Of a stretch of DNA of 64,000 bases, positions 1 to 64,000 are shown piece by piece. Made by a program: the position numbers and the translations under genes. Within the stretch, counting starts at the first letter, position 1, and the number at the start of each line of letters is the position of its first letter. This DNA is from a virus: IMG/VR virus record IMGVR_UViG_3300021963_004854, positions 1-64,000 of that record; one strand, 5' to 3'. The notes under the pieces are model-generated. The model was given only the letters and a program-made list of their open reading frames with translations, ran no database searches and was not told the DNA's origin.

Positions 1-1
1 A

Positions 2-109
2 ATTGGTGTAACTGTCACGCAAAATAACTTGACCGCTGCCGACTCTGCGAAAATGGAAATAACATGCACGACTGGACCATGTAATGGATACTCTTATACA
101 AAAAACTAA
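2..109 (+). CDS. C-terminal end of an unknown protein (5' end outside window)
   Basis: An open frame enters from the left edge and stops at TAA 107-109. It gives about 35 residues ending GPCNGYSYTKN, with two cysteines six residues apart (TCTTGPC). It overlaps the start of the cyclase gene by 26 bases, which suggests translational coupling. The composition (Thr, Asn, Cys, short beta-like stretches) would suit an exported protein. CHASE2 cyclases in bacteria are often neighbours of FecR-type periplasmic proteins, so that is one possibility, but too little of the gene is visible to assign a family. Confidence 0.45.
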   Translation: MGVTVTQNNLTAADSAKMEITCTTGPCNGYSYTKN

Positions 110-2150
110 AAAAGTTCTACTCTCGCCTTGGTTGGCACTGATTACTTTTGCGGTATTGTTAACAGTAAAACTAGCAAACCCTTACTTGGTTGAATCCACA
201 AGATTGAAGTTTTATGATTATTTGATGCTCGGTTCGCCGACGCAATCCGAACAAATTGTAACTGTTAATATTGGGGAGAAAGCAATTGAAAAATATGGAC
301 AGTGGCCTTTCCCTCGCGAAGTCCACGCTAAAATTATTGGCGATATTTATGGCAGAGGGGCTGCTCTTGTTGGTAGCACTATACTTATGCCTGAGCCTGA
401 TAGGATGGGGACTGACGGAGTTCTTGCGAATTCCTTAACCAAATACCCAGTTGTTCTTAGTCAGACTGTGACGGCGGATTGCGGTCGACCATCCAGTCGC
501 GATGTTCGTCGGACAGGTGTTGCTGTCGTTGGCGACGGACAACCGACCGAATTTCTTCCTCAATATCCATGCGTTCTAAGTAATATTCCACCTCTTCAAG
601 AAGCCGCTGCCGGTGTTGGGATAACGTCAACCCTACCCGAGAGTGATGGGGTTGTAAGGCGAGTTCCTCTTCTATCTCAATCATCAGGCGAATACTATCC
701 CGCATTTGCTCTAGAGATGCTGCGTGTAGCTGCAGGAGACTCTTCATATCAAGCCAAGATAAATCAGACTGGGGTCGAAGCATTACGAATTCCTTCTTTT
801 GAAACAATTAAAACAGATGAATATGGAAGAACGTTTATCAATCCTAATTACCAATTTCCGTCATACGAAATTGGAAAGGATCCTTTACCTGTCCTGAGTG
901 GTAAAATCGTGATTCTTGGCGTAACTGCTGCTGGTATTTCGAATCCTGTAGCGACTCCATCAGGTGCGCAACATCCCCACGTCCTTCAGGCGAGTATTCT
1001 TGAAACTCTGATAAATGGGGATTCTGTTTCGATTCCGAACTGGTCAGTAATTGCTGATCTTGCGGCTTTTCTTGGTCTTGCTCTGGCATTGATTATTCTT
1101 TCGAGATTTCGTTTCTCTATAATTTATATCGGCATATTACTAGCTGGATATTTTTATCTGCCAGTATATCTGTTCGCCACAAAAAATATTCTCTTTGATG
1201 TAACTTTTAACATTTTTGCTATTGCTATTATCTACATTCATCTGTATACTGCTAAGTATATCTCAGAGTATCTACAGAAGCAACAGATTAAAAAGCAATT
1301 CGGTACATATCTATCGCCGGCAATGGTTGAGAAGCTCCAGAAGAATCCAGAGTTGTTGCAACTTGGTGGTGAATCCAGAGAGTTGTCAATTATGTTCACA
1401 GACGTTCGTGGCTTCACGACCATCTCAGAACACTACGGCAAGGACGTTCAAGGTCTAACAAAGATCATGAACAGATATATGACCGCGATGACTGCTAGAA
1501 TTATTGAGAATGAAGGTACTCTGGATAAGTATATTGGCGATGCTCAGATGGCATTCTGGAACGCGCCACTAGACGATAAAGACCATGCATTGAATGCCGT
1601 CCGCACTGGTATGGCAATGTTGACAGATTTAGAAAGATTTAATGATGAAGTTACTAGAGAAGGCATCCCTGCTTTTGGAATGGGCCTTGGTATCAATACT
1701 GACACCGTTGTCGTTGGCAACATGGGTTCTGATCAACGTTTTGATTATACCTGCCTTGGTGATGGAGTTAATCTCGCGAGTCGTCTTGAAGGCCAGTCTA
1801 AACCTTATGGTGTCAAGATCGTTATTGGACCAAAGACTGCGGAATATGTTTCTAACGAGTTCCAGGTAGTAGAACTTGATCTTATTGCGGTTAAGGGTAA
1901 AACCGAGCCAGTGAAGATTTACACTGTCCTCGACGAACGTGATACCCTAGGCGAAATGCAGCATGATAAGTTTCTAACTTTATATCGCGCCGGACATTGG
2001 GAAATAGCCAAAAAATTTGCCAGCGACTTAAAGAAGTGCTGGCAAGGTGAATTATCAGATTATTACGATTTGATGATTAGTCGTATCGAAGAGTTTGAGA
2101 CAACTCCGCCTGTAAATTGGGACGGGGTTTATCGGGCGACTTCGAAGTAA
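84..2150 (+). CDS. Membrane CHASE2-domain class III adenylate/guanylate cyclase
   Basis: Predicted sensor cyclase making cAMP (or cGMP) from NTP. Visible layout of the 688 residues: N-terminal membrane segment (about 12-32); extracytoplasmic CHASE2-like domain (about 35-320, including the QWPFPREVHAKII region); three closely spaced hydrophobic helices (about 325-395); and a cytoplasmic catalytic domain (about 430-605). The catalytic domain has the metal-binding FTDVRGFT (Asp about 440) and DKYIGDA (Asp about 486) and the GDGVNLASRLEG motif carrying the transition-state Asn and Arg. All key catalytic residues appear intact. The Lys in DKYIGD and the Thr in DYTCLGDG fit the class IIIb adenylate-cyclase pattern, but substrate is not settled. 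Start ATG 84 overlaps the preceding gene. A full-length sensor cyclase is an unusual phage cargo. It probably alters host cyclic-nucleotide signalling (inference). Confidence 0.9.
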   Translation: MDTLIQKTKKVLLSPWLALITFAVLLTVKLANPYLVESTRLKFYDYLMLGSPTQSEQIVTVNIGEKAIEKYGQWPFPREVHAKIIGDIYGRGAALVGSTILMPEPDRMGTDGVLANSLTKYPVVLSQTVTADCGRPSSRDVRRTGVAVVGDGQPTEFLPQYPCVLSNIPPLQEAAAGVGITSTLPESDGVVRRVPLLSQSSGEYYPAFALEMLRVAAGDSSYQAKINQTGVEALRIPSFETIKTDEYGRTFINPNYQFPSYEIGKDPLPVLSGKIVILGVTAAGISNPVATPSGAQHPHVLQASILETLINGDSVSIPNWSVIADLAAFLGLALALIILSRFRFSIIYIGILLAGYFYLPVYLFATKNILFDVTFNIFAIAIIYIHLYTAKYISEYLQKQQIKKQFGTYLSPAMVEKLQKNPELLQLGGESRELSIMFTDVRGFTTISEHYGKDVQGLTKIMNRYMTAMTARIIENEGTLDKYIGDAQMAFWNAPLDDKDHALNAVRTGMAMLTDLERFNDEVTREGIPAFGMGLGINTDTVVVGNMGSDQRFDYTCLGDGVNLASRLEGQSKPYGVKIVIGPKTAEYVSNEFQVVELDLIAVKGKTEPVKIYTVLDERDTLGEMQHDKFLTLYRAGHWEIAKKFASDLKKCWQGELSDYYDLMISRIEEFETTPPVNWDGVYRATSK

Positions 2151-2217
2151 CTTCTAGTTCGTATAGTTCCTTCTCCATTTGAAGGAAATGTTCTTCTAGC
2201 TCTTCGTCGTTCAACAT
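2077..2217 (-). CDS. Small acidic hypothetical protein
   Basis: Unrecognised 46-residue protein, starting MLNDEELEEHFLQMEKEL, highly acidic and predicted helical. Its ATG at 2217 overlaps the stop of the upstream minus-strand gene in a TAATG arrangement, like the other junction in this little operon, which is the main reason to call it. It runs 74 bases into the 3' end of the convergent cyclase gene, an unusually long antiparallel overlap that lowers confidence. No function can be given. Confidence 0.5.
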   Translation of the reverse strand: MLNDEELEEHFLQMEKELYELEVTSKSPDKPRPNLQAELSQTLRYD

Positions 2218-2432
2218 TAGAAACTTCTTCCGATTGTATGCTGACAAAATTGCCGAAATAGTTCCTCAAAATCGCCAGTCTTGTAGACCCATGCATCATA
2301 GAGACTCTGTGCGACAGGAATATCGCCACTTGACTTGCTAACGTAGTAACCTCGATCTGTGAGTTCTTCAATTAGTTCGCGGTCGTCAAAATCGTCCATG
2401 TAAACTTCGACTTCTGTAGTAATGCTAACCAT
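2217..2432 (-). CDS. Small acidic hypothetical protein
   Basis: Unrecognised 71-residue protein with an acidic centre (YMDDFDDRELIEELTDRGYY) and predicted alpha/beta content. It sits between two other small genes with one-base TAATG overlaps on both sides, so the three are translated as a coupled set from the promoter at 2650-2678. Small acidic early proteins of this kind are common in T4-like phages and often bind host factors, but there is no motif here to support a specific role. Confidence 0.7.
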   Translation of the reverse strand: MVSITTEVEVYMDDFDDRELIEELTDRGYYVSKSSGDIPVAQSLYDAWVYKTGDFEELFRQFCQHTIGRSF

Positions 2433-2635
2433 TATGCAATCTTCCTTTTATATTCAACACGGTCTTCAAGATATTCTGTGAACGTAGCGTAGACAGGAAT
2501 GCCATTTGCTTCTAGTTCCGAATTCATTTCATCGAAGTCGGCACGTTCATACTGCCAACCATTCCATGGAACACCAAGCTGTTCAAGAAGGTGTTCTTCA
2601 CTTTCATTGATTTCGAGAATCATCACACTCTCCAT
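2432..2635 (-). CDS. Small hypothetical protein, first gene of a minus-strand early operon
   Basis: Unrecognised 67-residue protein (starts MESVMILEINESEEHLLEQL), acidic with a basic tail (EYKRKIA). It is the first gene after the consensus minus-strand promoter at 2650-2678, and its stop overlaps the ATG of the next gene (TAATG). The start could also be the second ATG five codons in (MILEINES). The promoter type suggests early, host-polymerase-driven expression. Confidence 0.7.
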   Translation of the reverse strand: MESVMILEINESEEHLLEQLGVPWNGWQYERADFDEMNSELEANGIPVYATFTEYLEDRVEYKRKIA

Positions 2636-2649
2636 AACTTATATTCTAG

Positions 2650-2678
2650 TTATAAGCGATTCTAGACCAAATGTCAAC
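2650..2678 (-). promoter_or_regulatory. Sigma70-type promoter for the minus-strand small-gene operon
   Basis: On the minus strand, TTGACA (2678-2673), a 17-base spacer and TATAAC (2655-2650): 6/6 and 5/6 matches to the bacterial consensus, directly upstream of the gene starting at 2635. It is typical of an early phage promoter read by unmodified host RNA polymerase. Confidence 0.75.
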
Positions 2679-2691
2679 CATTATTTTTCTA

Positions 2692-2718
2692 TTGACAATC
2701 TTGGCTATATGTTGTAAT
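2692..2718 (+). promoter_or_regulatory. Sigma70-like promoter, divergent from the minus-strand one
   Basis: TTGACA (about 2692-2697), a 15-base spacer and TGTAAT (2713-2718) lie 23 bases before the ATG at 2742. The spacer is shorter than the usual 17. It lies back to back with the minus-strand promoter, so the 107-base gap looks like a divergent early control region serving both directions. Confidence 0.55.
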
Positions 2719-2741
2719 GTGAAAGTCTTGAGGAGATTATT

Positions 2742-3143
2742 ATGTCAATGCATCTGTTAGGCCCAGCGTATACTACGACAAATACTAAGAAACGCAAAAC
2801 TGCAAACAAGGGTGTTACTAGTAGGTATGCGCAGGATTGGGTAGACTATAATAAGCAGATGAAAAAACTGGGTTGTAAGTCTAAGACTTTTGATGAATAT
2901 GTCGCATATCGTCAAGGTAAGTATAAACCTAAGTTGCGCGGCACACCTTTGCCGGAAGCATATAAGTCTGACCACCGTGAACGTTATAAATCAGTGGATG
3001 GTGTCGGCGTGACTTTCGCTAAGAAGCCCAATGAATACACTGGTACCCTGATTAAGGGTATTGCCACGATGCATAAATCTAATGCAGTACCAGTTATCAA
3101 TCAAGATCAGATGGAAGAAATTTCGAGGATGCGCCGTGGTTAA
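2742..3143 (+). CDS. Conserved hypothetical basic phage protein
   Basis: A 133-residue basic protein (MSMHLLGPAYTTTNTKKRK start) that resembles proteins I know only as conserved hypotheticals of marine T4-like phages. It is rich in Lys, Arg and Tyr, with no membrane segment or recognised catalytic motif. A strong ribosome site (GAGGAG) lies before the ATG, and it is the first gene after the plus-strand promoter. Its 3' end overlaps the GTG start of the methyltransferase-like gene by 8 bases, so it heads the accessory operon. Confidence 0.75.
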   Translation: MSMHLLGPAYTTTNTKKRKTANKGVTSRYAQDWVDYNKQMKKLGCKSKTFDEYVAYRQGKYKPKLRGTPLPEAYKSDHRERYKSVDGVGVTFAKKPNEYTGTLIKGIATMHKSNAVPVINQDQMEEISRMRRG

Positions 3144-3714
3144 TTTTGACATTACAATGAAGTGGATGGAATACATCCGCAATAATCCAGAAAATGCATA
3201 TCGGTTCTCTGAAAACTTCTGGTCTAGTCAGATTGAAAGTAAGAAGTGGTTGCTTGAATGTATACCCGAAGACGCCCATACAATTTGTATTTTCGGTGGA
3301 TGGTATGGTATTCTAGCACAGTTTATTGCCGAGAAATTTCCCGACAGTTACATCGCAACAACTGACCTAGATCCTAGTTGCGAGGAAGTGTTCTATCAAA
3401 TTCGTACCAGCGATAACATTTATCATAAAACATGGAATATGCGAGATGGTATTCCTGATAGTTTGTGTCCAGACTTAGTAATCAATACAAGTAGCGAACA
3501 TGTGACGCAGGAAGTTTATGATGCTTGGTGGAACTCTATTCCAGCTGGTACTAAATACATCGTTCAAGGAAACAATCTAGAAAATCCCGAACATGTTCGA
3601 ACGTCAGATACTCTAGATGAATTTTTGAAAATTAACAAGATTAAAGACCCGCAGTATGCAGGAATGTTGCGCTGCGGTCATTTTTATAGGTTTATGGCGA
3701 CAGGTGTTAAATGA
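3136..3714 (+). CDS. SAM-methyltransferase-fold-like protein
   Basis: About 192 residues. The IFGGWYGILAQFIAEKF segment followed by the TTDLDP strand end resembles motifs I and II of a Rossmann-fold class I methyltransferase, and the later PDLVINTSSEHV stretch is in the motif IV position. The usual E/DxGxGxG is not present in classical form, so SAM binding is inferred. The start chosen is GTG 3136, preceded by GAGGA at a good distance; ATG 3157 is the alternative (185 residues). The stop overlaps the first radical SAM gene as ATGA. A second protein of the same apparent family lies at 50984-51640 (minus). Confidence 0.6.
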   Translation: MVNFDITMKWMEYIRNNPENAYRFSENFWSSQIESKKWLLECIPEDAHTICIFGGWYGILAQFIAEKFPDSYIATTDLDPSCEEVFYQIRTSDNIYHKTWNMRDGIPDSLCPDLVINTSSEHVTQEVYDAWWNSIPAGTKYIVQGNNLENPEHVRTSDTLDEFLKINKIKDPQYAGMLRCGHFYRFMATGVK

Positions 3715-5135
3715 GCGATAATATTAGAGGTGACGAAGTTACGCCAGACTTAAAGGGCGCCTACAAAAGTGTTTATTTTGAAAACACTAAAGATATGCTA
3801 GATGGTCTTAATAAAGTTAGTCCGTCATTCTGTCTTGCTAAGTGGTTTAATGTAAGCATTCACATTCCAACTGGTAGAACCCACAGTTGTTATCACCCAC
3901 AGACCCACAAAGTTCCTCTAGAAGAACTTGCTGCGGATCCGGGTGCTTTGCATAATACAAAGTATAAGAAAGAACAACGAAAGAAGATGTTGATGGGTGA
4001 AAGACCCAAGGAATGCTCTTTCTGTTGGGATATTGAAGATACTGGTAATATGAGCGATAGAGCATATCGCAGTTTTGATGTTAATGCACCGGGAGTAATC
4101 GATGAAGCCCTAGCAGTTGGTTTTGAGGGTAATCCGGCTCCAAAATATCTTGAGGTAAACTTCAATCAAGCATGTAACTTTAAATGTGCTTATTGTTCAC
4201 CTCACTTGTCAACTGAATGGCACAAAGAAGTTAAAGAGCATGGTCCATTCAAATTAGTAGACCGGACTCACAACGACGATAGTTGGATGAAGGCACAGGG
4301 CTGGGTTCCAGACAACTCACCGACTAATCCATATTTGACTGCATTCTGGGAGTGGTTCCCTACTGTCTATGACAAACTGAAAACGTTTAGAATGACGGGT
4401 GGTGAGCCATTGATGGACAAAAACACATTTAAGATTTTTGACCATGTGAAGAAGAATCCAAAAAAGGATCTTCAACTAAGCATTACTAGCAACTGTTGTC
4501 CACCAAAAGGCCAGTGGCAAAAGTTTATCGATGACTTGAAAGAAATTACAGACCAAGATGCTATTGATCATTTCATGTTGTTCTGTAGTCTAGATACTTG
4601 GGGTAAACAGGCAGAATATATCAGGACTGGTCTAGACTTTGATGTATTACATAAGAATATTACTCAATATCTGAGAGAATCTAATAAACATTCTTTGACT
4701 TTTATTATTACATGTAATATTCTATGTTTGCCTAATTGGATGACATACTTCCAAAATATTCTGGAACTTAGAAAGACATATAACACAGATAGACAGTTGA
4801 TTTGGTTTGATACTCCTATGCTTACTGACCCAAAGTGGATGAGCATGAAGTTGGCATCTAAAGAAATGCTACAGCCTCTTCTGGACAGCATTGCATTTAT
4901 GGAAGCAAATAAAGAGACAGTAGAAAATCGTTTCAAGGGTTTCAAAGACTATGAAATCGATAAGGTTCAACGTTTGTATGACTGGGCTGTAGAGCCTATG
5001 TCTAAGGAAGACGAAATTCTCTACAAGAAAAACTTCTATAAATATTTCGAACAATACGATGCCAGACGGAATCTTAATATCAGAGAAACTTTTCCAGAAC
5101 TGGTTCACTTTATCGATGACTGCGGGAAATTATAA
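3711..5135 (+). CDS. Radical SAM protein 1 with N-terminal twitch/SPASM-like Cys cluster
   Basis: 474 residues. The radical SAM 4Fe-4S motif CxxxCxxC is at C155, C159, C162 (ACNFKCAYC), followed by a GGEP motif (TGGEPLMD) for SAM binding. Ahead of it is a second cluster, C41, C60 with nearby His62/His66, and C102/C105 (ECSFCW), which looks like an auxiliary Fe-S or twitch/SPASM-like domain placed at the N-terminus rather than the usual C-terminus. Members of the radical SAM superfamily cleave SAM to a 5'-deoxyadenosyl radical; the substrate is unknown. ATGA overlap with the upstream methyltransferase-like gene and TAATG overlap with the next radical SAM gene show tight coupling. Confidence 0.9.
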   Translation: MSDNIRGDEVTPDLKGAYKSVYFENTKDMLDGLNKVSPSFCLAKWFNVSIHIPTGRTHSCYHPQTHKVPLEELAADPGALHNTKYKKEQRKKMLMGERPKECSFCWDIEDTGNMSDRAYRSFDVNAPGVIDEALAVGFEGNPAPKYLEVNFNQACNFKCAYCSPHLSTEWHKEVKEHGPFKLVDRTHNDDSWMKAQGWVPDNSPTNPYLTAFWEWFPTVYDKLKTFRMTGGEPLMDKNTFKIFDHVKKNPKKDLQLSITSNCCPPKGQWQKFIDDLKEITDQDAIDHFMLFCSLDTWGKQAEYIRTGLDFDVLHKNITQYLRESNKHSLTFIITCNILCLPNWMTYFQNILELRKTYNTDRQLIWFDTPMLTDPKWMSMKLASKEMLQPLLDSIAFMEANKETVENRFKGFKDYEIDKVQRLYDWAVEPMSKEDEILYKKNFYKYFEQYDARRNLNIRETFPELVHFIDDCGKL

Positions 5136-6664
5136 TGACTGACAAATTGAAGAACCACGGTGGTTCTCTTCATACTTACAAGAATGAATTCATCAACAAG
5201 CTAAGTCCATCTTTCTGTGGCGCTAAATGGTACAATGCAACTATTTGGCTTGGTACTGGGCAGACCGCTAGTTGCCATCACCCGCCCGCACATGCGATCG
5301 ATCCTAAAGAACTAGAGACAAATCCTTCTGCAATTCATAATACGCAACACAAAAAGCAGATGCGTAAGTTGATGCAAGAAGGCGTTCGTCCTAATGAGTG
5401 TGAATATTGCTGGAAAATCGAAGACATGGGTAAGGATAGTATTTCCGACCGTGTTATGAAATCAATTACATTCACCGACGAAGAAAATGTCGAAGCGCAG
5501 AATATGCCATGGGATTCAGATGTTCAACTAAGAACTCTTGAAATTAGCTTTGATAGAACTTGCAATTTTGCATGTTCGTATTGTAATCCATCCTTTAGCA
5601 CTTCCTGGGTGCGTGATATCAAGCAAAATGGTCCGTATCAGAATATTCAGAGTGACGGTCGCGGTCACTATGTTTCGTCTCATGATCATGCCAAGGGATT
5701 CAACAGCGAAGATAATAATCCCTATATTCAGGCATTCTGGAAATGGTTCGAGGGTGACCTATCGGAGCATCTAAGAGAATTGCGTATTACTGGTGGTGAA
5801 CCTCTGATGGCACCAAGTGTATGGAAGCTATTCGACTGGTTCAAAGATAATCCAGAACGAGCGCAGAAGTTGAATTTTGCCATCAATTCTAACATGCATC
5901 CTAAACAAGAGTTGCTAGACAGATTGATTGAAAAATCACATAATGTTCCTGTGCTAGATGTATATACTAGCATGGAAAGCGTGGGTAGTATGGCGGAATA
6001 CATTCGTGACGGTCTAGACTATGCTCAATGGTTTAAAAATGTTGAGCGTCTGATTAAAGAGGGTAATGTCCGTCAGATGATTTGTATGTCAACCATCAAT
6101 GGACTATGTTTACCGGGTCTAGTAGATTTTCTAACTGAAATGCGCTACTTCAAAAAGACTTACGGTTGGCAATACATGACTGTATCGTTGAACGTTCTAC
6201 GTTTTCCTAGTTTCCAGTCTTGTGCGATGTTGCCAGATGAAATCAAGATGAAATACAAGAATGAGTTGCAACAGTGGTACGATAACGTCAAAGCAAATCT
6301 TACAACAGACCTTGACCCGACCGGCAAACCTCTGTATAATCAGTGGGAACTTTCGCAGGTCGAAAGACTGATTGATTATTTAGATATTATTAAGACACCT
6401 CACGCATTTACCGCGGAGACTCCGAAACTGTATAACGATTTTAAGCAATATTATTTACAGTATGACCGTCGTCGCGGCAAGAATTTCAGAGAAACATTTC
6501 CAGTAGAATATGTTGATTTTATCAACTCTATTCCGGGTGATGATCCGGTCGCTCTTATTAAAGTGCAGGAAGAAAATCTTATTCCCAAGTTGATTCCAGA
6601 TGAAGTGTTACATGATATTAAAACAGGCGGCGGCTATGTTAGTGATGAGTTAAAGAATGAGTGA
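5135..6664 (+). CDS. Radical SAM protein 2 with N-terminal twitch/SPASM-like Cys cluster
   Basis: 509 residues, the longest of the four. CxxxCxxC is at C143, C147, C150 (TCNFACSYC), with TGGEPLMA downstream. The N-terminal auxiliary cysteines C28, C47, C89, C92 keep the same spacing as the previous paralogue (19 residues between the first two, then CxxCW). A C-terminal extension of roughly 40 residues beyond the RGKNFRETFP region is not matched in protein 3. The start overlaps the previous stop (TAATG) and the next gene starts 8 bases before this stop. Confidence 0.9.
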   Translation: MTDKLKNHGGSLHTYKNEFINKLSPSFCGAKWYNATIWLGTGQTASCHHPPAHAIDPKELETNPSAIHNTQHKKQMRKLMQEGVRPNECEYCWKIEDMGKDSISDRVMKSITFTDEENVEAQNMPWDSDVQLRTLEISFDRTCNFACSYCNPSFSTSWVRDIKQNGPYQNIQSDGRGHYVSSHDHAKGFNSEDNNPYIQAFWKWFEGDLSEHLRELRITGGEPLMAPSVWKLFDWFKDNPERAQKLNFAINSNMHPKQELLDRLIEKSHNVPVLDVYTSMESVGSMAEYIRDGLDYAQWFKNVERLIKEGNVRQMICMSTINGLCLPGLVDFLTEMRYFKKTYGWQYMTVSLNVLRFPSFQSCAMLPDEIKMKYKNELQQWYDNVKANLTTDLDPTGKPLYNQWELSQVERLIDYLDIIKTPHAFTAETPKLYNDFKQYYLQYDRRRGKNFRETFPVEYVDFINSIPGDDPVALIKVQEENLIPKLIPDEVLHDIKTGGGYVSDELKNE

Positions 6665-7982
6665 ACGTAAAAGAGACTATCTCTTTTTCAAAAAGTCTGT
6701 ATTGGATAAAATAAGCGGAACATTTTGTGCGGCAAAATGGTACGAAGTTACTCTTTGGTTATACATGGGTTCCAATGCGAGTTGCCACCACAATCCAACT
6801 CATAGAAATGATTCTGTTGATGATCCCAGTCTTCTTCATAATACAGAACAGAAAATAGCAGAACGAAAGCAAATGCTGGCGGGTGAGAGAGTTGGTGGCT
6901 GTCAATATTGCTGGAATGCAGAAGATTCGGGTATTATCTCTGATAGAATAATGAAATCCTATGGTTATGCGTGGGATGATATGAAAAAAGATATACCACT
7001 AAAAGTAAATCCGAAAAAAATTGAGGTTGCTTTTAGTAGATCGTGTCAATTAGCGTGTGCTTATTGTAGTCCAACTTTTAGTTCTAGTTGGGCAAATGAC
7101 GTTACTGCTAATGGCTCCTACAATCTAACAACAAATACTCGATTTAATAAAGATATCAAAAACAAGTTGATTCCTGACGATGATAACAAGTATATTCAGG
7201 CGTTTTTTGATTGGTGGCCAGAACTCAAAAAAGACTTGTCAGTAGTTCGGTTCACGGGTGGCGAACCATTACTGCATCCTAGATTCTGGGAATTTTTAGA
7301 TGTTCTCCATAAAGATCAAGACTATATTGGAGACTTTATTGTAAACTCCAACTTGATACACGAAAAGGGTCAGGTACAAAAGTTTATTGATAAGACAAGA
7401 TATCTAACAGAGAACGGTAAGAATGTAGAAATACATACAAGCTGCGAATCTAGTTTAGACCATGCAGAATATACTAGAGATGGATTTGACGGTAAAGTAT
7501 GGTTAAAAAATGTTAATGATGTATTAGCGAACAGTGACATTAAAATTACTGTTACTACTGCGATAAACAATATGTCGGTGTGGTCTTTTGGTGAATACCT
7601 TAAAATGATTTCGCAATTGAAAGACAAGTATGGTACAGATAGGGTAACAACTAATTTCAATCGCGTATTGTATCCCCAGTGGCATTCTCTAGCAATATTA
7701 CCACAAAAATTAAGAATTGAAATCGCAAATGATCTTAAATTGGTTTTTGATGATTTAGAAAATCTTCAAGACGATAAATCAATTATGCCATTTCAGGATC
7801 TCTATGACTATCTAAGAAATACTAAATTTCATGATATGATATATTCTGAAAAACAAGTTCTTAAAGATGCTGTCAGTTTTTACGACCAATTTAATAAAAG
7901 ACGAAATAAAGATATTTCTGTTTTAGATCCAAGATACGTTAAATGGATTGAACAGACGAGATTGGAACTTGACAATGAGTGA
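6657..7982 (+). CDS. Radical SAM protein 3 with N-terminal twitch/SPASM-like Cys cluster
   Basis: 441 residues. CxxxCxxC is at C130, C134, C137 (SCQLACAYC), followed by TGGEPLLH. Auxiliary cysteines C24, C43, C82, C85 align with those of the other paralogues, including the ASCHHNPTH stretch. The C-terminal KRRNKDISVLDP segment parallels RRGKNFRETFP and ARRNLNIRETFP in proteins 2 and 1, so the three share domain order along their whole length. It overlaps both neighbours by 8 bases. The sequences are diverged enough that the copies probably act on different positions or substrates (inference). Confidence 0.9.
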   Translation: MSERKRDYLFFKKSVLDKISGTFCAAKWYEVTLWLYMGSNASCHHNPTHRNDSVDDPSLLHNTEQKIAERKQMLAGERVGGCQYCWNAEDSGIISDRIMKSYGYAWDDMKKDIPLKVNPKKIEVAFSRSCQLACAYCSPTFSSSWANDVTANGSYNLTTNTRFNKDIKNKLIPDDDNKYIQAFFDWWPELKKDLSVVRFTGGEPLLHPRFWEFLDVLHKDQDYIGDFIVNSNLIHEKGQVQKFIDKTRYLTENGKNVEIHTSCESSLDHAEYTRDGFDGKVWLKNVNDVLANSDIKITVTTAINNMSVWSFGEYLKMISQLKDKYGTDRVTTNFNRVLYPQWHSLAILPQKLRIEIANDLKLVFDDLENLQDDKSIMPFQDLYDYLRNTKFHDMIYSEKQVLKDAVSFYDQFNKRRNKDISVLDPRYVKWIEQTRLELDNE

Positions 7983-9246
7983 TAGACCCGAAAAACTATG
8001 TATGATTCCTTGGGTTGGATTCAGTAATAATCCCTCTGGCTTGGCACAACCTTGCTGCTTATTTAAAGGCCATATTACAACTAACCGAGGCAATAACATG
8101 TATGTGCAAGAGCATTCGGTTAAGGATATTTTCACTAGCAAATACATGAAGGACCTTCGTCAACAATTTCGAGATGGAAAGCAACCAGAGGGTTGCTCAA
8201 CATGTTGGACAGATGAGAACAACGGATATACTAGCAAAAGAACTTTATATAATTCGCAAGTTTATCCTATGTTGGGTGTAGATGTTGACTGGCAAGATGA
8301 GCCAGAATATCCAGCTGAATACCAGATGATTATTAGTAATAGTTGCAATTTAAAATGCAGATCGTGTAGTCCGAGCCATAGCACACTGTGGCAACAAGAG
8401 TTGAAAAAATATACTGGCTCGACTCAATTTGAAATGCCGCACAAGCAAGCTGGTGATGAAAATGGCATGCTCTGGAAAACTAGACATGACTGGTATAAAA
8501 ATCTTCGCCGAATTGAAGTTGTTGGTGGTGAGCCGATGTATATCAAACAATGGCACAAGATATTTGATGAATTGATTGAGACTGGCAGATCAAAAGAAAT
8601 TGCTCTTGATATGTCTACCAACTGTAATATCATTCTTCCAGAATTGGTGCAGAAATGGATTGACAACTTTGAAAGAGTTGGTATAGGTCTAAGTGTAGAT
8701 GGAATCGGTCCCACATATAATTATATGCGTCATCCTGGAAACTGGGACGTTGTATATAACAATATGAAAACATATAACCAGATACAACACAGAAATGCTC
8801 CTTATTCACCAGACAAGAAGTTTTTCTTCCAAATAAGTTTTACTTTAAGCTGGGTAAATGCATTAGATTTGACAAGAATGCATGATTTATTGAAGAGCGA
8901 TTTTCCCACTTCGAAGATATGGAATAATTTAGTTCACTATCCCGAATGGATGTCCCTCAAGAATGCACCAGAAAAACTAAAAGGTTACCTGTATTCTATC
9001 TGGAGCCAATATGACTGGGGAGACTATCAATCTGATATTGATTCGATTATTAACTTTATGTTTTCTAATAAAGTATCAGATGAACAGTTTAAAGAATATT
9101 TTAAGCAAAATGAGATTATAGATAGTAGAAGAAGTGAAAAGCTATTTGATGTTGTACCAGAATATAAGTTCTTATTATCGGAGTTTGTAAATGAAGAATT
9201 TGATCAATCATATACGGAAGATTATTCAGACGATTATCCAAAATAG
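7975..9246 (+). CDS. Radical SAM protein 4, divergent member with N-terminal SPASM-like cluster
   Basis: 423 residues from ATG 7975, chosen because it overlaps the previous stop by 8 bases like the upstream junction; an in-frame start at 7948 is also open. The N-terminus (KLCMIPWVGFSNNPSG, then QPCC) strongly resembles the CxxPWxxxxxxPxGxxxPCC signature of SPASM-type domains, and CSTCW (C74, C77) completes the cluster. The radical SAM motif is C124, C128, C131 (SCNLKCRSC), then VGGEPMY. It is the most divergent of the four and makes the domain identity of the N-terminal cluster clearest. Confidence 0.9.
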   Translation: MSDRPEKLCMIPWVGFSNNPSGLAQPCCLFKGHITTNRGNNMYVQEHSVKDIFTSKYMKDLRQQFRDGKQPEGCSTCWTDENNGYTSKRTLYNSQVYPMLGVDVDWQDEPEYPAEYQMIISNSCNLKCRSCSPSHSTLWQQELKKYTGSTQFEMPHKQAGDENGMLWKTRHDWYKNLRRIEVVGGEPMYIKQWHKIFDELIETGRSKEIALDMSTNCNIILPELVQKWIDNFERVGIGLSVDGIGPTYNYMRHPGNWDVVYNNMKTYNQIQHRNAPYSPDKKFFFQISFTLSWVNALDLTRMHDLLKSDFPTSKIWNNLVHYPEWMSLKNAPEKLKGYLYSIWSQYDWGDYQSDIDSIINFMFSNKVSDEQFKEYFKQNEIIDSRRSEKLFDVVPEYKFLLSEFVNEEFDQSYTEDYSDDYPK

Positions 9247-9296
9247 AAAACATAAAAAAAGATTAAAAGAATTAAGAAAAATGGATCCGTTCATTT

Positions 9297-10121
9297 ATGA
9301 CTAAAAATTTTCCATATAAAAGAATAATTAGTTATGGGTGCAGTCTCACTGCGGGGTCAGAACTGACAGACCATGAATTTCTTGGAATTACAGAAGATGC
9401 ACTTTTTGATCTTGTAAAAAAACGCAATATGAAGGGTTCGCATGAAGTTTTTCAGTTTTTTAAACTCACTTCAAATGCACATAAACAACTCCTAGCTAAA
9501 AATGCCGCCGCCAGCTGGCCAAATTACGTTGCGCAAAATTTTAATGTCCCCCTAGTTAATAGGGCAATGCCCGGTACCAGTTTAAGTCATGCCACCTATA
9601 ATATTCTACATGATTTACATTACAATGCGATTGAACCAGATGATTTAATACTAGTCGGAATAACATCTCATCCTCGGTGGTTTCAATTCACTGAACAAGG
9701 AGAAAAATTTGGCGGTGTATTTGGATTTCTGGGCGATGGTGAATATGTCAAACAATTAGAACTTGAATGGGCAAATCCTTATAACTTAATGTATACTCAC
9801 TATAAAGAAATAGCATTTCTTTCGGGACTTTCTGATAGACTTAATGGTCAAATAAAAATATGCTATGCATTCGGAACACCCGAATATCTGAAACATTCTT
9901 ATGGGCCAGAATTGAAAGAAAAAAAGTTTTCCGAATTTTATCAATTTGCGCTTTCCTTATATCCGCGTCATAACTTTATCGACCACACAACATCGATAAG
10001 TGAATTGGCTAGTTGGATTCATCCGACTAAACATCATGTTTTCGGTCATCCTAGGGTACAATATCATAAAATTTTTGCTAATATCATATCGGAAAATCTG
10101 GAAAAAATGTATAATGATTGA
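9297..10121 (+). CDS. SGNH/GDSL-hydrolase-like protein
   Basis: 274 residues. The ISYGCSLTAGSEL start matches block I of SGNH esterases (nucleophile Ser in GCS), and a later PDDLILVGITSHPRWF resembles the central strand region. C-terminal His residues (WIHPTKHHVFGHP) are placed where the catalytic His would be. It probably acts on an acyl or sugar ester, but family level only. It is separated by 50 bases of A-rich sequence from radical SAM 4 and overlaps the carbamoyltransferase start by 8 bases (10114), linking it to that operon. A second SGNH domain occurs in the hub protein at 25505-27610. Confidence 0.65.
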   Translation: MTKNFPYKRIISYGCSLTAGSELTDHEFLGITEDALFDLVKKRNMKGSHEVFQFFKLTSNAHKQLLAKNAAASWPNYVAQNFNVPLVNRAMPGTSLSHATYNILHDLHYNAIEPDDLILVGITSHPRWFQFTEQGEKFGGVFGFLGDGEYVKQLELEWANPYNLMYTHYKEIAFLSGLSDRLNGQIKICYAFGTPEYLKHSYGPELKEKKFSEFYQFALSLYPRHNFIDHTTSISELASWIHPTKHHVFGHPRVQYHKIFANIISENLEKMYND

Positions 10122-11544
10122 ATGGGGTATATCCGCTGCTGCACATGATGCGTCATTGACTGTCGTTTCTGACAACGAAATTTTGTTTGCGTCTCACGCA
10201 GAGAGATATTCTGGAGTCAAGAATGATAAAGACCTTAATGCAGATTTAATTCACGCCGCATTAAAATTTGGTAAGCCAGAAAAGATTCACTGGTACGAAA
10301 AGCCAAAACTTAGAGCAATGCGAAGACTGTTAGCTGGACAGGGTTTGATTAGATTTAGTGTTCGACAATACTTGGAACATTTTGGACTAAAAGATATTCC
10401 AGTCGAGTTTGCACATCATCATGAATCACATGCAGCGGCAGGATTTTACACTTCGCCGTATGATGATGCAACCGCTCTTGTTATTGATGCTATTGGCGAA
10501 TTCGATACAGCATCAATCTGGAAATGCTCTGGTAGTAAACTCAAAAAGAAATGGTCGATGGACTATCCCAAGTCTTTGGGACTGTTCTATTCTGCTATGA
10601 CAGACCGAGTTGGTCTTAAAGCAAACGAAGATGAATATATCTTAATGGGAATGGTAGCATATGGTGACCCTGAAAAATATTACGACGAAGTTAGAAATCT
10701 TTGGGAATCTGAGAACCTTCATCGGGGATGCCGTTGGTGGAATCCTAATGGGGATCTTGATGTGTATAGTGTTGCAGCGGCAACACAACGAGTATATGAA
10801 GAAGAATTTGAAAAACTACTGATACGCGCAAAGATGAAAGATACTTTCCAAGACAATCTCGTTCTTATGGGTGGATGTGCGCTAAACTGTAGTGCAAATC
10901 ATATTGCTACAAAATACTTTAAGAATATTTGGATAATGCCAAATCCAGGTGATGCTGGAAGTTCTCTGGGTGCAATTGCTGCTAACAACAGACAGAAGTT
11001 AAACTGGAAGGGTCCGTATCTCGGCGCAAACATGGGTGGTGAATATCCCATAGAAAAACTCTTGACAGAATTGCGTAAGACTGGTATAGTAGGAGTTGCT
11101 AATGGACCAGCGGAGTTCGGTCCAAGGGCATTAGGTAATCGCAGTCTTCTAGCTGATCCTCGCGGTCACGATATCAAGGATAGAGTCAATGAAATCAAGC
11201 AACGACAGAAGTTTAGACCATTCGCACCCCTCATTATGGCAGAACATGCACACGACTATTTTGACCTACCAGTTGAAGAATCCCCTTATATGCAATTTAC
11301 TGCACGATGTAAATACCCTGATAGGTTTCCTGCTATTGTCCATGCAGATGGGACTTCTCGTGTCCAGACTGTAACATTTGAGCAACACCCTCAACTATAC
11401 AATCTTCTACATACCTGGCATCTTGAAACTGGCTGTCCGATGCTATTGAATACTAGTCTCAATATCAAAGGTATGCCCATGGTGAACAACTTTAAAGACG
11501 CGGATGACTTCGAAGCCAAATATGGCGTGAAAGTCTTTTCCTAA
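10114..11544 (+). CDS. NodU/CmcH-family O-carbamoyltransferase
   Basis: 476 residues from ATG 10114, which overlaps the previous stop; earlier in-frame starts lie inside the SGNH gene. Predicted to transfer carbamoyl from carbamoyl phosphate (via ATP-made carbamoyladenylate) to a hydroxyl group. Seen: N-terminal GISAAAHDASLTVV; HHESHAAAGFY, the His-rich metal/substrate motif; the ALVIDAIGEFDT strand; GGCALNCSANH; and the C-terminal YrdC-like region with GPAEFGPRALGNRSLLADPR and KFRPFAPLIM. It is somewhat shorter than many NodU proteins but both domains are present. Such enzymes modify Nod factors and antibiotics, and related phage enzymes carbamoylate hydroxymethylated cytosine; the acceptor here is unknown. 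Confidence 0.88.
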   Translation: MIEWGISAAAHDASLTVVSDNEILFASHAERYSGVKNDKDLNADLIHAALKFGKPEKIHWYEKPKLRAMRRLLAGQGLIRFSVRQYLEHFGLKDIPVEFAHHHESHAAAGFYTSPYDDATALVIDAIGEFDTASIWKCSGSKLKKKWSMDYPKSLGLFYSAMTDRVGLKANEDEYILMGMVAYGDPEKYYDEVRNLWESENLHRGCRWWNPNGDLDVYSVAAATQRVYEEEFEKLLIRAKMKDTFQDNLVLMGGCALNCSANHIATKYFKNIWIMPNPGDAGSSLGAIAANNRQKLNWKGPYLGANMGGEYPIEKLLTELRKTGIVGVANGPAEFGPRALGNRSLLADPRGHDIKDRVNEIKQRQKFRPFAPLIMAEHAHDYFDLPVEESPYMQFTARCKYPDRFPAIVHADGTSRVQTVTFEQHPQLYNLLHTWHLETGCPMLLNTSLNIKGMPMVNNFKDADDFEAKYGVKVFS

Positions 11545-11555
11545 TAAATATTTGC

Positions 11556-11825
11556 ATGAGTAATATTCTACAGTTCCCGGACAAGTTTCGTAAGGAACCT
11601 AGACACTATCGAATCCCATTGTATACCGATGAGGATATTAATGTTGTGTTATTTTGCCTCAATGCATTTGGAAATAGCGACAAAAGAATTATCTTTGATG
11701 ATTTATTAGAATTAGACCCTATTGATGTGATGGAATGTCTTGACTTTGCCGTAGAATCTGATATGATATCAACTATGACTAAAGAACATATACATTGCAT
11801 TCGTAAATCTGTGGAAGAAAGTTAA
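11556..11825 (+). CDS. Small hypothetical protein
   Basis: Unrecognised 89-residue protein, predicted mixed helix/strand, no membrane segment. An AATAAATA late-promoter-like string lies only 5 bases before the ATG, too close to serve it, so it is probably read through from the carbamoyltransferase gene (11 bases upstream). The next gene begins 6 bases after its stop. The name-like start MSNILQFPDKFRK is not informative. Confidence 0.65.
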   Translation: MSNILQFPDKFRKEPRHYRIPLYTDEDINVVLFCLNAFGNSDKRIIFDDLLELDPIDVMECLDFAVESDMISTMTKEHIHCIRKSVEES

Positions 11826-11831
11826 TATATT

Positions 11832-12380
11832 ATGAATATCTTTTATCTTGATCGTGACGTTACAAAATGTGCCGAATATCATAATGACAAACATGTTGTC
11901 AAAATGATTCTTGAGTATGCACAACTACTGTCTACTGCGCACCGTGTTCTGGACGGTACTGAGTATACAGACAAGACTGCCAATGGCAGGTCAATCAAAC
12001 GTTGGCGATTAGAGGACAAAGCCTTTGAAGCGGAACTTTACAAAGCTACGCACATCAATCATCCGAGTGCTGTCTGGGTTCGTCAGTCTAACAATAATTA
12101 TAACTGGCTTGTATGTCTATTCCAATCCCTTCTTACAGAATACACTCATCGATATGGCAAACTTCATTCTTGCGAACGACTAGTATATTGGTTGCGTAAA
12201 CCACCCAAGAATATTCCTGTCAGTCATCTTACTCAGCCGACGCCCGCTATGCCAGAAGAATACAAGGTACAGAATGACTCTCTACAGTCATATCGTAACT
12301 ATTATATTGGTGCGAAAAAAAGTATGGCAAAATGGAAAAATCGTGAAATTCCTTGCTGGTGGAGAGACGCTACTCAATAA
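11832..12380 (+). CDS. Conserved phage protein of unknown function
   Basis: 182 residues. The start MNIFYLDRDVTKCAEYHNDKHVVKMILEYAQ has a conserved-looking Cys-His-Asp-Lys-His cluster and LSTAHR, a pattern I recognise from hypothetical proteins of large phages and algal viruses, usually unnamed. The polar residues (C13, H17, D19, H21) could form a metal or active site (inference). The C-terminus is rich in Trp and basic residues (KWKNREIPCWWRD). A strong terminator follows at 12446-12478, so this is the last gene of its transcript. Confidence 0.7.
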   Translation: MNIFYLDRDVTKCAEYHNDKHVVKMILEYAQLLSTAHRVLDGTEYTDKTANGRSIKRWRLEDKAFEAELYKATHINHPSAVWVRQSNNNYNWLVCLFQSLLTEYTHRYGKLHSCERLVYWLRKPPKNIPVSHLTQPTPAMPEEYKVQNDSLQSYRNYYIGAKKSMAKWKNREIPCWWRDATQ

Positions 12381-12445
12381 ATAACTGCATGAAGACAGTT
12401 ATACCGATTTCACCCTCTAGTATTTCAAGTGCCTCTCTCGGCACA

Positions 12446-12478
12446 GGCGACTCTGCTCTTGCAGGGTCGCCTTTTTTG
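12446..12478 (+). terminator. Rho-independent terminator
   Basis: GGCGACTCTGC, loop TCTT, GCAGGGTCGCC: an 11-bp stem with one G-U pair, followed by TTTTTTGT. It closes the transcript of the gene ending at 12380 and separates it from phoH, and it argues against the longer in-frame upstream starts for PhoH. Confidence 0.9.
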
Positions 12479-12506
12479 TATCAACCTCAAACCTCAAAGG
12501 ACTGTC

Positions 12507-13271
12507 ATGTCAAGAAAAAACCAGAACAAATTACAAGTTGTCTCAACAAATGACTCCCCTGTAACCTTAGAGAAGAGTAAACTATGCAGAGTAAAATATG
12601 ACGACCTCAAGCATATTCAACCAAAGAACTTCAATCAGAGACAATTTTTTGAATTATACGATCAACAGTCCACAGCAATTTTATTACACGGTGTAGCAGG
12701 AACAGGGAAGACCTACATCGCACTTTATAAAGCATTAGAGGAAGCACTAGATCCAGAAACATCTTTCGACCGAGTTATCATTGTTCGCTCGGCCGTGCCA
12801 TCACGAGAAATCGGTCACTTGCCGGGTGACGAAAAAGAAAAGACAGAAGTTTATCAGTTGCCTTATGTAGAAATCTGCGAGGATTTGTTTAATCATATCC
12901 AGCCATTTCAGCGATTGCAAGAACAGAAGTCGGTGAACTTTATGATCACCTCATTTGTTCGTGGTATCACTCTAGATAATTCCATCGTCATTGTTGATGA
13001 ATGTCAAAATATGACGGACATGGAACTCAATTCAATCATGACTAGAATCGGGAAAAACTCAAAGGTCATCTTCTGCGGAGATTTCCGTCAGACCGACCTA
13101 TATAAAAAGAACGATATGTCAGGACTTCAAAAGTTCATGGCAATCGCCGAACTAATGCCTTCGTTCAAAACACTAGAGTTTTCAGTTCATGATATTGTTC
13201 GTTCCAAATTGGTAAAGGAATATATTCTCGCAAGGCTCGAATATGAAGAAAGATATTTAGAAACCGCTTGA
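12507..13271 (+). CDS. phoH: PhoH-like ATPase
   Basis: 254 residues from ATG 12507, preceded by AAAGGA. The in-frame ATG at 12429 is rejected because a terminator lies between. P-loop ATPase with Walker A GVAGTGKT (62-69) and Walker B IVIVDECQNMT (about 159-168), then FCGDFRQTDL, matching the PhoH family (helicase-superfamily-1-like ATPase domain). PhoH genes are very common in marine phages; the role is unclear, with proposals of phosphate-stress or RNA metabolism. A sigma70-like promoter overlaps its stop codon and drives the next gene. Confidence 0.93.
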   Translation: MSRKNQNKLQVVSTNDSPVTLEKSKLCRVKYDDLKHIQPKNFNQRQFFELYDQQSTAILLHGVAGTGKTYIALYKALEEALDPETSFDRVIIVRSAVPSREIGHLPGDEKEKTEVYQLPYVEICEDLFNHIQPFQRLQEQKSVNFMITSFVRGITLDNSIVIVDECQNMTDMELNSIMTRIGKNSKVIFCGDFRQTDLYKKNDMSGLQKFMAIAELMPSFKTLEFSVHDIVRSKLVKEYILARLEYEERYLETA

Positions 13272-13296
13272 CAAACTAGGCGAATCGTGTTATACA
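13268..13296 (+). promoter_or_regulatory. Sigma70-type promoter abutting the nuclease start codon
   Basis: TTGACA (13268-13273), a 17-base spacer and TATACA (13291-13296): near-perfect consensus. The ATG of the next gene is at 13303, where transcription would be expected to start, so the mRNA would be leaderless or nearly so. Confidence 0.6.
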
Positions 13297-13302
13297 TATA
13301 GT

Positions 13303-13971
13303 ATGTTCAAAACAATCTATGATTATACCGATTTCGCCCAAGATGAAACAAGAGAAGATGGTAGCAGAGTTTACGTCAATGCCTCTGGCGTTGGATATCC
13401 CTCTGCTACCACCGTTCTCGGAGTCTTAAACAAAGACTCGATAAACAAGTGGCGTGAGCGTGTTGGTGAAGAAGAAGCCAATCGCATTTCTAAACAGGCT
13501 TCCACGCGTGGCACTAAAATCCATGCGCTCACCGAAGCCTATCTCAAGAACGAAGATGTTGATTTTGATGGCGTAAAAGCCTCGCTCCTCGATCGAGAGA
13601 TGTTTAACAAGTTCAAGGACATTCTTGAACCCATCGACAATATTCATTGTCAAGAACTTGCTCTATACAGCGACTATCTTCGTATGGCTGGTCGTGTTGA
13701 CTGTATCGCAGAATACAATGGTGTTCGCGCTGTCATCGACTTCAAGACCTCCAATCGCTTGAAGAAGAAGGAATATATCAGTTCCTACTTTATGCAAGCC
13801 ACTGCATATGCAATCATGTATGAAGAACGAACTGGTATTCCGGTTCCCTTCATCATTATTCTAATTGCTGTTGACGGCGATGAGCCTCAGGTATTCATCG
13901 AAAAGCGTGATAACTGGGCAGAAAAATTGATCGAAGCAAGAGACTTGTTCGAAGCCACAAAAAAGAACTAA
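13303..13971 (+). CDS. PD-(D/E)XK-family nuclease (RecB/Cas4-like)
   Basis: 222 residues. Motifs of a RecB-type nuclease in order: RGTKIHALTEAY (His74), QEL (Glu118), GRVDCIAEYNG (Asp133) and AVIDFKTS (Asp146, Lys148), followed by the QATAYAIMY helix seen in PDDEXK_1 proteins. It would cleave or resect DNA using divalent metal. The size suits a stand-alone phage exonuclease or recombination nuclease. The following oxygenase gene starts one base after its stop codon. No Fe-S cysteines of the Cas4/AddB type are seen, so RecB-like exonuclease is preferred over Cas4. Confidence 0.8.
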   Translation: MFKTIYDYTDFAQDETREDGSRVYVNASGVGYPSATTVLGVLNKDSINKWRERVGEEEANRISKQASTRGTKIHALTEAYLKNEDVDFDGVKASLLDREMFNKFKDILEPIDNIHCQELALYSDYLRMAGRVDCIAEYNGVRAVIDFKTSNRLKKKEYISSYFMQATAYAIMYEERTGIPVPFIIILIAVDGDEPQVFIEKRDNWAEKLIEARDLFEATKKN

Positions 13972-13972
13972 T

Positions 13973-14569
13973 ATGATATTAAATATCACTCCTTTGATTT
14001 GTTATTTCGATGATTTTATTTCAGAAGAAGATAGACTTCATATTATAAGTCTGGCTGAAAAACAGGTGGAACCATCTACTGTGTGCGCACCTGATAAAGT
14101 AGAAAGTGTTTTCGACCCGGGCAGAACTAGTAATCATACGTTTATTCCCACTACGTTCGATGACACAATCATATCGTTGACCGCAAAAATTTCGAAGTTT
14201 GCAAATCTTCACCCCGCTACCGCAGAACCTTTGCAGGTAGTTCGTTATGAAGTGGGTGAAGAATATAAGCCGCATTATGATGCATGGGATTACACTGAGC
14301 AAAAAAATTGGCAAGGTAAAGCTGGTCAAAGAATTTTAACTGCATTGCTATATCTGAATGAAGTTGAAGAAGGTGGTAATACTATCTTTCCAAATCTAGA
14401 TTTAGAAATTGACCCACGACCCGGCAGAATAGTGTTTTTTCATAATGTTTGGCCAGCTAATCCACATCGTCATCCGCAAGCGTTACACGGGGGTGCGCCC
14501 GTGACAAAAGGTACCAAATGGGTATGCAATTTGTGGTTCAGAGAAAGAATATGGGAAAATGCTGACTGA
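13973..14569 (+). CDS. 2OG-Fe(II) oxygenase, prolyl-4-hydroxylase type
   Basis: 198 residues. Iron ligands are seen as HxD (H101, D103 in KPHYDAW) and distal His172 in ALHGGAPV, with Lys182 ten residues on to bind 2-oxoglutarate; the arrangement is that of the P4H family. VVRYEVGEEY and EGGNTIFP are typical family strands. It probably hydroxylates a peptide or other substrate; phage homologues are common in marine T4-like genomes. Its 3' end overlaps the next small gene by 11 bases. Confidence 0.88.
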   Translation: MILNITPLICYFDDFISEEDRLHIISLAEKQVEPSTVCAPDKVESVFDPGRTSNHTFIPTTFDDTIISLTAKISKFANLHPATAEPLQVVRYEVGEEYKPHYDAWDYTEQKNWQGKAGQRILTALLYLNEVEEGGNTIFPNLDLEIDPRPGRIVFFHNVWPANPHRHPQALHGGAPVTKGTKWVCNLWFRERIWENAD

Positions 14570-14735
14570 TTTCTCAGAAGTAGAACGCCGATTAAACATA
14601 TGCAAAACTTGTCAATTCAAGAGAATGGGAGTTTGTATGAAATGTGGCTGCATTATTGTAACAAAAGTTAGAGTTTCTTCTGCAAAATGTCCGGTTGGCA
14701 AATGGGAATCTCTTGACAATCAAGAGCAAACCTGA
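14559..14735 (+). CDS. Small zinc-ribbon-like protein
   Basis: 58 residues, with cysteines C15, C18, C26, C29, C31 and C44 in CKTCQF, CMKCGC and KCPVGKW, a compact zinc-binding pattern resembling DUF6171-type small phage proteins. ATG 14559 overlaps the end of the oxygenase gene by 11 bases. The stop is followed directly by the TATAAATA late promoter of the tmRNA gene. Role unknown; a nucleic-acid-binding or regulatory role is only an inference. Confidence 0.8.
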   Translation: MLTDFSEVERRLNICKTCQFKRMGVCMKCGCIIVTKVRVSSAKCPVGKWESLDNQEQT

Positions 14736-14743
14736 TATAAATA
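14736..14743 (+). promoter_or_regulatory. T4-type late promoter for the tmRNA gene
   Basis: Perfect TATAAATA. Initiation about 6 bases downstream (near 14749) would give a primary transcript whose 5' end is the tmRNA acceptor piece. Matches the late motif ahead of gp13 and gp18 in this window. Confidence 0.75.
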
Positions 14744-14748
14744 AATTA

Positions 14749-14812
14749 TCAGTTGTTGACAGGCAACAATAAAGGCGGAAAGACGCGGGTGCAACTCCCG
14801 CCACCTCCACCA
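14749..14812 (+). ncRNA. tmRNA acceptor piece
   Basis: About 64 bases: a TTGTTG/CAACAA hairpin near the 5' end, the P2 3' strand, the T arm (14785-14801), the 3' acceptor strand (14802-14808), A14809 and CCA 14810-14812. There is no anticodon arm, so it is not a tRNA. The 5' end is inferred from the late promoter; processing could trim it. Confidence 0.85.
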
Positions 14813-14879
14813 TAGATACACCAAGGTCCGACCCGAAAGGGGTGCCTACTAAAGTGAGGGATGATGGTGTATCTATTAT
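14813..14879 (+). other. tmRNA intervening segment (removed by processing)
   Basis: 67 bases between the acceptor CCA and the coding-piece 5' end. Its flanks are a perfect 11-bp inverted repeat, TAGATACACCA (14813-14823) and TGGTGTATCTA (14865-14875), which extends the acceptor stem into a continuous hairpin in the precursor. RNase P and 3' processing enzymes would be expected to cut at its borders. Confidence 0.8.
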
Positions 14880-15113
14880 GGGGGTGAACTAGGATCGATT
14901 TTCGTGTAATAGGAAGTCCGAGACTGATTGCTTGGCAAAGTGCCACTAAAAGTAAATGCAAACGATAACGTTGCCTTTGCAGGATATGCGCTAGCCGCAT
15001 GATCCCATTGGGTTTTTGATAGTTTTCCCTCGAAACAGAATAAAACTATCACCTGTTCTTCATATACGACGAAATGCGTGGAAGTAGAACTTAGAAACGC
15101 TAAATAGTTATAT
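14880..15113 (+). ncRNA. tmRNA coding piece
   Basis: Begins GGGGGTG and GGATCGA, the tRNA-like 5' region. A TGGCA/TGCCA hairpin precedes the tag frame, CCC-ATT-GGG and a 9-bp hairpin (15018-15050) follow it, and a GTTCT/AGAAC pairing follows that. The 3' end is not determined; it may lie anywhere up to the terminator-like stem at 15114. Confidence 0.75.
14958..15002 (+). CDS. tmRNA proteolysis tag reading frame
   Basis: Resume codon GCA at 14958, then AAC GAT AAC GTT GCC and so on to TGA at 15000-15002: ANDNVAFAGYALAA. The N-terminal AND and C-terminal ALAA are the conserved ends of bacterial tags; ALAA is the ClpXP/ClpAP recognition element. With the tRNA-borne alanine the added peptide is AANDNVAFAGYALAA. 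Confidence 0.92.
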   Translation, partial: ANDNVAFAGYALAA

Positions 15114-15159
15114 GACCCGAAGTGTGTAACTGAATAAGCCAAACACAGCGGGTCTTTTT
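15114..15159 (+). terminator. Probable terminator at the end of the tmRNA gene
   Basis: GACCCG (15114-15119) pairs with CGGGTC (15149-15154), TGTGT (15123-15127) with ACACA (15143-15147), and TTTTT follows. It could alternatively be a tmRNA pseudoknot element. Directly after it is a UUCG-tetraloop hairpin, TTTGTC/GACAAA (15157-15172), which may act in 3' processing. From 15173 to the next gene only a short CAGTG/CACTG hairpin is seen. Confidence 0.55.
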
Positions 15160-15231
15160 GTCTTCGGACAAATCAGTGTGGGGAGTCACTGGCTAATACC
15201 CTCTCAAGTTTAACAACCAAATGGAAATAAG

Positions 15232-15837
15232 ATGACTTCCTTAAACAAGAAGTTCTTCAAGTTTCTTTCGATTATTACACTATTAAGTTATGGTTTATAT
15301 GGAATTAATTCATATGCTGAAACTGCCATCGAAAGAGAAGCAAGGGAATATTCCCTCGGCGTCGGAGAAGTAATCCAGGGCATCAAAGAAGATGCTCAAG
15401 AACAACAACGTAAAGTAACACAACAAAAAATCCAGACACAAAATATCCGTCTGGCAAATAATAGAGAATTGAAGTGTCTAGCAGACAACATCTATTATGA
15501 GGCTGGTAACCAGCCTACTCGCGGCAAATTGGCCGTTGCTGCCGTCACTATCAATAGGGTAAATAGCCCGAAGTTTCCGAAATCAGTATGCTCCGTTGTA
15601 TACCAGAGAACAAAACGTGTTTGTCAATTCTCGTGGGTATGCGAAGGAAAGAAGAGTGTCCGCAGTGCGCAACAATATGCAGAAGCCAAAAGAGTAGCTG
15701 AAAAGGTACTGTTCGCTGGGGCAAATCATGGCGTATTAGGTAAAAATGTTCTATTCTACCATGCCGACTATGTAAATCCAGGTTGGAATCTTCGTAGAGT
15801 AACTAAAATTGGTGATCATATATTTTATGCAGGATAA
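15232..15837 (+). CDS. Exported SleB-type cell-wall hydrolase, endolysin candidate
   Basis: 201 residues. An N-terminal signal sequence (basic start, hydrophobic 11-28, likely cleavage after SYA29) is followed by a short coiled-coil-like linker and then a Hydrolase_2/SleB domain: CLADNIYYEAGNQP (Glu90 is the candidate catalytic acid), AVAAVTINRV, FCQFSW-like CQFSWVCEG, and HGVLGKNVLFYHADYV. SleB-type enzymes are lytic transglycosylase-like peptidoglycan hydrolases. A signal peptide would let it reach the periplasm by the Sec route without a holin-made hole. No holin is obvious nearby. A related domain is in the gp5-like protein at 27613-28650. Confidence 0.85.
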   Translation: MTSLNKKFFKFLSIITLLSYGLYGINSYAETAIEREAREYSLGVGEVIQGIKEDAQEQQRKVTQQKIQTQNIRLANNRELKCLADNIYYEAGNQPTRGKLAVAAVTINRVNSPKFPKSVCSVVYQRTKRVCQFSWVCEGKKSVRSAQQYAEAKRVAEKVLFAGANHGVLGKNVLFYHADYVNPGWNLRRVTKIGDHIFYAG

Positions 15838-15840
15838 AGA

Positions 15841-16386
15841 ATGGGTAAGAGAAGTAACTTTGAACATCGTAAGAATGATTTCTATCCGACTCCGTTGGAT
15901 GCAGTAAAGCCTCTCTTACCCTTTCTTCCCTCGGAGTTTACCTTCGCTGAGCCTTGTGCAGGCGATGGTAGACTCTGTAGACATATCGACACCTTGACGG
16001 GCAGTAATGCAGTGGCTACTTTGGTTTCTGATCTTGAGCCTAAAGACCCATCTATTGAAAAATATGATGCATTAACTGTTGACATTCCCGCAAATACAGA
16101 CTATATTATAACTAATCCGCCGTGGTCTAGATGGATACTTCATCCTCTGATTGATAGATTCGCTGATATTCGTCCTACGTGGCTTCTTTTCGATGCTGAC
16201 TGGATGCATACCAAACAAGCGATACCCTATCTAGAGTATTGTAGTAAAATCGTGGCCATCGGGAGAGTAAAGTGGATTGAAAACAGCAAATTTACTGGCA
16301 AGGATAATGCTTGTTGGTATCTATTTGATAAAAATGAAACGAGTGGGACACAATTTTATGGTCGAGGATTTTCTAGTGGTAGATGA
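15841..16386 (+). CDS. DNA adenine-methyltransferase-like protein
   Basis: 181 residues. SAM-binding motif I is FAEPCAGDGRL (35-45), and the catalytic motif IV is TNPPWSRW (NPPW at 92-95), the pattern of N6-adenine or N4-cytosine methyltransferases. No separate target-recognition domain is visible at this length, so it is a compact single-domain enzyme. It may mark phage DNA against host restriction, or could be an inactive relative. The gp33 start lies inside its last codons. Confidence 0.8.
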   Translation: MGKRSNFEHRKNDFYPTPLDAVKPLLPFLPSEFTFAEPCAGDGRLCRHIDTLTGSNAVATLVSDLEPKDPSIEKYDALTVDIPANTDYIITNPPWSRWILHPLIDRFADIRPTWLLFDADWMHTKQAIPYLEYCSKIVAIGRVKWIENSKFTGKDNACWYLFDKNETSGTQFYGRGFSSGR

Positions 16387-16633
16387 TATCAGTAACGAAT
16401 TTCTTATTACAAAGAAGTTTAAAACTTCAACTGAATTTTCACAGTATATTGAAAAGCAAGCTACCCAGACAGGACTACCATGTATGGACTTACTAGTAGA
16501 TTACTGTGTAAAAAATGATATTGAGATGGAATCTGTCTCGGTTCTTCTGACTACTTCACTGAAAGAAAAGATTCGAGCGGAAGCAGAAGAACTCAATATG
16601 TTGAAGCGTAAGGATGGAAAGCTGCCACTCTAA
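16358..16633 (+). CDS. 33: Late promoter transcription co-activator gp33
   Basis: 91 residues from ATG 16358 (inside the end of the methyltransferase gene). The KKFKTSTEFSQYIEKQATQTG...YMDLLVDYC...SLKEKIRAEAEELN pattern matches the marine T4-like gp33 family. In T4, gp33 bridges host RNA polymerase and the gp45 sliding clamp so that the gp55 holoenzyme reads TATAAATA late promoters; many such promoters occur in this window. The TAATG overlap with gp59 downstream keeps the T4-like order 33-59-32. The exact start is uncertain because no strong ribosome site is seen. Confidence 0.85.
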   Translation: MVEDFLVVDDISNEFLITKKFKTSTEFSQYIEKQATQTGLPCMDLLVDYCVKNDIEMESVSVLLTTSLKEKIRAEAEELNMLKRKDGKLPL

Positions 16634-17223
16634 TGGAACCTTTTGACGTATATCGTTTATACATGTCATTGAAGTTGCATTTCACCAAAGAAAATTATGA
16701 TATCACCAAACAGAAGTCTATGGTATCATGTAAGCGCGAAACATTCATGAAGCGCAAAGATATTCTTCTTTTTCGCAAACTCGCTAAGAGAATGCAAAGA
16801 GATGAAATGATAAATTACTTTGTGGCTAATTTTGTAGAGGGTCACAATGGATTGTTTGAAGGTGGTAGCGATGAAATCTATAGGGAGTGGAAGAGTCGTC
16901 AAGAAAAACTGACCTATCAGTTCACACAGGACTTATCTACTATATTTCTTGAAGCCGAGAAACAAGAAAAAGATCCTCTTATTTCATATGATGGACAACA
17001 CCCTATAGTATTCAAACTTTATCTCGGCAAAAAAATCTCAATCGAAACAATAATTATTCTTGACAAATTGTTCGATTTTGTGTATTCTAATACTACTTTA
17101 ACAGATGATTTCGTCTGGAAAGACTTTGCTCATCTAGTAAAGAAATATCGTATTTTCATCCGAATCGATCGGGAGAAATATAACCAACTATGGATCAAGG
17201 AGAAAGGCCAAGTGGTCTGTTAA
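16633..17223 (+). CDS. 59: Replicative helicase loader gp59
   Basis: 196 residues, compared with 217 in T4. VYRLYMSLKLHFTKENYDITKQK and the KRKDILLFRKLAKR and WKDFAHLVKKYRIFI segments correspond in position and character to T4 gp59. gp59 binds fork DNA and gp32 and loads the gp41 helicase. The protein is basic and largely helical as expected. The start ATG overlaps the gp33 stop (TAATG), and gp32 lies just downstream, its functional partner. Confidence 0.88.
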   Translation: MEPFDVYRLYMSLKLHFTKENYDITKQKSMVSCKRETFMKRKDILLFRKLAKRMQRDEMINYFVANFVEGHNGLFEGGSDEIYREWKSRQEKLTYQFTQDLSTIFLEAEKQEKDPLISYDGQHPIVFKLYLGKKISIETIIILDKLFDFVYSNTTLTDDFVWKDFAHLVKKYRIFIRIDREKYNQLWIKEKGQVVC

Positions 17224-17391
17224 ATGAGTCATTCTAAGCGTAGAGACTTCGATTACGAACCTCGTGTCAAAGAAGTTCGTAAAGGTGTTGATAAATCTAA
17301 TAAACACCGCAAAAACCTGTATAAATACTCTGGTAGTCAAGAAGAAGATTTCGATGACTACGATGATTATGATACAAATCGCAAATACTAA
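17224..17391 (+). CDS. Small charged hypothetical protein between gp59 and gp32
   Basis: 55 residues: a basic N-terminal half (MSHSKRRDFDYEPRVKEVRKG) and a very acidic Tyr/Asp tail (DFDDYDDYDT). ATG 17224 follows the gp59 stop directly. Disordered-looking; no known domain. The acidic tail resembles the acidic C-terminus of gp32 in composition, so a protein-binding role is possible (inference). A TATAAATA string lies inside it at 17320-17327. Confidence 0.75.
   Translation: MSHSKRRDFDYEPRVKEVRKGVDKSNKHRKNLYKYSGSQEEDFDDYDDYDTNRKY
17320..17327 (+). promoter_or_regulatory. Candidate T4-type late promoter for gp32
   Basis: Perfect TATAAATA inside the small upstream gene, 93 bases before the gp32 ATG. 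T4 gene 32 also has a late promoter. Being inside a coding sequence, a chance match is possible. Confidence 0.5.
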
Positions 17392-17420
17392 CATACAACG
17401 CAAATATAAGGAACATACAT

Positions 17421-18338
17421 ATGTCTTTTAATTCTCTATCGGAACTCCGTAAGAACCGTGGCAACTTCGACTCGCTCATGAAGGAAGTCGAAAAGATTGC
17501 AAATCCCACAAACGAAAAGCGCGGCGATGATGATCGCTTCTGGAAGCCTAGTGTAGACAAGGCTGGCAATGGTCAGGCTGTTCTCCGCTTTCTACCTGCT
17601 CCCGCGGGTGAAGAACTTCCTTGGGTGCGCGTCTTTGACCATGGTTTCCAGGGTCCAACAGGTAAGTGGTATATCGAAAACTCGCTAACTACTATCAACA
17701 AGCCTGACCCCGTGGGTGAATTGAATTCCGAACTTTGGAATTCGGGCATCGAAGCCAACAAGGAAATCGCTCGTAAGCAGAAGCGCCGCCTCTCTTACAT
17801 CTCAAACGTTCTTGTCGTTCGTGACCCAGCAAATCCTGAAAACGAAGGTAAGGTCTTTCTCTACAAGTATGGTAAGAAGATTTTCGACAAAATCAAGGAT
17901 GTGATGCAGCCTACATTCGAAGACGAAAAGCCCGTCAATCCGTTTGACCTTTGGGAGGGTGCTAACTTCAAGCTCCGCATTCGTCAGGTTGAAGGTTATC
18001 GTAACTACGATAAGTCGGAATTTGATGGTCCTGCTGCTCTTGATGAAGATGATGCGAAACTTGAATCTGTCTGGAAGCAGACACATTCTCTTGCCGCATT
18101 CCTTGACCCGTCAAACTTCAAGTCTTATGATGAACTCAAGACTAAGCTGAATGCTGTTCTTGGAAGCGGTGTCCGTGTTCCTAGTGCAGACAAGGTTTCA
18201 CCTCTTGATGCTGAGGACGAACTCTTCGTTGAAACCAAGATGAAGTCGGCTGCTAAGGCTACCGAAGATACTCCACCGTGGAATGAAGATGAAACAGATG
18301 ATAACATGAGTTACTTCGCAAGTCTTGCGGATGACTAA
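17421..18338 (+). CDS. 32: Single-stranded DNA-binding protein gp32
   Basis: 305 residues, close to T4's 301. N-terminal cooperative-binding region (LSELRKNRGNFDSLMKEVEK), core with DDRFWKPSVDKAGNGQAVLRFLPAP and WVRVFDHGFQGPTGKWYIENSLTT, and a strongly acidic C-terminal tail (NEDETDDNMSYFASLADD) that in T4 recruits gp59 and other partners. The T4 zinc ligands are absent: the loop after WYIENSLTT has no cysteines, as in marine relatives. AAGGAA precedes the ATG, and a terminator follows. Codon use is tuned to high expression. Confidence 0.95.
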   Translation: MSFNSLSELRKNRGNFDSLMKEVEKIANPTNEKRGDDDRFWKPSVDKAGNGQAVLRFLPAPAGEELPWVRVFDHGFQGPTGKWYIENSLTTINKPDPVGELNSELWNSGIEANKEIARKQKRRLSYISNVLVVRDPANPENEGKVFLYKYGKKIFDKIKDVMQPTFEDEKPVNPFDLWEGANFKLRIRQVEGYRNYDKSEFDGPAALDEDDAKLESVWKQTHSLAAFLDPSNFKSYDELKTKLNAVLGSGVRVPSADKVSPLDAEDELFVETKMKSAAKATEDTPPWNEDETDDNMSYFASLADD

Positions 18339-18346
18339 AAGAGAAA

Positions 18347-18372
18347 GGGGCGCTTTAAGCGCCCCTTTTTTA
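18347..18372 (+). terminator. Rho-independent terminator after gp32
   Basis: GGGGCGC, loop TTTAA, GCGCCCC, then TTTTTTAT. It lies between convergent genes (gp32 and the minus-strand tape-measure candidate, whose end it touches). The minus-strand side has only a mixed CTTTCTCTTTT tract, so it is best on the plus strand. Confidence 0.9.
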
Positions 18373-20916
18373 TGCTGCTGCGGTTCTTCTTCTCTGCCAC
18401 GTTAGCCATGAGTTATCATCCGGTCTAGAATGTGGAGATGTATGTGGTATAGTAGGACCACTTTGCTGCGGCGGTGCCTGAATTACAGTCGGTGGCGGCA
18501 CATTAATTACAGGCTTTTCTGCCGCGCCCTTGGCTGTCGCAACTGCCGCAGTCGATCTTGAAATAATAGCAGAATCTTGATTTTGTCCGCCTTGAACACT
18601 TGCTCGAGGTCTTTGCTGTAGTGTTGCGCCGCCAGATTGTCTAGCACCCTGTGGAGTAGCAATAGCTGCTTTGGGTTTTTCGCCCGCCTTAGCTGGTTCT
18701 GCTTTACCCCAGATAAGATTATCTATCTTGTCGGCACCCCAACTTCCTGCTTTCTCACCGGCATATGCACCAGCAGCGCCGCCTGCCACAAAGCCAACAC
18801 CAGTTCCTACTGGGCCAGCCAGAGAGCCTACCGCCGCACCGCCGGCTTCACCTAATACCTGCCCGCCGTATGTAGCCAACCCTGTGATGCCACCCGCCAA
18901 TAATGCTCGACCTGTGCTACCGGTTCTGGCTTTAGTTTCTTTATATTTTGAATATGCGCCGATTGCAGCAGGTAGAAAAGGAATTGCCTTACCAGCAACT
19001 CTTGCTAGTCCACCAGCTTTTGCTAATACTGGCGCGGCTGCCTTGCCAAATCTTGATGAGCCTATCGCTTCTGCCGTTCCACCGAAGACTTTGCTTGCCT
19101 TACCCTTTACCCAATCAAAACCCTTACCTAGTGCTTCTGCACCCTTAGCACGTTGACCTTGTATCCAGCTGCCCGCTGTCTTTGCAGCACCAAGTGCCGA
19201 AGTACCAAACGATTTTGCCTTTTCTGCGGCGCCGGTTGCCATGCCACTGACGGTAGTTTTAGTGCTTTCCCATGCCCTTGAATACCACGGTTTTGATGCT
19301 GTAGCTTCTACTGCGCCTTTTACTGGAACTAGATTTCTTCCAGTGGGTGCAGTTCTAGATGTTTCCTGTAAACTACGACTTAATGAACCTTCTTGCATTT
19401 CGGCCGCTTTTCTTGCGCGCCAGTTATTTCTACCCTCTTCGGTGGTAATATTTTCGTTTGCTCTACGATTAAGATCTCTTCCACCAACAACAGCTTTAGG
19501 TTCGACTTTAGCTGTAGACGCCGCTTCTGCAATGTTACGATTTCTAATTGCTTCTCGTAGTTCATTGCCCTTCAAGCCAGGTTTGATGCCTCTATATGCA
19601 TCTGCTTCTGCTACAGACCTTCCCTGTAATTTTGGCGATAATTCTACATCGCCAGCTCGGCGAACTAAAACTTTTTCTTGCTGTGCAGTTTTTAGACCTA
19701 ATTCTTCTAATGTTGCCCCGCTTGCTTGCTGTGTCAATTGTGGAACAGCGGTTTGTCTTGCAACTGCGGTTCTAGCATCTGTTAAAGCTGGGACTCGTGT
19801 TGCAGCCGTTTCAGATGCTAGAGCTAAAGCTGGGACAGCCATTGGTACCCTGGTTGCAACCGCGGCGGGTACTCTAGATGCAATTGCCGCCGCCGCAGCC
19901 GTTTTTACAGGACCGCCAACTGGTATCGGTGCCGGAAGAGGTAAGTTCATTCCGCTGCCATTGCATTGACATTCGCAAACACACTTCTTTATTTCTTCTA
20001 ATAATCTTAAAAGTTCAGGCCAATAGTCCTTTACACCCAAAGCACTAGAACTACGAGAGAATGCAGGGTCGGTATCTCTAATACCGGCACGAAGTTCTTC
20101 GGCATCACTCTTAGTTTTGGTATCGGGAGCAATATTAGCAGAAGCTAATTGTGTAGTTTCTTCGCCGCCGCCTTGTGTGACCTTGTCCGTTGTCTGTCCA
20201 GAATTGTCAAGCGTTGATGTTAGATTTTGTTTGGACTCTTCTAAAAATGCGAGTTTTTTATTTTCAGTTTCGGTCTGTTCTCTAACTTCTCGGCGTCTCT
20301 CTTCGTTAGACTTACTAACCCCAGCAAACGCACCACCCATAAAGGTCGAAGAAAACCCGCTTGCAAAACCACTACCTGCATTCTTGAGAATACTTTTACC
20401 TTGCACCCAACCAGTTGCTTTTGTGCCATCTGGAGTTTGTGCTTGTTTGCCAAAAATTCTTTCTTTAACTCTTTGGCCAGTAGTAGGATCGCCATCAATC
20501 CCCATTGCTTTATATTTTTCTTGTAGGGCGATTTCTTTTAGTTTTTCGCCCACTTCCTTAAGTGCATCATTTTTTTGCACTTCGCCTCGAAGAATCATTT
20601 TCTCCGAGTGTTTCATTACTTCATCTAATTTTTTAGCAAACTCTTCTACTGTTTTTCCCTGTAGGTTTGACAGTGCTTTTACCGTGTCAGTAAGAAGATC
20701 CTTATCTTCTTTGACTAGAGTTTCAAGAAGAACCGCATTATTTTCTTTTAGAGACTTTGAAAATGCATTTACGACCTTTAATACGGACTCATCGCGCACA
20801 GAACTCATTGCATCCGACGACACCGATGCAGCAATTCTATCTAGAATTTCATCTCTTTTATTCTGTCTAGATGCATCTTCTGCACCTGGATTGCTGTCAT
20901 TTATTACAGGTAGCAT
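18370..20916 (-). CDS. Tail tape-measure candidate (gp29-like position)
   Basis: 848 residues, last gene of the minus-strand tail module. Visible: a helical N-terminal third with coiled-coil-like stretches (ILDRIAASVSSDAM, EFAKKLDEVMKHSEKM); a middle rich in Ala/Arg/Val; then AWESTK/ATGAAEKAKSFGTSALGAAK amphipathic repeats; a long Gly/Ala hydrophobic glycine-zipper region (about 645-735); and a Pro-rich disordered tail. Size, order after gp26/gp51-like genes and glycine-zipper content suit the phage tape measure that sets tail length and contacts the host membrane. Sequence identity to T4 gp29 is not recognisable to me. Alternative: another large hub protein. Length predicts a tail of roughly 0.13 micrometre. 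Confidence 0.6.
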   Translation of the reverse strand: MLPVINDSNPGAEDASRQNKRDEILDRIAASVSSDAMSSVRDESVLKVVNAFSKSLKENNAVLLETLVKEDKDLLTDTVKALSNLQGKTVEEFAKKLDEVMKHSEKMILRGEVQKNDALKEVGEKLKEIALQEKYKAMGIDGDPTTGQRVKERIFGKQAQTPDGTKATGWVQGKSILKNAGSGFASGFSSTFMGGAFAGVSKSNEERRREVREQTETENKKLAFLEESKQNLTSTLDNSGQTTDKVTQGGGEETTQLASANIAPDTKTKSDAEELRAGIRDTDPAFSRSSSALGVKDYWPELLRLLEEIKKCVCECQCNGSGMNLPLPAPIPVGGPVKTAAAAAIASRVPAAVATRVPMAVPALALASETAATRVPALTDARTAVARQTAVPQLTQQASGATLEELGLKTAQQEKVLVRRAGDVELSPKLQGRSVAEADAYRGIKPGLKGNELREAIRNRNIAEAASTAKVEPKAVVGGRDLNRRANENITTEEGRNNWRARKAAEMQEGSLSRSLQETSRTAPTGRNLVPVKGAVEATASKPWYSRAWESTKTTVSGMATGAAEKAKSFGTSALGAAKTAGSWIQGQRAKGAEALGKGFDWVKGKASKVFGGTAEAIGSSRFGKAAAPVLAKAGGLARVAGKAIPFLPAAIGAYSKYKETKARTGSTGRALLAGGITGLATYGGQVLGEAGGAAVGSLAGPVGTGVGFVAGGAAGAYAGEKAGSWGADKIDNLIWGKAEPAKAGEKPKAAIATPQGARQSGGATLQQRPRASVQGGQNQDSAIISRSTAAVATAKGAAEKPVINVPPPTVIQAPPQQSGPTIPHTSPHSRPDDNSWLTWQRRRTAAA

Positions 20917-21072
20917 TTATTGTCCAGTGTTTAAATCGTTTTCTTGTTTTTTCAAGTGGGTCACTAACATACCTATATAAACTTCCCTTTCCCACGGCAT
21001 CATATTTTCCAATTCGCTCAAACTATATTTATGCTCTTGCATTAGAATAAAGTTTGTTTGATAGAAGTTCAT
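20917..21072 (-). CDS. 51: Baseplate hub assembly protein, gp51-like
   Basis: 51 residues: MNFYQTNFILMQEHKYSLSE and then MMPWEREVYIGMLVTHLKK. This pattern is that of the short gp51-type proteins next to gp26 in marine T4-like phages (in T4 gp51 is a catalyst of hub assembly). Its stop is directly followed by the ATG of the tape-measure candidate (TAAATG). The MPWERE motif is characteristic; the remainder is short and helical. Confidence 0.7.
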   Translation of the reverse strand: MNFYQTNFILMQEHKYSLSELENMMPWEREVYIGMLVTHLKKQENDLNTGQ

Positions 21073-21092
21073 CAAATTATCATGGGAAAGGG

Positions 21093-21776
21093 CTATCCGA
21101 AAAAACTTTCTAGCCCGTCCATGAATACAATGTTTTCTTTACTACAATTAGAACAAGTGTAATCTACAGTATGCTCTAGCTTAGGCATAGTTTCAAAGAA
21201 CTTTGCAATTCTTTCGAATTGCTCACTTGTCAGACTATCAATAAACTTTTCAATTTCTTCTTTCGATTCATCTGCGGTGCTGTATACTCGTTGTTCATCA
21301 AAAATCTGGTCAACACAATTCACTACAAGATCGAATACCTTTAGTTCATCGCTTACCGTGTCTTCTGGTGTAGGATATTTCATAACTACACCCACTGTGT
21401 CGGTCAACATAATCTTATTTGTATGCTCTTCGTTTGTCTGCAATTGAATTGCATCTAGATTTAAAGTAAATGGTGTTCTATGACCACATTCGCCGCAAAT
21501 CAAATTGAAATCCGAAGTTCCGCCGATTGATTGTGATCTAATTCGTAAGAAAAGATTCTGTAAATCAAAAATCGGAAGGGTGTGTCCATTAACAGCACCG
21601 TTGCTACATGCAGTAACAATATCCTGCATAGCATTTAGAATTTCTTTTTTATCATCTTGTTCTTGTGCCATCACAAGAATTTTTTCTTCTTTCACTAAGA
21701 AAGGTCTGCACCGTATTTTCTGTTTAGTCGAAAGAACTTCAACTTCAAATGTTGGTGTAGTAATTACAGGAATCAT
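21093..21776 (-). CDS. 26: Baseplate hub protein gp26-like (T4 baseplate family)
   Basis: 227 residues from ATG 21776, chosen because GGAG lies 6 bases upstream; an upstream TTG is in frame but lies over that site. TTPTFEVEVLSTKQKIRCRPFLVKEEKILV and the C-terminal KFFETMPKLEHTVDYTC region match the marine phage gp26 family. Two CxxC pairs (CGECGH-like ICGECGHRTP, and CSNCSK near the end) suggest a zinc site, often absent in relatives. A hub component acting with gp51 in assembly. Confidence 0.8.
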   Translation of the reverse strand: MIPVITTPTFEVEVLSTKQKIRCRPFLVKEEKILVMAQEQDDKKEILNAMQDIVTACSNGAVNGHTLPIFDLQNLFLRIRSQSIGGTSDFNLICGECGHRTPFTLNLDAIQLQTNEEHTNKIMLTDTVGVVMKYPTPEDTVSDELKVFDLVVNCVDQIFDEQRVYSTADESKEEIEKFIDSLTSEQFERIAKFFETMPKLEHTVDYTCSNCSKENIVFMDGLESFFG

Positions 21777-21795
21777 AATAATCTCCAATTAATGT

Positions 21796-22479
21796 TTATA
21801 TAGTGATATCATCGTCAAAATTTATATCCATGTCCATATTTGGGTCATTGGAATCTAGTTCGAAATCTACTGGTTCTTCTCTATCAAGGTCAGAGACTCC
21901 TCCGACACCAGAACCATCTGGTTGATAGCCACCGATTACTTGCCACTTCTTGTAAGTAAAAGTTACTGGCATTCTCAGCACCTGTGCATTAGTCGCAGAT
22001 GCCTGAATGGGTGCTATCGATCTAGGAAACAAATCAATCAATCTCCAACTTGCGATAATATTATCTTGCTCATTGAGAGATACAATGTCCATTTGTCCAT
22101 AATACTCTTCTGGGTATCGAATTTCTCTTGTATTCGGATCTATTGCTTTTCTCATCCAATCGCCAAAGAAGTCTTTTGCCACCCAAGCATTATCACATAA
22201 AAATGTTACTGTTATGGAATCTCCGCCAAAATCAATAGCAGTTGCTCTTGGTTCCAAAATATTATTTAGTTTCAACATTCTTGTTCCCAGGAGAAGACCT
22301 GGAAAGATAACATCTTCTGCTAACATCGAAACTACGCGAGTGGATTCACCTTGTGATGTTTGATGGCCAACTAAACATTCAGGCTCACTAATGTATACCT
22401 CAAATCTATTTGATCTAGCAAGATTTTGATTTCTAATTAGTGTTATGAAATCTCTTAGACTATGTGCGGCTTCTGCCAT
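21796..22479 (-). CDS. Tail-tube-like protein, candidate gp54 baseplate tube initiator
   Basis: 227 residues. Sequence such as RFEVYISEP, IDFGGDSITVTFLCDN, KDFFGDWM and PVTFTYKKWQV has the beta-rich pattern of the gp19/gp54 tail-tube fold. The length is between T4 gp19 (163) and gp54 (320). Located next to gp26, while the sheath (and presumably gp19) gene is at the other end of the window, so gp54 is preferred over gp19. The C-terminus is very acidic (NDPNMDMDINFDDD). The ATG overlaps the upstream stop (TAATG). Confidence 0.65.
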   Translation of the reverse strand: MAEAAHSLRDFITLIRNQNLARSNRFEVYISEPECLVGHQTSQGESTRVVSMLAEDVIFPGLLLGTRMLKLNNILEPRATAIDFGGDSITVTFLCDNAWVAKDFFGDWMRKAIDPNTREIRYPEEYYGQMDIVSLNEQDNIIASWRLIDLFPRSIAPIQASATNAQVLRMPVTFTYKKWQVIGGYQPDGSGVGGVSDLDREEPVDFELDSNDPNMDMDINFDDDITI

Positions 22480-23054
22480 TAGATTTTACCTCTAGTGTCT
22501 CTGAAAACGGATTCTTTAGTTGCACCAACAAATGCTTCTACTGGTAAGAATACTGCCGCTTTCCAATCCGAAGGATTTATTCTCATAAATTGCGATTTAA
22601 CATGACCTGTGAGATAATGCTTAATGCAAGGCTTTATTTCTGGTGCATTTTGTAAACTAGTTAATAGTTGATATGACAAGCGCATTTTGCTAGTATTTGA
22701 AAGAGTTTTAGAGTCCGCATATTCTAAAAGTTCTCCTAACACTTTAGCTCTAAGCATGTAAGGAAGATAATGCAGATTGATGCCATAGAATCCACCCTTA
22801 GCTGGTCCAAAAGGAAGCACTAAAGGAAATGTATCATAAAACGGAAGTTGGTCTTTCCACTTAGGGTCATAGAAATACAGATACATAGAACCGATTTCAA
22901 AGTTTGATTTCAGTTCACCGATATCAGATTTCATAACCGTATTATTGGAAAGTCTCGCACCCACAAGATTGCGCACATTATTCATGTACCATTGAATGGA
23001 CCTTTGCCCATCGCCAATGTTAGCTCGTAATTTCTGGAATGCGTTATTTGCCAT
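22479..23054 (-). CDS. Conserved marine-phage protein, probable virion or assembly component
   Basis: 191 residues. Central GSMYLYFYDPKWKDQLPFYD, PLVLPFG and INLHYLPYMLRAKVL segments form a strongly conserved-looking pattern that I know from unnamed proteins of T4-like marine phages. I cannot tie it to a specific T4 gene; gp2 (DNA end protector) or another tail/head completion factor are possibilities based only on the neighbouring gp4. One-base TAATG overlaps join it to both neighbours. Confidence 0.65.
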   Translation of the reverse strand: MANNAFQKLRANIGDGQRSIQWYMNNVRNLVGARLSNNTVMKSDIGELKSNFEIGSMYLYFYDPKWKDQLPFYDTFPLVLPFGPAKGGFYGINLHYLPYMLRAKVLGELLEYADSKTLSNTSKMRLSYQLLTSLQNAPEIKPCIKHYLTGHVKSQFMRINPSDWKAAVFLPVEAFVGATKESVFRDTRGKI

Positions 23055-23179
23055 TAACGGCCCTGACCTCTATACTTCTTAAAATTGCGGCGCTTATGCT
23101 TGTTCATCGTGCTTAGTTTGATTCCCTTGCGGCGCGGTGCTGCAAATACTGTTTTTGTATTTCCTGATGCTTTAGCCAT
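23054..23179 (-). CDS. Small very basic protein
   Basis: 41 residues: starts MAKASGNTKTVFAAPRRKG and ends KHKRRNFKKYRGQGR, about a third Lys/Arg. It resembles short basic proteins found next to gp4 in marine T4-like phages; function unknown, perhaps nucleic-acid or capsid binding. AAGGAGA precedes the ATG at 23179, and a CATAAATA late-type motif lies 20 bases upstream. The stop overlaps the next ATG (TAATG). Confidence 0.8.
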   Translation of the reverse strand: MAKASGNTKTVFAAPRRKGIKLSTMNKHKRRNFKKYRGQGR

Positions 23180-23199
23180 AGTATTGTCTCCTTAGTCTA

Positions 23200-23207
23200 T
23201 ATTTATG
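23200..23207 (-). promoter_or_regulatory. Late-promoter-like motif, minus strand
   Basis: CATAAATA on the minus strand (7/8 match to TATAAATA), at the gp4 stop and 20 bases ahead of the ATG at 23179, which has a strong ribosome site. It would drive the minus-strand tail module. Confidence 0.45.
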
Positions 23208-23658
23208 CAGTAATTCCAAGTTCTTTTTCAGTAAGTATCATAAATTCCCAGCCACGATCTTTACAAAATTCGGACGCATATTTCCACTTTGCTTGATTGA
23301 CACCCCATGTCAACACTTCATTTAGAAATTGCTTAGTCTTTCTTTTGGGAATTTTTGGTTGTGCAACAAACTTAGATGGTTTTATTTCTATCAAGTATTT
23401 TTTAGTTTGCCCACTGTTTTCTTTTACTTTCATGTAGAAATCAACGAAGTATCGATGCACCCTATTATCTTTGGGTGAAATATAGGGAATTGCAAGTTCT
23501 TCTGAACCCCACTCCAATATATTTGGATTACTATCGCACCATTTCATGAATTTCAGTTCCCAGCTAGAACGATATATAATAGTGTTGGGATTACCAATAT
23601 ACTTCTTGGGATTCTGTATTTTATAGATTCCCTTCATAGTTTCTTTTGAATATGACAT
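23203..23658 (-). CDS. 4: Head completion protein gp4
   Basis: 151 residues from ATG 23658. IYRSSWELKFMKWCDSNPNILEWGSEELAIPYISP, then HRYFVDFYMKV, YLIEIKPSK and KWKYASEFCKDRGWEF match the T4 gp4/gp50 family. The spacing of E, D and ExK in WELKF/DFYMKV/IEIKP is that of a PD-(D/E)XK-like nuclease fold (TnsA/gp4 type). gp4 completes the filled head before tail joining. An in-frame upstream start at 23682 also exists. The start codon region overlaps the plus-strand TATAAATA at 23659-23666. Confidence 0.88.
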   Translation of the reverse strand: MSYSKETMKGIYKIQNPKKYIGNPNTIIYRSSWELKFMKWCDSNPNILEWGSEELAIPYISPKDNRVHRYFVDFYMKVKENSGQTKKYLIEIKPSKFVAQPKIPKRKTKQFLNEVLTWGVNQAKWKYASEFCKDRGWEFMILTEKELGITA

Positions 23659-23666
23659 ATAAATAG
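23659..23666 (+). promoter_or_regulatory. T4-type late promoter for the baseplate operon
   Basis: Perfect TATAAATA 34 bases before the gp48 start at 23700, in the gap between divergent genes. It would drive gp48, gp53 and the hub genes. Confidence 0.75.
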
Positions 23667-23699
23667 TCCAAACTTGTCTCAATAGGATATTTATTACTA

Positions 23700-24998
23700 A
23701 TGGTAGAAACTACAACTACTGCGGCGCCAACCACAACTTCTTCGCCTCAGCAACAAGCGGCAGATCAGAAGCAGCAAGCACAGGGTGCTCCTGGTGCCGC
23801 GCCGCCGGCTGCCCAGCCAGCGTCTAGATTTTCCAGAGATGTTGATGAATTATCCAATCCGCTTGAGAATGAGAATGAAGCACTTATTTTAAAATATCCT
23901 CAGAATTTAGGAGAAGAAGAACATCTCCATTGGGTAGTTTTTTATCCACTAATTAGAAAAGGTTCTGCTACAGGTAAACCATCTAAGCCAACATCTGGCG
24001 GTGAATTAAAACAATTTATATCTGGTGCTAATAATATCGGAACAGAAAGACAAGCAGACGCAACTACTCAAGCCGCATCCGAAGTAGTAGGTTTTCAGAC
24101 CGGTATGGCAGCTGGCCTCGCTGGCAAATTATTAGATAATGGCGGTAACGCAAACGGCACACCTGCCAATGGACTAGTTTCTGGTATTACAAATGGCTTT
24201 GGTAAATTAGTAGGAAACGCAGGGAATGCATTAATTGGAGGTGGCGTTGGATATTTGGGTGGCAAGGCGGCGGGTGCGGCATATAATGCAGCTACAGTCA
24301 GTTTAGCCAATACTTATATAGGCGAGACTTGCATTGCACTACATGTTTCTGAAAAACTAAGTGCATCATATTCTGCAAACTGGGATGTGGCAGATTTGGG
24401 TGGTCTACTAGCGGCAGCAGGTAGCGGAACTTCTGTGATAGATTCTTTAACGAGTGCAGACGGCGCGGACTACATCGCAAGAAAACTTGGTAAAATTACA
24501 TCAATTGTCGGTGGCGATCTATTGCAAAATGCAGTTGAGGCGTCTACCAAACGAGTTGAAAATCCATACAAACAACAACTATTCAAGAGCATGGGTTTTA
24601 GAAAATTTGCGTTTGATTATAAGTTTTCTCCTCGAAACGAAGCAGAAGCAAGAGCTATTTTCGGCGACGGCGCAAATGAAGTTATGGATAATGGAAACTA
24701 TAAGAAGGGTGGTATTCTATACACATTTCTTAGACATATGCATCCAGAAAAATCTAAGACAACTATGTTCTTAGAATACCCATCAGAATTCTTGATTGTT
24801 TATTATTATCAAGGAAGAGAGAACCAGTTTGTTAGAAAGATTTCAAATTGCGCTCTAACTAGTATGTCAATCGATTACGGCGCAGAGGGTATGACTTCTT
24901 TCTACGATACATGGGGTGTGCCAACAGAATGCACAATTAGATTAGAATTCACAGAACTTGAAACTCTCACCGGCGATAGAATTCAAAAGGGTTATTAA
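23700..24998 (+). CDS. 48: Baseplate tail-tube cap gp48
   Basis: 432 residues (T4: 364). Pro/Thr/Gln-rich N-terminus (about 1-45), a Gly/Ala glycine-zipper-like hydrophobic insert (about 140-200, GVGYLGGKAAGAAYNAA), then the conserved C-terminal domain: FKSMGFRKFAFDYKFSPRNE, LRHMHPEKS, LEYPSEFLIVYYY and NCALTSMSIDYG. gp48 caps the baseplate and starts tube polymerisation with gp54. The ribosome site is weak. It is followed by gp53 after one base, a common marine T4-like order. Confidence 0.88.
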   Translation: MVETTTTAAPTTTSSPQQQAADQKQQAQGAPGAAPPAAQPASRFSRDVDELSNPLENENEALILKYPQNLGEEEHLHWVVFYPLIRKGSATGKPSKPTSGGELKQFISGANNIGTERQADATTQAASEVVGFQTGMAAGLAGKLLDNGGNANGTPANGLVSGITNGFGKLVGNAGNALIGGGVGYLGGKAAGAAYNAATVSLANTYIGETCIALHVSEKLSASYSANWDVADLGGLLAAAGSGTSVIDSLTSADGADYIARKLGKITSIVGGDLLQNAVEASTKRVENPYKQQLFKSMGFRKFAFDYKFSPRNEAEARAIFGDGANEVMDNGNYKKGGILYTFLRHMHPEKSKTTMFLEYPSEFLIVYYYQGRENQFVRKISNCALTSMSIDYGAEGMTSFYDTWGVPTECTIRLEFTELETLTGDRIQKGY

Positions 24999-24999
24999 A

Positions 25000-25503
25000 A
25001 TGTTTTTTCGTTCTTTCCCAAAATTAATCATCAAAATGGATGGAAAAGATACTGTAGTAACAGATATCTTTCGTAGAGTTTCTGTAAATAGATTTGCTAA
25101 TGACTTTATTGACTTACAAACTATTACTATTCCAGACGGCTTCACGATTGAACAGGTAGCTGACAAATATTATGGGGATCCAAATTATCATTGGGTAATT
25201 ATGATATTGAATGATATCATTGATGCTAGAACAGAGTGGCCAATGAATTCTTGGGATCTCGATCTTTATTGCAAAACAAAATATGGTTCAGATGGAATGT
25301 ATGAAGTTCATCATTATAGAACTACAGATGAAAACAAATATATTGTAGATTTTGACGCAGCCGATCTTGCAAATGGTGATATTGAAGAAGTTACTAATCT
25401 GATATATGAGACCGAATTGAATGAATCCAAACGAGAAATCAAAATTCTTCCGCCTAAATATATAGGAAGTTTTGAAGCGATGTATAAGAGTATGATTTCG
25501 TAA
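25000..25503 (+). CDS. 53: Baseplate wedge subunit gp53
   Basis: 167 residues from ATG 25000 (start fits the gp48 junction). RFANDFIDLQTITIPDGFTIEQVADKYYGDPNYHWVIMILND matches the gp53 family; the IPDGFTIEQVADKYYGDPNYHWVI part is LysM-like, as in T4 gp53. A structural component that links wedges around the hub. The next gene starts at 25505, one base after the stop. Confidence 0.9.
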   Translation: MFFRSFPKLIIKMDGKDTVVTDIFRRVSVNRFANDFIDLQTITIPDGFTIEQVADKYYGDPNYHWVIMILNDIIDARTEWPMNSWDLDLYCKTKYGSDGMYEVHHYRTTDENKYIVDFDAADLANGDIEEVTNLIYETELNESKREIKILPPKYIGSFEAMYKSMIS

Positions 25504-25504
25504 T

Positions 25505-27610
25505 ATGCCCGACCAACAAGTAGATAATAGAAAAACGCTTCAAAAAGCGGGTGACGTAAGAGTCAATCAAATTAAATTGTCGAGAACAGTTGATGGTACT
25601 GTTCTCGATTTGGCGCCGTTTATGGTTGAAATTAATATCTACGAAGATATCTTCACTCCATCACTATATGGCAATCTTGTTATAAGAGATTCTAGAAATC
25701 TAGTTGGACAGTTTCCAATCGTAGGAGATGAAGTTCTTCTATTAGATATTGAAACTCCGGGTATGGCAAAAGCTGGTACGGGTCATGACCCACTAAACAA
25801 GATTGAAAAAGCGTTTGCTGTATATGCAGTAAAAAATAGAACCGTCTATGATGATAAAGAGCAGGTGTATGTTTTACACTTCTGTTCACTCGAGGCAATA
25901 TACGATAACGTAACTCGGTTAAGTAAAAAATATACCGGAACAACAGATGATATTATCTATCAAATCTTCGAGGAAAATCTCAGATTACCTAGATATTTTA
26001 AAGATAACATTTCAGAAAACGAATCAGACGATGCCAATAAAAATACTCTGGTTATCGGTGATACTCCTCATCTTTCTAAAGTATCTTTTGTTTCTCCTAT
26101 GTGGTCGCCTATCGAATGTATCAACTGGTTAGCAAAAAGATCAATTGGAACAAAGCGAGATAAATCACCCACTTTTCTTTTCTATGAGACTACTAAGGGT
26201 TTCTATTGCGTATCTCTAGAGGACCTAATTGTAAATCAAATAGAAAGTGAAATGATTTATTCCGAATATGTCTTTAATGCAAATACTCATCAAAACGAGA
26301 TTAAAGAAAATTATTCGAATGTAGAAAATATCACGTTTAAAACTAACCTTGATATTATACAATCGCAGGATCTAGGTCACTTTACTAGCTCTCTTTACAC
26401 ATTTGATATGATTAAAAAAGAAGATGCTCTTTACTACTATGACCACTCGTTCGGGTTCAAAGATACTGTGCATTTGGAGTCTTACAAAAAAGATGGAAGC
26501 AGTGTTGTTAAGGACGACACAAAAACATACAATATGTTATTTCCATTCAACGTTCTTCGCTCGGCATATTCTAAGCCCATCGTGGCAACTCTAAATCCTG
26601 GCGTTTTAGATTCAACCGAGGATAGTATCGATTTACATCCTGATACTTTTGTTTCTCAGCGTCTAAGTAGTTTGATGGATATCAATACACTGAAACTTGA
26701 GATTACTGTGCCCGGAAGAACAGATGCAGAAGTTGGTAGATTGGTCAGATTTTGGTATCCTTCTGTGGGGCAACAGCAAGGAACTGCCGAATTAGTGTTT
26801 GATCCATTTGTCAGTGGATTATACATGATAACTGCAATTCATCATCAAATAACTATTTTCCGACATACTATGACGTTAGAAATTTCTAAGGATTCTTACG
26901 CAAATCCAATTGTCGACCTAACTCTACCCGAAGACGCACCTGGCTCGGTACAGATTGTGCCGGGTGGTGGAAATAGTAGCAGCAACAATTCATCACCCTC
27001 AAATTCATCTGGTGAGCCAACAACTACACCTGCTCCGAACTCGGGAACCCCATCCGGTTCAAGTGCGCCGGGCAACGCTACGCCTGCAGCCGCAGGAAGT
27101 AAGATGTTCGTATTCGGTGATAGTATCGGTGTTGGTGTTCAAACTGCTGGCAAAGCGCCCGGGGCGGCAACCGGTGGTGATAGTCCTAAAGTTGTATTTA
27201 ATAAGATGACTGCATATCTGTCTAAAAATAATATTAAGGGAGCTACGATACTTCTAAGTAGTGGCGCCTCTAATGGGGCTAAATATGAAGTTCAGGGTGA
27301 TAAAATTTATCCGCAGAGAGAATTTGAATATATCGCAAAGCAAATTGAAGCACTTAAAAAGGCTGGCGCGGCCAAGGTTATTCTGCTTGGAACGGCATCA
27401 GGCTATTCTACTTGGTTCCCCAAAACAAAATATACAAAGGGTAAATATCGAGTTGATTTGCGCGGCGTAAACGATCAATTAAGTAAAATTGCAGCATCAA
27501 GTGGTGCGCAGTTTACTGGACCGCTTGAACAGTTTGACGATTTGAAAACAGATGGAATTCATCCTTTCGGTGGCTACTCTAAAATTTGGAAGAAATACTC
27601 AGGTAAATAA
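25505..27610 (+). CDS. Baseplate hub protein (gp27-like) fused to an SGNH-hydrolase domain
   Basis: 701 residues. N-terminal about 470 residues: a gp27-type hub (VDGTVLDLAPFMVEINIYEDIFTPSLYGNLVI, later RTDAEVGRLVRFWYPSVG), which forms the ring that carries the cell-puncturing spike. Then a Ser/Asn/Pro/Thr linker (about 480-530) and a C-terminal SGNH hydrolase-like domain: FVFGDSIGVGV (block I Ser, about 541), ILLSSGASNGA, and DGIHPFGG (catalytic Asp/His, about 682-685). Such a domain could de-esterify surface polysaccharide or peptidoglycan when the tail fires. T4 gp27 (391 residues) has no such domain. Confidence 0.85.
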   Translation: MPDQQVDNRKTLQKAGDVRVNQIKLSRTVDGTVLDLAPFMVEINIYEDIFTPSLYGNLVIRDSRNLVGQFPIVGDEVLLLDIETPGMAKAGTGHDPLNKIEKAFAVYAVKNRTVYDDKEQVYVLHFCSLEAIYDNVTRLSKKYTGTTDDIIYQIFEENLRLPRYFKDNISENESDDANKNTLVIGDTPHLSKVSFVSPMWSPIECINWLAKRSIGTKRDKSPTFLFYETTKGFYCVSLEDLIVNQIESEMIYSEYVFNANTHQNEIKENYSNVENITFKTNLDIIQSQDLGHFTSSLYTFDMIKKEDALYYYDHSFGFKDTVHLESYKKDGSSVVKDDTKTYNMLFPFNVLRSAYSKPIVATLNPGVLDSTEDSIDLHPDTFVSQRLSSLMDINTLKLEITVPGRTDAEVGRLVRFWYPSVGQQQGTAELVFDPFVSGLYMITAIHHQITIFRHTMTLEISKDSYANPIVDLTLPEDAPGSVQIVPGGGNSSSNNSSPSNSSGEPTTTPAPNSGTPSGSSAPGNATPAAAGSKMFVFGDSIGVGVQTAGKAPGAATGGDSPKVVFNKMTAYLSKNNIKGATILLSSGASNGAKYEVQGDKIYPQREFEYIAKQIEALKKAGAAKVILLGTASGYSTWFPKTKYTKGKYRVDLRGVNDQLSKIAASSGAQFTGPLEQFDDLKTDGIHPFGGYSKIWKKYSGK

Positions 27611-27612
27611 TT

Positions 27613-28650
27613 ATGGATAATATTACATCAAACAATAATGCAAATTTTTATTGGTGGTTCGGTTGTGTGGAAGACCGAGACGATCCTCTACGAATGGGTA
27701 GATGCCGCGTTCGTATTATGGGATATCATATCGATGATACTGATATTCTTCCTACTACAGATTTACCTTGGGCTATTCCTATCGGTCCAACAACATCGGC
27801 TGGCACTTCAGGTGTAGGTTGGTCGCCAACTGGTCCAGTTACTGGATCGTGGGTAGTCGGTTTCTTTGCAGACGGCGCAGACGGACAGCACCCTATGTTT
27901 TTCGGAACAGTTGGTTCTATTCCGGGTGGACTTTCTGGAAATGGAGATTGTGAACCGGGTTCTGGACCAGGTAATCAGAACGATCCCACTGGTTCTGGTC
28001 CGGGGTCAGATCAAGATGCTGGCCAGCCAATTAATGGCGGCCCGCCAAACCAAGAGTTTTGGACACTTGTTGCTATTGTTGCGTGTGAGGCTGGCGTAAG
28101 TCTTGCTCGTGCGCAAGATAGAGCCGACGTTGCCCAGACAATTTACAACAGAGCGGCGGCAGCTAAGAAAAATGGATATACCAACGGTGGTGTAAGAGCT
28201 AATATTATCGCTGATAAACAGTATGAACCTTGCTGGTCTAGACCTCGCGCAGGCAAAAAGAACATTGCCAACAATGAATGGAAAAATATCACCGATGTGA
28301 ATAGTGCCGCTAGAGCATGTGGTGGAGGAATAACAGCAAAACAACTTATGGAAGTAGCAAGGCAATTGAAAGACGCAACATATCAAAATAATGCGAAACA
28401 ATTTATTGGTGCAAGAACCGACTTTAGAGGTAACCCACATAAAAATGATGTAATGACTCGTGTAGATAGAGGAAACGGAAATCTTTCTAACGCATTCGGA
28501 TATAATATTAACGGCCGTTATAGGGGTGCAAATGGAATAGCTCAAATTCCAAATTTTGTTACTAGTTATAATTTGGGCGACGGTAAACCAACTGTCACCA
28601 CTACAGCAACCCCCGCTAAGACCACAACTGCCAAACCCGGAGTAAGATAA
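27613..28650 (+). CDS. gp5-like spike OB domain fused to SleB-type cell-wall hydrolase
   Basis: 345 residues. Residues about 10-105 resemble the gp5 N-terminal OB domain (NFYWWFGCVEDRDDPLRMGRCRVRIMGYH; GTVGSIPGG). A Gly/Ser/Pro linker (106-148) follows, then a SleB/Hydrolase_2-like domain (VAIVACEAGVSLARAQDRADVAQTIYNRA), with the candidate catalytic Glu near 160. In T4 gp5 a T4-type lysozyme occupies this place; here a different glycosidase fold seems to do the local peptidoglycan digestion during injection. The C-terminal beta-helix is missing and appears in the next gene. The stop overlaps the next ATG (TAATG). Confidence 0.82.
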   Translation: MDNITSNNNANFYWWFGCVEDRDDPLRMGRCRVRIMGYHIDDTDILPTTDLPWAIPIGPTTSAGTSGVGWSPTGPVTGSWVVGFFADGADGQHPMFFGTVGSIPGGLSGNGDCEPGSGPGNQNDPTGSGPGSDQDAGQPINGGPPNQEFWTLVAIVACEAGVSLARAQDRADVAQTIYNRAAAAKKNGYTNGGVRANIIADKQYEPCWSRPRAGKKNIANNEWKNITDVNSAARACGGGITAKQLMEVARQLKDATYQNNAKQFIGARTDFRGNPHKNDVMTRVDRGNGNLSNAFGYNINGRYRGANGIAQIPNFVTSYNLGDGKPTVTTTATPAKTTTAKPGVR

Positions 28651-31600
28651 TGGCCGATTTTACCACAATTACATTGACTGCGGAAGACCTTGAGGGGCAT
28701 ATTCGAGCGGTTACTGACAAATATGATGATGATTTCAGCATAGGTTCCTTAAGCTCCGAAGCGATTGCAAAACTACTTACAAATTCTGCCGAAGCTCTCA
28801 ATAAAATATATCCGACCAAGGGTGTATTTGGTGATGGCGGAGTTATTCACACTCTATACGAAAGAGTAGATTCTCGCGGTAGATATGGCGCGTGGCGCTT
28901 TACTGTTCAACAGTTAGTGGACGCAGGCGCAGTTGATCAGACTATTATTCCGTGGGCGGCACAAAGATTGGCTGCATCTGGTGATGGTCCTTATGTAGCA
29001 GAAAGAAGATCATCTTGGGCAGACGAGGCATTAAAGCGTTTTGCCACTGAAAATGATGATATGACTTTTGCTTCTCCGAGAACAGAAGAAAGAAATAATA
29101 TTCAATTCTATCTGCTGGCAAATAATCCACCCGCAGAAATTCCCTTCTCTAAAAAGATGATACGCACTTCTGGGGTATCTCCCTTTGCGTCATTTGTATC
29201 GTCTTCTGAAATCAATCAAGTATATTTTGCTTACGAATATTTACAATTTGTTTACAAGATGTTTGTCACCGCGAGAATTGTAAATGAATTAGGACCCTCT
29301 CAAGAAACTATTGCGGGTCTATTGTCAGTTGCATTGTGCGAAAGTTATGATGCTGCAATAAACTTTTCGAATAACGTTATCAAAACAAACACAGACGGCG
29401 TATCTGCCAGATACTGGTATGATATTGGCTGGAATTCAGTAGCAAAGACTCCTCTTGCTACAACAGAAGCCTCTCCTGTTCCAGATCCGGCTGCTACCGC
29501 AGTAACGAACGTAAAGAGTACCGCAACATCGGAAGAGCCACAAGAAGGTAGTGCGGCGGCAGTTACGTCAACTACTACCGATAATGGGAATCCAAATGCT
29601 GAACCTGAGAAGAGTGATACGCCACCAGCGACAGCGGATTCAGCTCAGGTTGCAGAGGCTGCGGAGGCTACATCTACAGAAAAGAATACGGAAAAATATA
29701 ATAGTAAAACCATAACAGAAAATATTATATCGTTAACATATTCAGTTTCTGGCGCAGAGGGTGCAAAGGGTGCATACTCGGCTAGAGTAATAGAAATTTC
29801 TAATAGCAGAATTTTAGCAGCTTCTACAAGCTCAAGCATTCGTGAAAATATGAAATCCGAATTGCTGTCTCAAATACAATCCCAGCAGGATAAGTATCAG
29901 AGAGATTTAGAAAGCATTGCATCCGATGTTGCCGCTGCAAATCCATTGCTAATAAATTTTGGAAATGCAGAACTTGTTTACCTGTGGCAAGGAACTAGTG
30001 GCACAATTTCTATTCGCTATCAGAGTGATACTATCTCATCTTGTTCCGTTACAAATACAAACTTAGATGAAACCTCAGTTTTACAGTTCATCGCAGATGT
30101 AGATAGTAAAATTAAAACTTTCACCGGCGAAAAGAAAAATGATGTAACTAATGCATTTGATAAATTAAATGTTGCTACATTTGCCAGCGTTAAGAATCTA
30201 TATGATGTAGATGAAAAAAGCAAATATTTAAATGAACTATTAGATTCATTGGCTGCGATAAACTCTTCGATTTCTAGTGGTTTCGATACAGATACTATAC
30301 CACTTGAAAACTGGAGAAATGTCGTAGCGACCCAACCAGCCGCGACAACGGAGACTGGTGAAGATGGCTCAACTTCTGTAACTCAGACACAACAGTTTTC
30401 TGACGGTAGTTCGACAACTGTAAAAGTAACAGAAAATGCAGACGGAACAGTATCGAAGCAGAAAGAAGTTGTTCCAGTTGCGCCGCCTCTAGAGAAAAAG
30501 CCCGATACTAATCTTGAAAAAGAGGGTAATGTTCCTCACCCGGAAACTGATCCTGGTATAGCGTCAGGTCCAAATCACTTATCTTCAAATGATGCGCAAA
30601 ACAAACCACAGAATACTACGACTGCAAATCAGAAAAACCAGTCAAAGGGATTTCAGGATCCTAATAGGACGTATCCATCTAAAGACCATCAAAATAAACC
30701 AGATACTAATCCTCTAGCAGTGGGTGAAAACTCTACACATATTCAGAATTCACCTAAAACACCTGCTGGTGATAAATCTGGAATGAGTCGAGGTGCATCT
30801 CCCGCTGCCAGAAATGCTACAAGAAAACGTGAAGTAAAAATGGCGGGCAGAAATGGCGCAACTTGGTCACAGCCAGAATCGCCATATGCGGCACAATATC
30901 CATATAACAAAGTCTTTGGTGGCGAATCTGGACACGCACTTGAAATCGATGATACTCCTGGTGCAGAAAGATTGAACTTTGCTCACCGCTCTGGTACATA
31001 TGACGAAACTGGCCCAGACGGAACAAAAGTAAGTCGCATCGTCGGTGATGGTTATACTATCTACGACAAAGATGGCTACATATTAATTGAAGGTCAAGCA
31101 AACGTTCACGTTGCTGGTAAATGCAACGTATTCATTGCGGGTGACACCAATCTAACTATGCATGGTAAAGCATCGATTGATATTCATAATGATCTGGACT
31201 TAAACGTTGGCGGTCACATCGCTGTTACTGCCGGTAAGGGTATATTTGTTCGTAACCAAGGCATCTTCTCACTTGATAACGTAGGTGATATTGAAATGCG
31301 AGGTAAGGGCAATCTTACTCAAGAGATTGTTGGTGCATATAACTTAACAACAACCGGTGGTTATAATATGACTTCCAAGGGTGACTCCCATATTAAGGTT
31401 GTTGGAGTTACCTACTCTACTTCTAAGGGTGACATGAACTTCTGCACCGAGGGAGTATTCAAAGCCAAGTCAACTGGTGATATGAACTTGAAGACTGGCG
31501 CTATCATGAAGCAAGAAAGCGCGGGTGCTTTCAACACAAAATCTGGCGCCGCAATCAATCACGAAGGCGCAGGAAATATTAACTTGAAGGCGCCTCTTGT

Positions 31601-32639
31601 TGCATCTTCGCCAATTGATACTTCAACCATTGATGTATCGACTGCAAATGTTACAACACTAAATGCTGGCACAACAAACCTCAAGGGAACACATAACTCA
31701 ACCGATGATACCACAAATATTCGCGGCACAACAACTGCTAGTGTTACTGTACCAGCAAGCGCAGTGGCATCGGTAGAAGCAGATTGCGCACAGGCAGCTC
31801 CATTATCCGCACCAGTTCCTTTGGAGAAGCCAGTAAGTATCTCTCGCGGTGCAAGCAATAATCAGAGTTTAGCGGATTCTGGTAACGCTGGCACGGGTGC
31901 AAATGGAACTGGTCCGAGTAGCACAGGTGAAACTCCTGCCATGGCGACTGACGGTTCAGATAATAGAGATACCAGTTGCGTCAATGGAACAGATGGTTCA
32001 ACATCCAATAATGGTGATGGCGTTAATGACGGCTCAGCTTCTCCGGGTGGTGAAAGCGTAGTTGGTCCATATAATCCTCCGCCAAGTGGACCATATAATA
32101 AATCTCCATCCGGTAAGACTTATGCTCTACCCACTGTTACTGGTAAAAATATTCCACAAACACTGCAACTATCAGATCACTATACTGTTAAAGACCTAAT
32201 GGCTGGTTCTTACTATAAGGGCTATTATCAGTCAGTGAAGCACTGGGCGGTTCAGGATATTCTTATCAATCTTCAAGCAATGGCAAACCTTGTATTGGAG
32301 CCATTGAGACTCAAATATCCAGGCTTCACTATGACTTCTGGGTATAGAACTTATCCATATGCACCTGGTAACGGCGCAAAACTTTCCGCTCACCACATCG
32401 GCTGCGGCATCGATTTTCAGTGGCGAGGAAGAAACTATAAGGGTATGCTAGAAGTTGGTAACTGGATCGCAAAAAATATTGCGGTTGACCAAGTAATCTA
32501 TGAAGCTCAAAGTTGGATTCACATCGGTCTGTATGCACCAAGTGCATCTGGTAGAAAACAAAGAAGACAGTGGTTTGAATCTGATAAGAATGGTAATTCA
32601 ATTAAAGGCAAAATTTATAATGCTGGCATTCGTGTATAA
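28650..32639 (+). CDS. Giant spike protein: gp5-type beta-helix with C-terminal M15-type peptidase
   Basis: 1329 residues. A helical N-terminal region (to about 600, with Thr/Glu/Pro-rich insert 270-340), then disordered Asn/Pro/Lys stretches. Then a gp5C/VgrG-like region (GGESGHALEIDDTPGAERL, IYDKDGYILIEG, then repeated short strands such as GNLTQEIVGAYNLTTTGG, about 750-1000) that would form the trimeric needle. At the end is a Peptidase_M15-like domain: LSAHHIGCGIDFQ (HxxGxxxD zinc ligands, about 1249) and SWIHIGLY (third His, about 1290). M15 enzymes cut D-Ala or other cross-links in peptidoglycan. T4 splits or lacks these functions. Confidence 0.85.
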   Translation: MADFTTITLTAEDLEGHIRAVTDKYDDDFSIGSLSSEAIAKLLTNSAEALNKIYPTKGVFGDGGVIHTLYERVDSRGRYGAWRFTVQQLVDAGAVDQTIIPWAAQRLAASGDGPYVAERRSSWADEALKRFATENDDMTFASPRTEERNNIQFYLLANNPPAEIPFSKKMIRTSGVSPFASFVSSSEINQVYFAYEYLQFVYKMFVTARIVNELGPSQETIAGLLSVALCESYDAAINFSNNVIKTNTDGVSARYWYDIGWNSVAKTPLATTEASPVPDPAATAVTNVKSTATSEEPQEGSAAAVTSTTTDNGNPNAEPEKSDTPPATADSAQVAEAAEATSTEKNTEKYNSKTITENIISLTYSVSGAEGAKGAYSARVIEISNSRILAASTSSSIRENMKSELLSQIQSQQDKYQRDLESIASDVAAANPLLINFGNAELVYLWQGTSGTISIRYQSDTISSCSVTNTNLDETSVLQFIADVDSKIKTFTGEKKNDVTNAFDKLNVATFASVKNLYDVDEKSKYLNELLDSLAAINSSISSGFDTDTIPLENWRNVVATQPAATTETGEDGSTSVTQTQQFSDGSSTTVKVTENADGTVSKQKEVVPVAPPLEKKPDTNLEKEGNVPHPETDPGIASGPNHLSSNDAQNKPQNTTTANQKNQSKGFQDPNRTYPSKDHQNKPDTNPLAVGENSTHIQNSPKTPAGDKSGMSRGASPAARNATRKREVKMAGRNGATWSQPESPYAAQYPYNKVFGGESGHALEIDDTPGAERLNFAHRSGTYDETGPDGTKVSRIVGDGYTIYDKDGYILIEGQANVHVAGKCNVFIAGDTNLTMHGKASIDIHNDLDLNVGGHIAVTAGKGIFVRNQGIFSLDNVGDIEMRGKGNLTQEIVGAYNLTTTGGYNMTSKGDSHIKVVGVTYSTSKGDMNFCTEGVFKAKSTGDMNLKTGAIMKQESAGAFNTKSGAAINHEGAGNINLKAPLVASSPIDTSTIDVSTANVTTLNAGTTNLKGTHNSTDDTTNIRGTTTASVTVPASAVASVEADCAQAAPLSAPVPLEKPVSISRGASNNQSLADSGNAGTGANGTGPSSTGETPAMATDGSDNRDTSCVNGTDGSTSNNGDGVNDGSASPGGESVVGPYNPPPSGPYNKSPSGKTYALPTVTGKNIPQTLQLSDHYTVKDLMAGSYYKGYYQSVKHWAVQDILINLQAMANLVLEPLRLKYPGFTMTSGYRTYPYAPGNGAKLSAHHIGCGIDFQWRGRNYKGMLEVGNWIAKNIAVDQVIYEAQSWIHIGLYAPSASGRKQRRQWFESDKNGNSIKGKIYNAGIRV

Positions 32640-32647
32640 ATATACTC

Positions 32648-33046
32648 ATGGCTATAAAACAAGTAAACAAAATATATTCGGATATTGATCTAAACTTCTC
32701 GTCACATCCCATAACTGGTGATGTGGCGATGAAGTATGATGTGCAGTCAGTAAAGCAGTCTTTAAAAACATTAATTCTTACTCAATACTATGAGCGTCCT
32801 TTTCAGCCAAGATTAGGGTCTCCTATTTACAAATTATTATTTGAGAATTTAGATGTTATTACCGCTAATGCATTGAAGATTCAATTAGAACTATTGATTG
32901 CAAAACATGAGCCAAGAATAAAAACACATACGGTAGACGTTCTTCCTTTGTATGATAGTAATTCTTTTAGAGTTGAAATATATTTTCATGTTATAGGAAT
33001 TTCCGAACCAGCAACATATTCAACTATTCTGAGAAGAAGAAGATAA
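32648..33046 (+). CDS. 25: Baseplate wedge subunit gp25
   Basis: 132 residues, equal to T4 gp25. DIDLNFSSHPITGDVAMKYDVQSVKQSLKTLILT and ERPFQPRLGSPIYKLLFE are the classical gp25/lysozyme-like wedge signature, shared with T6SS TssE. Structural, sheath-nucleating wedge component. A TATAAATA string at 32635-32642 overlaps the previous stop but lies too near the ATG to be its promoter. It is two bases from gp6. Confidence 0.93.
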   Translation: MAIKQVNKIYSDIDLNFSSHPITGDVAMKYDVQSVKQSLKTLILTQYYERPFQPRLGSPIYKLLFENLDVITANALKIQLELLIAKHEPRIKTHTVDVLPLYDSNSFRVEIYFHVIGISEPATYSTILRRRR

Positions 33047-33047
33047 A

Positions 33048-34922
33048 ATGGCAGAACTAAATGTCTCCGATCTTGATTTTGACACAATCAAAGAAAATCT
33101 AAAAGGTTATTTGAATTCTCAAACGGAGTTTTCAGACTATAATTTTGATGGTTCTGGTCTGTCCATTTTACTTGATATTCTAGCATACAACACTCACTAC
33201 AATGCTACTCTTGCACACCTTGCAGCAAACGAAATGTTCCTCGACAGCGCGGTGAAAAGAGGTTCTGTAGTATCGATTGCAAAGTCTATGGGCTATACTC
33301 CTAGAAGTATGACTTCTGCTAAAGCAGTCTTAGATATTATCATCACGCCATCTACTTCTTACAACTCGACTTCTCTCACATTAGAAAAGACTGTTGGCTT
33401 TTCTGCCGCAGCTAATGGTAAAGTTTATACATTTTATCCAAAAACTTCACAAACGGCGCAAAAGATTAATGAAGTCTTCACGTTCTATGATGTTGAAGTT
33501 GTAGAGGGTTCGAGACTAAAAAATACATTTACAATTGATCAGGCAACTCTTTCTGGTCCGCTAGTTATTCCTAACTTAAATGTTGACAAATCTTCGTTTA
33601 AAGTTATCGTGCAAGAATCCGCGTCTACTCCTACCGTTGAAACATATTCATACTATGACAGCATTTTAGATGTTGATAGCACATCTAAGGTATTTTATGT
33701 GGATGAAAATCCATACGGACTTTATGAGATTAGATTTGGAGATGGTGTAGTCTCGAAACAACTAACTGTAGGAAATATAGTAACTGTAGAATACATTGTC
33801 TCAAACGGACCAGCAGCAAATTATATTTCTGCATTTAGCATGAATGGCAATTTAACTGGCTCTGGCGAAACTAAACAAATATTCACCAATGTATCCGCAG
33901 CTGGTGGAGCGAATGCGGAAAGCATAGAATCTATTCGCTTAAACGCACCTCTGTATAATGCAGCAAAAAATAGAGCGGTAACAGCAAACGACTACTCGGC
34001 GCTTATCAAATCTCGTTTTGATAATGTAAATTCCGTCATGGTATGGGGCGGCGAAGAAAACGATCCACCAGTATATGGCAAGGTTTTTGTTTCTATCGAT
34101 CCTCTGCCGAATTCTATTATTACTGCTTCTGATAAAGACTTTATTGTTAGAGAAATAATTAAGCCAAGAAGCGTTGTGTCGATTCAAACCGAATTCGTGG
34201 ATCCAATTTATCACTATCTCACGGTAAATGCCACGGTGAGATATGATAGAACAGTCACAACAGCAACTAGCGCAACTATTCAGAGCGCGGTAGATGCGGC
34301 AGTTAGAACATACTTCACAGAAAATCTTAACGCGCTAGAGAAGAATTTTTATTATACAGATTTGATCAAATACATTCAGCGAGTTTCTTCTGCTATCTTC
34401 TCGGTTTCTATCGACCTTAAACTTCATAGAAGAATTGGTATTTACGAAGCCGCAGAAAATGTTCTCGATTTAGTATTCAACACAGAAGTCGAACAAAATT
34501 CTTTCCGTAGTTCCAATTTCTTTACTACAATCGGTTCGGCATCAGCAAAAGTATACCTCACAGATAGAATTGATAATGACCCGTTATCAACCACTGGTGA
34601 TATTGTTGCAAGAAGAGTTGACACAGATGAAATACTTCTACGAAATGTAGGAACAATCAATTACACAAATGGAAAAATTCAAATTCCATCTATCTTCATC
34701 ACAAGCACAGTTGATGAATTTAGATTTTATGTTACTCCAGCTGGTACTGCTCCAGATGTATTGACCGTCGACCTAACCAGAATTGCTGATATTTCGACCG
34801 CTGCCGTATTTCCGTTAGCTGCTAGAAATACAGTTCTTAAATTAGACGACTCAGGTGGAAATACGCTAGAGAATATTTCTGCTGGTCTAATTGTGAATGC
34901 AATTCAAAGTGTTGGTAAGTAA
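33048..34922 (+). CDS. 6: Baseplate wedge subunit gp6
   Basis: 624 residues (T4: 660). FDTIKENLKGYLNSQTEFSDYNFDGSGLSILLDILAYNTHYN and the AANEMFLDSAVKRGSVVSIAKSMGYTPRS segment are the gp6/J-type wedge signature. The middle (LNAPLYNAAKNRAVTANDYSALIKS) is the conserved gp6 core. gp6 forms the inner ring of the baseplate with gp7 and gp53. The next gene starts at its last base (TAATG). Confidence 0.93.
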   Translation: MAELNVSDLDFDTIKENLKGYLNSQTEFSDYNFDGSGLSILLDILAYNTHYNATLAHLAANEMFLDSAVKRGSVVSIAKSMGYTPRSMTSAKAVLDIIITPSTSYNSTSLTLEKTVGFSAAANGKVYTFYPKTSQTAQKINEVFTFYDVEVVEGSRLKNTFTIDQATLSGPLVIPNLNVDKSSFKVIVQESASTPTVETYSYYDSILDVDSTSKVFYVDENPYGLYEIRFGDGVVSKQLTVGNIVTVEYIVSNGPAANYISAFSMNGNLTGSGETKQIFTNVSAAGGANAESIESIRLNAPLYNAAKNRAVTANDYSALIKSRFDNVNSVMVWGGEENDPPVYGKVFVSIDPLPNSIITASDKDFIVREIIKPRSVVSIQTEFVDPIYHYLTVNATVRYDRTVTTATSATIQSAVDAAVRTYFTENLNALEKNFYYTDLIKYIQRVSSAIFSVSIDLKLHRRIGIYEAAENVLDLVFNTEVEQNSFRSSNFFTTIGSASAKVYLTDRIDNDPLSTTGDIVARRVDTDEILLRNVGTINYTNGKIQIPSIFITSTVDEFRFYVTPAGTAPDVLTVDLTRIADISTAAVFPLAARNTVLKLDDSGGNTLENISAGLIVNAIQSVGK

Positions 34923-37900
34923 TGTCTCAGGTACCTTCATACTATAAAAAGGTAGTATCAGCAACAATCGTATCTGGTGGCTCAGGGTATACCTCTGCAC
35001 CGGAAGTTACTTTTGTTGGAGGTAAATCTGGAACATCGAACAGTGCATTTTCGACTGCCGCCGGCACCGCAATAATTCAAAATGGCAGTGTTGTTTCTAT
35101 TGAAATTACAAATGAAGGGTTTGACTATCTTTCTACACCCGAAATTACATTTTCTGGCGGGGGTGGAAATGGTGCATCTGCTACAGCAAATCTATTAACA
35201 ATAGACAGTATCTACGGAGACTTCAAGGGTTCTCTGGGTCATTTGATTCAACATCAAGTCCCATCATTTGTTCGACAAGAATATCCGCAGTTTGTTTTAT
35301 TCCTTGAGAAATACTATCAGTTCTTAGAGCAAGATAATCAAGCTAATAACATTATTTTACAACTTGAATCATTTTCTGATATTCATAGAACATTAGATTT
35401 ATTCATTCCTCAATTTAGATCGCAGTATCTAAAGTATTTTCCTAAAAATACAAGAGTAGATGAAAGACTTCTCATAAAATTCATTAGAGATTTTTATGAG
35501 GCTAAAGGCTCTGAAAAATCTATCAAGTTTTTATTCCGTTTGCTATTTGATGAGAACGTTGAAATTTATTATCCGTCGGAGAATATTCTTCGGGCGTCTG
35601 ACGGTGTTTGGATCACAGACAATGTAATTAGACTTACACCCACGGATGGTGAAAATGTTTTCTCTCTAAAGGGTAAAATTGTCGATGTTGTTAGCTACTT
35701 GTCGATTGGCAGTATTACATCTCAGTTAAAAACCGAAGTAATTATTCTAGATGTTAGAAAACTAGCGTATACATCACCCGCAATCTATGAGCTAATTGTT
35801 GATAGAGACATTTCAAATATTCCAGTTCCTGGATTCGGTGCGACCGCTACAGTTGTTTTGGCGGAAGATTATACAATCGATACGATTGAATTAGATTCTG
35901 CTGGCTTTGGTTATTTTGCTAATCCGGCAATAGTTATAAACTCATATACCGGCACAGGTGGTGCAGCAAAAGCTGTTATCAATTCGTCTGGAAATATATC
36001 CGAAATAATTTTAACAGACCCGGGTTCTAAATACGGCGGCACAACAGCAGGCGGTGAAGACTATTATTTCGATGGTAATAATTTTCTTTCAGATGATGAC
36101 TGGCCGCAGGTTATAGACACAACATTCAGATTTAATTCCGATGACGCAACAGCGGTCACAGAAATTTATGTGAATAAAAATTCTATATATCGTGATAGCT
36201 CCACGTGGCTTGAAGATATTGCAGATCAAATTTCAAATACAGACGATACTGGCTATCTTACTTTATTCTCATCAACAAAGCAATTTCTATATAAAGTTAC
36301 TGCCGCGGCAGTTGATAACACTACATTATACGACTACTGGAAATTCATTGTCGAATATCAATGGGGTACCGATGGTAATTTCTCCAATGCAGAATCTTGC
36401 ACCATCGCTTTCTCGCCAACAATTGTTATTCCTTCTGTAGAATTTTCAACTGATAGCATTTCAACAAGCATTGTTTCGAAGACTACTCCAAATATCAATT
36501 ATGGTAATCTTCTTCGTATTCTAAGTTCGGTTAGCATAGGCGATGACACTCTTGCATCGGGAGAAACTAACTACGGTTTCAAAGAGAATACGATTTATGA
36601 TATCGTGGAATCAGGTTCAACGGGATTATATGCATACTCAGGTTATTTTGCCGGTGACTATGTTCAGCCGGGTATTAACAACAAGGCATCTATCAAGGTA
36701 ATTACTGTTAACGCAAACGGACTACCAACTAAGATTGCCATTGCATTCTCTGGTTATGGATTCCAATCACAAGAATTTACCGCGACGATTACTTCGCCCA
36801 ATGGCAGTCAATTGGATGTAGTTTGTGTAACCGGATCACAATTTACCACGACTGGTAGATTTAAAGATTCTCGCGGATTCCTTTCAGATGCTAATAAACT
36901 TCAAGACAACTACTATTACCAAAACTATTCTTATGTAGTTCGTTCAAGTGTTTCTGCTAGAAACTGGCTAGAAATTGTAAAGAATACAGTTCACCCTGCC
37001 GGTATGGCAATATTCGGCGAATTGATGATCAATCAAAATATTGATTTCAGTCAGAATATAACAGTTCTAGAAGATAAACTTCAACTTTATAGATTCCCAA
37101 TGGATGTTGCAATCGCATCGGTTCAAACATTCTCGTTCGGTGTTGAAATTTTAAAGTCAACTTCTGATACAGCAACACAAAAAGAATTTGACCGTGCTAC
37201 AGATTATCTAGTAGCATTCGCTAAAGTTACTTCCGACCAAACTACAAATTATGATGACCAAACCACCGAAGTTGGAAAGAATGTAGATGATTCTGTTGCC
37301 TCTGCCGACTTCCTTGATAGAGACACAAATATAATTGTCTCATATAATAGAGAGCCAGAAGATGTTGCAACTACAAGCGAAGCTCTTGACTTCGATCTAG
37401 GCACATCTAGAAGTGATACGGCAACACAAAAAGAATTTGACCGTGATGCGGACTATCTAGTAAACTTCTCTAAACTTATAACATATCAAGACGATCTTGA
37501 GCTGGTGGGTGATTATGTATTTGACCCTGCGACTCCGTATTTCGCAGAAAATTATGTCGAAGAACCTGGTCTAGCTCAAATTCTTGTTAACACAATAGAT
37601 GTTACAGATATAGAAACTGGTAAAAATATTAGTGATACCGCGTCAACTATTGCGGACATTGATAATTTCATTGTATATAAAGTTCTTGTAGATACTGTGA
37701 TTGCAACGGATACAATCCAGTCAATTGAACCGATGTTTATGATTCCAAATGATGACCCAATCATCACGGACATTGCTGAAATTACAACACATAAATTCTT
37801 GACTGACGGTGTTACTACTAGCGACACTCATAGTAAAAACATTCTCCAGGCAATTGAGGAAAGTATACCACACGGTGTAAACGAAGATATTAGTATTATT

Positions 37901-38077
37901 GAGCCGGGTAAAGCGGCTCAATCTACTCTTCACACAATGGAACATATATATTCTGATATCAATAAAAACCCAACAGAAACTACAACCACAACTGATACAG
38001 GTCTTATAAATATACAAGACTATTGGTCAGCAGATTTTGCGTCCGGGGATTATGTCGGCGCAGGCTATTCATTTTAA
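34922..38077 (+). CDS. Large baseplate wedge protein in the gp7 position
   Basis: 1051 residues (T4 gp7: 1032). Begins with Gly-Tyr beta modules (VSGGSGYTSAPEVTF, ITNEGFDYLSTPEITF). A helical core follows, VPSFVRQEYPQFVLFLEKYYQFLEQ and RDFYEAKGSEKSIKFLFRLLFDENVEIYYP, which is the pattern of marine-phage wedge proteins following gp6. Further beta modules and a C-terminal set of repeated DTATQKEFDRxxDYLV-type segments (two copies, about 750-770 and 835-855) come next. By position it would correspond to gp7, but sequence support for that name is weak. Confidence 0.7.
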   Translation: MSQVPSYYKKVVSATIVSGGSGYTSAPEVTFVGGKSGTSNSAFSTAAGTAIIQNGSVVSIEITNEGFDYLSTPEITFSGGGGNGASATANLLTIDSIYGDFKGSLGHLIQHQVPSFVRQEYPQFVLFLEKYYQFLEQDNQANNIILQLESFSDIHRTLDLFIPQFRSQYLKYFPKNTRVDERLLIKFIRDFYEAKGSEKSIKFLFRLLFDENVEIYYPSENILRASDGVWITDNVIRLTPTDGENVFSLKGKIVDVVSYLSIGSITSQLKTEVIILDVRKLAYTSPAIYELIVDRDISNIPVPGFGATATVVLAEDYTIDTIELDSAGFGYFANPAIVINSYTGTGGAAKAVINSSGNISEIILTDPGSKYGGTTAGGEDYYFDGNNFLSDDDWPQVIDTTFRFNSDDATAVTEIYVNKNSIYRDSSTWLEDIADQISNTDDTGYLTLFSSTKQFLYKVTAAAVDNTTLYDYWKFIVEYQWGTDGNFSNAESCTIAFSPTIVIPSVEFSTDSISTSIVSKTTPNINYGNLLRILSSVSIGDDTLASGETNYGFKENTIYDIVESGSTGLYAYSGYFAGDYVQPGINNKASIKVITVNANGLPTKIAIAFSGYGFQSQEFTATITSPNGSQLDVVCVTGSQFTTTGRFKDSRGFLSDANKLQDNYYYQNYSYVVRSSVSARNWLEIVKNTVHPAGMAIFGELMINQNIDFSQNITVLEDKLQLYRFPMDVAIASVQTFSFGVEILKSTSDTATQKEFDRATDYLVAFAKVTSDQTTNYDDQTTEVGKNVDDSVASADFLDRDTNIIVSYNREPEDVATTSEALDFDLGTSRSDTATQKEFDRDADYLVNFSKLITYQDDLELVGDYVFDPATPYFAENYVEEPGLAQILVNTIDVTDIETGKNISDTASTIADIDNFIVYKVLVDTVIATDTIQSIEPMFMIPNDDPIITDIAEITTHKFLTDGVTTSDTHSKNILQAIEESIPHGVNEDISIIEPGKAAQSTLHTMEHIYSDINKNPTETTTTTDTGLINIQDYWSADFASGDYVGAGYSF
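38005..38012 (+). promoter_or_regulatory. Candidate late promoter inside the gp7-position gene
   Basis: TATAAATA 85 bases before the ATG at 38097, within coding sequence, so a chance match is possible. Confidence 0.35.
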
Positions 38078-38096
38078 ACAAGAAGGTAATTGACAT

Positions 38097-38537
38097 ATGA
38101 TCAAAGAATTTCTCAGCGCAAAGGGTGTTCTATCAATCGCAGTTCGCGATGAAACAGGAGCATTGAAGCAAGAATACGAGGCAACAAATCTTGTTGTCGA
38201 TACTGGTCTTGCTTACATTGCATCCCGTATGAAGGACACATCTAAAACCGCAATGTCTCACATGGCAATCGGTTCGGGTTCAACTGCACCTGCAGCGGGT
38301 AACACAACACTTGGCTCACAACTAGGTCGCGTTGCCCTAACTTCGACTACTGTAACAGCAAACTCAGTAGAGTATATCGCATCATTCCCTGCTGGTACTG
38401 GCACTGGTGCAGTAACAGAAGCTGGCATTCTAAATGCATCATCTGGTGGTGATCTTCTTTGCCGCACAACCTTTGATGTTATCAACAAGGCTGCTGGCGA
38501 CTCGATGACCATCACTTGGACGGTAACTGTAGAATAA
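38097..38537 (+). CDS. Small virion/tail protein
   Basis: 146 residues, beta-rich: MIKEFLSAKGVLSIAVRDE start, YIASRMKDTSKTAMSHMAIGSGSTAP, then GRVALTSTTVTANSV and GAVTEAGILNASSGGDLLCRT. The pattern, ending in ITWTVTVE, is that of small tail-associated proteins found with fibres in many phages. It lies between two wedge-type genes and is led by AAGAAGG. The exact role is unknown. Confidence 0.65.
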   Translation: MIKEFLSAKGVLSIAVRDETGALKQEYEATNLVVDTGLAYIASRMKDTSKTAMSHMAIGSGSTAPAAGNTTLGSQLGRVALTSTTVTANSVEYIASFPAGTGTGAVTEAGILNASSGGDLLCRTTFDVINKAAGDSMTITWTVTVE

Positions 38538-38551
38538 TAGGTATATAAACT

Positions 38552-40165
38552 GTGCCTATTCTTCTGTGTAATCAGGCTAGAACGGAACTCGCTAGAAGTT
38601 TCTATCGTGACATAGCAAATGAAAATGATTTTTTGTATTTCTATGTTGCTAGAACTCAGGTGTGGAACGACGAAGAGGATCCGGAAACTCCTGTAGATTC
38701 CGTATCTTATATCAATGCGTCTAGAAAAAATATGATGTTAATGCGTAGAGTAACATCTGCGGATGCGGTATTGATGGCGACAAGATATGATTGGGTTTCT
38801 GGTACTGTTTATGATCACTATGATGATAAACTTGGTACCCTAATTGACCCGACAGACCCTGCATCTGAAATCTATACATCATATTCGGGCGCATCCACAC
38901 TTAAAGATGCTATCTTTTATGTCATGACCGATGAATATAATGTGTATAAGTGTTTAGACAATAATAACGATTCTCCTAGCACGGTTCAGCCCACAGGCAC
39001 AGATATATCTACTTTTGAAACCGCAGATGGCTATATTTGGAAGTTTCTATTTAGAGTAGAAACTGCCGATAGAATTAAGTTCCTGACTCCAGACTATATT
39101 CCAGTTCGGAAAATGTCCGGGGTTGGAATTCCTCTGTATGATGTAAACGGCATCATTGATGATATTAATCTAGTAGATGGTGGCTCTGGCTACACTTCGC
39201 CACCAACAATTGTAATTCATGGTGATGGAACAGGTGCAGTTGCTACAGCGACTTTATCTGGCAATTCAGTTGCAAGTATTAACCTCAATAATGCAGGTAG
39301 CGGATATACGTTTGCATATGTTACGTTCGAAAGCTCAAGTGGCGATGGCGCAACTGCCGAAGTTATCTTAGGTGGAATTGATTCGACTACGCCGCAACAA
39401 GATGTTGAAAGCGCCGCAATTGGTGGAACCGTTGATAAGATCAATATTATTAATACGGGCGTGGACTACATTCCGGGTGATGTAATTGTTACGATTTCTG
39501 GAGATGGCTCAGGCGCAGAAGCTATTGCTACCGTAGATGATAATGGCGAAATTGCCGCAATCACGGTTACAGATGTTGGCTCTGGCTACTCATATGCAAA
39601 TGTTACTATAACAAATAACGTAGGGATTGGCACAGGCGCAACCGCAAGAGCGATTGTCTCTCCTCTATATGGTCACGGCGGAAATGCACAGAGAGAACTT
39701 TTTGCTGACAAAGTTTGTATCTCTGTAAATCTAGATAACGATACTTCCGATTATTTCTTTAACAACGATTTTAGACAACTTGGTCTAATTAAGAATGTTA
39801 CTGAATATGAATCTACAAATTATTTTACTGACCAAACAGGCACAACACTTCATAAAATTGAAGTAGATGATATAACAAAATATAATATAGATGATATCGT
39901 TATTACAGATAGCGGTGGTAAATTCACAGTCATCAATATTGACCAAACCAACAATCTAATTGGTCTTTTATCCGATGTTGATCTAATAACATCCGAGAGT
40001 ATAATTACAAATTTGACTACCGGTGATGATAATTTGACTATAAATAGTCTTACTGAGCCTGAAATTGATTCTAAAACTGGTACTGTATTGTATATCGATA
40101 ACAGAACCTATATAATCAGACAGGAAGATCAGGTAGAAAAGATTAGAACTATCTTACAGTTTTAA
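38552..40165 (+). CDS. Baseplate wedge protein gp8-like with Gly-Tyr beta modules
   Basis: 537 residues from GTG 38552, the only suitable start. The N-terminal about 200 residues (RTELARSFYRDIANENDFLYFYVART, DGYIWKFLFRVETADRIKF) resemble the gp8-type wedge proteins of marine T4-like phages. The central region holds two to four Gly-Tyr beta modules (GGSGYTSPPTIVIHGDGTGA; GVDYIPGDVIVTISGDGSGA; VGSGYSYANVTI). The C-terminus is beta-rich. A structural protein of the wedge; the gp8 identity rests on position and general look. Confidence 0.7.
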   Translation: MPILLCNQARTELARSFYRDIANENDFLYFYVARTQVWNDEEDPETPVDSVSYINASRKNMMLMRRVTSADAVLMATRYDWVSGTVYDHYDDKLGTLIDPTDPASEIYTSYSGASTLKDAIFYVMTDEYNVYKCLDNNNDSPSTVQPTGTDISTFETADGYIWKFLFRVETADRIKFLTPDYIPVRKMSGVGIPLYDVNGIIDDINLVDGGSGYTSPPTIVIHGDGTGAVATATLSGNSVASINLNNAGSGYTFAYVTFESSSGDGATAEVILGGIDSTTPQQDVESAAIGGTVDKINIINTGVDYIPGDVIVTISGDGSGAEAIATVDDNGEIAAITVTDVGSGYSYANVTITNNVGIGTGATARAIVSPLYGHGGNAQRELFADKVCISVNLDNDTSDYFFNNDFRQLGLIKNVTEYESTNYFTDQTGTTLHKIEVDDITKYNIDDIVITDSGGKFTVINIDQTNNLIGLLSDVDLITSESIITNLTTGDDNLTINSLTEPEIDSKTGTVLYIDNRTYIIRQEDQVEKIRTILQF

Positions 40166-40180
40166 GAGAGAATTGAACAC

Positions 40181-43100
40181 ATGGCACTGAATTTAAATGT
40201 TTTTCCTTATTTTGATGATACAGCCGGACTTGCTGGCGCGGATCTAAAAAATTATAATAGAATTCTATTCAAGCCAGGCTATGCAGTTCAAGCAAGAGAG
40301 TTGACTCAACTCCAGTCCGTTCTTCAAGGACAAATTGGTAAATTTGGCAATAAGATTTTTACTAACGGCTCTGTAATCTCGGGCTGCGAAGAAACGTTTG
40401 ATACTCGGTTATCTTATGTGAAAATTATAGACCAGGATTCGAGTGGGAACGAACTATCGAATGACTTATCTGCATATGTAGGAGACGAACTTGTTTCTCC
40501 CACTGGCATGAAAGCAGTCATTGTTGATTACGTTCCTGGGAATACCTCCTCGCAGCCAGATTTAAAAACATTCTATCTAAGATATGTTAGTGGTGATAAC
40601 TCTGATTATTCACACTTCTGGTTAGGCGAAACGCTTGAAGTAGAGTCAACGAATTCGGGTAGAAATGGTGATACGTTCGTAGTAGATTCGACGTATGGTC
40701 TTTCTGGCACATCTGAATATGATGCCGTGGGTCATGCTTCTGTAATGTCTATTAAAGATGGTCTAATTTATTTTGACGACAAATTTGCATATTTTTCTGC
40801 ACAGAATGTAGTAATTTCAAAGTATGCAAATAAAGTAACTGGGGTCGTTGGTTTTGAACTCGAAGAAAGCATTGTAAGCGCCGAAGAAGATCAAACACTT
40901 CTAGATCCTGCACAGGGAACATTTAACTATCTTGCGCCAGGTGCTGATAGACTCAAGCTGACTTTAAATCTAAAGTTCTATCGCTGGGATGAAACACCAC
41001 CTGCCAATTTCGCTGAATATCTAAAAATTCAAGCGGGTGAGGTTCTTCGCAAGAAGGATAACAATAATATCTATGCAGATATTTACGATATGATTGCCAC
41101 CAGAACGTTTGAAGAATCTGGCAACTATACCGTAAAAGCACCAGCACTTCATATCAGAGAACACTTGAACGATGGTTCAAATTACGGTGTATTCACTGCG
41201 GGTGAAGGTGGCGATGCTAGAAAACTTTGGGCTGGCGTTGAAGCATCTACGTTCTATGTTGGCGGAAGAAGACATTCACCTGCTACTACAACACCGCTCG
41301 TTCTATATAAGGGAGTTGATAACGTAGCAATTACGGATCTACCCCTTACTTTCGATTACGGAAATTATGTAGAAGTAAATCAGCTTGCTGGTGTATGGAG
41401 CATTAGTGCAGGTACCCTAGTAACTCTATACGACGAAGCAAATACTGTTGTTACAGATGGGACGTTCTCGAATTCCACTGTTACTGGCACTGCTATTGGT
41501 ACCGCCAGAGTCCGTCAACTTGTCTATGTGTCTGGTACTCCTGGTGCTGCAAATGCCGTCTACAGAATGTATCTGTATGATGTGACAATGACAACTGGTG
41601 CGTTCTCAGACGTTGGATGTGTATATTACAATAACGGCACTGCAAAGGGCTTTGCAGATGTTATCAGCGGCACACTAGTTGATAGCAATTATGACCGCTC
41701 TCTAATTAGATTCCCATTCCGTGCGCTTAAAACAACGAAGCCGGATGGTACCACATTTAATAACAATTTCTTATACACGAAAGAAATTGATGGTCAGATC
41801 GACACTAACGGGTCAATTACACTAAACGTTTCTGGAAAAGAAAGATTCCAGACAGGTACAAGTGGAACATTCCTAAAAGAGAACTATATTATGGTTCTCG
41901 GTGCAAACGTTACGCTTGATGGCACATTGCGATACAAGGGTGAGTTTGTAAATCTTTCATCGGCAACGGCAACTGTTGGTGGTGGTGGAACTTCTCTCAC
42001 TATCGATCTTCCTGGCACAGCTTCCGCAATTACAGCGGTAAAAGTTTATGCTAACATTTCAGTTAGCAATGGTGACCCAACTCTAAAGCAATTGCGCGAA
42101 AATATATACGTTAAGGTAGATACGGCAACTGCTGGTGCGAGTGGAACATATCCATTAGGCTTCTCAGATGTTTATAGAATTGTTTCTATTAAGATGGGCG
42201 CATCTAGTGCGCTTTATGAGACTATTGCCGCGTCTGGTCAAGATGTAACTTCTGAATTTTTACTAGATACTGGTCAGACCGATACCCTTTATAAAACATC
42301 AAAAATTGTAAAGAAAGCTACAAGTTCTCTCGGCAGCTTGGCTAATAAGAAACTGGTCATCAAGCTAGACTACTTCACCCATGACGGCAACTCGCCATCT
42401 GGGACTTTCTTCACAATTGATTCATATCCAATTGATGATACTGGTGTAGCTGCTGGCACAATTAAGACGCAAGATATTCCAACGTATCTTTCTCCTACGA
42501 CAAAAGAAACATACGATCTAAGAGATGTTTTAGATTATCGTGGAAGAATTGCTGATACTGCTTCAAGAACTACAGTTCTGGCCGATGCATCGGAGAATCC
42601 AACTGTTGGTACTGCACTATCGACACCTGTAGTTGGTTACACTTCTCCGGTAGTTAATACAGATTTCACGACAGACGTTTCATATTATCTTGCCAGACAA
42701 GATAGAATTGTTGTGGGTCTAACTGGTGAATTCAGAGTCATCACTGGTACATCAAGTATTACACCTGTTGTTCCTGTTGAGCCTGAAAATACGATGACAG
42801 TTGCTACTGTCTATATTCCGCCTTATCCATCACTCTCGGCTCAAGCGGCAACACTAGCAAATAGATCAGATTATACTGTTTCCTCGACTGCGGTTGAAAA
42901 CAGACGATATACAATGCGTGATATTGGCGCACTGGAAAAGAGAATCAATCGTCTAGAATATTATGCATCTCTATCTCTCCTGGAGCAATCTGCGGCTTCG
43001 ATGACCGTTCCAGATGCAAATGGTTTAGATCGTTTTAAGAATGGTATTCTAGTAGATTCGTTCATGGGACACAACATTGGTAATGTGTATGATGGAAATT

Positions 43101-46100
43101 ATCATTGCGCAATTGATCCTATCAATAGAGAACTAAGACCATATTTCAATTTAGAAAATATCGACGTAAATCTAAACTGGTCAAAGAGCGCGTATGTTAG
43201 AAAAACTGGTGACCTTCTAACTCTTCCATATGTCGAAACTGAATATATGGCAAACAATTCTTATTCAAAGATAAGAAATTGTGTTAGTGAACTTCTGTTC
43301 GATTATATGGGTGATATTAGCATGGATCCGCCAGACGATAACTGGTTCGATACTACTGCTATAACTCCATCACAAATTAATATTGAGGGAACCGCAGACG
43401 CATGGAATAATCTAGCGGATGCATGGGGAACACAATGGGGTGATTGGAGCACCAATTGGACGGGTGAGGAGACGACTCGAGGTCCAGTCACTGCGGGCAC
43501 TCCTTTTGTCGGTGGCGACGGTAGAACAGTATATCAAAGTCAAACACAACAAGTTACCACAACTAGAACTGGCACTCAAACGAGGGCGGGAACACAACTC
43601 GACGTTTCAACATCGACAATTCCACAAACTCAAACAACCGGCGCTAGAGTAGTTGACGTTTCAGTTATTCCATATATGCGCTCGAAGGTTATAACCTTCA
43701 AAGCAAAAAGATTAAAGCCCAATACAAGGGTTTATCCATTCTTTGATGGTATGGATGTATCGGCACATTGTCGTCCAATCTCAACCTTGCTTGTAGATTA
43801 TCAACCAGAAGACCCAACTTCTGGCTACCTAGACGCTTCATTCCTAATCGCAGGTAAAGAAGCATATGGTTCAACTCTAGTATCGGATTCAGAGGGTGTA
43901 GTCTGCGGTCACTTCTTGATTCCAGAAAATACATTCAAAACCGGTTCTAAGATTTTCAGACTTGTTGACGACAAGTTTAATAGATCGTCATTTACAACCA
44001 CATGGGCAAATGTAACGTTCACCGCTAGTGGTTTTAATCAGACGGTACAAGATACGGTTGTATCTACTCGTCAGGTACAACTTGCGGTATCAACAGTTAA
44101 TGACAGCGAAAACTTGAGACAATCATCTACAGTTGAGTCTCGCTTAGGCGACAGAGTAGTTGGAACACTTCCACCTCCACCTCCGCCGCCGCCACCAACT
44201 GTAATCTATGTTGAACAATCTACTACACCATCGCCAGTTGTAACTTCGACGCCTGGTCCTACTCCATCGTCTACAGTAAATGTTCCGACAAGCACAACCA
44301 CAACAGCTGGACCAACTTCTACAACTACAACAGCGGGACCATCGCCCTCTACTACAACTACAACTACGGGGAAAGTGCAGCCCCCGGTACAGCCGCCGCC
44401 GTCAACAACTCCAGACCCATGCGCGACGGTTGAAGTATGCTCGCCGCCATGGACGGAAACAATCACAAGCATCGAATATGTTGATGTTCCTGATGTATGG
44501 CGTTATGGTAGCGAAATTTACGGTGGTTTTTATCCTTGGGCAGAAACAGTTCAGGCGCCGCCTAAGGTTATTACTGAAACTGTCACGCATGAAGGCATTT
44601 GCACTCAATTTAATCCGTGTGAAGTTGCGACAATTCAAATCGGACCGTTTGGCTTCGACCCTATCGCACAAACATTCTTTGTTTCCGGAATGAAAGATGG
44701 CATGTTTGTAACATCGCTCGATCTTCGTTTCCAAAGTAAGTCGACCACAATGGGCGTAACTGTTCAACTTCGCGAAGTTGAAAATGGATATCCTAGCAAC
44801 AGAGTTATTCCTTTTGCAGAGAAGTTCTTGGCTCCATCAGATGTTGACGTTAGCGAAGATGGTACCGCACTTACTAGTTTTGTATTCCCATCACCAGTCT
44901 ACCTAAAGACTGAAACTGAATATTGCTTCGTGGTTCTTCCTCAGGGCAATAGTCCAGACTATAATCTTTGGGTGTCTGAATTAGGTGAAAACCAGTATAA
45001 TACAAATACAAGAATTTCTCAACAGCCTAATGCTGGTGTTCTATTCACTTCTGCGAATAATAGAACATGGACGGCATGGCAGTCAGAAGACATTTCATTC
45101 CAATTGAACCGAGCATCATTCTCAATTGGCTTGCCGGGTGTTGCCACATTCTCGAATTACAATACTGATTATCTGAAACTTGCAGATTATACTAATGGAT
45201 ATTTCAATCCGGGTGATGCAATCTACAGCTATAATATTCAAATTGAAGACGGTGGCACAGGCTATAGCAACGCAACTGTTTCGGGAACACTTACGGGCGG
45301 TAATGGAACTGGTGCGACTGTAGCAGTAACAATTTCTGGCGGTTCTGTCACTAACGTGGTTGTTACAAATCCAGGTATTGGTTACACTACTGCGCCAACC
45401 GGAATTAGTTTTACTAGTGGCTCGCCAACAACAGTAGCTTCGTTTTCAATCGAATATGTGAAGGGTATTGTCAAAGAAGTCAATACTTTCTACGGTGTGG
45501 CAGAAGTATCTGTTATGGGTTCGGTTGCATTTGTCGCAGGCAATAGAATAACAAATAATTCTACTATTGCTACCATTTCAGAAATTCAAGATAAGAAGGC
45601 GAACTTAGTAAGAACTAACGTTGCGTCTATGTCACCAAATAGCACTGAATTGAATTGGGGATTAGGTCTATCACAATCAGCCGATACGGCAGGTCCTGCC
45701 GGTCTTATTGGTATGATTAAAGATCAGGATCTTCTTCTTCCAGCAGAATCTTATGTTCGCTCATACTCGAATGAACTTGAAGTTCTAGGTGGAAACAAAT
45801 CGACAGAATTTAGTGCCGTGTTTGGCACTAGAAACGAAGCAGTTTCGCCGGTTATTGATATGAAGAAAAATTCTTTAATCATTGTTCGAAATGATATCAA
45901 TAACGATGCAACTAATGAAACATCTAATCGTGGTAATGCAGCATCTAGATATATCTCAAGAAATGTAATTCTTGAGGACGGCCAAGATGCAGAAGATATG
46001 AAAATATATCTATCGAGTCTTCTGCCAGCTGGTACAGATGTTAAGGTGTATGGTAAATTCAGAAATGTCGATGACGCAACGGCACTAGATGATATCGATT

Positions 46101-46339
46101 GGATTGAACTAGAGCGTGAAGTTGAGCCAACCGTGGCATCCAGAAAAACGCAGACAGATTATGTCTACAATATTCCAGATGCCTATAAGAACGGCGATAA
46201 CGTATATACATATAATATAGGCTCTTCACCAGTTACGGGCTTCAAGACTTTTGCTGTTAAAATTGTTCCTCTATCGGATAATACTTCTGTTATTCCTGTA
46301 ATCAAGGATTTCAGAGCAATAGCACTACAGAGATATTGA
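40181..46339 (+). CDS. Very large virion structural protein (DUF4815-type), baseplate/fibre network
   Basis: 2052 residues. The N-terminal NRILFKPGYAVQARELTQLQSVLQGQIGKFG signature is that of DUF4815-type structural proteins of marine myoviruses. The following segments are long beta-rich domains. Around residue 1330 there is a run of nine prolines, then a Thr/Ser/Pro linker (TTTTTAGP repeats, about 1345-1400) before a C-terminal half with PFGFDPIAQTFFVSG and a Gly-Tyr beta module (DGGTGYSNATVSG). The order suggests gp10-like or the site where fibres attach. The extreme size and mucin-like linker indicate a flexible multi-domain protein. Confidence 0.75.
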   Translation: MALNLNVFPYFDDTAGLAGADLKNYNRILFKPGYAVQARELTQLQSVLQGQIGKFGNKIFTNGSVISGCEETFDTRLSYVKIIDQDSSGNELSNDLSAYVGDELVSPTGMKAVIVDYVPGNTSSQPDLKTFYLRYVSGDNSDYSHFWLGETLEVESTNSGRNGDTFVVDSTYGLSGTSEYDAVGHASVMSIKDGLIYFDDKFAYFSAQNVVISKYANKVTGVVGFELEESIVSAEEDQTLLDPAQGTFNYLAPGADRLKLTLNLKFYRWDETPPANFAEYLKIQAGEVLRKKDNNNIYADIYDMIATRTFEESGNYTVKAPALHIREHLNDGSNYGVFTAGEGGDARKLWAGVEASTFYVGGRRHSPATTTPLVLYKGVDNVAITDLPLTFDYGNYVEVNQLAGVWSISAGTLVTLYDEANTVVTDGTFSNSTVTGTAIGTARVRQLVYVSGTPGAANAVYRMYLYDVTMTTGAFSDVGCVYYNNGTAKGFADVISGTLVDSNYDRSLIRFPFRALKTTKPDGTTFNNNFLYTKEIDGQIDTNGSITLNVSGKERFQTGTSGTFLKENYIMVLGANVTLDGTLRYKGEFVNLSSATATVGGGGTSLTIDLPGTASAITAVKVYANISVSNGDPTLKQLRENIYVKVDTATAGASGTYPLGFSDVYRIVSIKMGASSALYETIAASGQDVTSEFLLDTGQTDTLYKTSKIVKKATSSLGSLANKKLVIKLDYFTHDGNSPSGTFFTIDSYPIDDTGVAAGTIKTQDIPTYLSPTTKETYDLRDVLDYRGRIADTASRTTVLADASENPTVGTALSTPVVGYTSPVVNTDFTTDVSYYLARQDRIVVGLTGEFRVITGTSSITPVVPVEPENTMTVATVYIPPYPSLSAQAATLANRSDYTVSSTAVENRRYTMRDIGALEKRINRLEYYASLSLLEQSAASMTVPDANGLDRFKNGILVDSFMGHNIGNVYDGNYHCAIDPINRELRPYFNLENIDVNLNWSKSAYVRKTGDLLTLPYVETEYMANNSYSKIRNCVSELLFDYMGDISMDPPDDNWFDTTAITPSQINIEGTADAWNNLADAWGTQWGDWSTNWTGEETTRGPVTAGTPFVGGDGRTVYQSQTQQVTTTRTGTQTRAGTQLDVSTSTIPQTQTTGARVVDVSVIPYMRSKVITFKAKRLKPNTRVYPFFDGMDVSAHCRPISTLLVDYQPEDPTSGYLDASFLIAGKEAYGSTLVSDSEGVVCGHFLIPENTFKTGSKIFRLVDDKFNRSSFTTTWANVTFTASGFNQTVQDTVVSTRQVQLAVSTVNDSENLRQSSTVESRLGDRVVGTLPPPPPPPPPTVIYVEQSTTPSPVVTSTPGPTPSSTVNVPTSTTTTAGPTSTTTTAGPSPSTTTTTTGKVQPPVQPPPSTTPDPCATVEVCSPPWTETITSIEYVDVPDVWRYGSEIYGGFYPWAETVQAPPKVITETVTHEGICTQFNPCEVATIQIGPFGFDPIAQTFFVSGMKDGMFVTSLDLRFQSKSTTMGVTVQLREVENGYPSNRVIPFAEKFLAPSDVDVSEDGTALTSFVFPSPVYLKTETEYCFVVLPQGNSPDYNLWVSELGENQYNTNTRISQQPNAGVLFTSANNRTWTAWQSEDISFQLNRASFSIGLPGVATFSNYNTDYLKLADYTNGYFNPGDAIYSYNIQIEDGGTGYSNATVSGTLTGGNGTGATVAVTISGGSVTNVVVTNPGIGYTTAPTGISFTSGSPTTVASFSIEYVKGIVKEVNTFYGVAEVSVMGSVAFVAGNRITNNSTIATISEIQDKKANLVRTNVASMSPNSTELNWGLGLSQSADTAGPAGLIGMIKDQDLLLPAESYVRSYSNELEVLGGNKSTEFSAVFGTRNEAVSPVIDMKKNSLIIVRNDINNDATNETSNRGNAASRYISRNVILEDGQDAEDMKIYLSSLLPAGTDVKVYGKFRNVDDATALDDIDWIELEREVEPTVASRKTQTDYVYNIPDAYKNGDNVYTYNIGSSPVTGFKTFAVKIVPLSDNTSVIPVIKDFRAIALQRY

Positions 46340-46340
46340 T

Positions 46341-46565
46341 ATGGAAAAGATAAAAATTGAACACTCTGATAACTATGTGCGTGACAGGCATTCAAAAGCC
46401 ATTTTGTCGGCCGACAGTGGTGGATTAGAGGCATATAAACGCACAAGAGAGAGAATGAAACAGATTCAAACTTATGGAGATGATATAAATAATCTCAAGA
46501 CAGAATTTTCAGAAATAAAGTCTCTCTTACAACAGATACTTAAAAATCAGGATAAGGCAACATGA
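46341..46565 (+). CDS. Small charged helical protein
   Basis: 74 residues: start MEKIKIEHSDNYVRDRHSKA, then a helical coiled-coil-like C-terminus (NNLKTEFSEIKSLLQQILKNQ). The start is one base after the previous stop, and the stop overlaps the next ATG (ATGA). It resembles small hypothetical proteins in the same place in marine T4-like phages. Perhaps a trimer- or complex-forming adaptor (inference). Confidence 0.7.
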   Translation: MEKIKIEHSDNYVRDRHSKAILSADSGGLEAYKRTRERMKQIQTYGDDINNLKTEFSEIKSLLQQILKNQDKAT

Positions 46566-47047
46566 CAAGTATTACCTTTAGAGATGTAAAGGGATCTCCT
46601 TTAACAAACGCGGAAGTTGATGCCAACTTTCGAAATTTAAATGATAATAAGTATGAGTCTGGAGATAACCCAAGTTTTGGTGACCTAACTCTTACTGGCA
46701 CACAAACGAATTCTTCTGAATCTGTTTCTGCCGCGGGCACGACACAGGGCACTGCTACCCCATTAACAAAGACAGTGGTTTTTGTAACGTCGGTAACGGC
46801 ATCTAGTGCAGAGGGTGTTGCCTTACCGGGCGCTGTTGCTGGACTAAAGATGGTGGTGACGAATACAACTTCGACTAACTTAAAGGTTTATCCAGCCTCT
46901 GGTGATGGTATAAATGATTTATCAGCTAACGCGGCATTTACTATTCCGGGTGAGTCTTCGATGGAATTTTATGCTAAAGATAGCACCAACTGGCTTTCTT
47001 TAACACAAACTGTCATCTATGATTCGAGCGGCACAAGACTAAATTAA
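46562..47047 (+). CDS. Short tail-fibre-type protein
   Basis: 161 residues. The N-terminal FRDVKGSPLTNAEVDANFRNLNDNK is a widespread phage tail-fibre start module, and beta-rich sequence follows. The C-terminus ends IYDSSGTRLN, nearly the same as the end of the fibre protein at 57727-58863 (IYDSAGTLLN). That suggests a shared assembly or receptor-module signal. ATGA overlap with the upstream gene. Confidence 0.7.
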   Translation: MTSITFRDVKGSPLTNAEVDANFRNLNDNKYESGDNPSFGDLTLTGTQTNSSESVSAAGTTQGTATPLTKTVVFVTSVTASSAEGVALPGAVAGLKMVVTNTTSTNLKVYPASGDGINDLSANAAFTIPGESSMEFYAKDSTNWLSLTQTVIYDSSGTRLN

Positions 47048-47058
47048 GGTTATAAGAA

Positions 47059-48483
47059 ATGAATCCTCTAAAGATCAAGGCATCTGCTACGCCGATAACC
47101 TCTTCAAACTTTCAAGGTTTGCAGACCATGTCGGATACAGAAGTTAAAAATTATATTGCTAATAAGATCACAGTAGGATTTGCTGGCGCGGCAAATAATG
47201 GTTCTAATACTGCCGACCTTAATGTGGATACAGCAAATGTATTGTCTGGCACAGCAATCGGCAGTTTTGTTGATACTGATAGAAACGAAGCAACAGGCAC
47301 TCACCCAGCTACTGGCGCTATTACTACTACAACTTATTATGCAAAGCAAATTACTGCAACCGATTCTGGCACAATCACTAATCGCCCAATCGGTTACGAT
47401 ACTGCAATTAGACAGTTGACAGATGCCCAGATTAATTCGGATATTCTCGACAAAGCAATTACTGCCATGGTCACTGAATCCGATTATACTGCTGGTCAAT
47501 ATCGCCTAGCTGGTTCAGCTCCATCTGGTGGCACATGGACCGCTCGTTACACGATTACCGATGTTGCCAACGGTGGTAATACAACTTATTACATCTGGCA
47601 GAAGACTGCGGCTACATCATCACCTGATGCCGATCTTCGCCCACTTAAAACATACAGTGGGAATAACGTAAAGCAAATGTCGGATGCTGAAATTCAGGAA
47701 ATGATTCCTTATTTCAGAAATCGTATTATCAGCACTGGTGTTGGTACATATAAACTACAAGCATCGACACCTGCTGGTGGAACATGGGTTCAAATGGGTT
47801 CTGGTTCTGATACTCGTGAGCAAGTTGCATCACAGAACTATACTGGCACTTATGGTGGTACTCGTTCATACAGCACAACTTATGGTGGTAACAGAACTTA
47901 TAGCACCTCATATGCAAATACTTTCGCTGGTACTAGAACATATTCTAACGTTGCATATGCTGGTAACAGAACATATTCTAACACATATGTATCCGAATTT
48001 GCTGGTACTAGACCTTATGCGGGTTCAAGAACTTATTCCGGAACATATATAACACAGTTTTCTGGTACTAGACCATATGCTGGCTCTAGACCATACTCAG
48101 GAAATTATATTCTGTATTACGGTGGTTTTGTTGGTGGAACGTTTGCCGGTTCTAGAACATATTCGGCAAACTATGTATCTGCCCCACAGAACTTTGCTGG
48201 TTCGTTTGCTGGCACAAGAACATATTCTGCAAACTATATTTCCGGCACTCTATACTTTTCTAGTGGATACGCCGGTTCAAGAACTTACTCTGCCAACTAT
48301 TCCGGTTCGAGAACATATTCTGGTACGTATGGCAATACTTTTGCTGGTTCTAGAACATATTCTGCAACGTATGCTGGTACAAGAACTTATACGGGTTCGT
48401 ATTCTGGTACATATGCTGGTGACACAATTCAGGCAACTAAAGATACAGTAACTACAGTATCTCTTTGGATTCGCACCGCTTAA
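47059..48483 (+). CDS. Tail-fibre-like protein with Tyr/Ser/Gly repeat tract
   Basis: 474 residues. The N-terminal about 260 residues show two related halves (QGLQTMSDTEVKNYIANKI; NVKQMSDAEIQEMIPYFRNRI) and beta-rich stretches. From about residue 265 to 455 there is a dense repeat of the form G-[ST]-R-[TP]-Y-S with spacer (NY, TY or AGSR), about 20 copies of varying length. The end is KDTVTTVSLWIRTA. The repeat is Arg/Tyr/Ser/Gly rich, like elastic or surface-binding fibres. The following genes are a glycosyltransferase and an oxygenase that might act on it (inference). Confidence 0.75.
   Translation: MNPLKIKASATPITSSNFQGLQTMSDTEVKNYIANKITVGFAGAANNGSNTADLNVDTANVLSGTAIGSFVDTDRNEATGTHPATGAITTTTYYAKQITATDSGTITNRPIGYDTAIRQLTDAQINSDILDKAITAMVTESDYTAGQYRLAGSAPSGGTWTARYTITDVANGGNTTYYIWQKTAATSSPDADLRPLKTYSGNNVKQMSDAEIQEMIPYFRNRIISTGVGTYKLQASTPAGGTWVQMGSGSDTREQVASQNYTGTYGGTRSYSTTYGGNRTYSTSYANTFAGTRTYSNVAYAGNRTYSNTYVSEFAGTRPYAGSRTYSGTYITQFSGTRPYAGSRPYSGNYILYYGGFVGGTFAGSRTYSANYVSAPQNFAGSFAGTRTYSANYISGTLYFSSGYAGSRTYSANYSGSRTYSGTYGNTFAGSRTYSATYAGTRTYTGSYSGTYAGDTIQATKDTVTTVSLWIRTA
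47850..48430 (+). repeat. Coding tandem repeat, G-S/T-R-T-Y-S units
   Basis: Repeated DNA units of the type GGTACTAGAACATATTC and TCTAGAACATATTCTG occur about twenty times with spacers of 6-60 bases. It is a protein-level repeat with variable codons, so copies differ by silent changes. Confidence 0.85.
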
Positions 48484-48527
48484 ACTATACTATATACTTT
48501 ATATTATTTCTTTTTATGGAGATTTGA

Positions 48528-48995
48528 ATGACTGTGGATGAAGATGCCATTGTATTGGATTCGGCTACTATTACCGAAACAAAAGATTACGAAGAACCTT
48601 TTTGGTTAAATAAAGAACTAAAGCAAGTAATGGTGATTATCATCTATCCAGATGGTAAGAGACTGCCTGCATCCGTATCTGGCGAAGGCAGCAATCCAGA
48701 TTATATTGCTATCATGGAAAAGTTCACGGAAGAAGAAATTGACGATAATACTCGACGCCGCGAAGAGCGCCGCGCCGAAGAAGTTCGCCAACGCATGGAA
48801 CGTTCAAAGGTCGATATGCAGCGCCGCAAAGATGAGGCGCTATTCGAAGCCAAGTTGGAAGCCTTTGAAGTTCCTATTATCAAAAAATCTACTAACAAAG
48901 CCATGAAGACTAAGATCCGTAGATCGAAGTCCGCGCTAGAAGTTATGGCATATGCTACCATGCTTATCATGGAAGAAGAAAAGAATGCAGAATAA
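48528..48995 (+). CDS. Hypothetical protein with charged helical centre
   Basis: 155 residues. The N-terminal part has a short strand region (KQVMVIIIYPDGKRLPASVSGEG). A long Glu/Arg/Lys helix follows (DDNTRRREERRAEEVRQRME, roughly 75-115), predicted coiled coil. The C-terminus ends in a YATMLIMEEEK helix. The gene for the glycosyltransferase overlaps its end by 11 bases. No known family is recognised; possibly a chaperone or fibre adaptor for the upstream repeat protein. Confidence 0.65.
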   Translation: MTVDEDAIVLDSATITETKDYEEPFWLNKELKQVMVIIIYPDGKRLPASVSGEGSNPDYIAIMEKFTEEEIDDNTRRREERRAEEVRQRMERSKVDMQRRKDEALFEAKLEAFEVPIIKKSTNKAMKTKIRRSKSALEVMAYATMLIMEEEKNAE

Positions 48996-49683
48996 CGGAT
49001 TTGTTTATGTAGCATCGCTTCGTAGGGGTTACTATAGGGCAGCCAAAAACTCCGCATTATCTCTACTAGACTATTGGCCAGAAGCAAAGATTACATTATT
49101 CACTCACCCGGAATGGGTAGAACCCGGTGACGAAGAAATCTTTGAAAACATCATCACCGATGGTGTTCCCTATCACAAGAGAGCTAAACTATGGGCGCTG
49201 GATAAAACACCATATGACTTGACAGTTTATATGGATTGTGATACAGAAGTTCAACACGAAGACATTCAAAAAATCTTTGACCAGATTCCAGATGATGTTG
49301 ATGTTTTGTTTACTGCAAATCGCCCATACAATGCAGCCCTCACAAAGTTATCAGAGACAGAAGAGATGACCGAACACTGCGGTCTATTTGTGTATCGCAA
49401 CAACCCTCAGACATTAAAATTGATGGGTGCCTGGTGGGGTGAATATTGTAAGCAGAATGAGCCTGGTTTTGATCGACAGCATTATCCAGCAGATGCACTC
49501 CAGTGGGACACATTCACTATGTGGCGACTATTGACCTACGGCAACATGGGTGTGAAGACAGGGAGATTTCCAGATCCAGACGCACGATGGAACTTCGTTG
49601 TCGGATATAAAGAAGAAGAATTACGGGGACAAGAGATTGTCATTTATCACTACACGTTGCCACCGGCAGTCAGGGACAAGTAA
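48985..49683 (+). CDS. Glycosyltransferase-like protein (GT-A, DxD)
   Basis: 232 residues from ATG 48985, which overlaps the previous stop by 11 bases; the in-frame ATG at 48952 would lie deeper in that gene. Start MQNNGFVYVASLRRGYYRAAKNSALSLLDYWPEAK, and MDCDTEV is a GT-A DxD metal/nucleotide-sugar motif. The later KTGRFPDPDARWNFV and IYHYTLP segments are typical. It belongs to a different subgroup from the four minus-strand paralogues. It is joined to the oxygenase-like gene by TAATG. Confidence 0.75.
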   Translation: MQNNGFVYVASLRRGYYRAAKNSALSLLDYWPEAKITLFTHPEWVEPGDEEIFENIITDGVPYHKRAKLWALDKTPYDLTVYMDCDTEVQHEDIQKIFDQIPDDVDVLFTANRPYNAALTKLSETEEMTEHCGLFVYRNNPQTLKLMGAWWGEYCKQNEPGFDRQHYPADALQWDTFTMWRLLTYGNMGVKTGRFPDPDARWNFVVGYKEEELRGQEIVIYHYTLPPAVRDK

Positions 49684-50330
49684 TGAAGTTTTCTAACAGT
49701 ATCAATCCAGAACTTCTGGAAATCCTGATGCCCTACACAGAATGGTTCTTTTCGCAAACTGATCTTGATAGTCTACGAGAGCCAGACAGACGCCGCGGAT
49801 TTGATATTGACAGCGGCACTTCTGAAAAGTATATGAATGAAATCGTCGGCAAAGATGGAGAGCATGAAGGCTATCCAGAAACCGCATTCTGTTGCGATAT
49901 CGGAATGGTAGATTCTGTCCCCAAACATCACCGAGACATGCAACAGAAACTAAATCGTGAATTGATTTCGTTTCTAGGCGCTAAAAATAATGCAGTCCAT
50001 GTTTATTATCCAGAAAATGGATTTATGGGTTGGCACACAAACTGGAACGCAAGCGGCTATAACATTCTTCTATCTTATAATACAGAAGAAGGCGGGGGCT
50101 TCTTTAGATATCTAGATCCAATAACAAAAGAAATGGTCACTCTTTGGGACCCCAAGGGATGGTCGGTCAAGGTCGGTTATTTCGGTAGGCGTAGTGAGAC
50201 TGATAAGGTCTTCTATCATTGTGCTGGGAGTCGCAGTAAGCGGCTCACTCTCGGTTATGTCATTCCCCATGAGGACCTCTGGAAATCGATGGTTGAAGAT
50301 ATTTCTGGTGTAGATTTTACTGATCTTTGA
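49683..50330 (+). CDS. 2OG-Fe(II)-oxygenase-like protein with HxN motif
   Basis: 215 residues. The double-stranded beta-helix signature GFMGWHTNWNASGYNILLSYN, then GGGFFRYLDP, and VFYHCAGSRSKRLTLGYVI at the end are arranged as in 2OG oxygenases (first His, distal His, Arg/Lys for 2-oxoglutarate). The usual HxD is HxN here (HTN), so iron coordination may be altered or provided otherwise. Relatives with HNN/HTN are seen in marine phages. Paired with a glycosyltransferase, it may prepare a residue for sugar transfer. The 3' end overlaps a convergent gene by 14 bases. Confidence 0.65.
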   Translation: MKFSNSINPELLEILMPYTEWFFSQTDLDSLREPDRRRGFDIDSGTSEKYMNEIVGKDGEHEGYPETAFCCDIGMVDSVPKHHRDMQQKLNRELISFLGAKNNAVHVYYPENGFMGWHTNWNASGYNILLSYNTEEGGGFFRYLDPITKEMVTLWDPKGWSVKVGYFGRRSETDKVFYHCAGSRSKRLTLGYVIPHEDLWKSMVEDISGVDFTDL

Positions 50331-50982
50331 ACTTTTCACGCTCAACATATTTGTTTACTAATTCCTCTAGAATAGTCAATTGTTCGTGCATCTTTTCAAG
50401 GTCATCTAGCATTTTGGGCACAGCAAATTTGGCGCGCTGAATAATTGCAGTCTCGTAATTTTTAATACCTACAGTTGCAACTTGTATTCTCCGTCTACGG
50501 AGAAATGCATTAATCCGGTTCCATAGAGACGGCTTTCTCTGCTTAACTAGATTCAATTGATTGCCACGTTCTTCTGTTGCCTTATTCCTCGCCGCAATAA
50601 TTTGTTGTTCGCGGGCTTTTTCGGCAGCTTCTTTTTCTCTTAGTAGCCGTTCGTTCGCAACACGCAAGGCTTCAATCTCAGCAAGAAGTTCTGGATTCTT
50701 TTTTGCGGCTTTCTTTTCTAACTTCTCTCTTTTCTTGGCCTCTTCATCGGCAGCGGCTTTTTGTCGTTGTAGCTCTTCGTATTTCTCTTGTGCAATACGT
50801 TCTTTTTCTAACTCTTCTTCCGATGGTCCCTGAGGTTCCTCTGGCACAACAACTTCTTCTAGCTGTTCTTGTAGATTGCTATCTAGCCATTCCTGGGCGA
50901 TAACCTCTTCTACGGGTTCGGCAACTAGTGGCTCTGGAGTATAATCTTTTGGTGGTGGCGCTACAACTCTAGCTCGTCCCAT
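50317..50982 (-). CDS. Long coiled-coil hypothetical protein
   Basis: 221 residues: a Pro/Glu-rich N-terminus (PPPKDYTPEPLVAEPVEE), an uninterrupted Glu/Lys/Arg-rich helix about residues 58-145 (EELEKERIAQEKYEELQRQK and so on), a basic RKPSLWNRINAFLRRRR patch and a C-terminal helix bundle. No known domain. Last gene of the minus-strand operon; probably a scaffolding, spacer or fibre-assembly chaperone (inference). It is separated by one base from the methyltransferase-like gene. Confidence 0.65.
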   Translation of the reverse strand: MGRARVVAPPPKDYTPEPLVAEPVEEVIAQEWLDSNLQEQLEEVVVPEEPQGPSEEELEKERIAQEKYEELQRQKAAADEEAKKREKLEKKAAKKNPELLAEIEALRVANERLLREKEAAEKAREQQIIAARNKATEERGNQLNLVKQRKPSLWNRINAFLRRRRIQVATVGIKNYETAIIQRAKFAVPKMLDDLEKMHEQLTILEELVNKYVEREKFKDQ

Positions 50983-50983
50983 A

Positions 50984-51640
50984 TTATTTCCTTCCTATTA
51001 CCATAAATCTATCAAAGTCTACCTTACCATCCCATGACCAATAAAACTGATTGATGTTGCCACTATAGAGAACATCTTCAACACCAACATTTTCTATATG
51101 GTCTTCAATTGTTGGCACACAATTTATACCATACATTTCACGGAACACATTAGATGACTGACATGCAAAAATGCAATCTGGATTTGCAGTAGTCATATTC
51201 TTCAAAGGATACATAGTTTCGCAGCCAAGAGAAATTACTACATCTGTATTTAGTGCATTGATATCATGATATGCAAACGGTACATCCCAATTAAGATGAT
51301 TAAGTTCAATATCTTTTTCAGTGTAATAGCGATTGAAGACTTTGGACAACTCCAATGCGTCTTTGTCAATATCGATTAGATTTAACTTCTTTACGCTTAG
51401 ATTTTCGCAAAGCAAAGGAACAAGAGGAAAACCAAGCCAAGAGTTTAGAATTGTGATATCAAGTTTCTTAGTGAAGTCAACATGTTTTTTCAGTTCTTCC
51501 ACTAGCCATATTGCAGCATCCATTGTATTTGGATTTAGAGACTTGCGAAAGTCTTCGTGCTTCCATGGCATCTCATGGTTGATCTTTTCCAGACCTTCAC
51601 CCCAATTACGATAGTTATTCAAAAAATTATAGTTTAGCAT
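50984..51640 (-). CDS. Methyltransferase-fold-like protein, paralogue of the 3136-3714 product
   Basis: 218 residues from ATG 51640 (14-base overlap with the glycosyltransferase stop); upstream ATG 51664 is also in frame. LDITILNSWLGFPLVPLLCENL, then LNLIDIDKDALELSK (strand ending in Asp, as in SAM binding), NWDVPF and DVVISLGCETMYPL match the organisation of the shorter protein at 3136-3714 (IFGGWYGILAQ, ATTDLDP, LVINTSSEHV). The C-terminus is GKVDFDRFMVIGR. The role is likely methylation of a sugar or similar small group, given the neighbours. Confidence 0.6.
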   Translation of the reverse strand: MLNYNFLNNYRNWGEGLEKINHEMPWKHEDFRKSLNPNTMDAAIWLVEELKKHVDFTKKLDITILNSWLGFPLVPLLCENLSVKKLNLIDIDKDALELSKVFNRYYTEKDIELNHLNWDVPFAYHDINALNTDVVISLGCETMYPLKNMTTANPDCIFACQSSNVFREMYGINCVPTIEDHIENVGVEDVLYSGNINQFYWSWDGKVDFDRFMVIGRK

Positions 51641-52310
51641 CTTGTGGTCTTTCCATTGAATCATATAAACAAATTAGTGGCTCTTCTCGTAGAACTTGTT
51701 CCCTAGTATCTGTCGGCCACATATATCCATAATTGTAACTGTATACCCAGCCGTCCGGAAAATAATCGATCTTTAAAAGACGTTCTCTTTGATGACCGAA
51801 CATATTATCAAGACCGCGATAATAATAAAACATTTGGTCAGGATAATCTCTAACGAACTTGGTGATTTTATCAACATCCAATTTGTCATTCCATCTCAAT
51901 ACACTCGAATTGAGGTCTGTATACTTATGAGGAATATCCTTAGTATCACTTTTCATCTTCTTTAGATTGTGCCAATGTGTTCGAATGAAAGTAAGTTTAT
52001 CTTCGGGATCATGTTCAACAATACAATCAATGTTCTGTTGAATATCAATATCCAGATCGAAGAATAGTTTCTCACCTTGTTTACGAATAAAATGTTTGTC
52101 AAATAGATAAAGTTTATTCCACCATTTTTCGTAATAGTTATCAGCCGGTAGCGGAACAATAATTATTTCTGGATTCAATCCAACTTCATGTTCTGTTATA
52201 CAGTGAAACTCAAAATCACTGGTGATATGCTTCTTACATTGCTCAAACAATTTATTGACATATTCTGGACCATATTTGAAGCCCCATTTTACGGTGTAGA
52301 TATTAATCAT
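51627..52310 (-). CDS. Glycosyltransferase-like protein, paralogue A
   Basis: 227 residues from ATG 52310, chosen by overlap with the upstream stop (TGATG). TVKWGFKYGPEYVNKLFEQCKKH is the family start, and FFDLDIDIQQNIDCI carries the DxD-like DLD. WVYSYNYGYMWP and EEPLICLYDSM are near the end. One of four tandem paralogues here with the same N-terminal KWGxKY and FDLDIxIQ motifs. It would transfer sugar from a nucleotide sugar to phage fibres, lipopolysaccharide or DNA; the target is unknown. Confidence 0.75.
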   Translation of the reverse strand: MINIYTVKWGFKYGPEYVNKLFEQCKKHITSDFEFHCITEHEVGLNPEIIIVPLPADNYYEKWWNKLYLFDKHFIRKQGEKLFFDLDIDIQQNIDCIVEHDPEDKLTFIRTHWHNLKKMKSDTKDIPHKYTDLNSSVLRWNDKLDVDKITKFVRDYPDQMFYYYRGLDNMFGHQRERLLKIDYFPDGWVYSYNYGYMWPTDTREQVLREEPLICLYDSMERPQDAKL

Positions 52311-53128
52311 CAAACATTCCAATGCTCTAATAGGTCAGGGTCGACTAGCGATTCTTGTTTTACTTTACCTCTGCGGTCATCTTGGAATGGAAGTAAGTCT
52401 ACATTAAAGACACACAGAATACAATCTTTTCTATATTTACCAACCTCAAGATCGCCTTCGTGCCAGTTACGACCACGATTATATGAATACGCAAATGTGC
52501 TTGGGAAATGTCTCCAGAGTGGAGTATCACTAAAGTCACCCCAACGCCAACTGTGATAGTTATCAGTTCCATCTGTAAATGTGAACCAGATACGCTCTTG
52601 ATGTTCTAGAACATCCTGCCAAATACATTCTGTCTGATCATCTGACCAGACCATGCAGCTACCATTTGTATATGCGCCATGCGCCAACTTGAAGTTGCGA
52701 GACTTCATGGGGCGAGGGTCTTGCCACCATGACCGCAACTTAGTGGGATTCTCTAGGTCGTAAGTGATGATTGGCGACAAATCATTTTGTATGATAACAT
52801 CAAGGTCGAAAAAGACAAATCTTCCAGTGGGGTTATCGTCTGCGAAGTTGTGCGTATTGAAGATGAACGTCTTTGGTCTGTCCCAACAACGTGCCATGCC
52901 GTATTTGAAATCATCTGAACCAAACCAGTATTTCGGATGAATGTCGGGAATGTCTGGGAAGTCGATGACTTTAATTTCATTTTCAAATCCATCACTGTTG
53001 TCTGTATAACAATAGAAATGAAACTCAAAATTATCTGGTGTATGCTTCTTTGCCATCCGATATAGACGGTTGACAAACTCGGCATCATATTTGGTACCCC
53101 ATTTACAGCAAACGTAATTAACTCTCAT
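52310..53128 (-). CDS. Glycosyltransferase-like protein, paralogue B
   Basis: 272 residues from ATG 53128 (ATGA overlap with the upstream stop); an ATG six bases earlier is also possible. CCKWGTKYDAEFVNRLYRMAKKH, VFFDLDVIIQND (DxD-like) and AYSYNRGRNWHEG match its paralogues. It carries an extra segment (DDFKYGMARCWDRPKTFIF) also partly present in paralogue C. The longest of the four. Confidence 0.75.
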   Translation of the reverse strand: MRVNYVCCKWGTKYDAEFVNRLYRMAKKHTPDNFEFHFYCYTDNSDGFENEIKVIDFPDIPDIHPKYWFGSDDFKYGMARCWDRPKTFIFNTHNFADDNPTGRFVFFDLDVIIQNDLSPIITYDLENPTKLRSWWQDPRPMKSRNFKLAHGAYTNGSCMVWSDDQTECIWQDVLEHQERIWFTFTDGTDNYHSWRWGDFSDTPLWRHFPSTFAYSYNRGRNWHEGDLEVGKYRKDCILCVFNVDLLPFQDDRRGKVKQESLVDPDLLEHWNV

Positions 53129-53889
53129 TTCCATAATCCAATAATATTCTTATCTTTGCACTCTGACAATTCAACATGGTCTTTTGTAGATGGATGAGGA
53201 ACGTTATCAGTATTAAATACACAGATTTTGGCATCATCTCTAAACTTGAAACGTTCTACGTCATCTGGATGATAACGTCCTCTGTTCCAGGAATAAATCC
53301 AATGGTCAGGAATGTTTTTCCAGAAGTCTCTTTGTCGCCAGAAATGATAGTTGTCAGTTCCTTTGAAGAAAGTTTTGAAAATGATTTCGCTTTCTTCCCA
53401 AACATCATAATATATATGCTGACATTGACCGTATGACCATAGCATCATGCTAGAGTTATAATATGTGCCTCGGGTTTCAATAAAGAATCTTTCATCAAGT
53501 TGACCAGCTGGCTGCCAAAGACTATGAGCAATTCTTGGCTTTTTTGCCAGCTCATCAATTTCATCGATATTATTTTGAATAACAATGTCTAAATCAAAAT
53601 AGCAAAATTGATCTTCCGGTTCACAGTTAATCCATTCTTCTGAATTAAATACCAGAAATTTTGCTCGGTCAAAACAATATTCTTCTTTACCGAAATAATA
53701 TTTTGGATGCAGAAGGTCGTCATCTGGAATAGGAACGACCTCAATATTCTTATTAATCTTCTTTGCATCGTCTGTGTAACAAATAAATCTGAAATCTTTT
53801 GTATAATTCTTCTTTACCATCTTGTAAAGATTGTTCACATACTTTTCGGAATATTTGTCACCCCATTTGATTGTTAGAAAGTTCATCAT
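53125..53889 (-). CDS. Glycosyltransferase-like protein, paralogue C
   Basis: 254 residues from ATG 53889; starts at 53886 (ATG) and 53901 are also in frame. FLTIKWGDKYSEKYVNNLYKMVKKN, CYFDLDIVIQNNIDE and WIYSWNRGRYHPDD show the same family as its neighbours. The start overlaps the upstream gene by about 32 bases, a longer overlap than the other junctions, which makes the first codon less sure. Paralogues B and C are the most alike. Confidence 0.75.
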   Translation of the reverse strand: MMNFLTIKWGDKYSEKYVNNLYKMVKKNYTKDFRFICYTDDAKKINKNIEVVPIPDDDLLHPKYYFGKEEYCFDRAKFLVFNSEEWINCEPEDQFCYFDLDIVIQNNIDEIDELAKKPRIAHSLWQPAGQLDERFFIETRGTYYNSSMMLWSYGQCQHIYYDVWEESEIIFKTFFKGTDNYHFWRQRDFWKNIPDHWIYSWNRGRYHPDDVERFKFRDDAKICVFNTDNVPHPSTKDHVELSECKDKNIIGLWK

Positions 53890-54544
53890 ATTTCTTGTCA
53901 TATCCTGGATAATAATCTAAACCATTGAGTAGACATACTGTATACTCTGGTCGGTATCTGTCTACAATTCTCTTTTCTGGGTCGTAGTAATCTGCTCCGT
54001 AAAGAAACGAATAAAACTCGCCCTTGGGAAACCACTTAAAATCAAAATTCTCATGCCATAAAAATCTATCGTCGCCCCAATACTTGACCATGTAATAGTC
54101 CATGTCTTTTTCAAAGTGTTCCCAAATCTCTTTGGCTTTTGGACTACCAGAGCGCCATAGAACGGCACTGGAGTTATAGTTACTCAAATATTGTTCGCTA
54201 TAAGACCTAGCATTTTTATCCACCCAACTTATATCTTTCCAATATGTATAGCATATAGTTGGGCGTTCGTCAAGATAATTCCATAGATGATCAATATCTT
54301 TTTGTATTCTAATGTCGAGGTCAAAGTAAAGAACATCACCCAAATCTTCTAGGCCATACATCCATATTTTAATAAAAGTACCGTCCACATCTTCTGGCAA
54401 AGGAATTACTTTGACTCTGGGATCGAGGGTAGTGTCATCGGTGATGCAGACGTAATTATACTTGCCATCCGTCGCTTCGATGATACGATCTACATCTTCT
54501 TTGGAATATTTTGTTCCGTATTTCAACATCAATATTGTTTTCAT
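53858..54544 (-). CDS. Glycosyltransferase-like protein, paralogue D
   Basis: 228 residues, first gene of the minus-strand operon. MLKYGTKYSKEDVDRIIEAT, YFDLDIRIQKDIDHLW and FYSFLYGADYYDPEK follow the family order. Between it and the divergent fibre gene there is a 49-base gap holding the plus-strand late promoter; no clear minus-strand promoter was seen there. Tandem overlap with paralogue C points to duplication within the phage. Confidence 0.75.
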   Translation of the reverse strand: MKTILMLKYGTKYSKEDVDRIIEATDGKYNYVCITDDTTLDPRVKVIPLPEDVDGTFIKIWMYGLEDLGDVLYFDLDIRIQKDIDHLWNYLDERPTICYTYWKDISWVDKNARSYSEQYLSNYNSSAVLWRSGSPKAKEIWEHFEKDMDYYMVKYWGDDRFLWHENFDFKWFPKGEFYSFLYGADYYDPEKRIVDRYRPEYTVCLLNGLDYYPGYDKKYDELSNNQMG

Positions 54545-54558
54545 TAGTCATCCAAAAG

Positions 54559-54566
54559 TATAAATA
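54559..54566 (+). promoter_or_regulatory. T4-type late promoter for the tail-fibre gene run
   Basis: Perfect TATAAATA in the gap between divergent genes, 27 bases before the ATG at 54594. It would drive the fibre genes 54594-56847. Confidence 0.75.
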
Positions 54567-54593
54567 AGAACATAAAGATTTATAAGGGTTCTC

Positions 54594-54923
54594 ATGGCAC
54601 AAGTTCAAAACATTTATATTGATCAAGGAACAACGTTCTCGTTTACGATTGCCGTTGCCGATCAATATGGCGATGTAAAGGATTTAACAGATTATGAGGC
54701 TGCCGCTCAAATGCGTAAGTCTTATTATACAAATACATCTATTGATTTTACCACAGACGTATCTTCACCGTTAGATGGTGAAGTTACTGTTAGTTTGACG
54801 GCAGAAGAGACTTCTGCAATCAAAGCAGGTAGATATGTCTACGATATAGAAATCACAAGCAGCGAAGAGACACTAAGAGTTCTCGAAGGTATTGTAGTAG
54901 TCAATCCGGAGGTAACTAAATAA
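54594..54923 (+). CDS. Small beta-rich tail-fibre-associated protein
   Basis: 109 residues: QNIYIDQGTTFSFTIAVADQYGDVKDLTDYEAAAQMRKS, then TDVSSPLDGEVTVSLTAEETSAIKAGRYVYDIEI. This is the beta-sandwich pattern of BppU-type or baseplate upper proteins (N-terminal domain) seen in phage fibre clusters. Probably an adaptor between baseplate and fibre. AAGGG ribosome site. The stop overlaps the next ATG (TAATG). Confidence 0.65.
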   Translation: MAQVQNIYIDQGTTFSFTIAVADQYGDVKDLTDYEAAAQMRKSYYTNTSIDFTTDVSSPLDGEVTVSLTAEETSAIKAGRYVYDIEITSSEETLRVLEGIVVVNPEVTK

Positions 54924-55138
54924 TGGCTATAAAAGTCACGGTTCCAAACAGCAAAACTATAAATACAAGCATAGTAAGTAAGCGTGGCGCTGCGGCTGTC
55001 CAATCTTTGGCAGATGTGGATGCAACCGGTTTGCAAGATGGATATACATTGATTTACAATTCAGAAACAAGAAAATGGGAAGCAGTAAATCCCGCAACCG
55101 CAGTAGCTCCCACAGCAATTGACGGCGGAACGTATTAA
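54923..55138 (+). CDS. Short tail-fibre-type protein ending in DGGTY
   Basis: 71 residues, KVTVPNSKTINTSIVSKRG start, a SLADVDATGLQDGYTLIYNSETRKWEAV segment that is a typical phage fibre module, and the ending AIDGGTY. The same ending closes the large fibre (NIDGGTY) and, with one extra Ser, the 57499 protein (LDGGTYS). Probably a component of a fibre or a decoy of one repeat unit. Confidence 0.65.
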   Translation: MAIKVTVPNSKTINTSIVSKRGAAAVQSLADVDATGLQDGYTLIYNSETRKWEAVNPATAVAPTAIDGGTY

Positions 55139-55167
55139 AAATATAATAGTAAGAAAAGGAAAACAGA

Positions 55168-56847
55168 ATGTCAACTATTATTCAAATTAAGAGAAGTTCG
55201 GGTTCAACTGCCCCATCAACTTCCGATCTATTAGAAGGTGAAATGGCGTATGCAGAAGACGCAGCCAACAATGGTACCGCTGGCGTTCTGTATATCGAAT
55301 CCGTAAACTCTTCTGGTGGTGCTGTTATCGACGCTATCGGTGGTAAGAAATACACCGCCGCTGTTGATGGTGCTACAAACGCAAACACTGTATCAACAAT
55401 CGTAAAGCGCGATTCGTCAGGTAACTTCTCGGCAGGAACAATCACTGCCGATCTTACAGGTGACGTAACTGGTACAGTTTCATCTATTGCCAACCACGAC
55501 ACAGATGCTCTTGACGAAGGTTCAACAAACCTTTACTTCACAGATGCAAGAGCAAGAGGCGCAATCAGCGTTTCTGGCGATCTTTCGTATGACTCAGTAA
55601 CTGGTGTTATCTCATATACAGATGCCGGTGTATCTCTTTCTGGTTTCGACACAGATGATCTCTCTGAGGGAACGAACAACCTTTACTTCACAACTGGTCG
55701 AGTTGAAACTGCCGTAGACAACTATCTCGTTGGCGGAACAGGTATTTCCTACTCAGCCGGACAAATTGATCTCGACAATACGACGGTAACTGCTTCTTCT
55801 TATGGTTCGGCATCGGCTGTTGCAACTTTCACAGTTGACTCTCAGGGTCGTCTGACTGCGGCAAGCGATACTACTATTGATATCACTGCATCGCAAGTTA
55901 ATGACTTTACAACTGCGGCAGAAACTGCTATTGATGGTCACGTTACTGGCGGAACAGGACTTACCTACACCAACGGAACAATCGATCTAGACGATACCAC
56001 AGTAACTGCCGGTTCGTATGGTTCTTCAACTCAAATCCCAACATTCACAGTTGACGCACAAGGTCGTCTGACTGCGGCAAGTTATGAATCAATTTCTACC
56101 GATCTTGATATTGCGGGCGACACTGGCACAGATACAATCTCGCTTGCCTCGGAAACTCTGACTTTCACAGGCGGAACAGGCGTTACAACTTCGGCATCTG
56201 CTGGTGCGGTAACAATCGGCATCGGACAGGATGTTGGAACAAGTGCGGACGTTGATTTTGGTAGCGTTTCGACCGACACAATCAAGGACTCTGGTGGCAC
56301 AACCGCACTTACACTTGACGGTGCAAACGTTACTGTTGCTGGTAACCTAACAGTTTCGGGAACAACAACTACTGTTAACTCGACAACACTTACTGTTACT
56401 GACCCTCTCGTATTCGTAGGTAACGACAACAATGCAACCGACGCGGTTGACCTTGGTCTGTTCGGTATGTATGATACAACAGGTTCGCAAGACCTTTACG
56501 CTGGTCTGTTCCGCGATGCATCTGACGGCAAGTGGAAGCTCTTCAAGGGTCTACAATCAGCGCCAACAACAACTGTTAACACAGCTGGAACAGGTTACTC
56601 TGTTGCTACTCTTGTTGCTAACCTCGAAGGTTCGCTCTCGGGTGGTACAGTTTCCGGTCTATCATCTGCAATCGCAGTAGGTGACGGTGGTACTGGTGTA
56701 ACAACTCTAACTGCTAACGGTGTTCTGTTCGGTGGTGGCACAAGTGCAATCAGCGCAACCGCTGTTGGCACTGCCGGTCAAGTTCTAAAATCAAACGGTT
56801 CAGGCAATGCGCCTTCGTTTGGCAACATCGACGGTGGCACATACTAA
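55168..56847 (+). CDS. Long tail-fibre protein
   Basis: 559 residues. N-terminal IQIKRSSGSTAPSTSDLLEGEMAYAEDAANN is the same start module as the proteins at 57147 and 58865. It is followed by repeats of DLSEGTNNLYFTTGRVE/DALDEGSTNLYFTDARARGAI and TVTASSYGSASAVATFTVDSQGRLTAAS/TVTAGSYGSSTQIPTFTVDAQGRLTAAS, a typical phage fibre beta shaft. The C-terminal half has VAGNLTVSGTTTTVNSTTLTVTDPLVFVG. Ends NIDGGTY. Preferred-codon use suggests high expression. No chaperone-type peptidase domain is seen. Confidence 0.85.
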   Translation: MSTIIQIKRSSGSTAPSTSDLLEGEMAYAEDAANNGTAGVLYIESVNSSGGAVIDAIGGKKYTAAVDGATNANTVSTIVKRDSSGNFSAGTITADLTGDVTGTVSSIANHDTDALDEGSTNLYFTDARARGAISVSGDLSYDSVTGVISYTDAGVSLSGFDTDDLSEGTNNLYFTTGRVETAVDNYLVGGTGISYSAGQIDLDNTTVTASSYGSASAVATFTVDSQGRLTAASDTTIDITASQVNDFTTAAETAIDGHVTGGTGLTYTNGTIDLDDTTVTAGSYGSSTQIPTFTVDAQGRLTAASYESISTDLDIAGDTGTDTISLASETLTFTGGTGVTTSASAGAVTIGIGQDVGTSADVDFGSVSTDTIKDSGGTTALTLDGANVTVAGNLTVSGTTTTVNSTTLTVTDPLVFVGNDNNATDAVDLGLFGMYDTTGSQDLYAGLFRDASDGKWKLFKGLQSAPTTTVNTAGTGYSVATLVANLEGSLSGGTVSGLSSAIAVGDGGTGVTTLTANGVLFGGGTSAISATAVGTAGQVLKSNGSGNAPSFGNIDGGTY

Positions 56848-56856
56848 TAAATTATA

Positions 56857-56878
56857 GGGGAGGGACTATTCCCTCCCC
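56857..56878 (+). terminator. Hairpin after the long fibre gene
   Basis: GGGGAGGGA, loop CTAT, TCCCTCCCC: a perfect 9-bp stem followed by ACATTTT. The T-run is weak, so it is either a leaky terminator or an mRNA stabilising end. Confidence 0.6.
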
Positions 56879-56896
56879 ACATTTTGGAGATACATA

Positions 56897-57136
56897 ATGG
56901 ATCAAACTAAGTTCATCAATTCGTATATTAATAATTTGGCAGAGCAACTTAAAGCATCGACGCTTGACAACATCATGGTGAAAACCCAGTTGGCAATGGC
57001 AAACGAGACTGTAGCTGAATTGACAGCCAAGATACAGGAATTAGAAGAAGCATTAAAACTTGCATCTACTACTCCTACCTCAAACAAAGCCGCTAAATCT
57101 GACTGGGACGAAGGTACGTTTAAATCAGATGAATAG
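56897..57136 (+). CDS. Small coiled-coil protein in the fibre cluster
   Basis: 79 residues: INNLAEQLKASTLDNIMVKTQLAMANETVAELTAKIQELEEALKLAS is a clear heptad-like helix, followed by a short disordered acidic tail (SDWDEGTFKSDE). It probably trimerises and supports fibre assembly or acts as an internal chaperone (inference). GGAG lies ahead of the ATG. It is 10 bases before the next gene. Confidence 0.7.
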   Translation: MDQTKFINSYINNLAEQLKASTLDNIMVKTQLAMANETVAELTAKIQELEEALKLASTTPTSNKAAKSDWDEGTFKSDE

Positions 57137-57146
57137 GACTTAGCAT

Positions 57147-57497
57147 ATGTCAACGGTCGTTCAAATTAAAAGAAGTGAAACTACGGGCGCCGAACCAGGT
57201 GCAAGTGATCTCGCAGTAGGCGAACTGGCCGTAAATCTTGAAGATAAGAAAATCTTTTCCAAGAAGACAGACGGCACAATAGTAGCATTAGGTGGCGTAG
57301 AAGTAAATGATGGCGGCGCGGCAACAAGCGTTGCTACCATCTCGTTTGCTGACACCGCGTTTAGTGATTTCGATGTAGATACAACTACCACGCCAGGCAC
57401 TGCGATCATTCGCCTCAACCAGCTAACAGACTTAGATTACGGCTTGATCACAGATGCGGTTGCAGCATACAATTCTGTAGATTACGGGAGCATTTGA
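57147..57497 (+). CDS. Short tail-fibre-type protein
   Basis: 116 residues. VVQIKRSETTGAEPGASDLAVGELAVNLEDKKIFSKKTDG is the common start module shared with 58865 and (partly) 55168. The middle TISFADTAFSDFDVDTTTTPGTAIIRLN is beta-type. Ends DYGSI rather than DGGTY. One base separates it from the next gene. Likely a short fibre or a component bound to the long fibre. Confidence 0.65.
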   Translation: MSTVVQIKRSETTGAEPGASDLAVGELAVNLEDKKIFSKKTDGTIVALGGVEVNDGGAATSVATISFADTAFSDFDVDTTTTPGTAIIRLNQLTDLDYGLITDAVAAYNSVDYGSI

Positions 57498-57498
57498 T

Positions 57499-57702
57499 AT
57501 GGCAGCTAGAGTAAAACTAAGAAGAGGCACAGCTTTACAACATCAAAGTTTTACTGGTGCCGAAGCGGAAATCACAGTAGACACAACGAATTGGTCTGTT
57601 AGAGTTCATGATGGTTCCACTGCTGGAGGCCATGAACTTTTAAAGACTTCATTAGATAACATAGAAGACGGTGCCATTCTAGATGGTGGAACATATAGCT
57701 AA
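57499..57702 (+). CDS. Mtd_N-like short fibre module
   Basis: 67 residues. VKLRRGTALQHQSFTGAEAEITVDTTNWSVRVHDGSTAGGHEL is the N-terminal trimeric fibre module related to the major tropism determinant N-domain. It stands alone here with a short tail ending LDGGTYS, so it is a minimal or truncated copy of the start of the following fibre (57727). Confidence 0.7.
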   Translation: MAARVKLRRGTALQHQSFTGAEAEITVDTTNWSVRVHDGSTAGGHELLKTSLDNIEDGAILDGGTYS

Positions 57703-57726
57703 ATAGAGTGGGATTAGGAGATACAA

Positions 57727-58863
57727 ATGGCAACGATTTTACAACTTCGTAGAGGCACTACAGTCCAACACTCTAGTTTCACTGGTGCAGTTGGTGAAGT
57801 TACTGTAGATACAACTAAAGATACTGTAGTAGTTCATGACGGCACCACTGCGGGTGGCTTTGCTTTAGCTAAAGAATCTGCATTATCTGGATTTATTTCA
57901 TTGACTGCCCTTTCAGGCGGCACCGGTCTAGATTATAATAACACAACTGGCGTATTCGATATTGATAGCACCGTAGCTACAAAAACTTATGTTGATACTG
58001 CGGTTCAAGGCAAAGACAATACGGATGAAATCACAGAAGGCTCAACAAACCTCTACTTCACAAATGCTAGAGCAAGAGGCGCAGTATCGGTAACAGATTC
58101 CGGCGGCGACGGCTCACTTGCATATAATAGCACAACTGGCGTAATTACATATACTGGACCAAGTGCCTCAGACGTTCGCGCCCACTTTAGTGCAGGAACA
58201 GGCATCACTATTACTAATGGTGCGGTCGCAGTAGATTCTACAATTGCCACTAAAACTTATGCAGATAATGCCGCGACAACCGCAGTTGCCAACGTTATTG
58301 ATACTGCACCGGAAGCATTGAACACATTAAACGAACTTGCTGCCGCACTTGGCGATGATGCCAACTTCTCGACCACAATCACTACCAGCATCGGAACTAA
58401 GTTAAATTCTTCTGCGGTTAGTGCATTTGGCTTAACTCTAGTAGATGACGCAGACGCCGCCACCGCACGAACAACACTTGGTCTTGGCACCGCAGCTACA
58501 ACCGCTGCTACTGCTTACGCTACTGCCGCTCAAGGAACTAAAGCGGATGCTGCCTTACCGTCTTCAAGCGTAAGTGTATTTGGTCTATCTCTAATCGATG
58601 ATGCAGATGCCGCAGCCGCAAGAACGACATTAGGACTAGGCACCGCAGCAACTACAGCATCATCGGCATATGCTACCGCGGCACAAGGTGCTACGGCAGA
58701 TGCGGCTCTACCAGCAGCATCGTATACCGCCTCAGATGTTCTAACTAAACTTAAAACAGTTGATGGTGCAGGATCAGGACTTGATGCTGATTTACTAGAT
58801 GGCAATTCAAGCGCATATTTTCGTATTAATATCTATGACTCTGCAGGGACATTATTGAACTAA
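57727..58863 (+). CDS. Tail-fibre protein with Mtd_N-like N-terminus
   Basis: 378 residues. N-terminal ILQLRRGTTVQHSSFTGAVGEVTVDTTKDTVVVHDGTTAGG is the Mtd_N-like module. Then the shaft EITEGSTNLYFTNARARGAVSVTD, similar to the long fibre. Then three repeats of FGLTLVDDADAATARTTLGLGTAATTAATAYATAAQGTKAD type, and the end IYDSAGTLLN. GGAG lies before the ATG. Probably the receptor-binding or distal half fibre. No reverse transcriptase or template repeat of a diversity-generating element is present here. Confidence 0.8.
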   Translation: MATILQLRRGTTVQHSSFTGAVGEVTVDTTKDTVVVHDGTTAGGFALAKESALSGFISLTALSGGTGLDYNNTTGVFDIDSTVATKTYVDTAVQGKDNTDEITEGSTNLYFTNARARGAVSVTDSGGDGSLAYNSTTGVITYTGPSASDVRAHFSAGTGITITNGAVAVDSTIATKTYADNAATTAVANVIDTAPEALNTLNELAAALGDDANFSTTITTSIGTKLNSSAVSAFGLTLVDDADAATARTTLGLGTAATTAATAYATAAQGTKADAALPSSSVSVFGLSLIDDADAAAARTTLGLGTAATTASSAYATAAQGATADAALPAASYTASDVLTKLKTVDGAGSGLDADLLDGNSSAYFRINIYDSAGTLLN

Positions 58864-58864
58864 T

Positions 58865-59107
58865 ATGACAACTGTAGTCCAATTAAAACGAAGTGAAACC
58901 TCTGGTTCTATTCCTAGTGCAAGTGATATTGCAGTAGGAGAACTTGCTGTAAATTTGGCGGACGGCGCACTATATTCAAAAAAGACTGATGGTAGTATCA
59001 TCGAAGTCGGTGGATATAATCCAGATTTTTTCACAGTACCAGAAACCATAGATTTGGGTGATATTGCTGGAGTCAATCCGACAACCTATGATATGGGTTC
59101 GTTATAA
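58865..59107 (+). CDS. Short tail-fibre-type protein
   Basis: 80 residues. VVQLKRSETSGSIPSASDIAVGELAVNLADGALYSKKTDG is almost the same start module as 57147. Ends TTYDMGSL. It probably arose by duplication and is the last gene of the fibre run. The late promoter of the gp13 operon overlaps its stop codon. Confidence 0.65.
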   Translation: MTTVVQLKRSETSGSIPSASDIAVGELAVNLADGALYSKKTDGSIIEVGGYNPDFFTVPETIDLGDIAGVNPTTYDMGSL

Positions 59108-59110
59108 ATA
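59103..59110 (+). promoter_or_regulatory. T4-type late promoter of the gp13-gp17 block
   Basis: Perfect TATAAATA 19 bases before the gp13 ATG (59130), overlapping the end of the previous gene, with an AGAGGA ribosome site between. Confidence 0.8.
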
Positions 59111-59129
59111 GTCCTAAAGAGGACACGAT

Positions 59130-60098
59130 ATGACAATTTCATCTAGACAAGGACTAATCGATTACTGTCTCCGTAGACTCGGATTTCCAGTAATCGAAAT
59201 TAACGTTGATGACGATCAAATAGAAGATCGTATCGATGACGCTTTGCAGTATTTTCAAGAGTTCCACTTTGACGGTGTTGAGAGAGTATATCTCCACCAT
59301 CAAGTAAGTGGTGCAACGCTAAGATTTTCTGGTCTTTCTTCGCCCAGCTTTGAAGCAGGTGAAACATTACAGGGCGCAACTTCGGGTGCAACATGTAAAG
59401 TTATCTCTATAACTGGCACTACTCTATCAGTAAGTAAAGTTAGAGGAACATTTCAGGCATCTGAAACAGTCACGGGTGTAACATCGGGCTTTAGTAGAGC
59501 ATTGGCTCCATCGAATCCATATACTGCGGGTGACATTCAGAATGGATATGTTTCCATTCCAGATTCTGTAATTGGTGTTATTAGAGTATTACCAATCAAT
59601 GGTCCTAGCTCTGGTATGAATAATGCAAACAATATGTTTGATGTTGTTTATCAATTCCGTATGAATGATATGTATAATCTTTTGTCCGCGGACATGATTT
59701 ATTATACACAGATGAAGCAATACCTTTCGATGCTAGACATGCTTCTAGTGGGCGATAGGTCGTTTGCATATAATCGTAAGACTGACAAATTAGAAATTCA
59801 TTGCAACTGGGAAGATGTTTTTGATCCTGGTGATTACATTATTGTAGAATGTTATCGTATAGTGGACCCAAACACATATACACAAGTATATAATGACCGC
59901 TTTCTCAAGACTTATGCTACTGCGCTAATCAAAAAGCAATGGGGTGACAACATGAAGAAGTTTGGTGGTATGCAACTACCAGGCGGTATCGTCATGAATG
60001 GTCAACAAGTCTATGATGAAGCAGTAGAAGAAATTAGAATGATTCAACAGGACATGCAATTAAGTTCCGAGTTGCCAGTCGATTTCATGGTGGGCTAA
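59130..60098 (+). CDS. 13: Neck protein gp13
   Basis: 322 residues (T4: 309). SSRQGLIDYCLRRLGFPVIEINVDDDQIEDRIDDALQYFQEFHFDGVE is the gp13 signature. After this comes a small beta insert (LRFSGLSSPSFEAGETLQGATSGATCKVI) not found in T4, then the YQFRMNDMYNLLSADMIYYTQMKQYLSMLDML region and the C-terminal LIKKQWGDNMKKFGGMQLPGG. Forms the neck ring with gp14, completing heads for tail joining. The insert resembles repeated GETxxGATSG modules found in fibres. Confidence 0.92.
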   Translation: MTISSRQGLIDYCLRRLGFPVIEINVDDDQIEDRIDDALQYFQEFHFDGVERVYLHHQVSGATLRFSGLSSPSFEAGETLQGATSGATCKVISITGTTLSVSKVRGTFQASETVTGVTSGFSRALAPSNPYTAGDIQNGYVSIPDSVIGVIRVLPINGPSSGMNNANNMFDVVYQFRMNDMYNLLSADMIYYTQMKQYLSMLDMLLVGDRSFAYNRKTDKLEIHCNWEDVFDPGDYIIVECYRIVDPNTYTQVYNDRFLKTYATALIKKQWGDNMKKFGGMQLPGGIVMNGQQVYDEAVEEIRMIQQDMQLSSELPVDFMVG

Positions 60099-60102
60099 GA
60101 TT

Positions 60103-60858
60103 ATGCCTACAAACTTCTACTTTCAATCAGGAAATACATCTGGCACAACAAACGAACAACGTTTGTTGGAGGACCTGATTATTGAAAGCATGAAGATTTA
60201 TGGGCATGATGTTTATTATCTACCTAGAACAATTGCAAATGAAGATCCAATTCTAGGTGAAGACCCATTATCGTTCTTTTCTCAGGCATATCCACTGGAG
60301 ATGTATCTAGAAAATACCGAGGGCTTTGAGGGACAGGGCGAATTGTTGACTAAGTTTGGTTTTGAGTTTCGCTCGAATGCCACCTTTGTTGTTGCAAGAC
60401 GCCGCTGGGAAGAATCCGTTGGTAGAAATGCAGAGAATTTACAACTACCAGAGCGCCCGGCAGAAGGTGATTTGTTGTTCTTTCCGAAAACAAAAACATT
60501 CTTTCAAATTGATTATGTAGACTTTCTGAATCCATTCTACCAGCTAGGTAAGATTTATACTTATAGAATGTCTTGCTCTACATTCGAATTCAGTTCTGAA
60601 AATATTGATACTGGTATTTCAGAAATTGATGGTATCACGGATGGTAAGACGCAGGATTCTCTATCGTGGACTCTGCTAATGCAATCTGGTGATCGAGTAT
60701 TGACACAAACCACAGATGCAATAATTCAACAGAAATACGGAACAACGAATATTGACCCTCTAGATGATGCCAATGATTTTGAGTATGAAGCAGAATCCAT
60801 TCTAGACTTCACAGCATTCAATCCATTTGGCGAAGTGCAAGTTAGGACGGCAGCATAA
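60103..60858 (+). CDS. 14: Neck protein gp14
   Basis: 251 residues (T4: 256). NEQRLLEDLIIESMKIYGHDVYYLPRTIANEDPILGEDPLSFFSQAYPLEMYLENTEGFEGQGELLTKFGFEFR is the conserved gp14 core, and RPAEGDLLFFPKTKTFFQIDYV is further on. It builds the neck with gp13 and whiskers/fibritin. The start lies 4 bases after gp13, and the stop overlaps the gp15 ATG (TAATG). Confidence 0.93.
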   Translation: MPTNFYFQSGNTSGTTNEQRLLEDLIIESMKIYGHDVYYLPRTIANEDPILGEDPLSFFSQAYPLEMYLENTEGFEGQGELLTKFGFEFRSNATFVVARRRWEESVGRNAENLQLPERPAEGDLLFFPKTKTFFQIDYVDFLNPFYQLGKIYTYRMSCSTFEFSSENIDTGISEIDGITDGKTQDSLSWTLLMQSGDRVLTQTTDAIIQQKYGTTNIDPLDDANDFEYEAESILDFTAFNPFGEVQVRTAA

Positions 60859-61634
60859 TGTTTTTGAAACAACATTTTTATCATCAACATATTAGAAAAG
60901 CTATCGTAGCATTCGGTACTATATTCAATCAATTGACGGTTGAACGTAAAAATTCCGCCGGTGAAGTTGCACAGTCTATTCGAGTGCCACTGTCATATGC
61001 ACCGAAGCAAAAGTTTTTAACTCGCGTTGCGGCAGTTCCTGGTATTGACCCAGCTTCAATGGCAATTACTTTGCCAAGAATTGGTTTTGAGATTACAGGA
61101 CTGCAATATAATCCGGCGAAGAAAATCAATCTACTAACAAAAAATGTTGCGGTTGGTGCGACCGATGATCCTAATAAATTAAGGTCGCAGTTCACTAGCA
61201 CACCATATGATATGAGTATTGCATTATATGTTGCTGCAAAAAATCAAGACGATGGCTTACAAATCTTAGAACAGATTTTGCCTTTCTTCAATCCAGATTT
61301 TTGTGTCACTATCAATGATATTCCAGAGATGGGAATCAAAAGAGACTTACAAATCATTCTTGAAAATATCTCATACGAAGATAATTATGAGAGTGATTTC
61401 ACGCAAAGAACAACTTTAATCTGGAATTTAAATTTTACACTCGGACTAAACTTCTATGGTCCAGTTGAACAGCAATCTATTATTAGAACCGCGATTGCAA
61501 ATACATATGCAGCAATCGACCCTAATAGTTCAACAATAAACTATCAAGTTACAACAAATCCTTCAGATGCTACCGTGGTTGATAATTGGGATTATGTGGA
61601 GCAATTTAATGAAACCTTCGAACAATCAGTATGA
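60858..61634 (+). CDS. 15: Tail terminator/sheath stabiliser gp15
   Basis: 258 residues (T4: 272). MFLKQHFYHQHIRKAIVAFGTIFNQLTVERK and PLSYAPKQKFLTRV are the gp15 signature. GLQYNPAKKINLLTKN and the beta-rich end, YEDNYESDFTQRTTLIWNLNFTLGLNFYGP, follow. gp15 caps the finished tail tube and sheath for head-tail joining. gp16 starts inside its last 26 bases. Confidence 0.93.
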   Translation: MFLKQHFYHQHIRKAIVAFGTIFNQLTVERKNSAGEVAQSIRVPLSYAPKQKFLTRVAAVPGIDPASMAITLPRIGFEITGLQYNPAKKINLLTKNVAVGATDDPNKLRSQFTSTPYDMSIALYVAAKNQDDGLQILEQILPFFNPDFCVTINDIPEMGIKRDLQIILENISYEDNYESDFTQRTTLIWNLNFTLGLNFYGPVEQQSIIRTAIANTYAAIDPNSSTINYQVTTNPSDATVVDNWDYVEQFNETFEQSV

Positions 61635-62070
61635 TAAATTAGATGCCATTTTTGGCACGCACATGGAGGAAGTTCTTAATAATAAAGAACAACTGCCAGC
61701 TGTGGTAGAAGAACCATTGGTACCAGAGATTGTGTCTACTGGCGATGATATCGAAGATGACTATAACGTGGCTAGAAGTAAGCTGAATACTACTCTAGAG
61801 CAAACGGATCAGGCTTTGCAGGGTATGTTAAATGTTGCCCTTGCTAGTGATAGTCCTCGCGCATATGAAGTTGTGGGTCAGCTACTAAAGATTAAAGGCG
61901 ATGCGGCTAAAGATTTACTAGCTCTCCAAAACGCAAAAAAGAAATTACGCCAAGAAGAGCCAAAGAAACAGAATATTGATACACAAAACAATATCATCTT
62001 TTCCGGTTCTACTTCGGATTTACTCAAAGCATTGAAAGCAGAGAAAGCAAAAGTCATAGATCATGAGTGA
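61609..62070 (+). CDS. 16: Small terminase subunit gp16
   Basis: 153 residues from ATG 61609 (26-base overlap with gp15); an earlier in-frame start at 61567 would lie deeper in gp15. Acidic N-terminus, a central helix pair (DDYNVARSKLNTTLEQTDQALQGMLNVALASDSPRAYEVVGQLLKIKGDAAKDLLALQ) typical of gp16-type ring formers, and a basic C-terminal half. T4 gp16 is 164 residues. It regulates packaging by gp17. Overlap of 8 bases with gp17. Confidence 0.88.
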   Translation: MKPSNNQYDKLDAIFGTHMEEVLNNKEQLPAVVEEPLVPEIVSTGDDIEDDYNVARSKLNTTLEQTDQALQGMLNVALASDSPRAYEVVGQLLKIKGDAAKDLLALQNAKKKLRQEEPKKQNIDTQNNIIFSGSTSDLLKALKAEKAKVIDHE

Positions 62071-63706
62071 GGAATCCTCGTATCACGGTAATATTAACTT
62101 AAAGCCGCTGGGTCACAAACATAATTTTACTTTAGAGCAACTGGCAGAAATTGAAAAGTGCCAGGAAGATCCAATTTATTTTATTGAGAACTACTGCCAG
62201 ATTGTTACTCTTGACCACGGTCTACAGCTATTCAAGTTGTATGATTGTCAGAAAGAAAAAGTTCTTCACATTCTAAACAATCGTAAAGCTATCCTTATGG
62301 AAGGTCGCCAGCAGGGTAAGACTATTACATCTGCGGCTTGTATTTTGTGGTATACTCTATTTCAAGACAGCAAGACAGTTGCTATTATGGCCAACAAGAC
62401 AGCCGCTGCTAGAGAAGTTATGTCTCGTTATCAGGGCATGTATGAGAACTTGCCACTTTGGATGCAACAAGGCGTGAAGACCTGGAATAAAGGTGACGTA
62501 GAACTAGAAAATGGTTCTAAGATTTTCACCGCTGCTACAACAGCATCTGGTATTCGTGGTAAGTCAGTTAACTGGCTATACATCGACGAAGCCGCAATCA
62601 TTCCAAATACCGTTGCAGAACAGTTCTTCGCTTCTGTTTATCCTACGATTTCGGCTGGTCAAACTACTAAGATTCTATTGACTTCTACTCCGCTTGGCTA
62701 TAATCACTTCTGGAAATTCTGGAACGAAGCAGAGAAGGGTCACAATGGCTTTGTGCCTATGTTCATTCCTTATCATAGAATTCCAGGTAGAGATGACGCA
62801 TGGGCAGAAGAACAACTAAAACTTCTTGGTGAATTGAAATTCAATCAGGAAGTTCTTTGTGAGTTTCTTGGCTCAAGTAATACACTGATTAATGCCAAGA
62901 CATTGGGTGCGATGAGTTCTATTGATCCCATCCACTCGAAAGATGGACTGGATATTTACGAAGAACCAGTCGATGGTCATATCTATGCAATGGGTGTAGA
63001 TACGGCGCGTGGTGTTGGCGGTGACTATTCTGCTTTTACCGTATTAGATGTTACAGAAACCCCATATAGATTGGTGGCCAAGTATCGTGATAATAAGATT
63101 GCGCCTATGTTGTTTCCAAACATCATAGCGAAAGTTGGTAATGACTATAACAAGGCATATATTCTAGTCGAAATCAATGATATTGGCCAACAAGTGGCTG
63201 ATATTCTCCACATGGAACTAGAATATGATAACATTTTAACAACTGTAAAGACGCAATTAAAACAGTATTTGTCACCGGGTTTTGGTACAAAGACACAGCG
63301 TGGCGTTAGAATGACTAAACAAGTTAAACGACAAGGCTGTTTTGCTTTGAAGTCCATACTTGAAGAGAATAAACTACTAGTATTTGATGCCGAGACTATT
63401 TCTGAGTTCTCTACTTTCATTGAAAAGCAGGGAAGTTGGATGGCGGATGAGGGTTATTTTGATGACCTTGTGATGAGTTTAGTTTTGTTTGCTTGGATGA
63501 CAAGCAATCCTTACTTTAAAGATATGACAAATGTGGACATTCGTGAGAAAATGTATAAAGACCAGATGGATAGTATCGAAGATGAGTTGACTCCATTTGG
63601 TGAAATAAATAGTGGATTTCAAGAAGATTATTTTGTGTCGAACGGCGACCTGTGGAAAGTATCACAAGATGATGAAGCGCCTGAACGTAAAAACTGGATG
63701 TTCTAA
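62063..63706 (+). CDS. 17: Large terminase subunit gp17
   Basis: 547 residues (T4: 610). N-terminal ATPase: adenine-binding Q region, Walker A MEGRQQGKT (79-87), Walker B WLYIDEAA (about 171-178), coupling motif LLTSTP. C-terminal RNase-H-fold nuclease: GVDTARGVGGDYSAF (first Asp about 312), VEINDIG (Glu) and EGYFDDLVMSL (last Asp). All key residues are present, so it should be an active headful packaging motor and nuclease. Followed by the late promoter of gp18. Confidence 0.96.
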   Translation: MSEESSYHGNINLKPLGHKHNFTLEQLAEIEKCQEDPIYFIENYCQIVTLDHGLQLFKLYDCQKEKVLHILNNRKAILMEGRQQGKTITSAACILWYTLFQDSKTVAIMANKTAAAREVMSRYQGMYENLPLWMQQGVKTWNKGDVELENGSKIFTAATTASGIRGKSVNWLYIDEAAIIPNTVAEQFFASVYPTISAGQTTKILLTSTPLGYNHFWKFWNEAEKGHNGFVPMFIPYHRIPGRDDAWAEEQLKLLGELKFNQEVLCEFLGSSNTLINAKTLGAMSSIDPIHSKDGLDIYEEPVDGHIYAMGVDTARGVGGDYSAFTVLDVTETPYRLVAKYRDNKIAPMLFPNIIAKVGNDYNKAYILVEINDIGQQVADILHMELEYDNILTTVKTQLKQYLSPGFGTKTQRGVRMTKQVKRQGCFALKSILEENKLLVFDAETISEFSTFIEKQGSWMADEGYFDDLVMSLVLFAWMTSNPYFKDMTNVDIREKMYKDQMDSIEDELTPFGEINSGFQEDYFVSNGDLWKVSQDDEAPERKNWMF

Positions 63707-63723
63707 CTGTAACTTTCACATTT

Positions 63724-63731
63724 TATAAATA
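63724..63731 (+). promoter_or_regulatory. T4-type late promoter for gp18
   Basis: Perfect TATAAATA in the 78-base gap before the sheath gene (ATG 63785), 53 bases upstream of it. A GAGGAG ribosome site lies just before the ATG. Confidence 0.85.
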
Positions 63732-63784
63732 AAAACATAAAAACGACAAGTGAATATTGTCTAGTTTACAACGAGGAGAAGAAT

Positions 63785-64000
63785 ATGGCTTTTCAATTAT
63801 CGCCTGGTGTTCTAGTAACTGAAAAGGATCTAACTAATGTTGTTCCTGCAGTTTCGTCATCGGCAGCCGCATTTTGCGGGGACTTCGCTTGGGGTCCAGT
63901 AAATACAGTTCAACTAGTTACATCTGAAAACGAACTGGTTAAAAAGTTTGGTAAGCCAGGCTTTAGAAACACAGTAGATTGGTTCTCGGCTGCTAACTTC
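63785..64000 (+). CDS. 18: Tail sheath protein gp18 (N-terminal part)
   Basis: The first 72 residues are visible, running off the right edge: MAFQLSPGVLVTEKDLTNV, AFCGDFAWGPVNTVQLV and ENELVKKFGKP, the standard start of T4-type contractile sheath proteins. The N-terminal strand takes part in the interlocking mesh between sheath subunits. Strong GAGGAG ribosome site. In T4-like phages gp19 (tube) and gp20 (portal) follow. Confidence 0.95.
   Translation, partial: MAFQLSPGVLVTEKDLTNVVPAVSSSAAAFCGDFAWGPVNTVQLVTSENELVKKFGKPGFRNTVDWFSAANF

Follow-up and report, generated by a model that had tools for sequence, protein, structure and literature searches.

Here we show that a complete permuted tmRNA gene of the alphaproteobacterial type lies at 14749-15050 of the window, which is the whole stretch of DNA analysed, namely the initial 64,000 nucleotides of an IMG/VR virus record of 171,566 bases. 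The intervening segment (IVS) between the two halves of such genes is, as judged by comparison of sequences, exchanged as a cassette among related phages. We consider it likely that the IVS of the tmRNA of T4-like aquatic phages serves as a recombining slot for small protein genes, by which one transcript would yield rescue RNA as well as protein. Such a slot would be constrained only by TGAT and the helix that closes it, with translation and processing possibly competing. Its predicted cargo, which would be translated on the tmRNA precursor or on the IVS after excision, comprises membrane peptides, DUF2061-like proteins and Cys-rich proteins.

ARAGORN called a permuted tmRNA at 14720-15093 of the window with the tag ANDNVAFAGYALAA, the tag that an earlier note on this DNA had read. 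The Rfam model tmRNA_permuted (RF04321) matched 14751-15002 with 101.8 bits (gathering 47, E 1.1e-18), and alpha_tmRNA (RF01849) matched 14709-15050 with 71.8 bits (gathering 50). A match by chance is ruled out for this gene. The features are as follows.

14713-14743, plus strand: likely promoter, TTGACA at 14713-14718, 17 nt spacer and TATAAATA at 14736-14743; aligned in relatives
14749-14812, plus strand: acceptor piece with P2 5' strand, T arm, CACCTCC, discriminator A and CCA; from direct reading, ARAGORN, Rfam and alignment
14813-14879, plus strand: IVS of 67 nt, non-coding, a hairpin continuous with the acceptor stem and site of an exchangeable cassette; from fold, covariation and exchange
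14880-15050, plus strand: coding (mRNA-like) piece, from GGGGGTG to the terminal helix 15018-15026/15042-15050; the alpha_tmRNA match ends at 15050
14958-15002, plus strand: tag reading frame ANDNVAFAGYALAA and TGA stop; from ARAGORN, tag common to relatives
15114-15159, plus strand: terminator-like hairpin GACCCG...CGGGTC followed by T5; aligned equivalents in relatives

Direct reading placed the acceptor half upstream of the coding half, with CACCTCC at 14802-14808, A at 14809, an encoded CCA at 14810-14812 and an uninterrupted T arm. CACCTCC pairs with GGGGGTG (14880-14886) at 7 of 7 positions, G3-U70 among them, and in P2 CGGAAA (14776-14781) pairs with TTTTCG (14899-14904) at 6 of 6 positions, one pair being G-U. 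The order of the halves, the acceptor pairing and P2 were thus as the earlier note had proposed, and the covariance-model and ARAGORN checks that it had suggested bore it out. The tag frame possesses a resume codon and a hydrophobic end.

The promoter-like element is conserved in the aligned relatives as TTGAC-N17-TATAAATA-like sequence (-35 TTGAC, -10 TATAAA/TATATA). A consensus promoter scanner, for which the -10 box must end in T, called no site at 14713-14743. The 3' end of a 58-residue Cys-rich ORF (14559-14735, phrog_13558) reaches into the promoter's -35 element. Both strands of the terminal helix vary among the aligned relatives. The tmRNA probably ends near 15050, and the sequence onward to 15159 is a poorly conserved 3' flank. 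The interval 14749-15159 given by the earlier note therefore stood as to the start and location of the gene, and its 3' part is better assigned to this flank with the terminator-like hairpin. The stem of that hairpin is changed in relatives such as L081 and L091 and the hairpin is absent from L095, L098, L102 and L103 in the alignment; a terminator scanner with a loop limit of 8 did not call it. Beyond it, the endolysin upstream leader CAGTGTGGGGAGTCACTGG-TAATACCCTCTC (15170-15210) is strongly conserved in all aligned relatives and gave no Rfam match.

Phage permuted tmRNAs were gathered from IMG/VR by seven pattern scans and from contigs carrying gp32, and the genomes of these relatives are mostly metagenomic contigs. 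Parsing of the matches listed gave 343 distinct phage genes; their IVSs, 311 of them distinct, range from 3 to 499 nt in length. Since the survey covers the matches listed and the last three patterns were derived from IVS 3' ends, its frequencies are not population estimates. In the pair counts, pN/pS values and covariation counts related sequences were treated as separate, and the events are not independent. Among the matches listed, G3-U70 was present in all 343 phage relatives and the acceptor stem was paired at 7 of 7 positions in 342 of them, the stem being partly required by the pattern, in which position 70 could be T, C or G. True halves formed a mean of 5.07 pairs in P2 as compared to 4.25 for mismatched halves. 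The tag ended in LAA in 109 of 129 distinct phage tags among the matches listed. Tags of L127, L128 and L129 end in MVA (ANDNSYRMVA) rather than LAA, and those of L019, L064, L067 and L070 have 28-29 residues (ADFKANGNVTFVNFGAKLPTNEEFALAA, ANLKASGNVTFVDFKAKLPTNEQVFALAA), about twice the usual length, in genes whose IVS is without the usual closing helix. One alphaproteobacterial genome carried a second, weaker alpha_tmRNA match (L610, G196:C5:288509-288849, 72.8 bits), possibly a prophage copy.

Alignment of close relatives showed both halves to be conserved and the IVS to be different in nearly every relative. The median phage IVS was 75 nt long (120 IVSs of an earlier, less biased subset) as compared to 36 nt for cellular IVSs (n=82, mostly alphaproteobacterial and read by eye; p = 7.5e-16), and the median closing helix was 11 pairs in phages as compared to 4 in cells. 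The first eight bases of the IVS pair with the last eight before TGAT at 7.4 of 8 positions, which fell to 3.35 and 2.81 when the strands were slid by one. Several pair types occur per position of this helix, which is continuous with the acceptor stem (phage genes among the matches listed). Also among the matches listed, the TGAT linker joins the helix to the coding half in 284 of 311 IVSs and T precedes G1 in 297 of 311. A T preceding G1 would suit cleavage by RNase P. For the precursor of the window, folding gave one unbroken hairpin that takes in the acceptor stem (-41.2 kcal/mol, z = -4.55).

The explanation that we favour overall, and hold to be probable, is that of a phage-borne permuted two-piece ssrA, processed by the host for ribosome rescue and using its IVS as a cassette slot; it takes in the observed gene, helix, exchange and selection on reading frames, and would give them a function, a processing route and translation. 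A single precursor would be transcribed from the gene's own promoter, and its two halves would be kept together by the hairpin of the IVS (14813-14879), which runs on from the acceptor stem. Host RNase P would cleave between U14879 and G14880, 3' processing would leave CCA at 14812, and the two RNAs would remain paired via the acceptor stem and P2. The acceptor piece would be charged by host alanyl-tRNA synthetase through G3-U70, host SmpB would bring the charged RNA to stalled ribosomes, and the ...ALAA tag would mark the product for proteolysis. The part in rescue, the timing late in infection and the altered tag fate that the earlier note had proposed are putative. Since the closing helix and the TGAT linker alone would be needed, the IVS would be free to be replaced; ribosomes would read small protein genes lodged there either on the uncut precursor or on the IVS once released, the allele of the window being a non-coding cassette.

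No SmpB was found in the 171.6 kb record by a search that matches 10 of 14 control genomes, which would also suit a phage tmRNA acting as a decoy or modifier. Instead of adding rescue capacity, such an RNA would vie with the host tmRNA for SmpB and ribosomes, or replace the host tag by one of different fate. There is a precedent in a tag-less phage tmRNA (DS6A), which is reported to inhibit endogenous tmRNA in E. coli (PMC11915505). However, phages keep an intact tag frame, resume region and ...LAA end, all of which would be superfluous for a pure decoy, and we regard this role as unlikely, though the most serious of the alternatives.

Exchange of the IVS was evident from comparison of backbones with IVSs. 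Among the matches listed, 144 pairs had backbones at least 95% alike, and in 32 of these the IVSs were less than 55% alike, i.e. at the level of unrelated sequences; conversely, IVSs were at least 85% alike in 228 pairs, of which 38 had backbones less than 80% alike. The gene and IVS of L041 are nearly the same as those of the window. The next relatives by backbone, L163 (95%) and L229 and L213 (92%), have unrelated IVSs, and the IVS of the window recurs at 97% in L165 (backbone 83%) and at 91% in L029 (backbone 77%). The backbone of L165 is 99% identical to that of L242, the IVS of which encodes a Cys-rich protein. Thus, with matching backbones and different IVSs, cassettes of the window type and protein-coding cassettes are alternative occupants of one slot.

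The IVS of the window has no ORF and is non-coding, and its place in the picture of the cargo therefore rests on comparison with relatives. Among the matches listed, an ORF fills at least 68% of the IVS in 115 of 175 phage IVSs of at least 80 nt, the ORF test having been applied to phage IVSs only. Since these 115 include some chance ORFs in GC-rich IVSs, we relied on families. Eleven families of IVS ORFs, covering about 80 distinct IVSs among the matches listed, had in-frame pN/pS of 0.07-0.45, a measure that is weak on its own for two-member and near-identical families. The largest family is a membrane peptide of 38-44 residues, represented by 45 distinct copies whose nucleotide identity falls as low as 48%; its pN/pS is 0.31 in frame as compared to 1.07 and 1.69 in the other frames. 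Shine-Dalgarno-like bases precede 71 of 95 ORF ATGs versus 104 of 361 other ATGs, and the TGA of the TGAT linker is the stop codon in several IVS ORFs. In L232, L265, L428, L442 and their relatives, a short ORF AAAGGAGATT with its own Shine-Dalgarno sequence lies inside the closing helix of the membrane-peptide IVS and overlaps the start of the peptide ORF, an arrangement with possible translational coupling.

The IVS ORF of L246, L257 and L690 approached DUF2061 (PF09834) with 22.3 bits against a cut-off of 23.1, and a free DUF2061 homologue adjoining the tmRNA in L098, L225 and L239 scored 29.2 bits, above the cut-off; in these three the IVS is reduced to three bases, TAT, between CCA and GGGGGTG, and the DUF2061-like gene lies directly upstream. 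Free-standing homologues beside the tmRNA of other phages were found for the membrane peptide, Cys-rich and DUF2061 families upstream and for the L178 and L645 families downstream. Because homologues stand free beside the tmRNA, genes may have moved into the slot from its flanks, or a half of the tmRNA may have crossed them. The ORF of L083, L091 and L095 is predicted to encode a Cys-rich protein; a Bfd-like [2Fe-2S] ferredoxin was considered for it and not confirmed, as only a CxC...CxxC pattern was present and no Pfam, PHROG or PDB match was found. The Cys-rich protein gave chance-level matches only in INPHARED, searches of INPHARED with three IVS protein families gave no match, and PHROGs held no family for the IVS proteins. 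The MFDR family matched INPHARED weakly (E about 1) inside the SsrA of phage Melnitz, which led to an unannotated IVS ORF, MFKWLSKTRLVVITRDYF.../MFKWLSKTRLVVITRDYFRERNRKADAKIPKYLSGT..., within the annotated SsrA of that phage (MZ577097.1, L943:1320-1772). The Melnitz ORF is related to that of L420.

Of the tmRNAs that enclose coding IVSs, all 12 tested exceeded the Rfam cut-offs, 100 of 108 tags read at such loci end in AA, and the closing helix is kept equally well, with at least 7 of 8 pairs in 97% of ORF-bearing IVSs, which shows that these are not mispaired halves. ARAGORN called a tmRNA at only 69 of the 115 loci. Ten neighbouring proteins from ten loci were tested and seven strongly matched phage families (exonucleases, gp32-type SSB, PhoH, DnaB-type helicase), which places the loci in phages; the remaining three gave no or weak matches. 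It could be argued that the IVS is a mere variable spacer and that the ORFs are chance frames in AT-rich RNA. Individually the ORFs are indeed weak, with shuffling giving p <= 0.05 for 22 of the 55 IVSs that are 80 nt or longer, and most of the GC-richer IVSs have no ORF. However, purifying selection specific to the frame in 11 families, the homology to DUF2061, the free-standing homologues next to the tmRNA and the enrichment of Shine-Dalgarno sequences speak against chance, and we consider it quite improbable.

A glutamine-controlled tmRNA, as proposed for Melnitz, would make the 3' flank a glutamine riboswitch, and a string similar to the motif, GGAAGTAG, lies at 15080-15087. Relatives do not conserve this string, and the glutamine riboswitch model (RF01739) gave no match at E <= 10 in 14600-15400, whereas Melnitz as positive control gave 52.8 bits; a riboswitch in the 3' flank of the window was rejected as very improbable.

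That the gene is phage-encoded, as the earlier note had held, was supported by its context. The 171.6 kb record carries T4-like replication and structural genes, and in the window the order is PhoH, exonuclease (phrog_298), 2OG-Fe(II) oxygenase, tmRNA, endolysin, DNA methyltransferase, gp59-type helicase loader and gp32-type SSB, followed past gp32 by T4-type tail tube, baseplate wedge and hub, and terminase. The phage is a T4-like myophage with T4-type core genes. An adjacent gene pair with radical-SAM similarity is present at 3711-6664 of the window, and the rest of the record holds 25 tRNA genes, at about 125-133 kb of G000 (L006:1259-9427) and at L004:12796-12872, of which 24 form one cluster.

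On many of 80 contigs selected via gp32 as a sample of relatives, a permuted tmRNA precedes gp32 at a distance of a few kilobases, and the relatives nearest by gp32 have the identical or a shortened tag (ANDNVAFAGYALAA, ANDNVAFALAA); ANDNVAFAGYALAA is common to L041, L052, L062, L063, L081, L083-L086 and L092. This synteny and the shared tag indicate that the tmRNA is an old resident of the phage lineage. A DNA search of INPHARED with 24 kb around the tmRNA, which bears on relatedness to the Kyanoviridae of Mosig and Melnitz, gave no nucleotide match, and the matches to the window were tRNA-like fragments only, plus Mosig at the tmRNA. The origin from an alphaproteobacterial host that the earlier note had suggested holds for the type of RNA; recent capture from a present-day host was not supported, since the closest matches among 220 cellular loci, a limited sample, are stretches of 25-41 nt only. 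Host DNA, either as a cellular ssrA fused to the phage contig by a false join, which the earlier note had named as a possible refutation, or as a decaying passenger, would agree with the alphaproteobacterial type of the RNA but is the least credible reading of all; host contamination was rejected because of identical or syntenic copies beside gp32, exonuclease and PhoH on many independent phage contigs and of copies in the cultured phages Mosig and Melnitz.

The presence of a two-piece tmRNA in a phage is not new, as one has been described in phage Melnitz, an ARAGORN survey of phage genomes counted 53, of which 50 were marine or aquatic (PMC9004378), and Pelagibacter phage Mosig has an annotated SsrA; the surprise that the earlier note had seen in a phage-borne tmRNA was thus forestalled by 2022. 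The part that is apparently undescribed, and the most unusual one, is the behaviour of the IVS, i.e. its closing helix, cassette exchange and protein genes, of which we found no description in the open-access literature. Phage tmRNAs have hitherto been treated as captured host genes. A protein gene within the processing spacer of a structured RNA would be a compact architecture, and one overlooked by annotation, as the ARAGORN calls at coding loci and the unannotated ORF of Melnitz illustrate; annotators may therefore search for ORFs within phage ssrA genes. Coordination of translation and RNA processing on a single phage transcript becomes testable, as does a possible control of infection at the step of tmRNA processing.

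Mosig EXVC030M and Melnitz EXVC044M (Kyanoviridae; PMC9004378) resemble the window in having an alphaproteobacterial-type permuted ssrA in a T4-like phage and in its replication-gene neighbourhood (helicase loader, PD-(D/E)XK nuclease). Melnitz differs in the glutamine riboswitch downstream (52.8 bits, at a comparable location), which the window lacks, and in the ORF of its IVS (MFKWLSKTRLVVITRDYF...), where the window has none. The alphaproteobacterial two-piece tmRNA (RF01849, RF04321; Caulobacter) shares the order of the halves, the acceptor stem, G3-U70 and the tag start ANDN, but its IVS is shorter (36 versus 75 nt) and its closing helix weaker (4 versus 11 pairs). Single cases of a permuted tmRNA IVS carrying a tRNA-Ala gene or a repeat are known from MAGs and resemble the phage slot in that the IVS carries something else; a protein-coding IVS is not mentioned in the sections of that source that were examined (PMC11915505). 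The same source describes group I introns in tmRNA genes; some of these introns carry homing endonuclease genes, so that a protein gene is likewise nested in a tmRNA gene. An intron of this kind was rejected for the window, where the T arm is continuous and no intron family matched in the region. Group I introns of this kind self-splice in the T loop and the ends are rejoined, whereas the phage IVS would be a processing spacer that is removed with no splicing.
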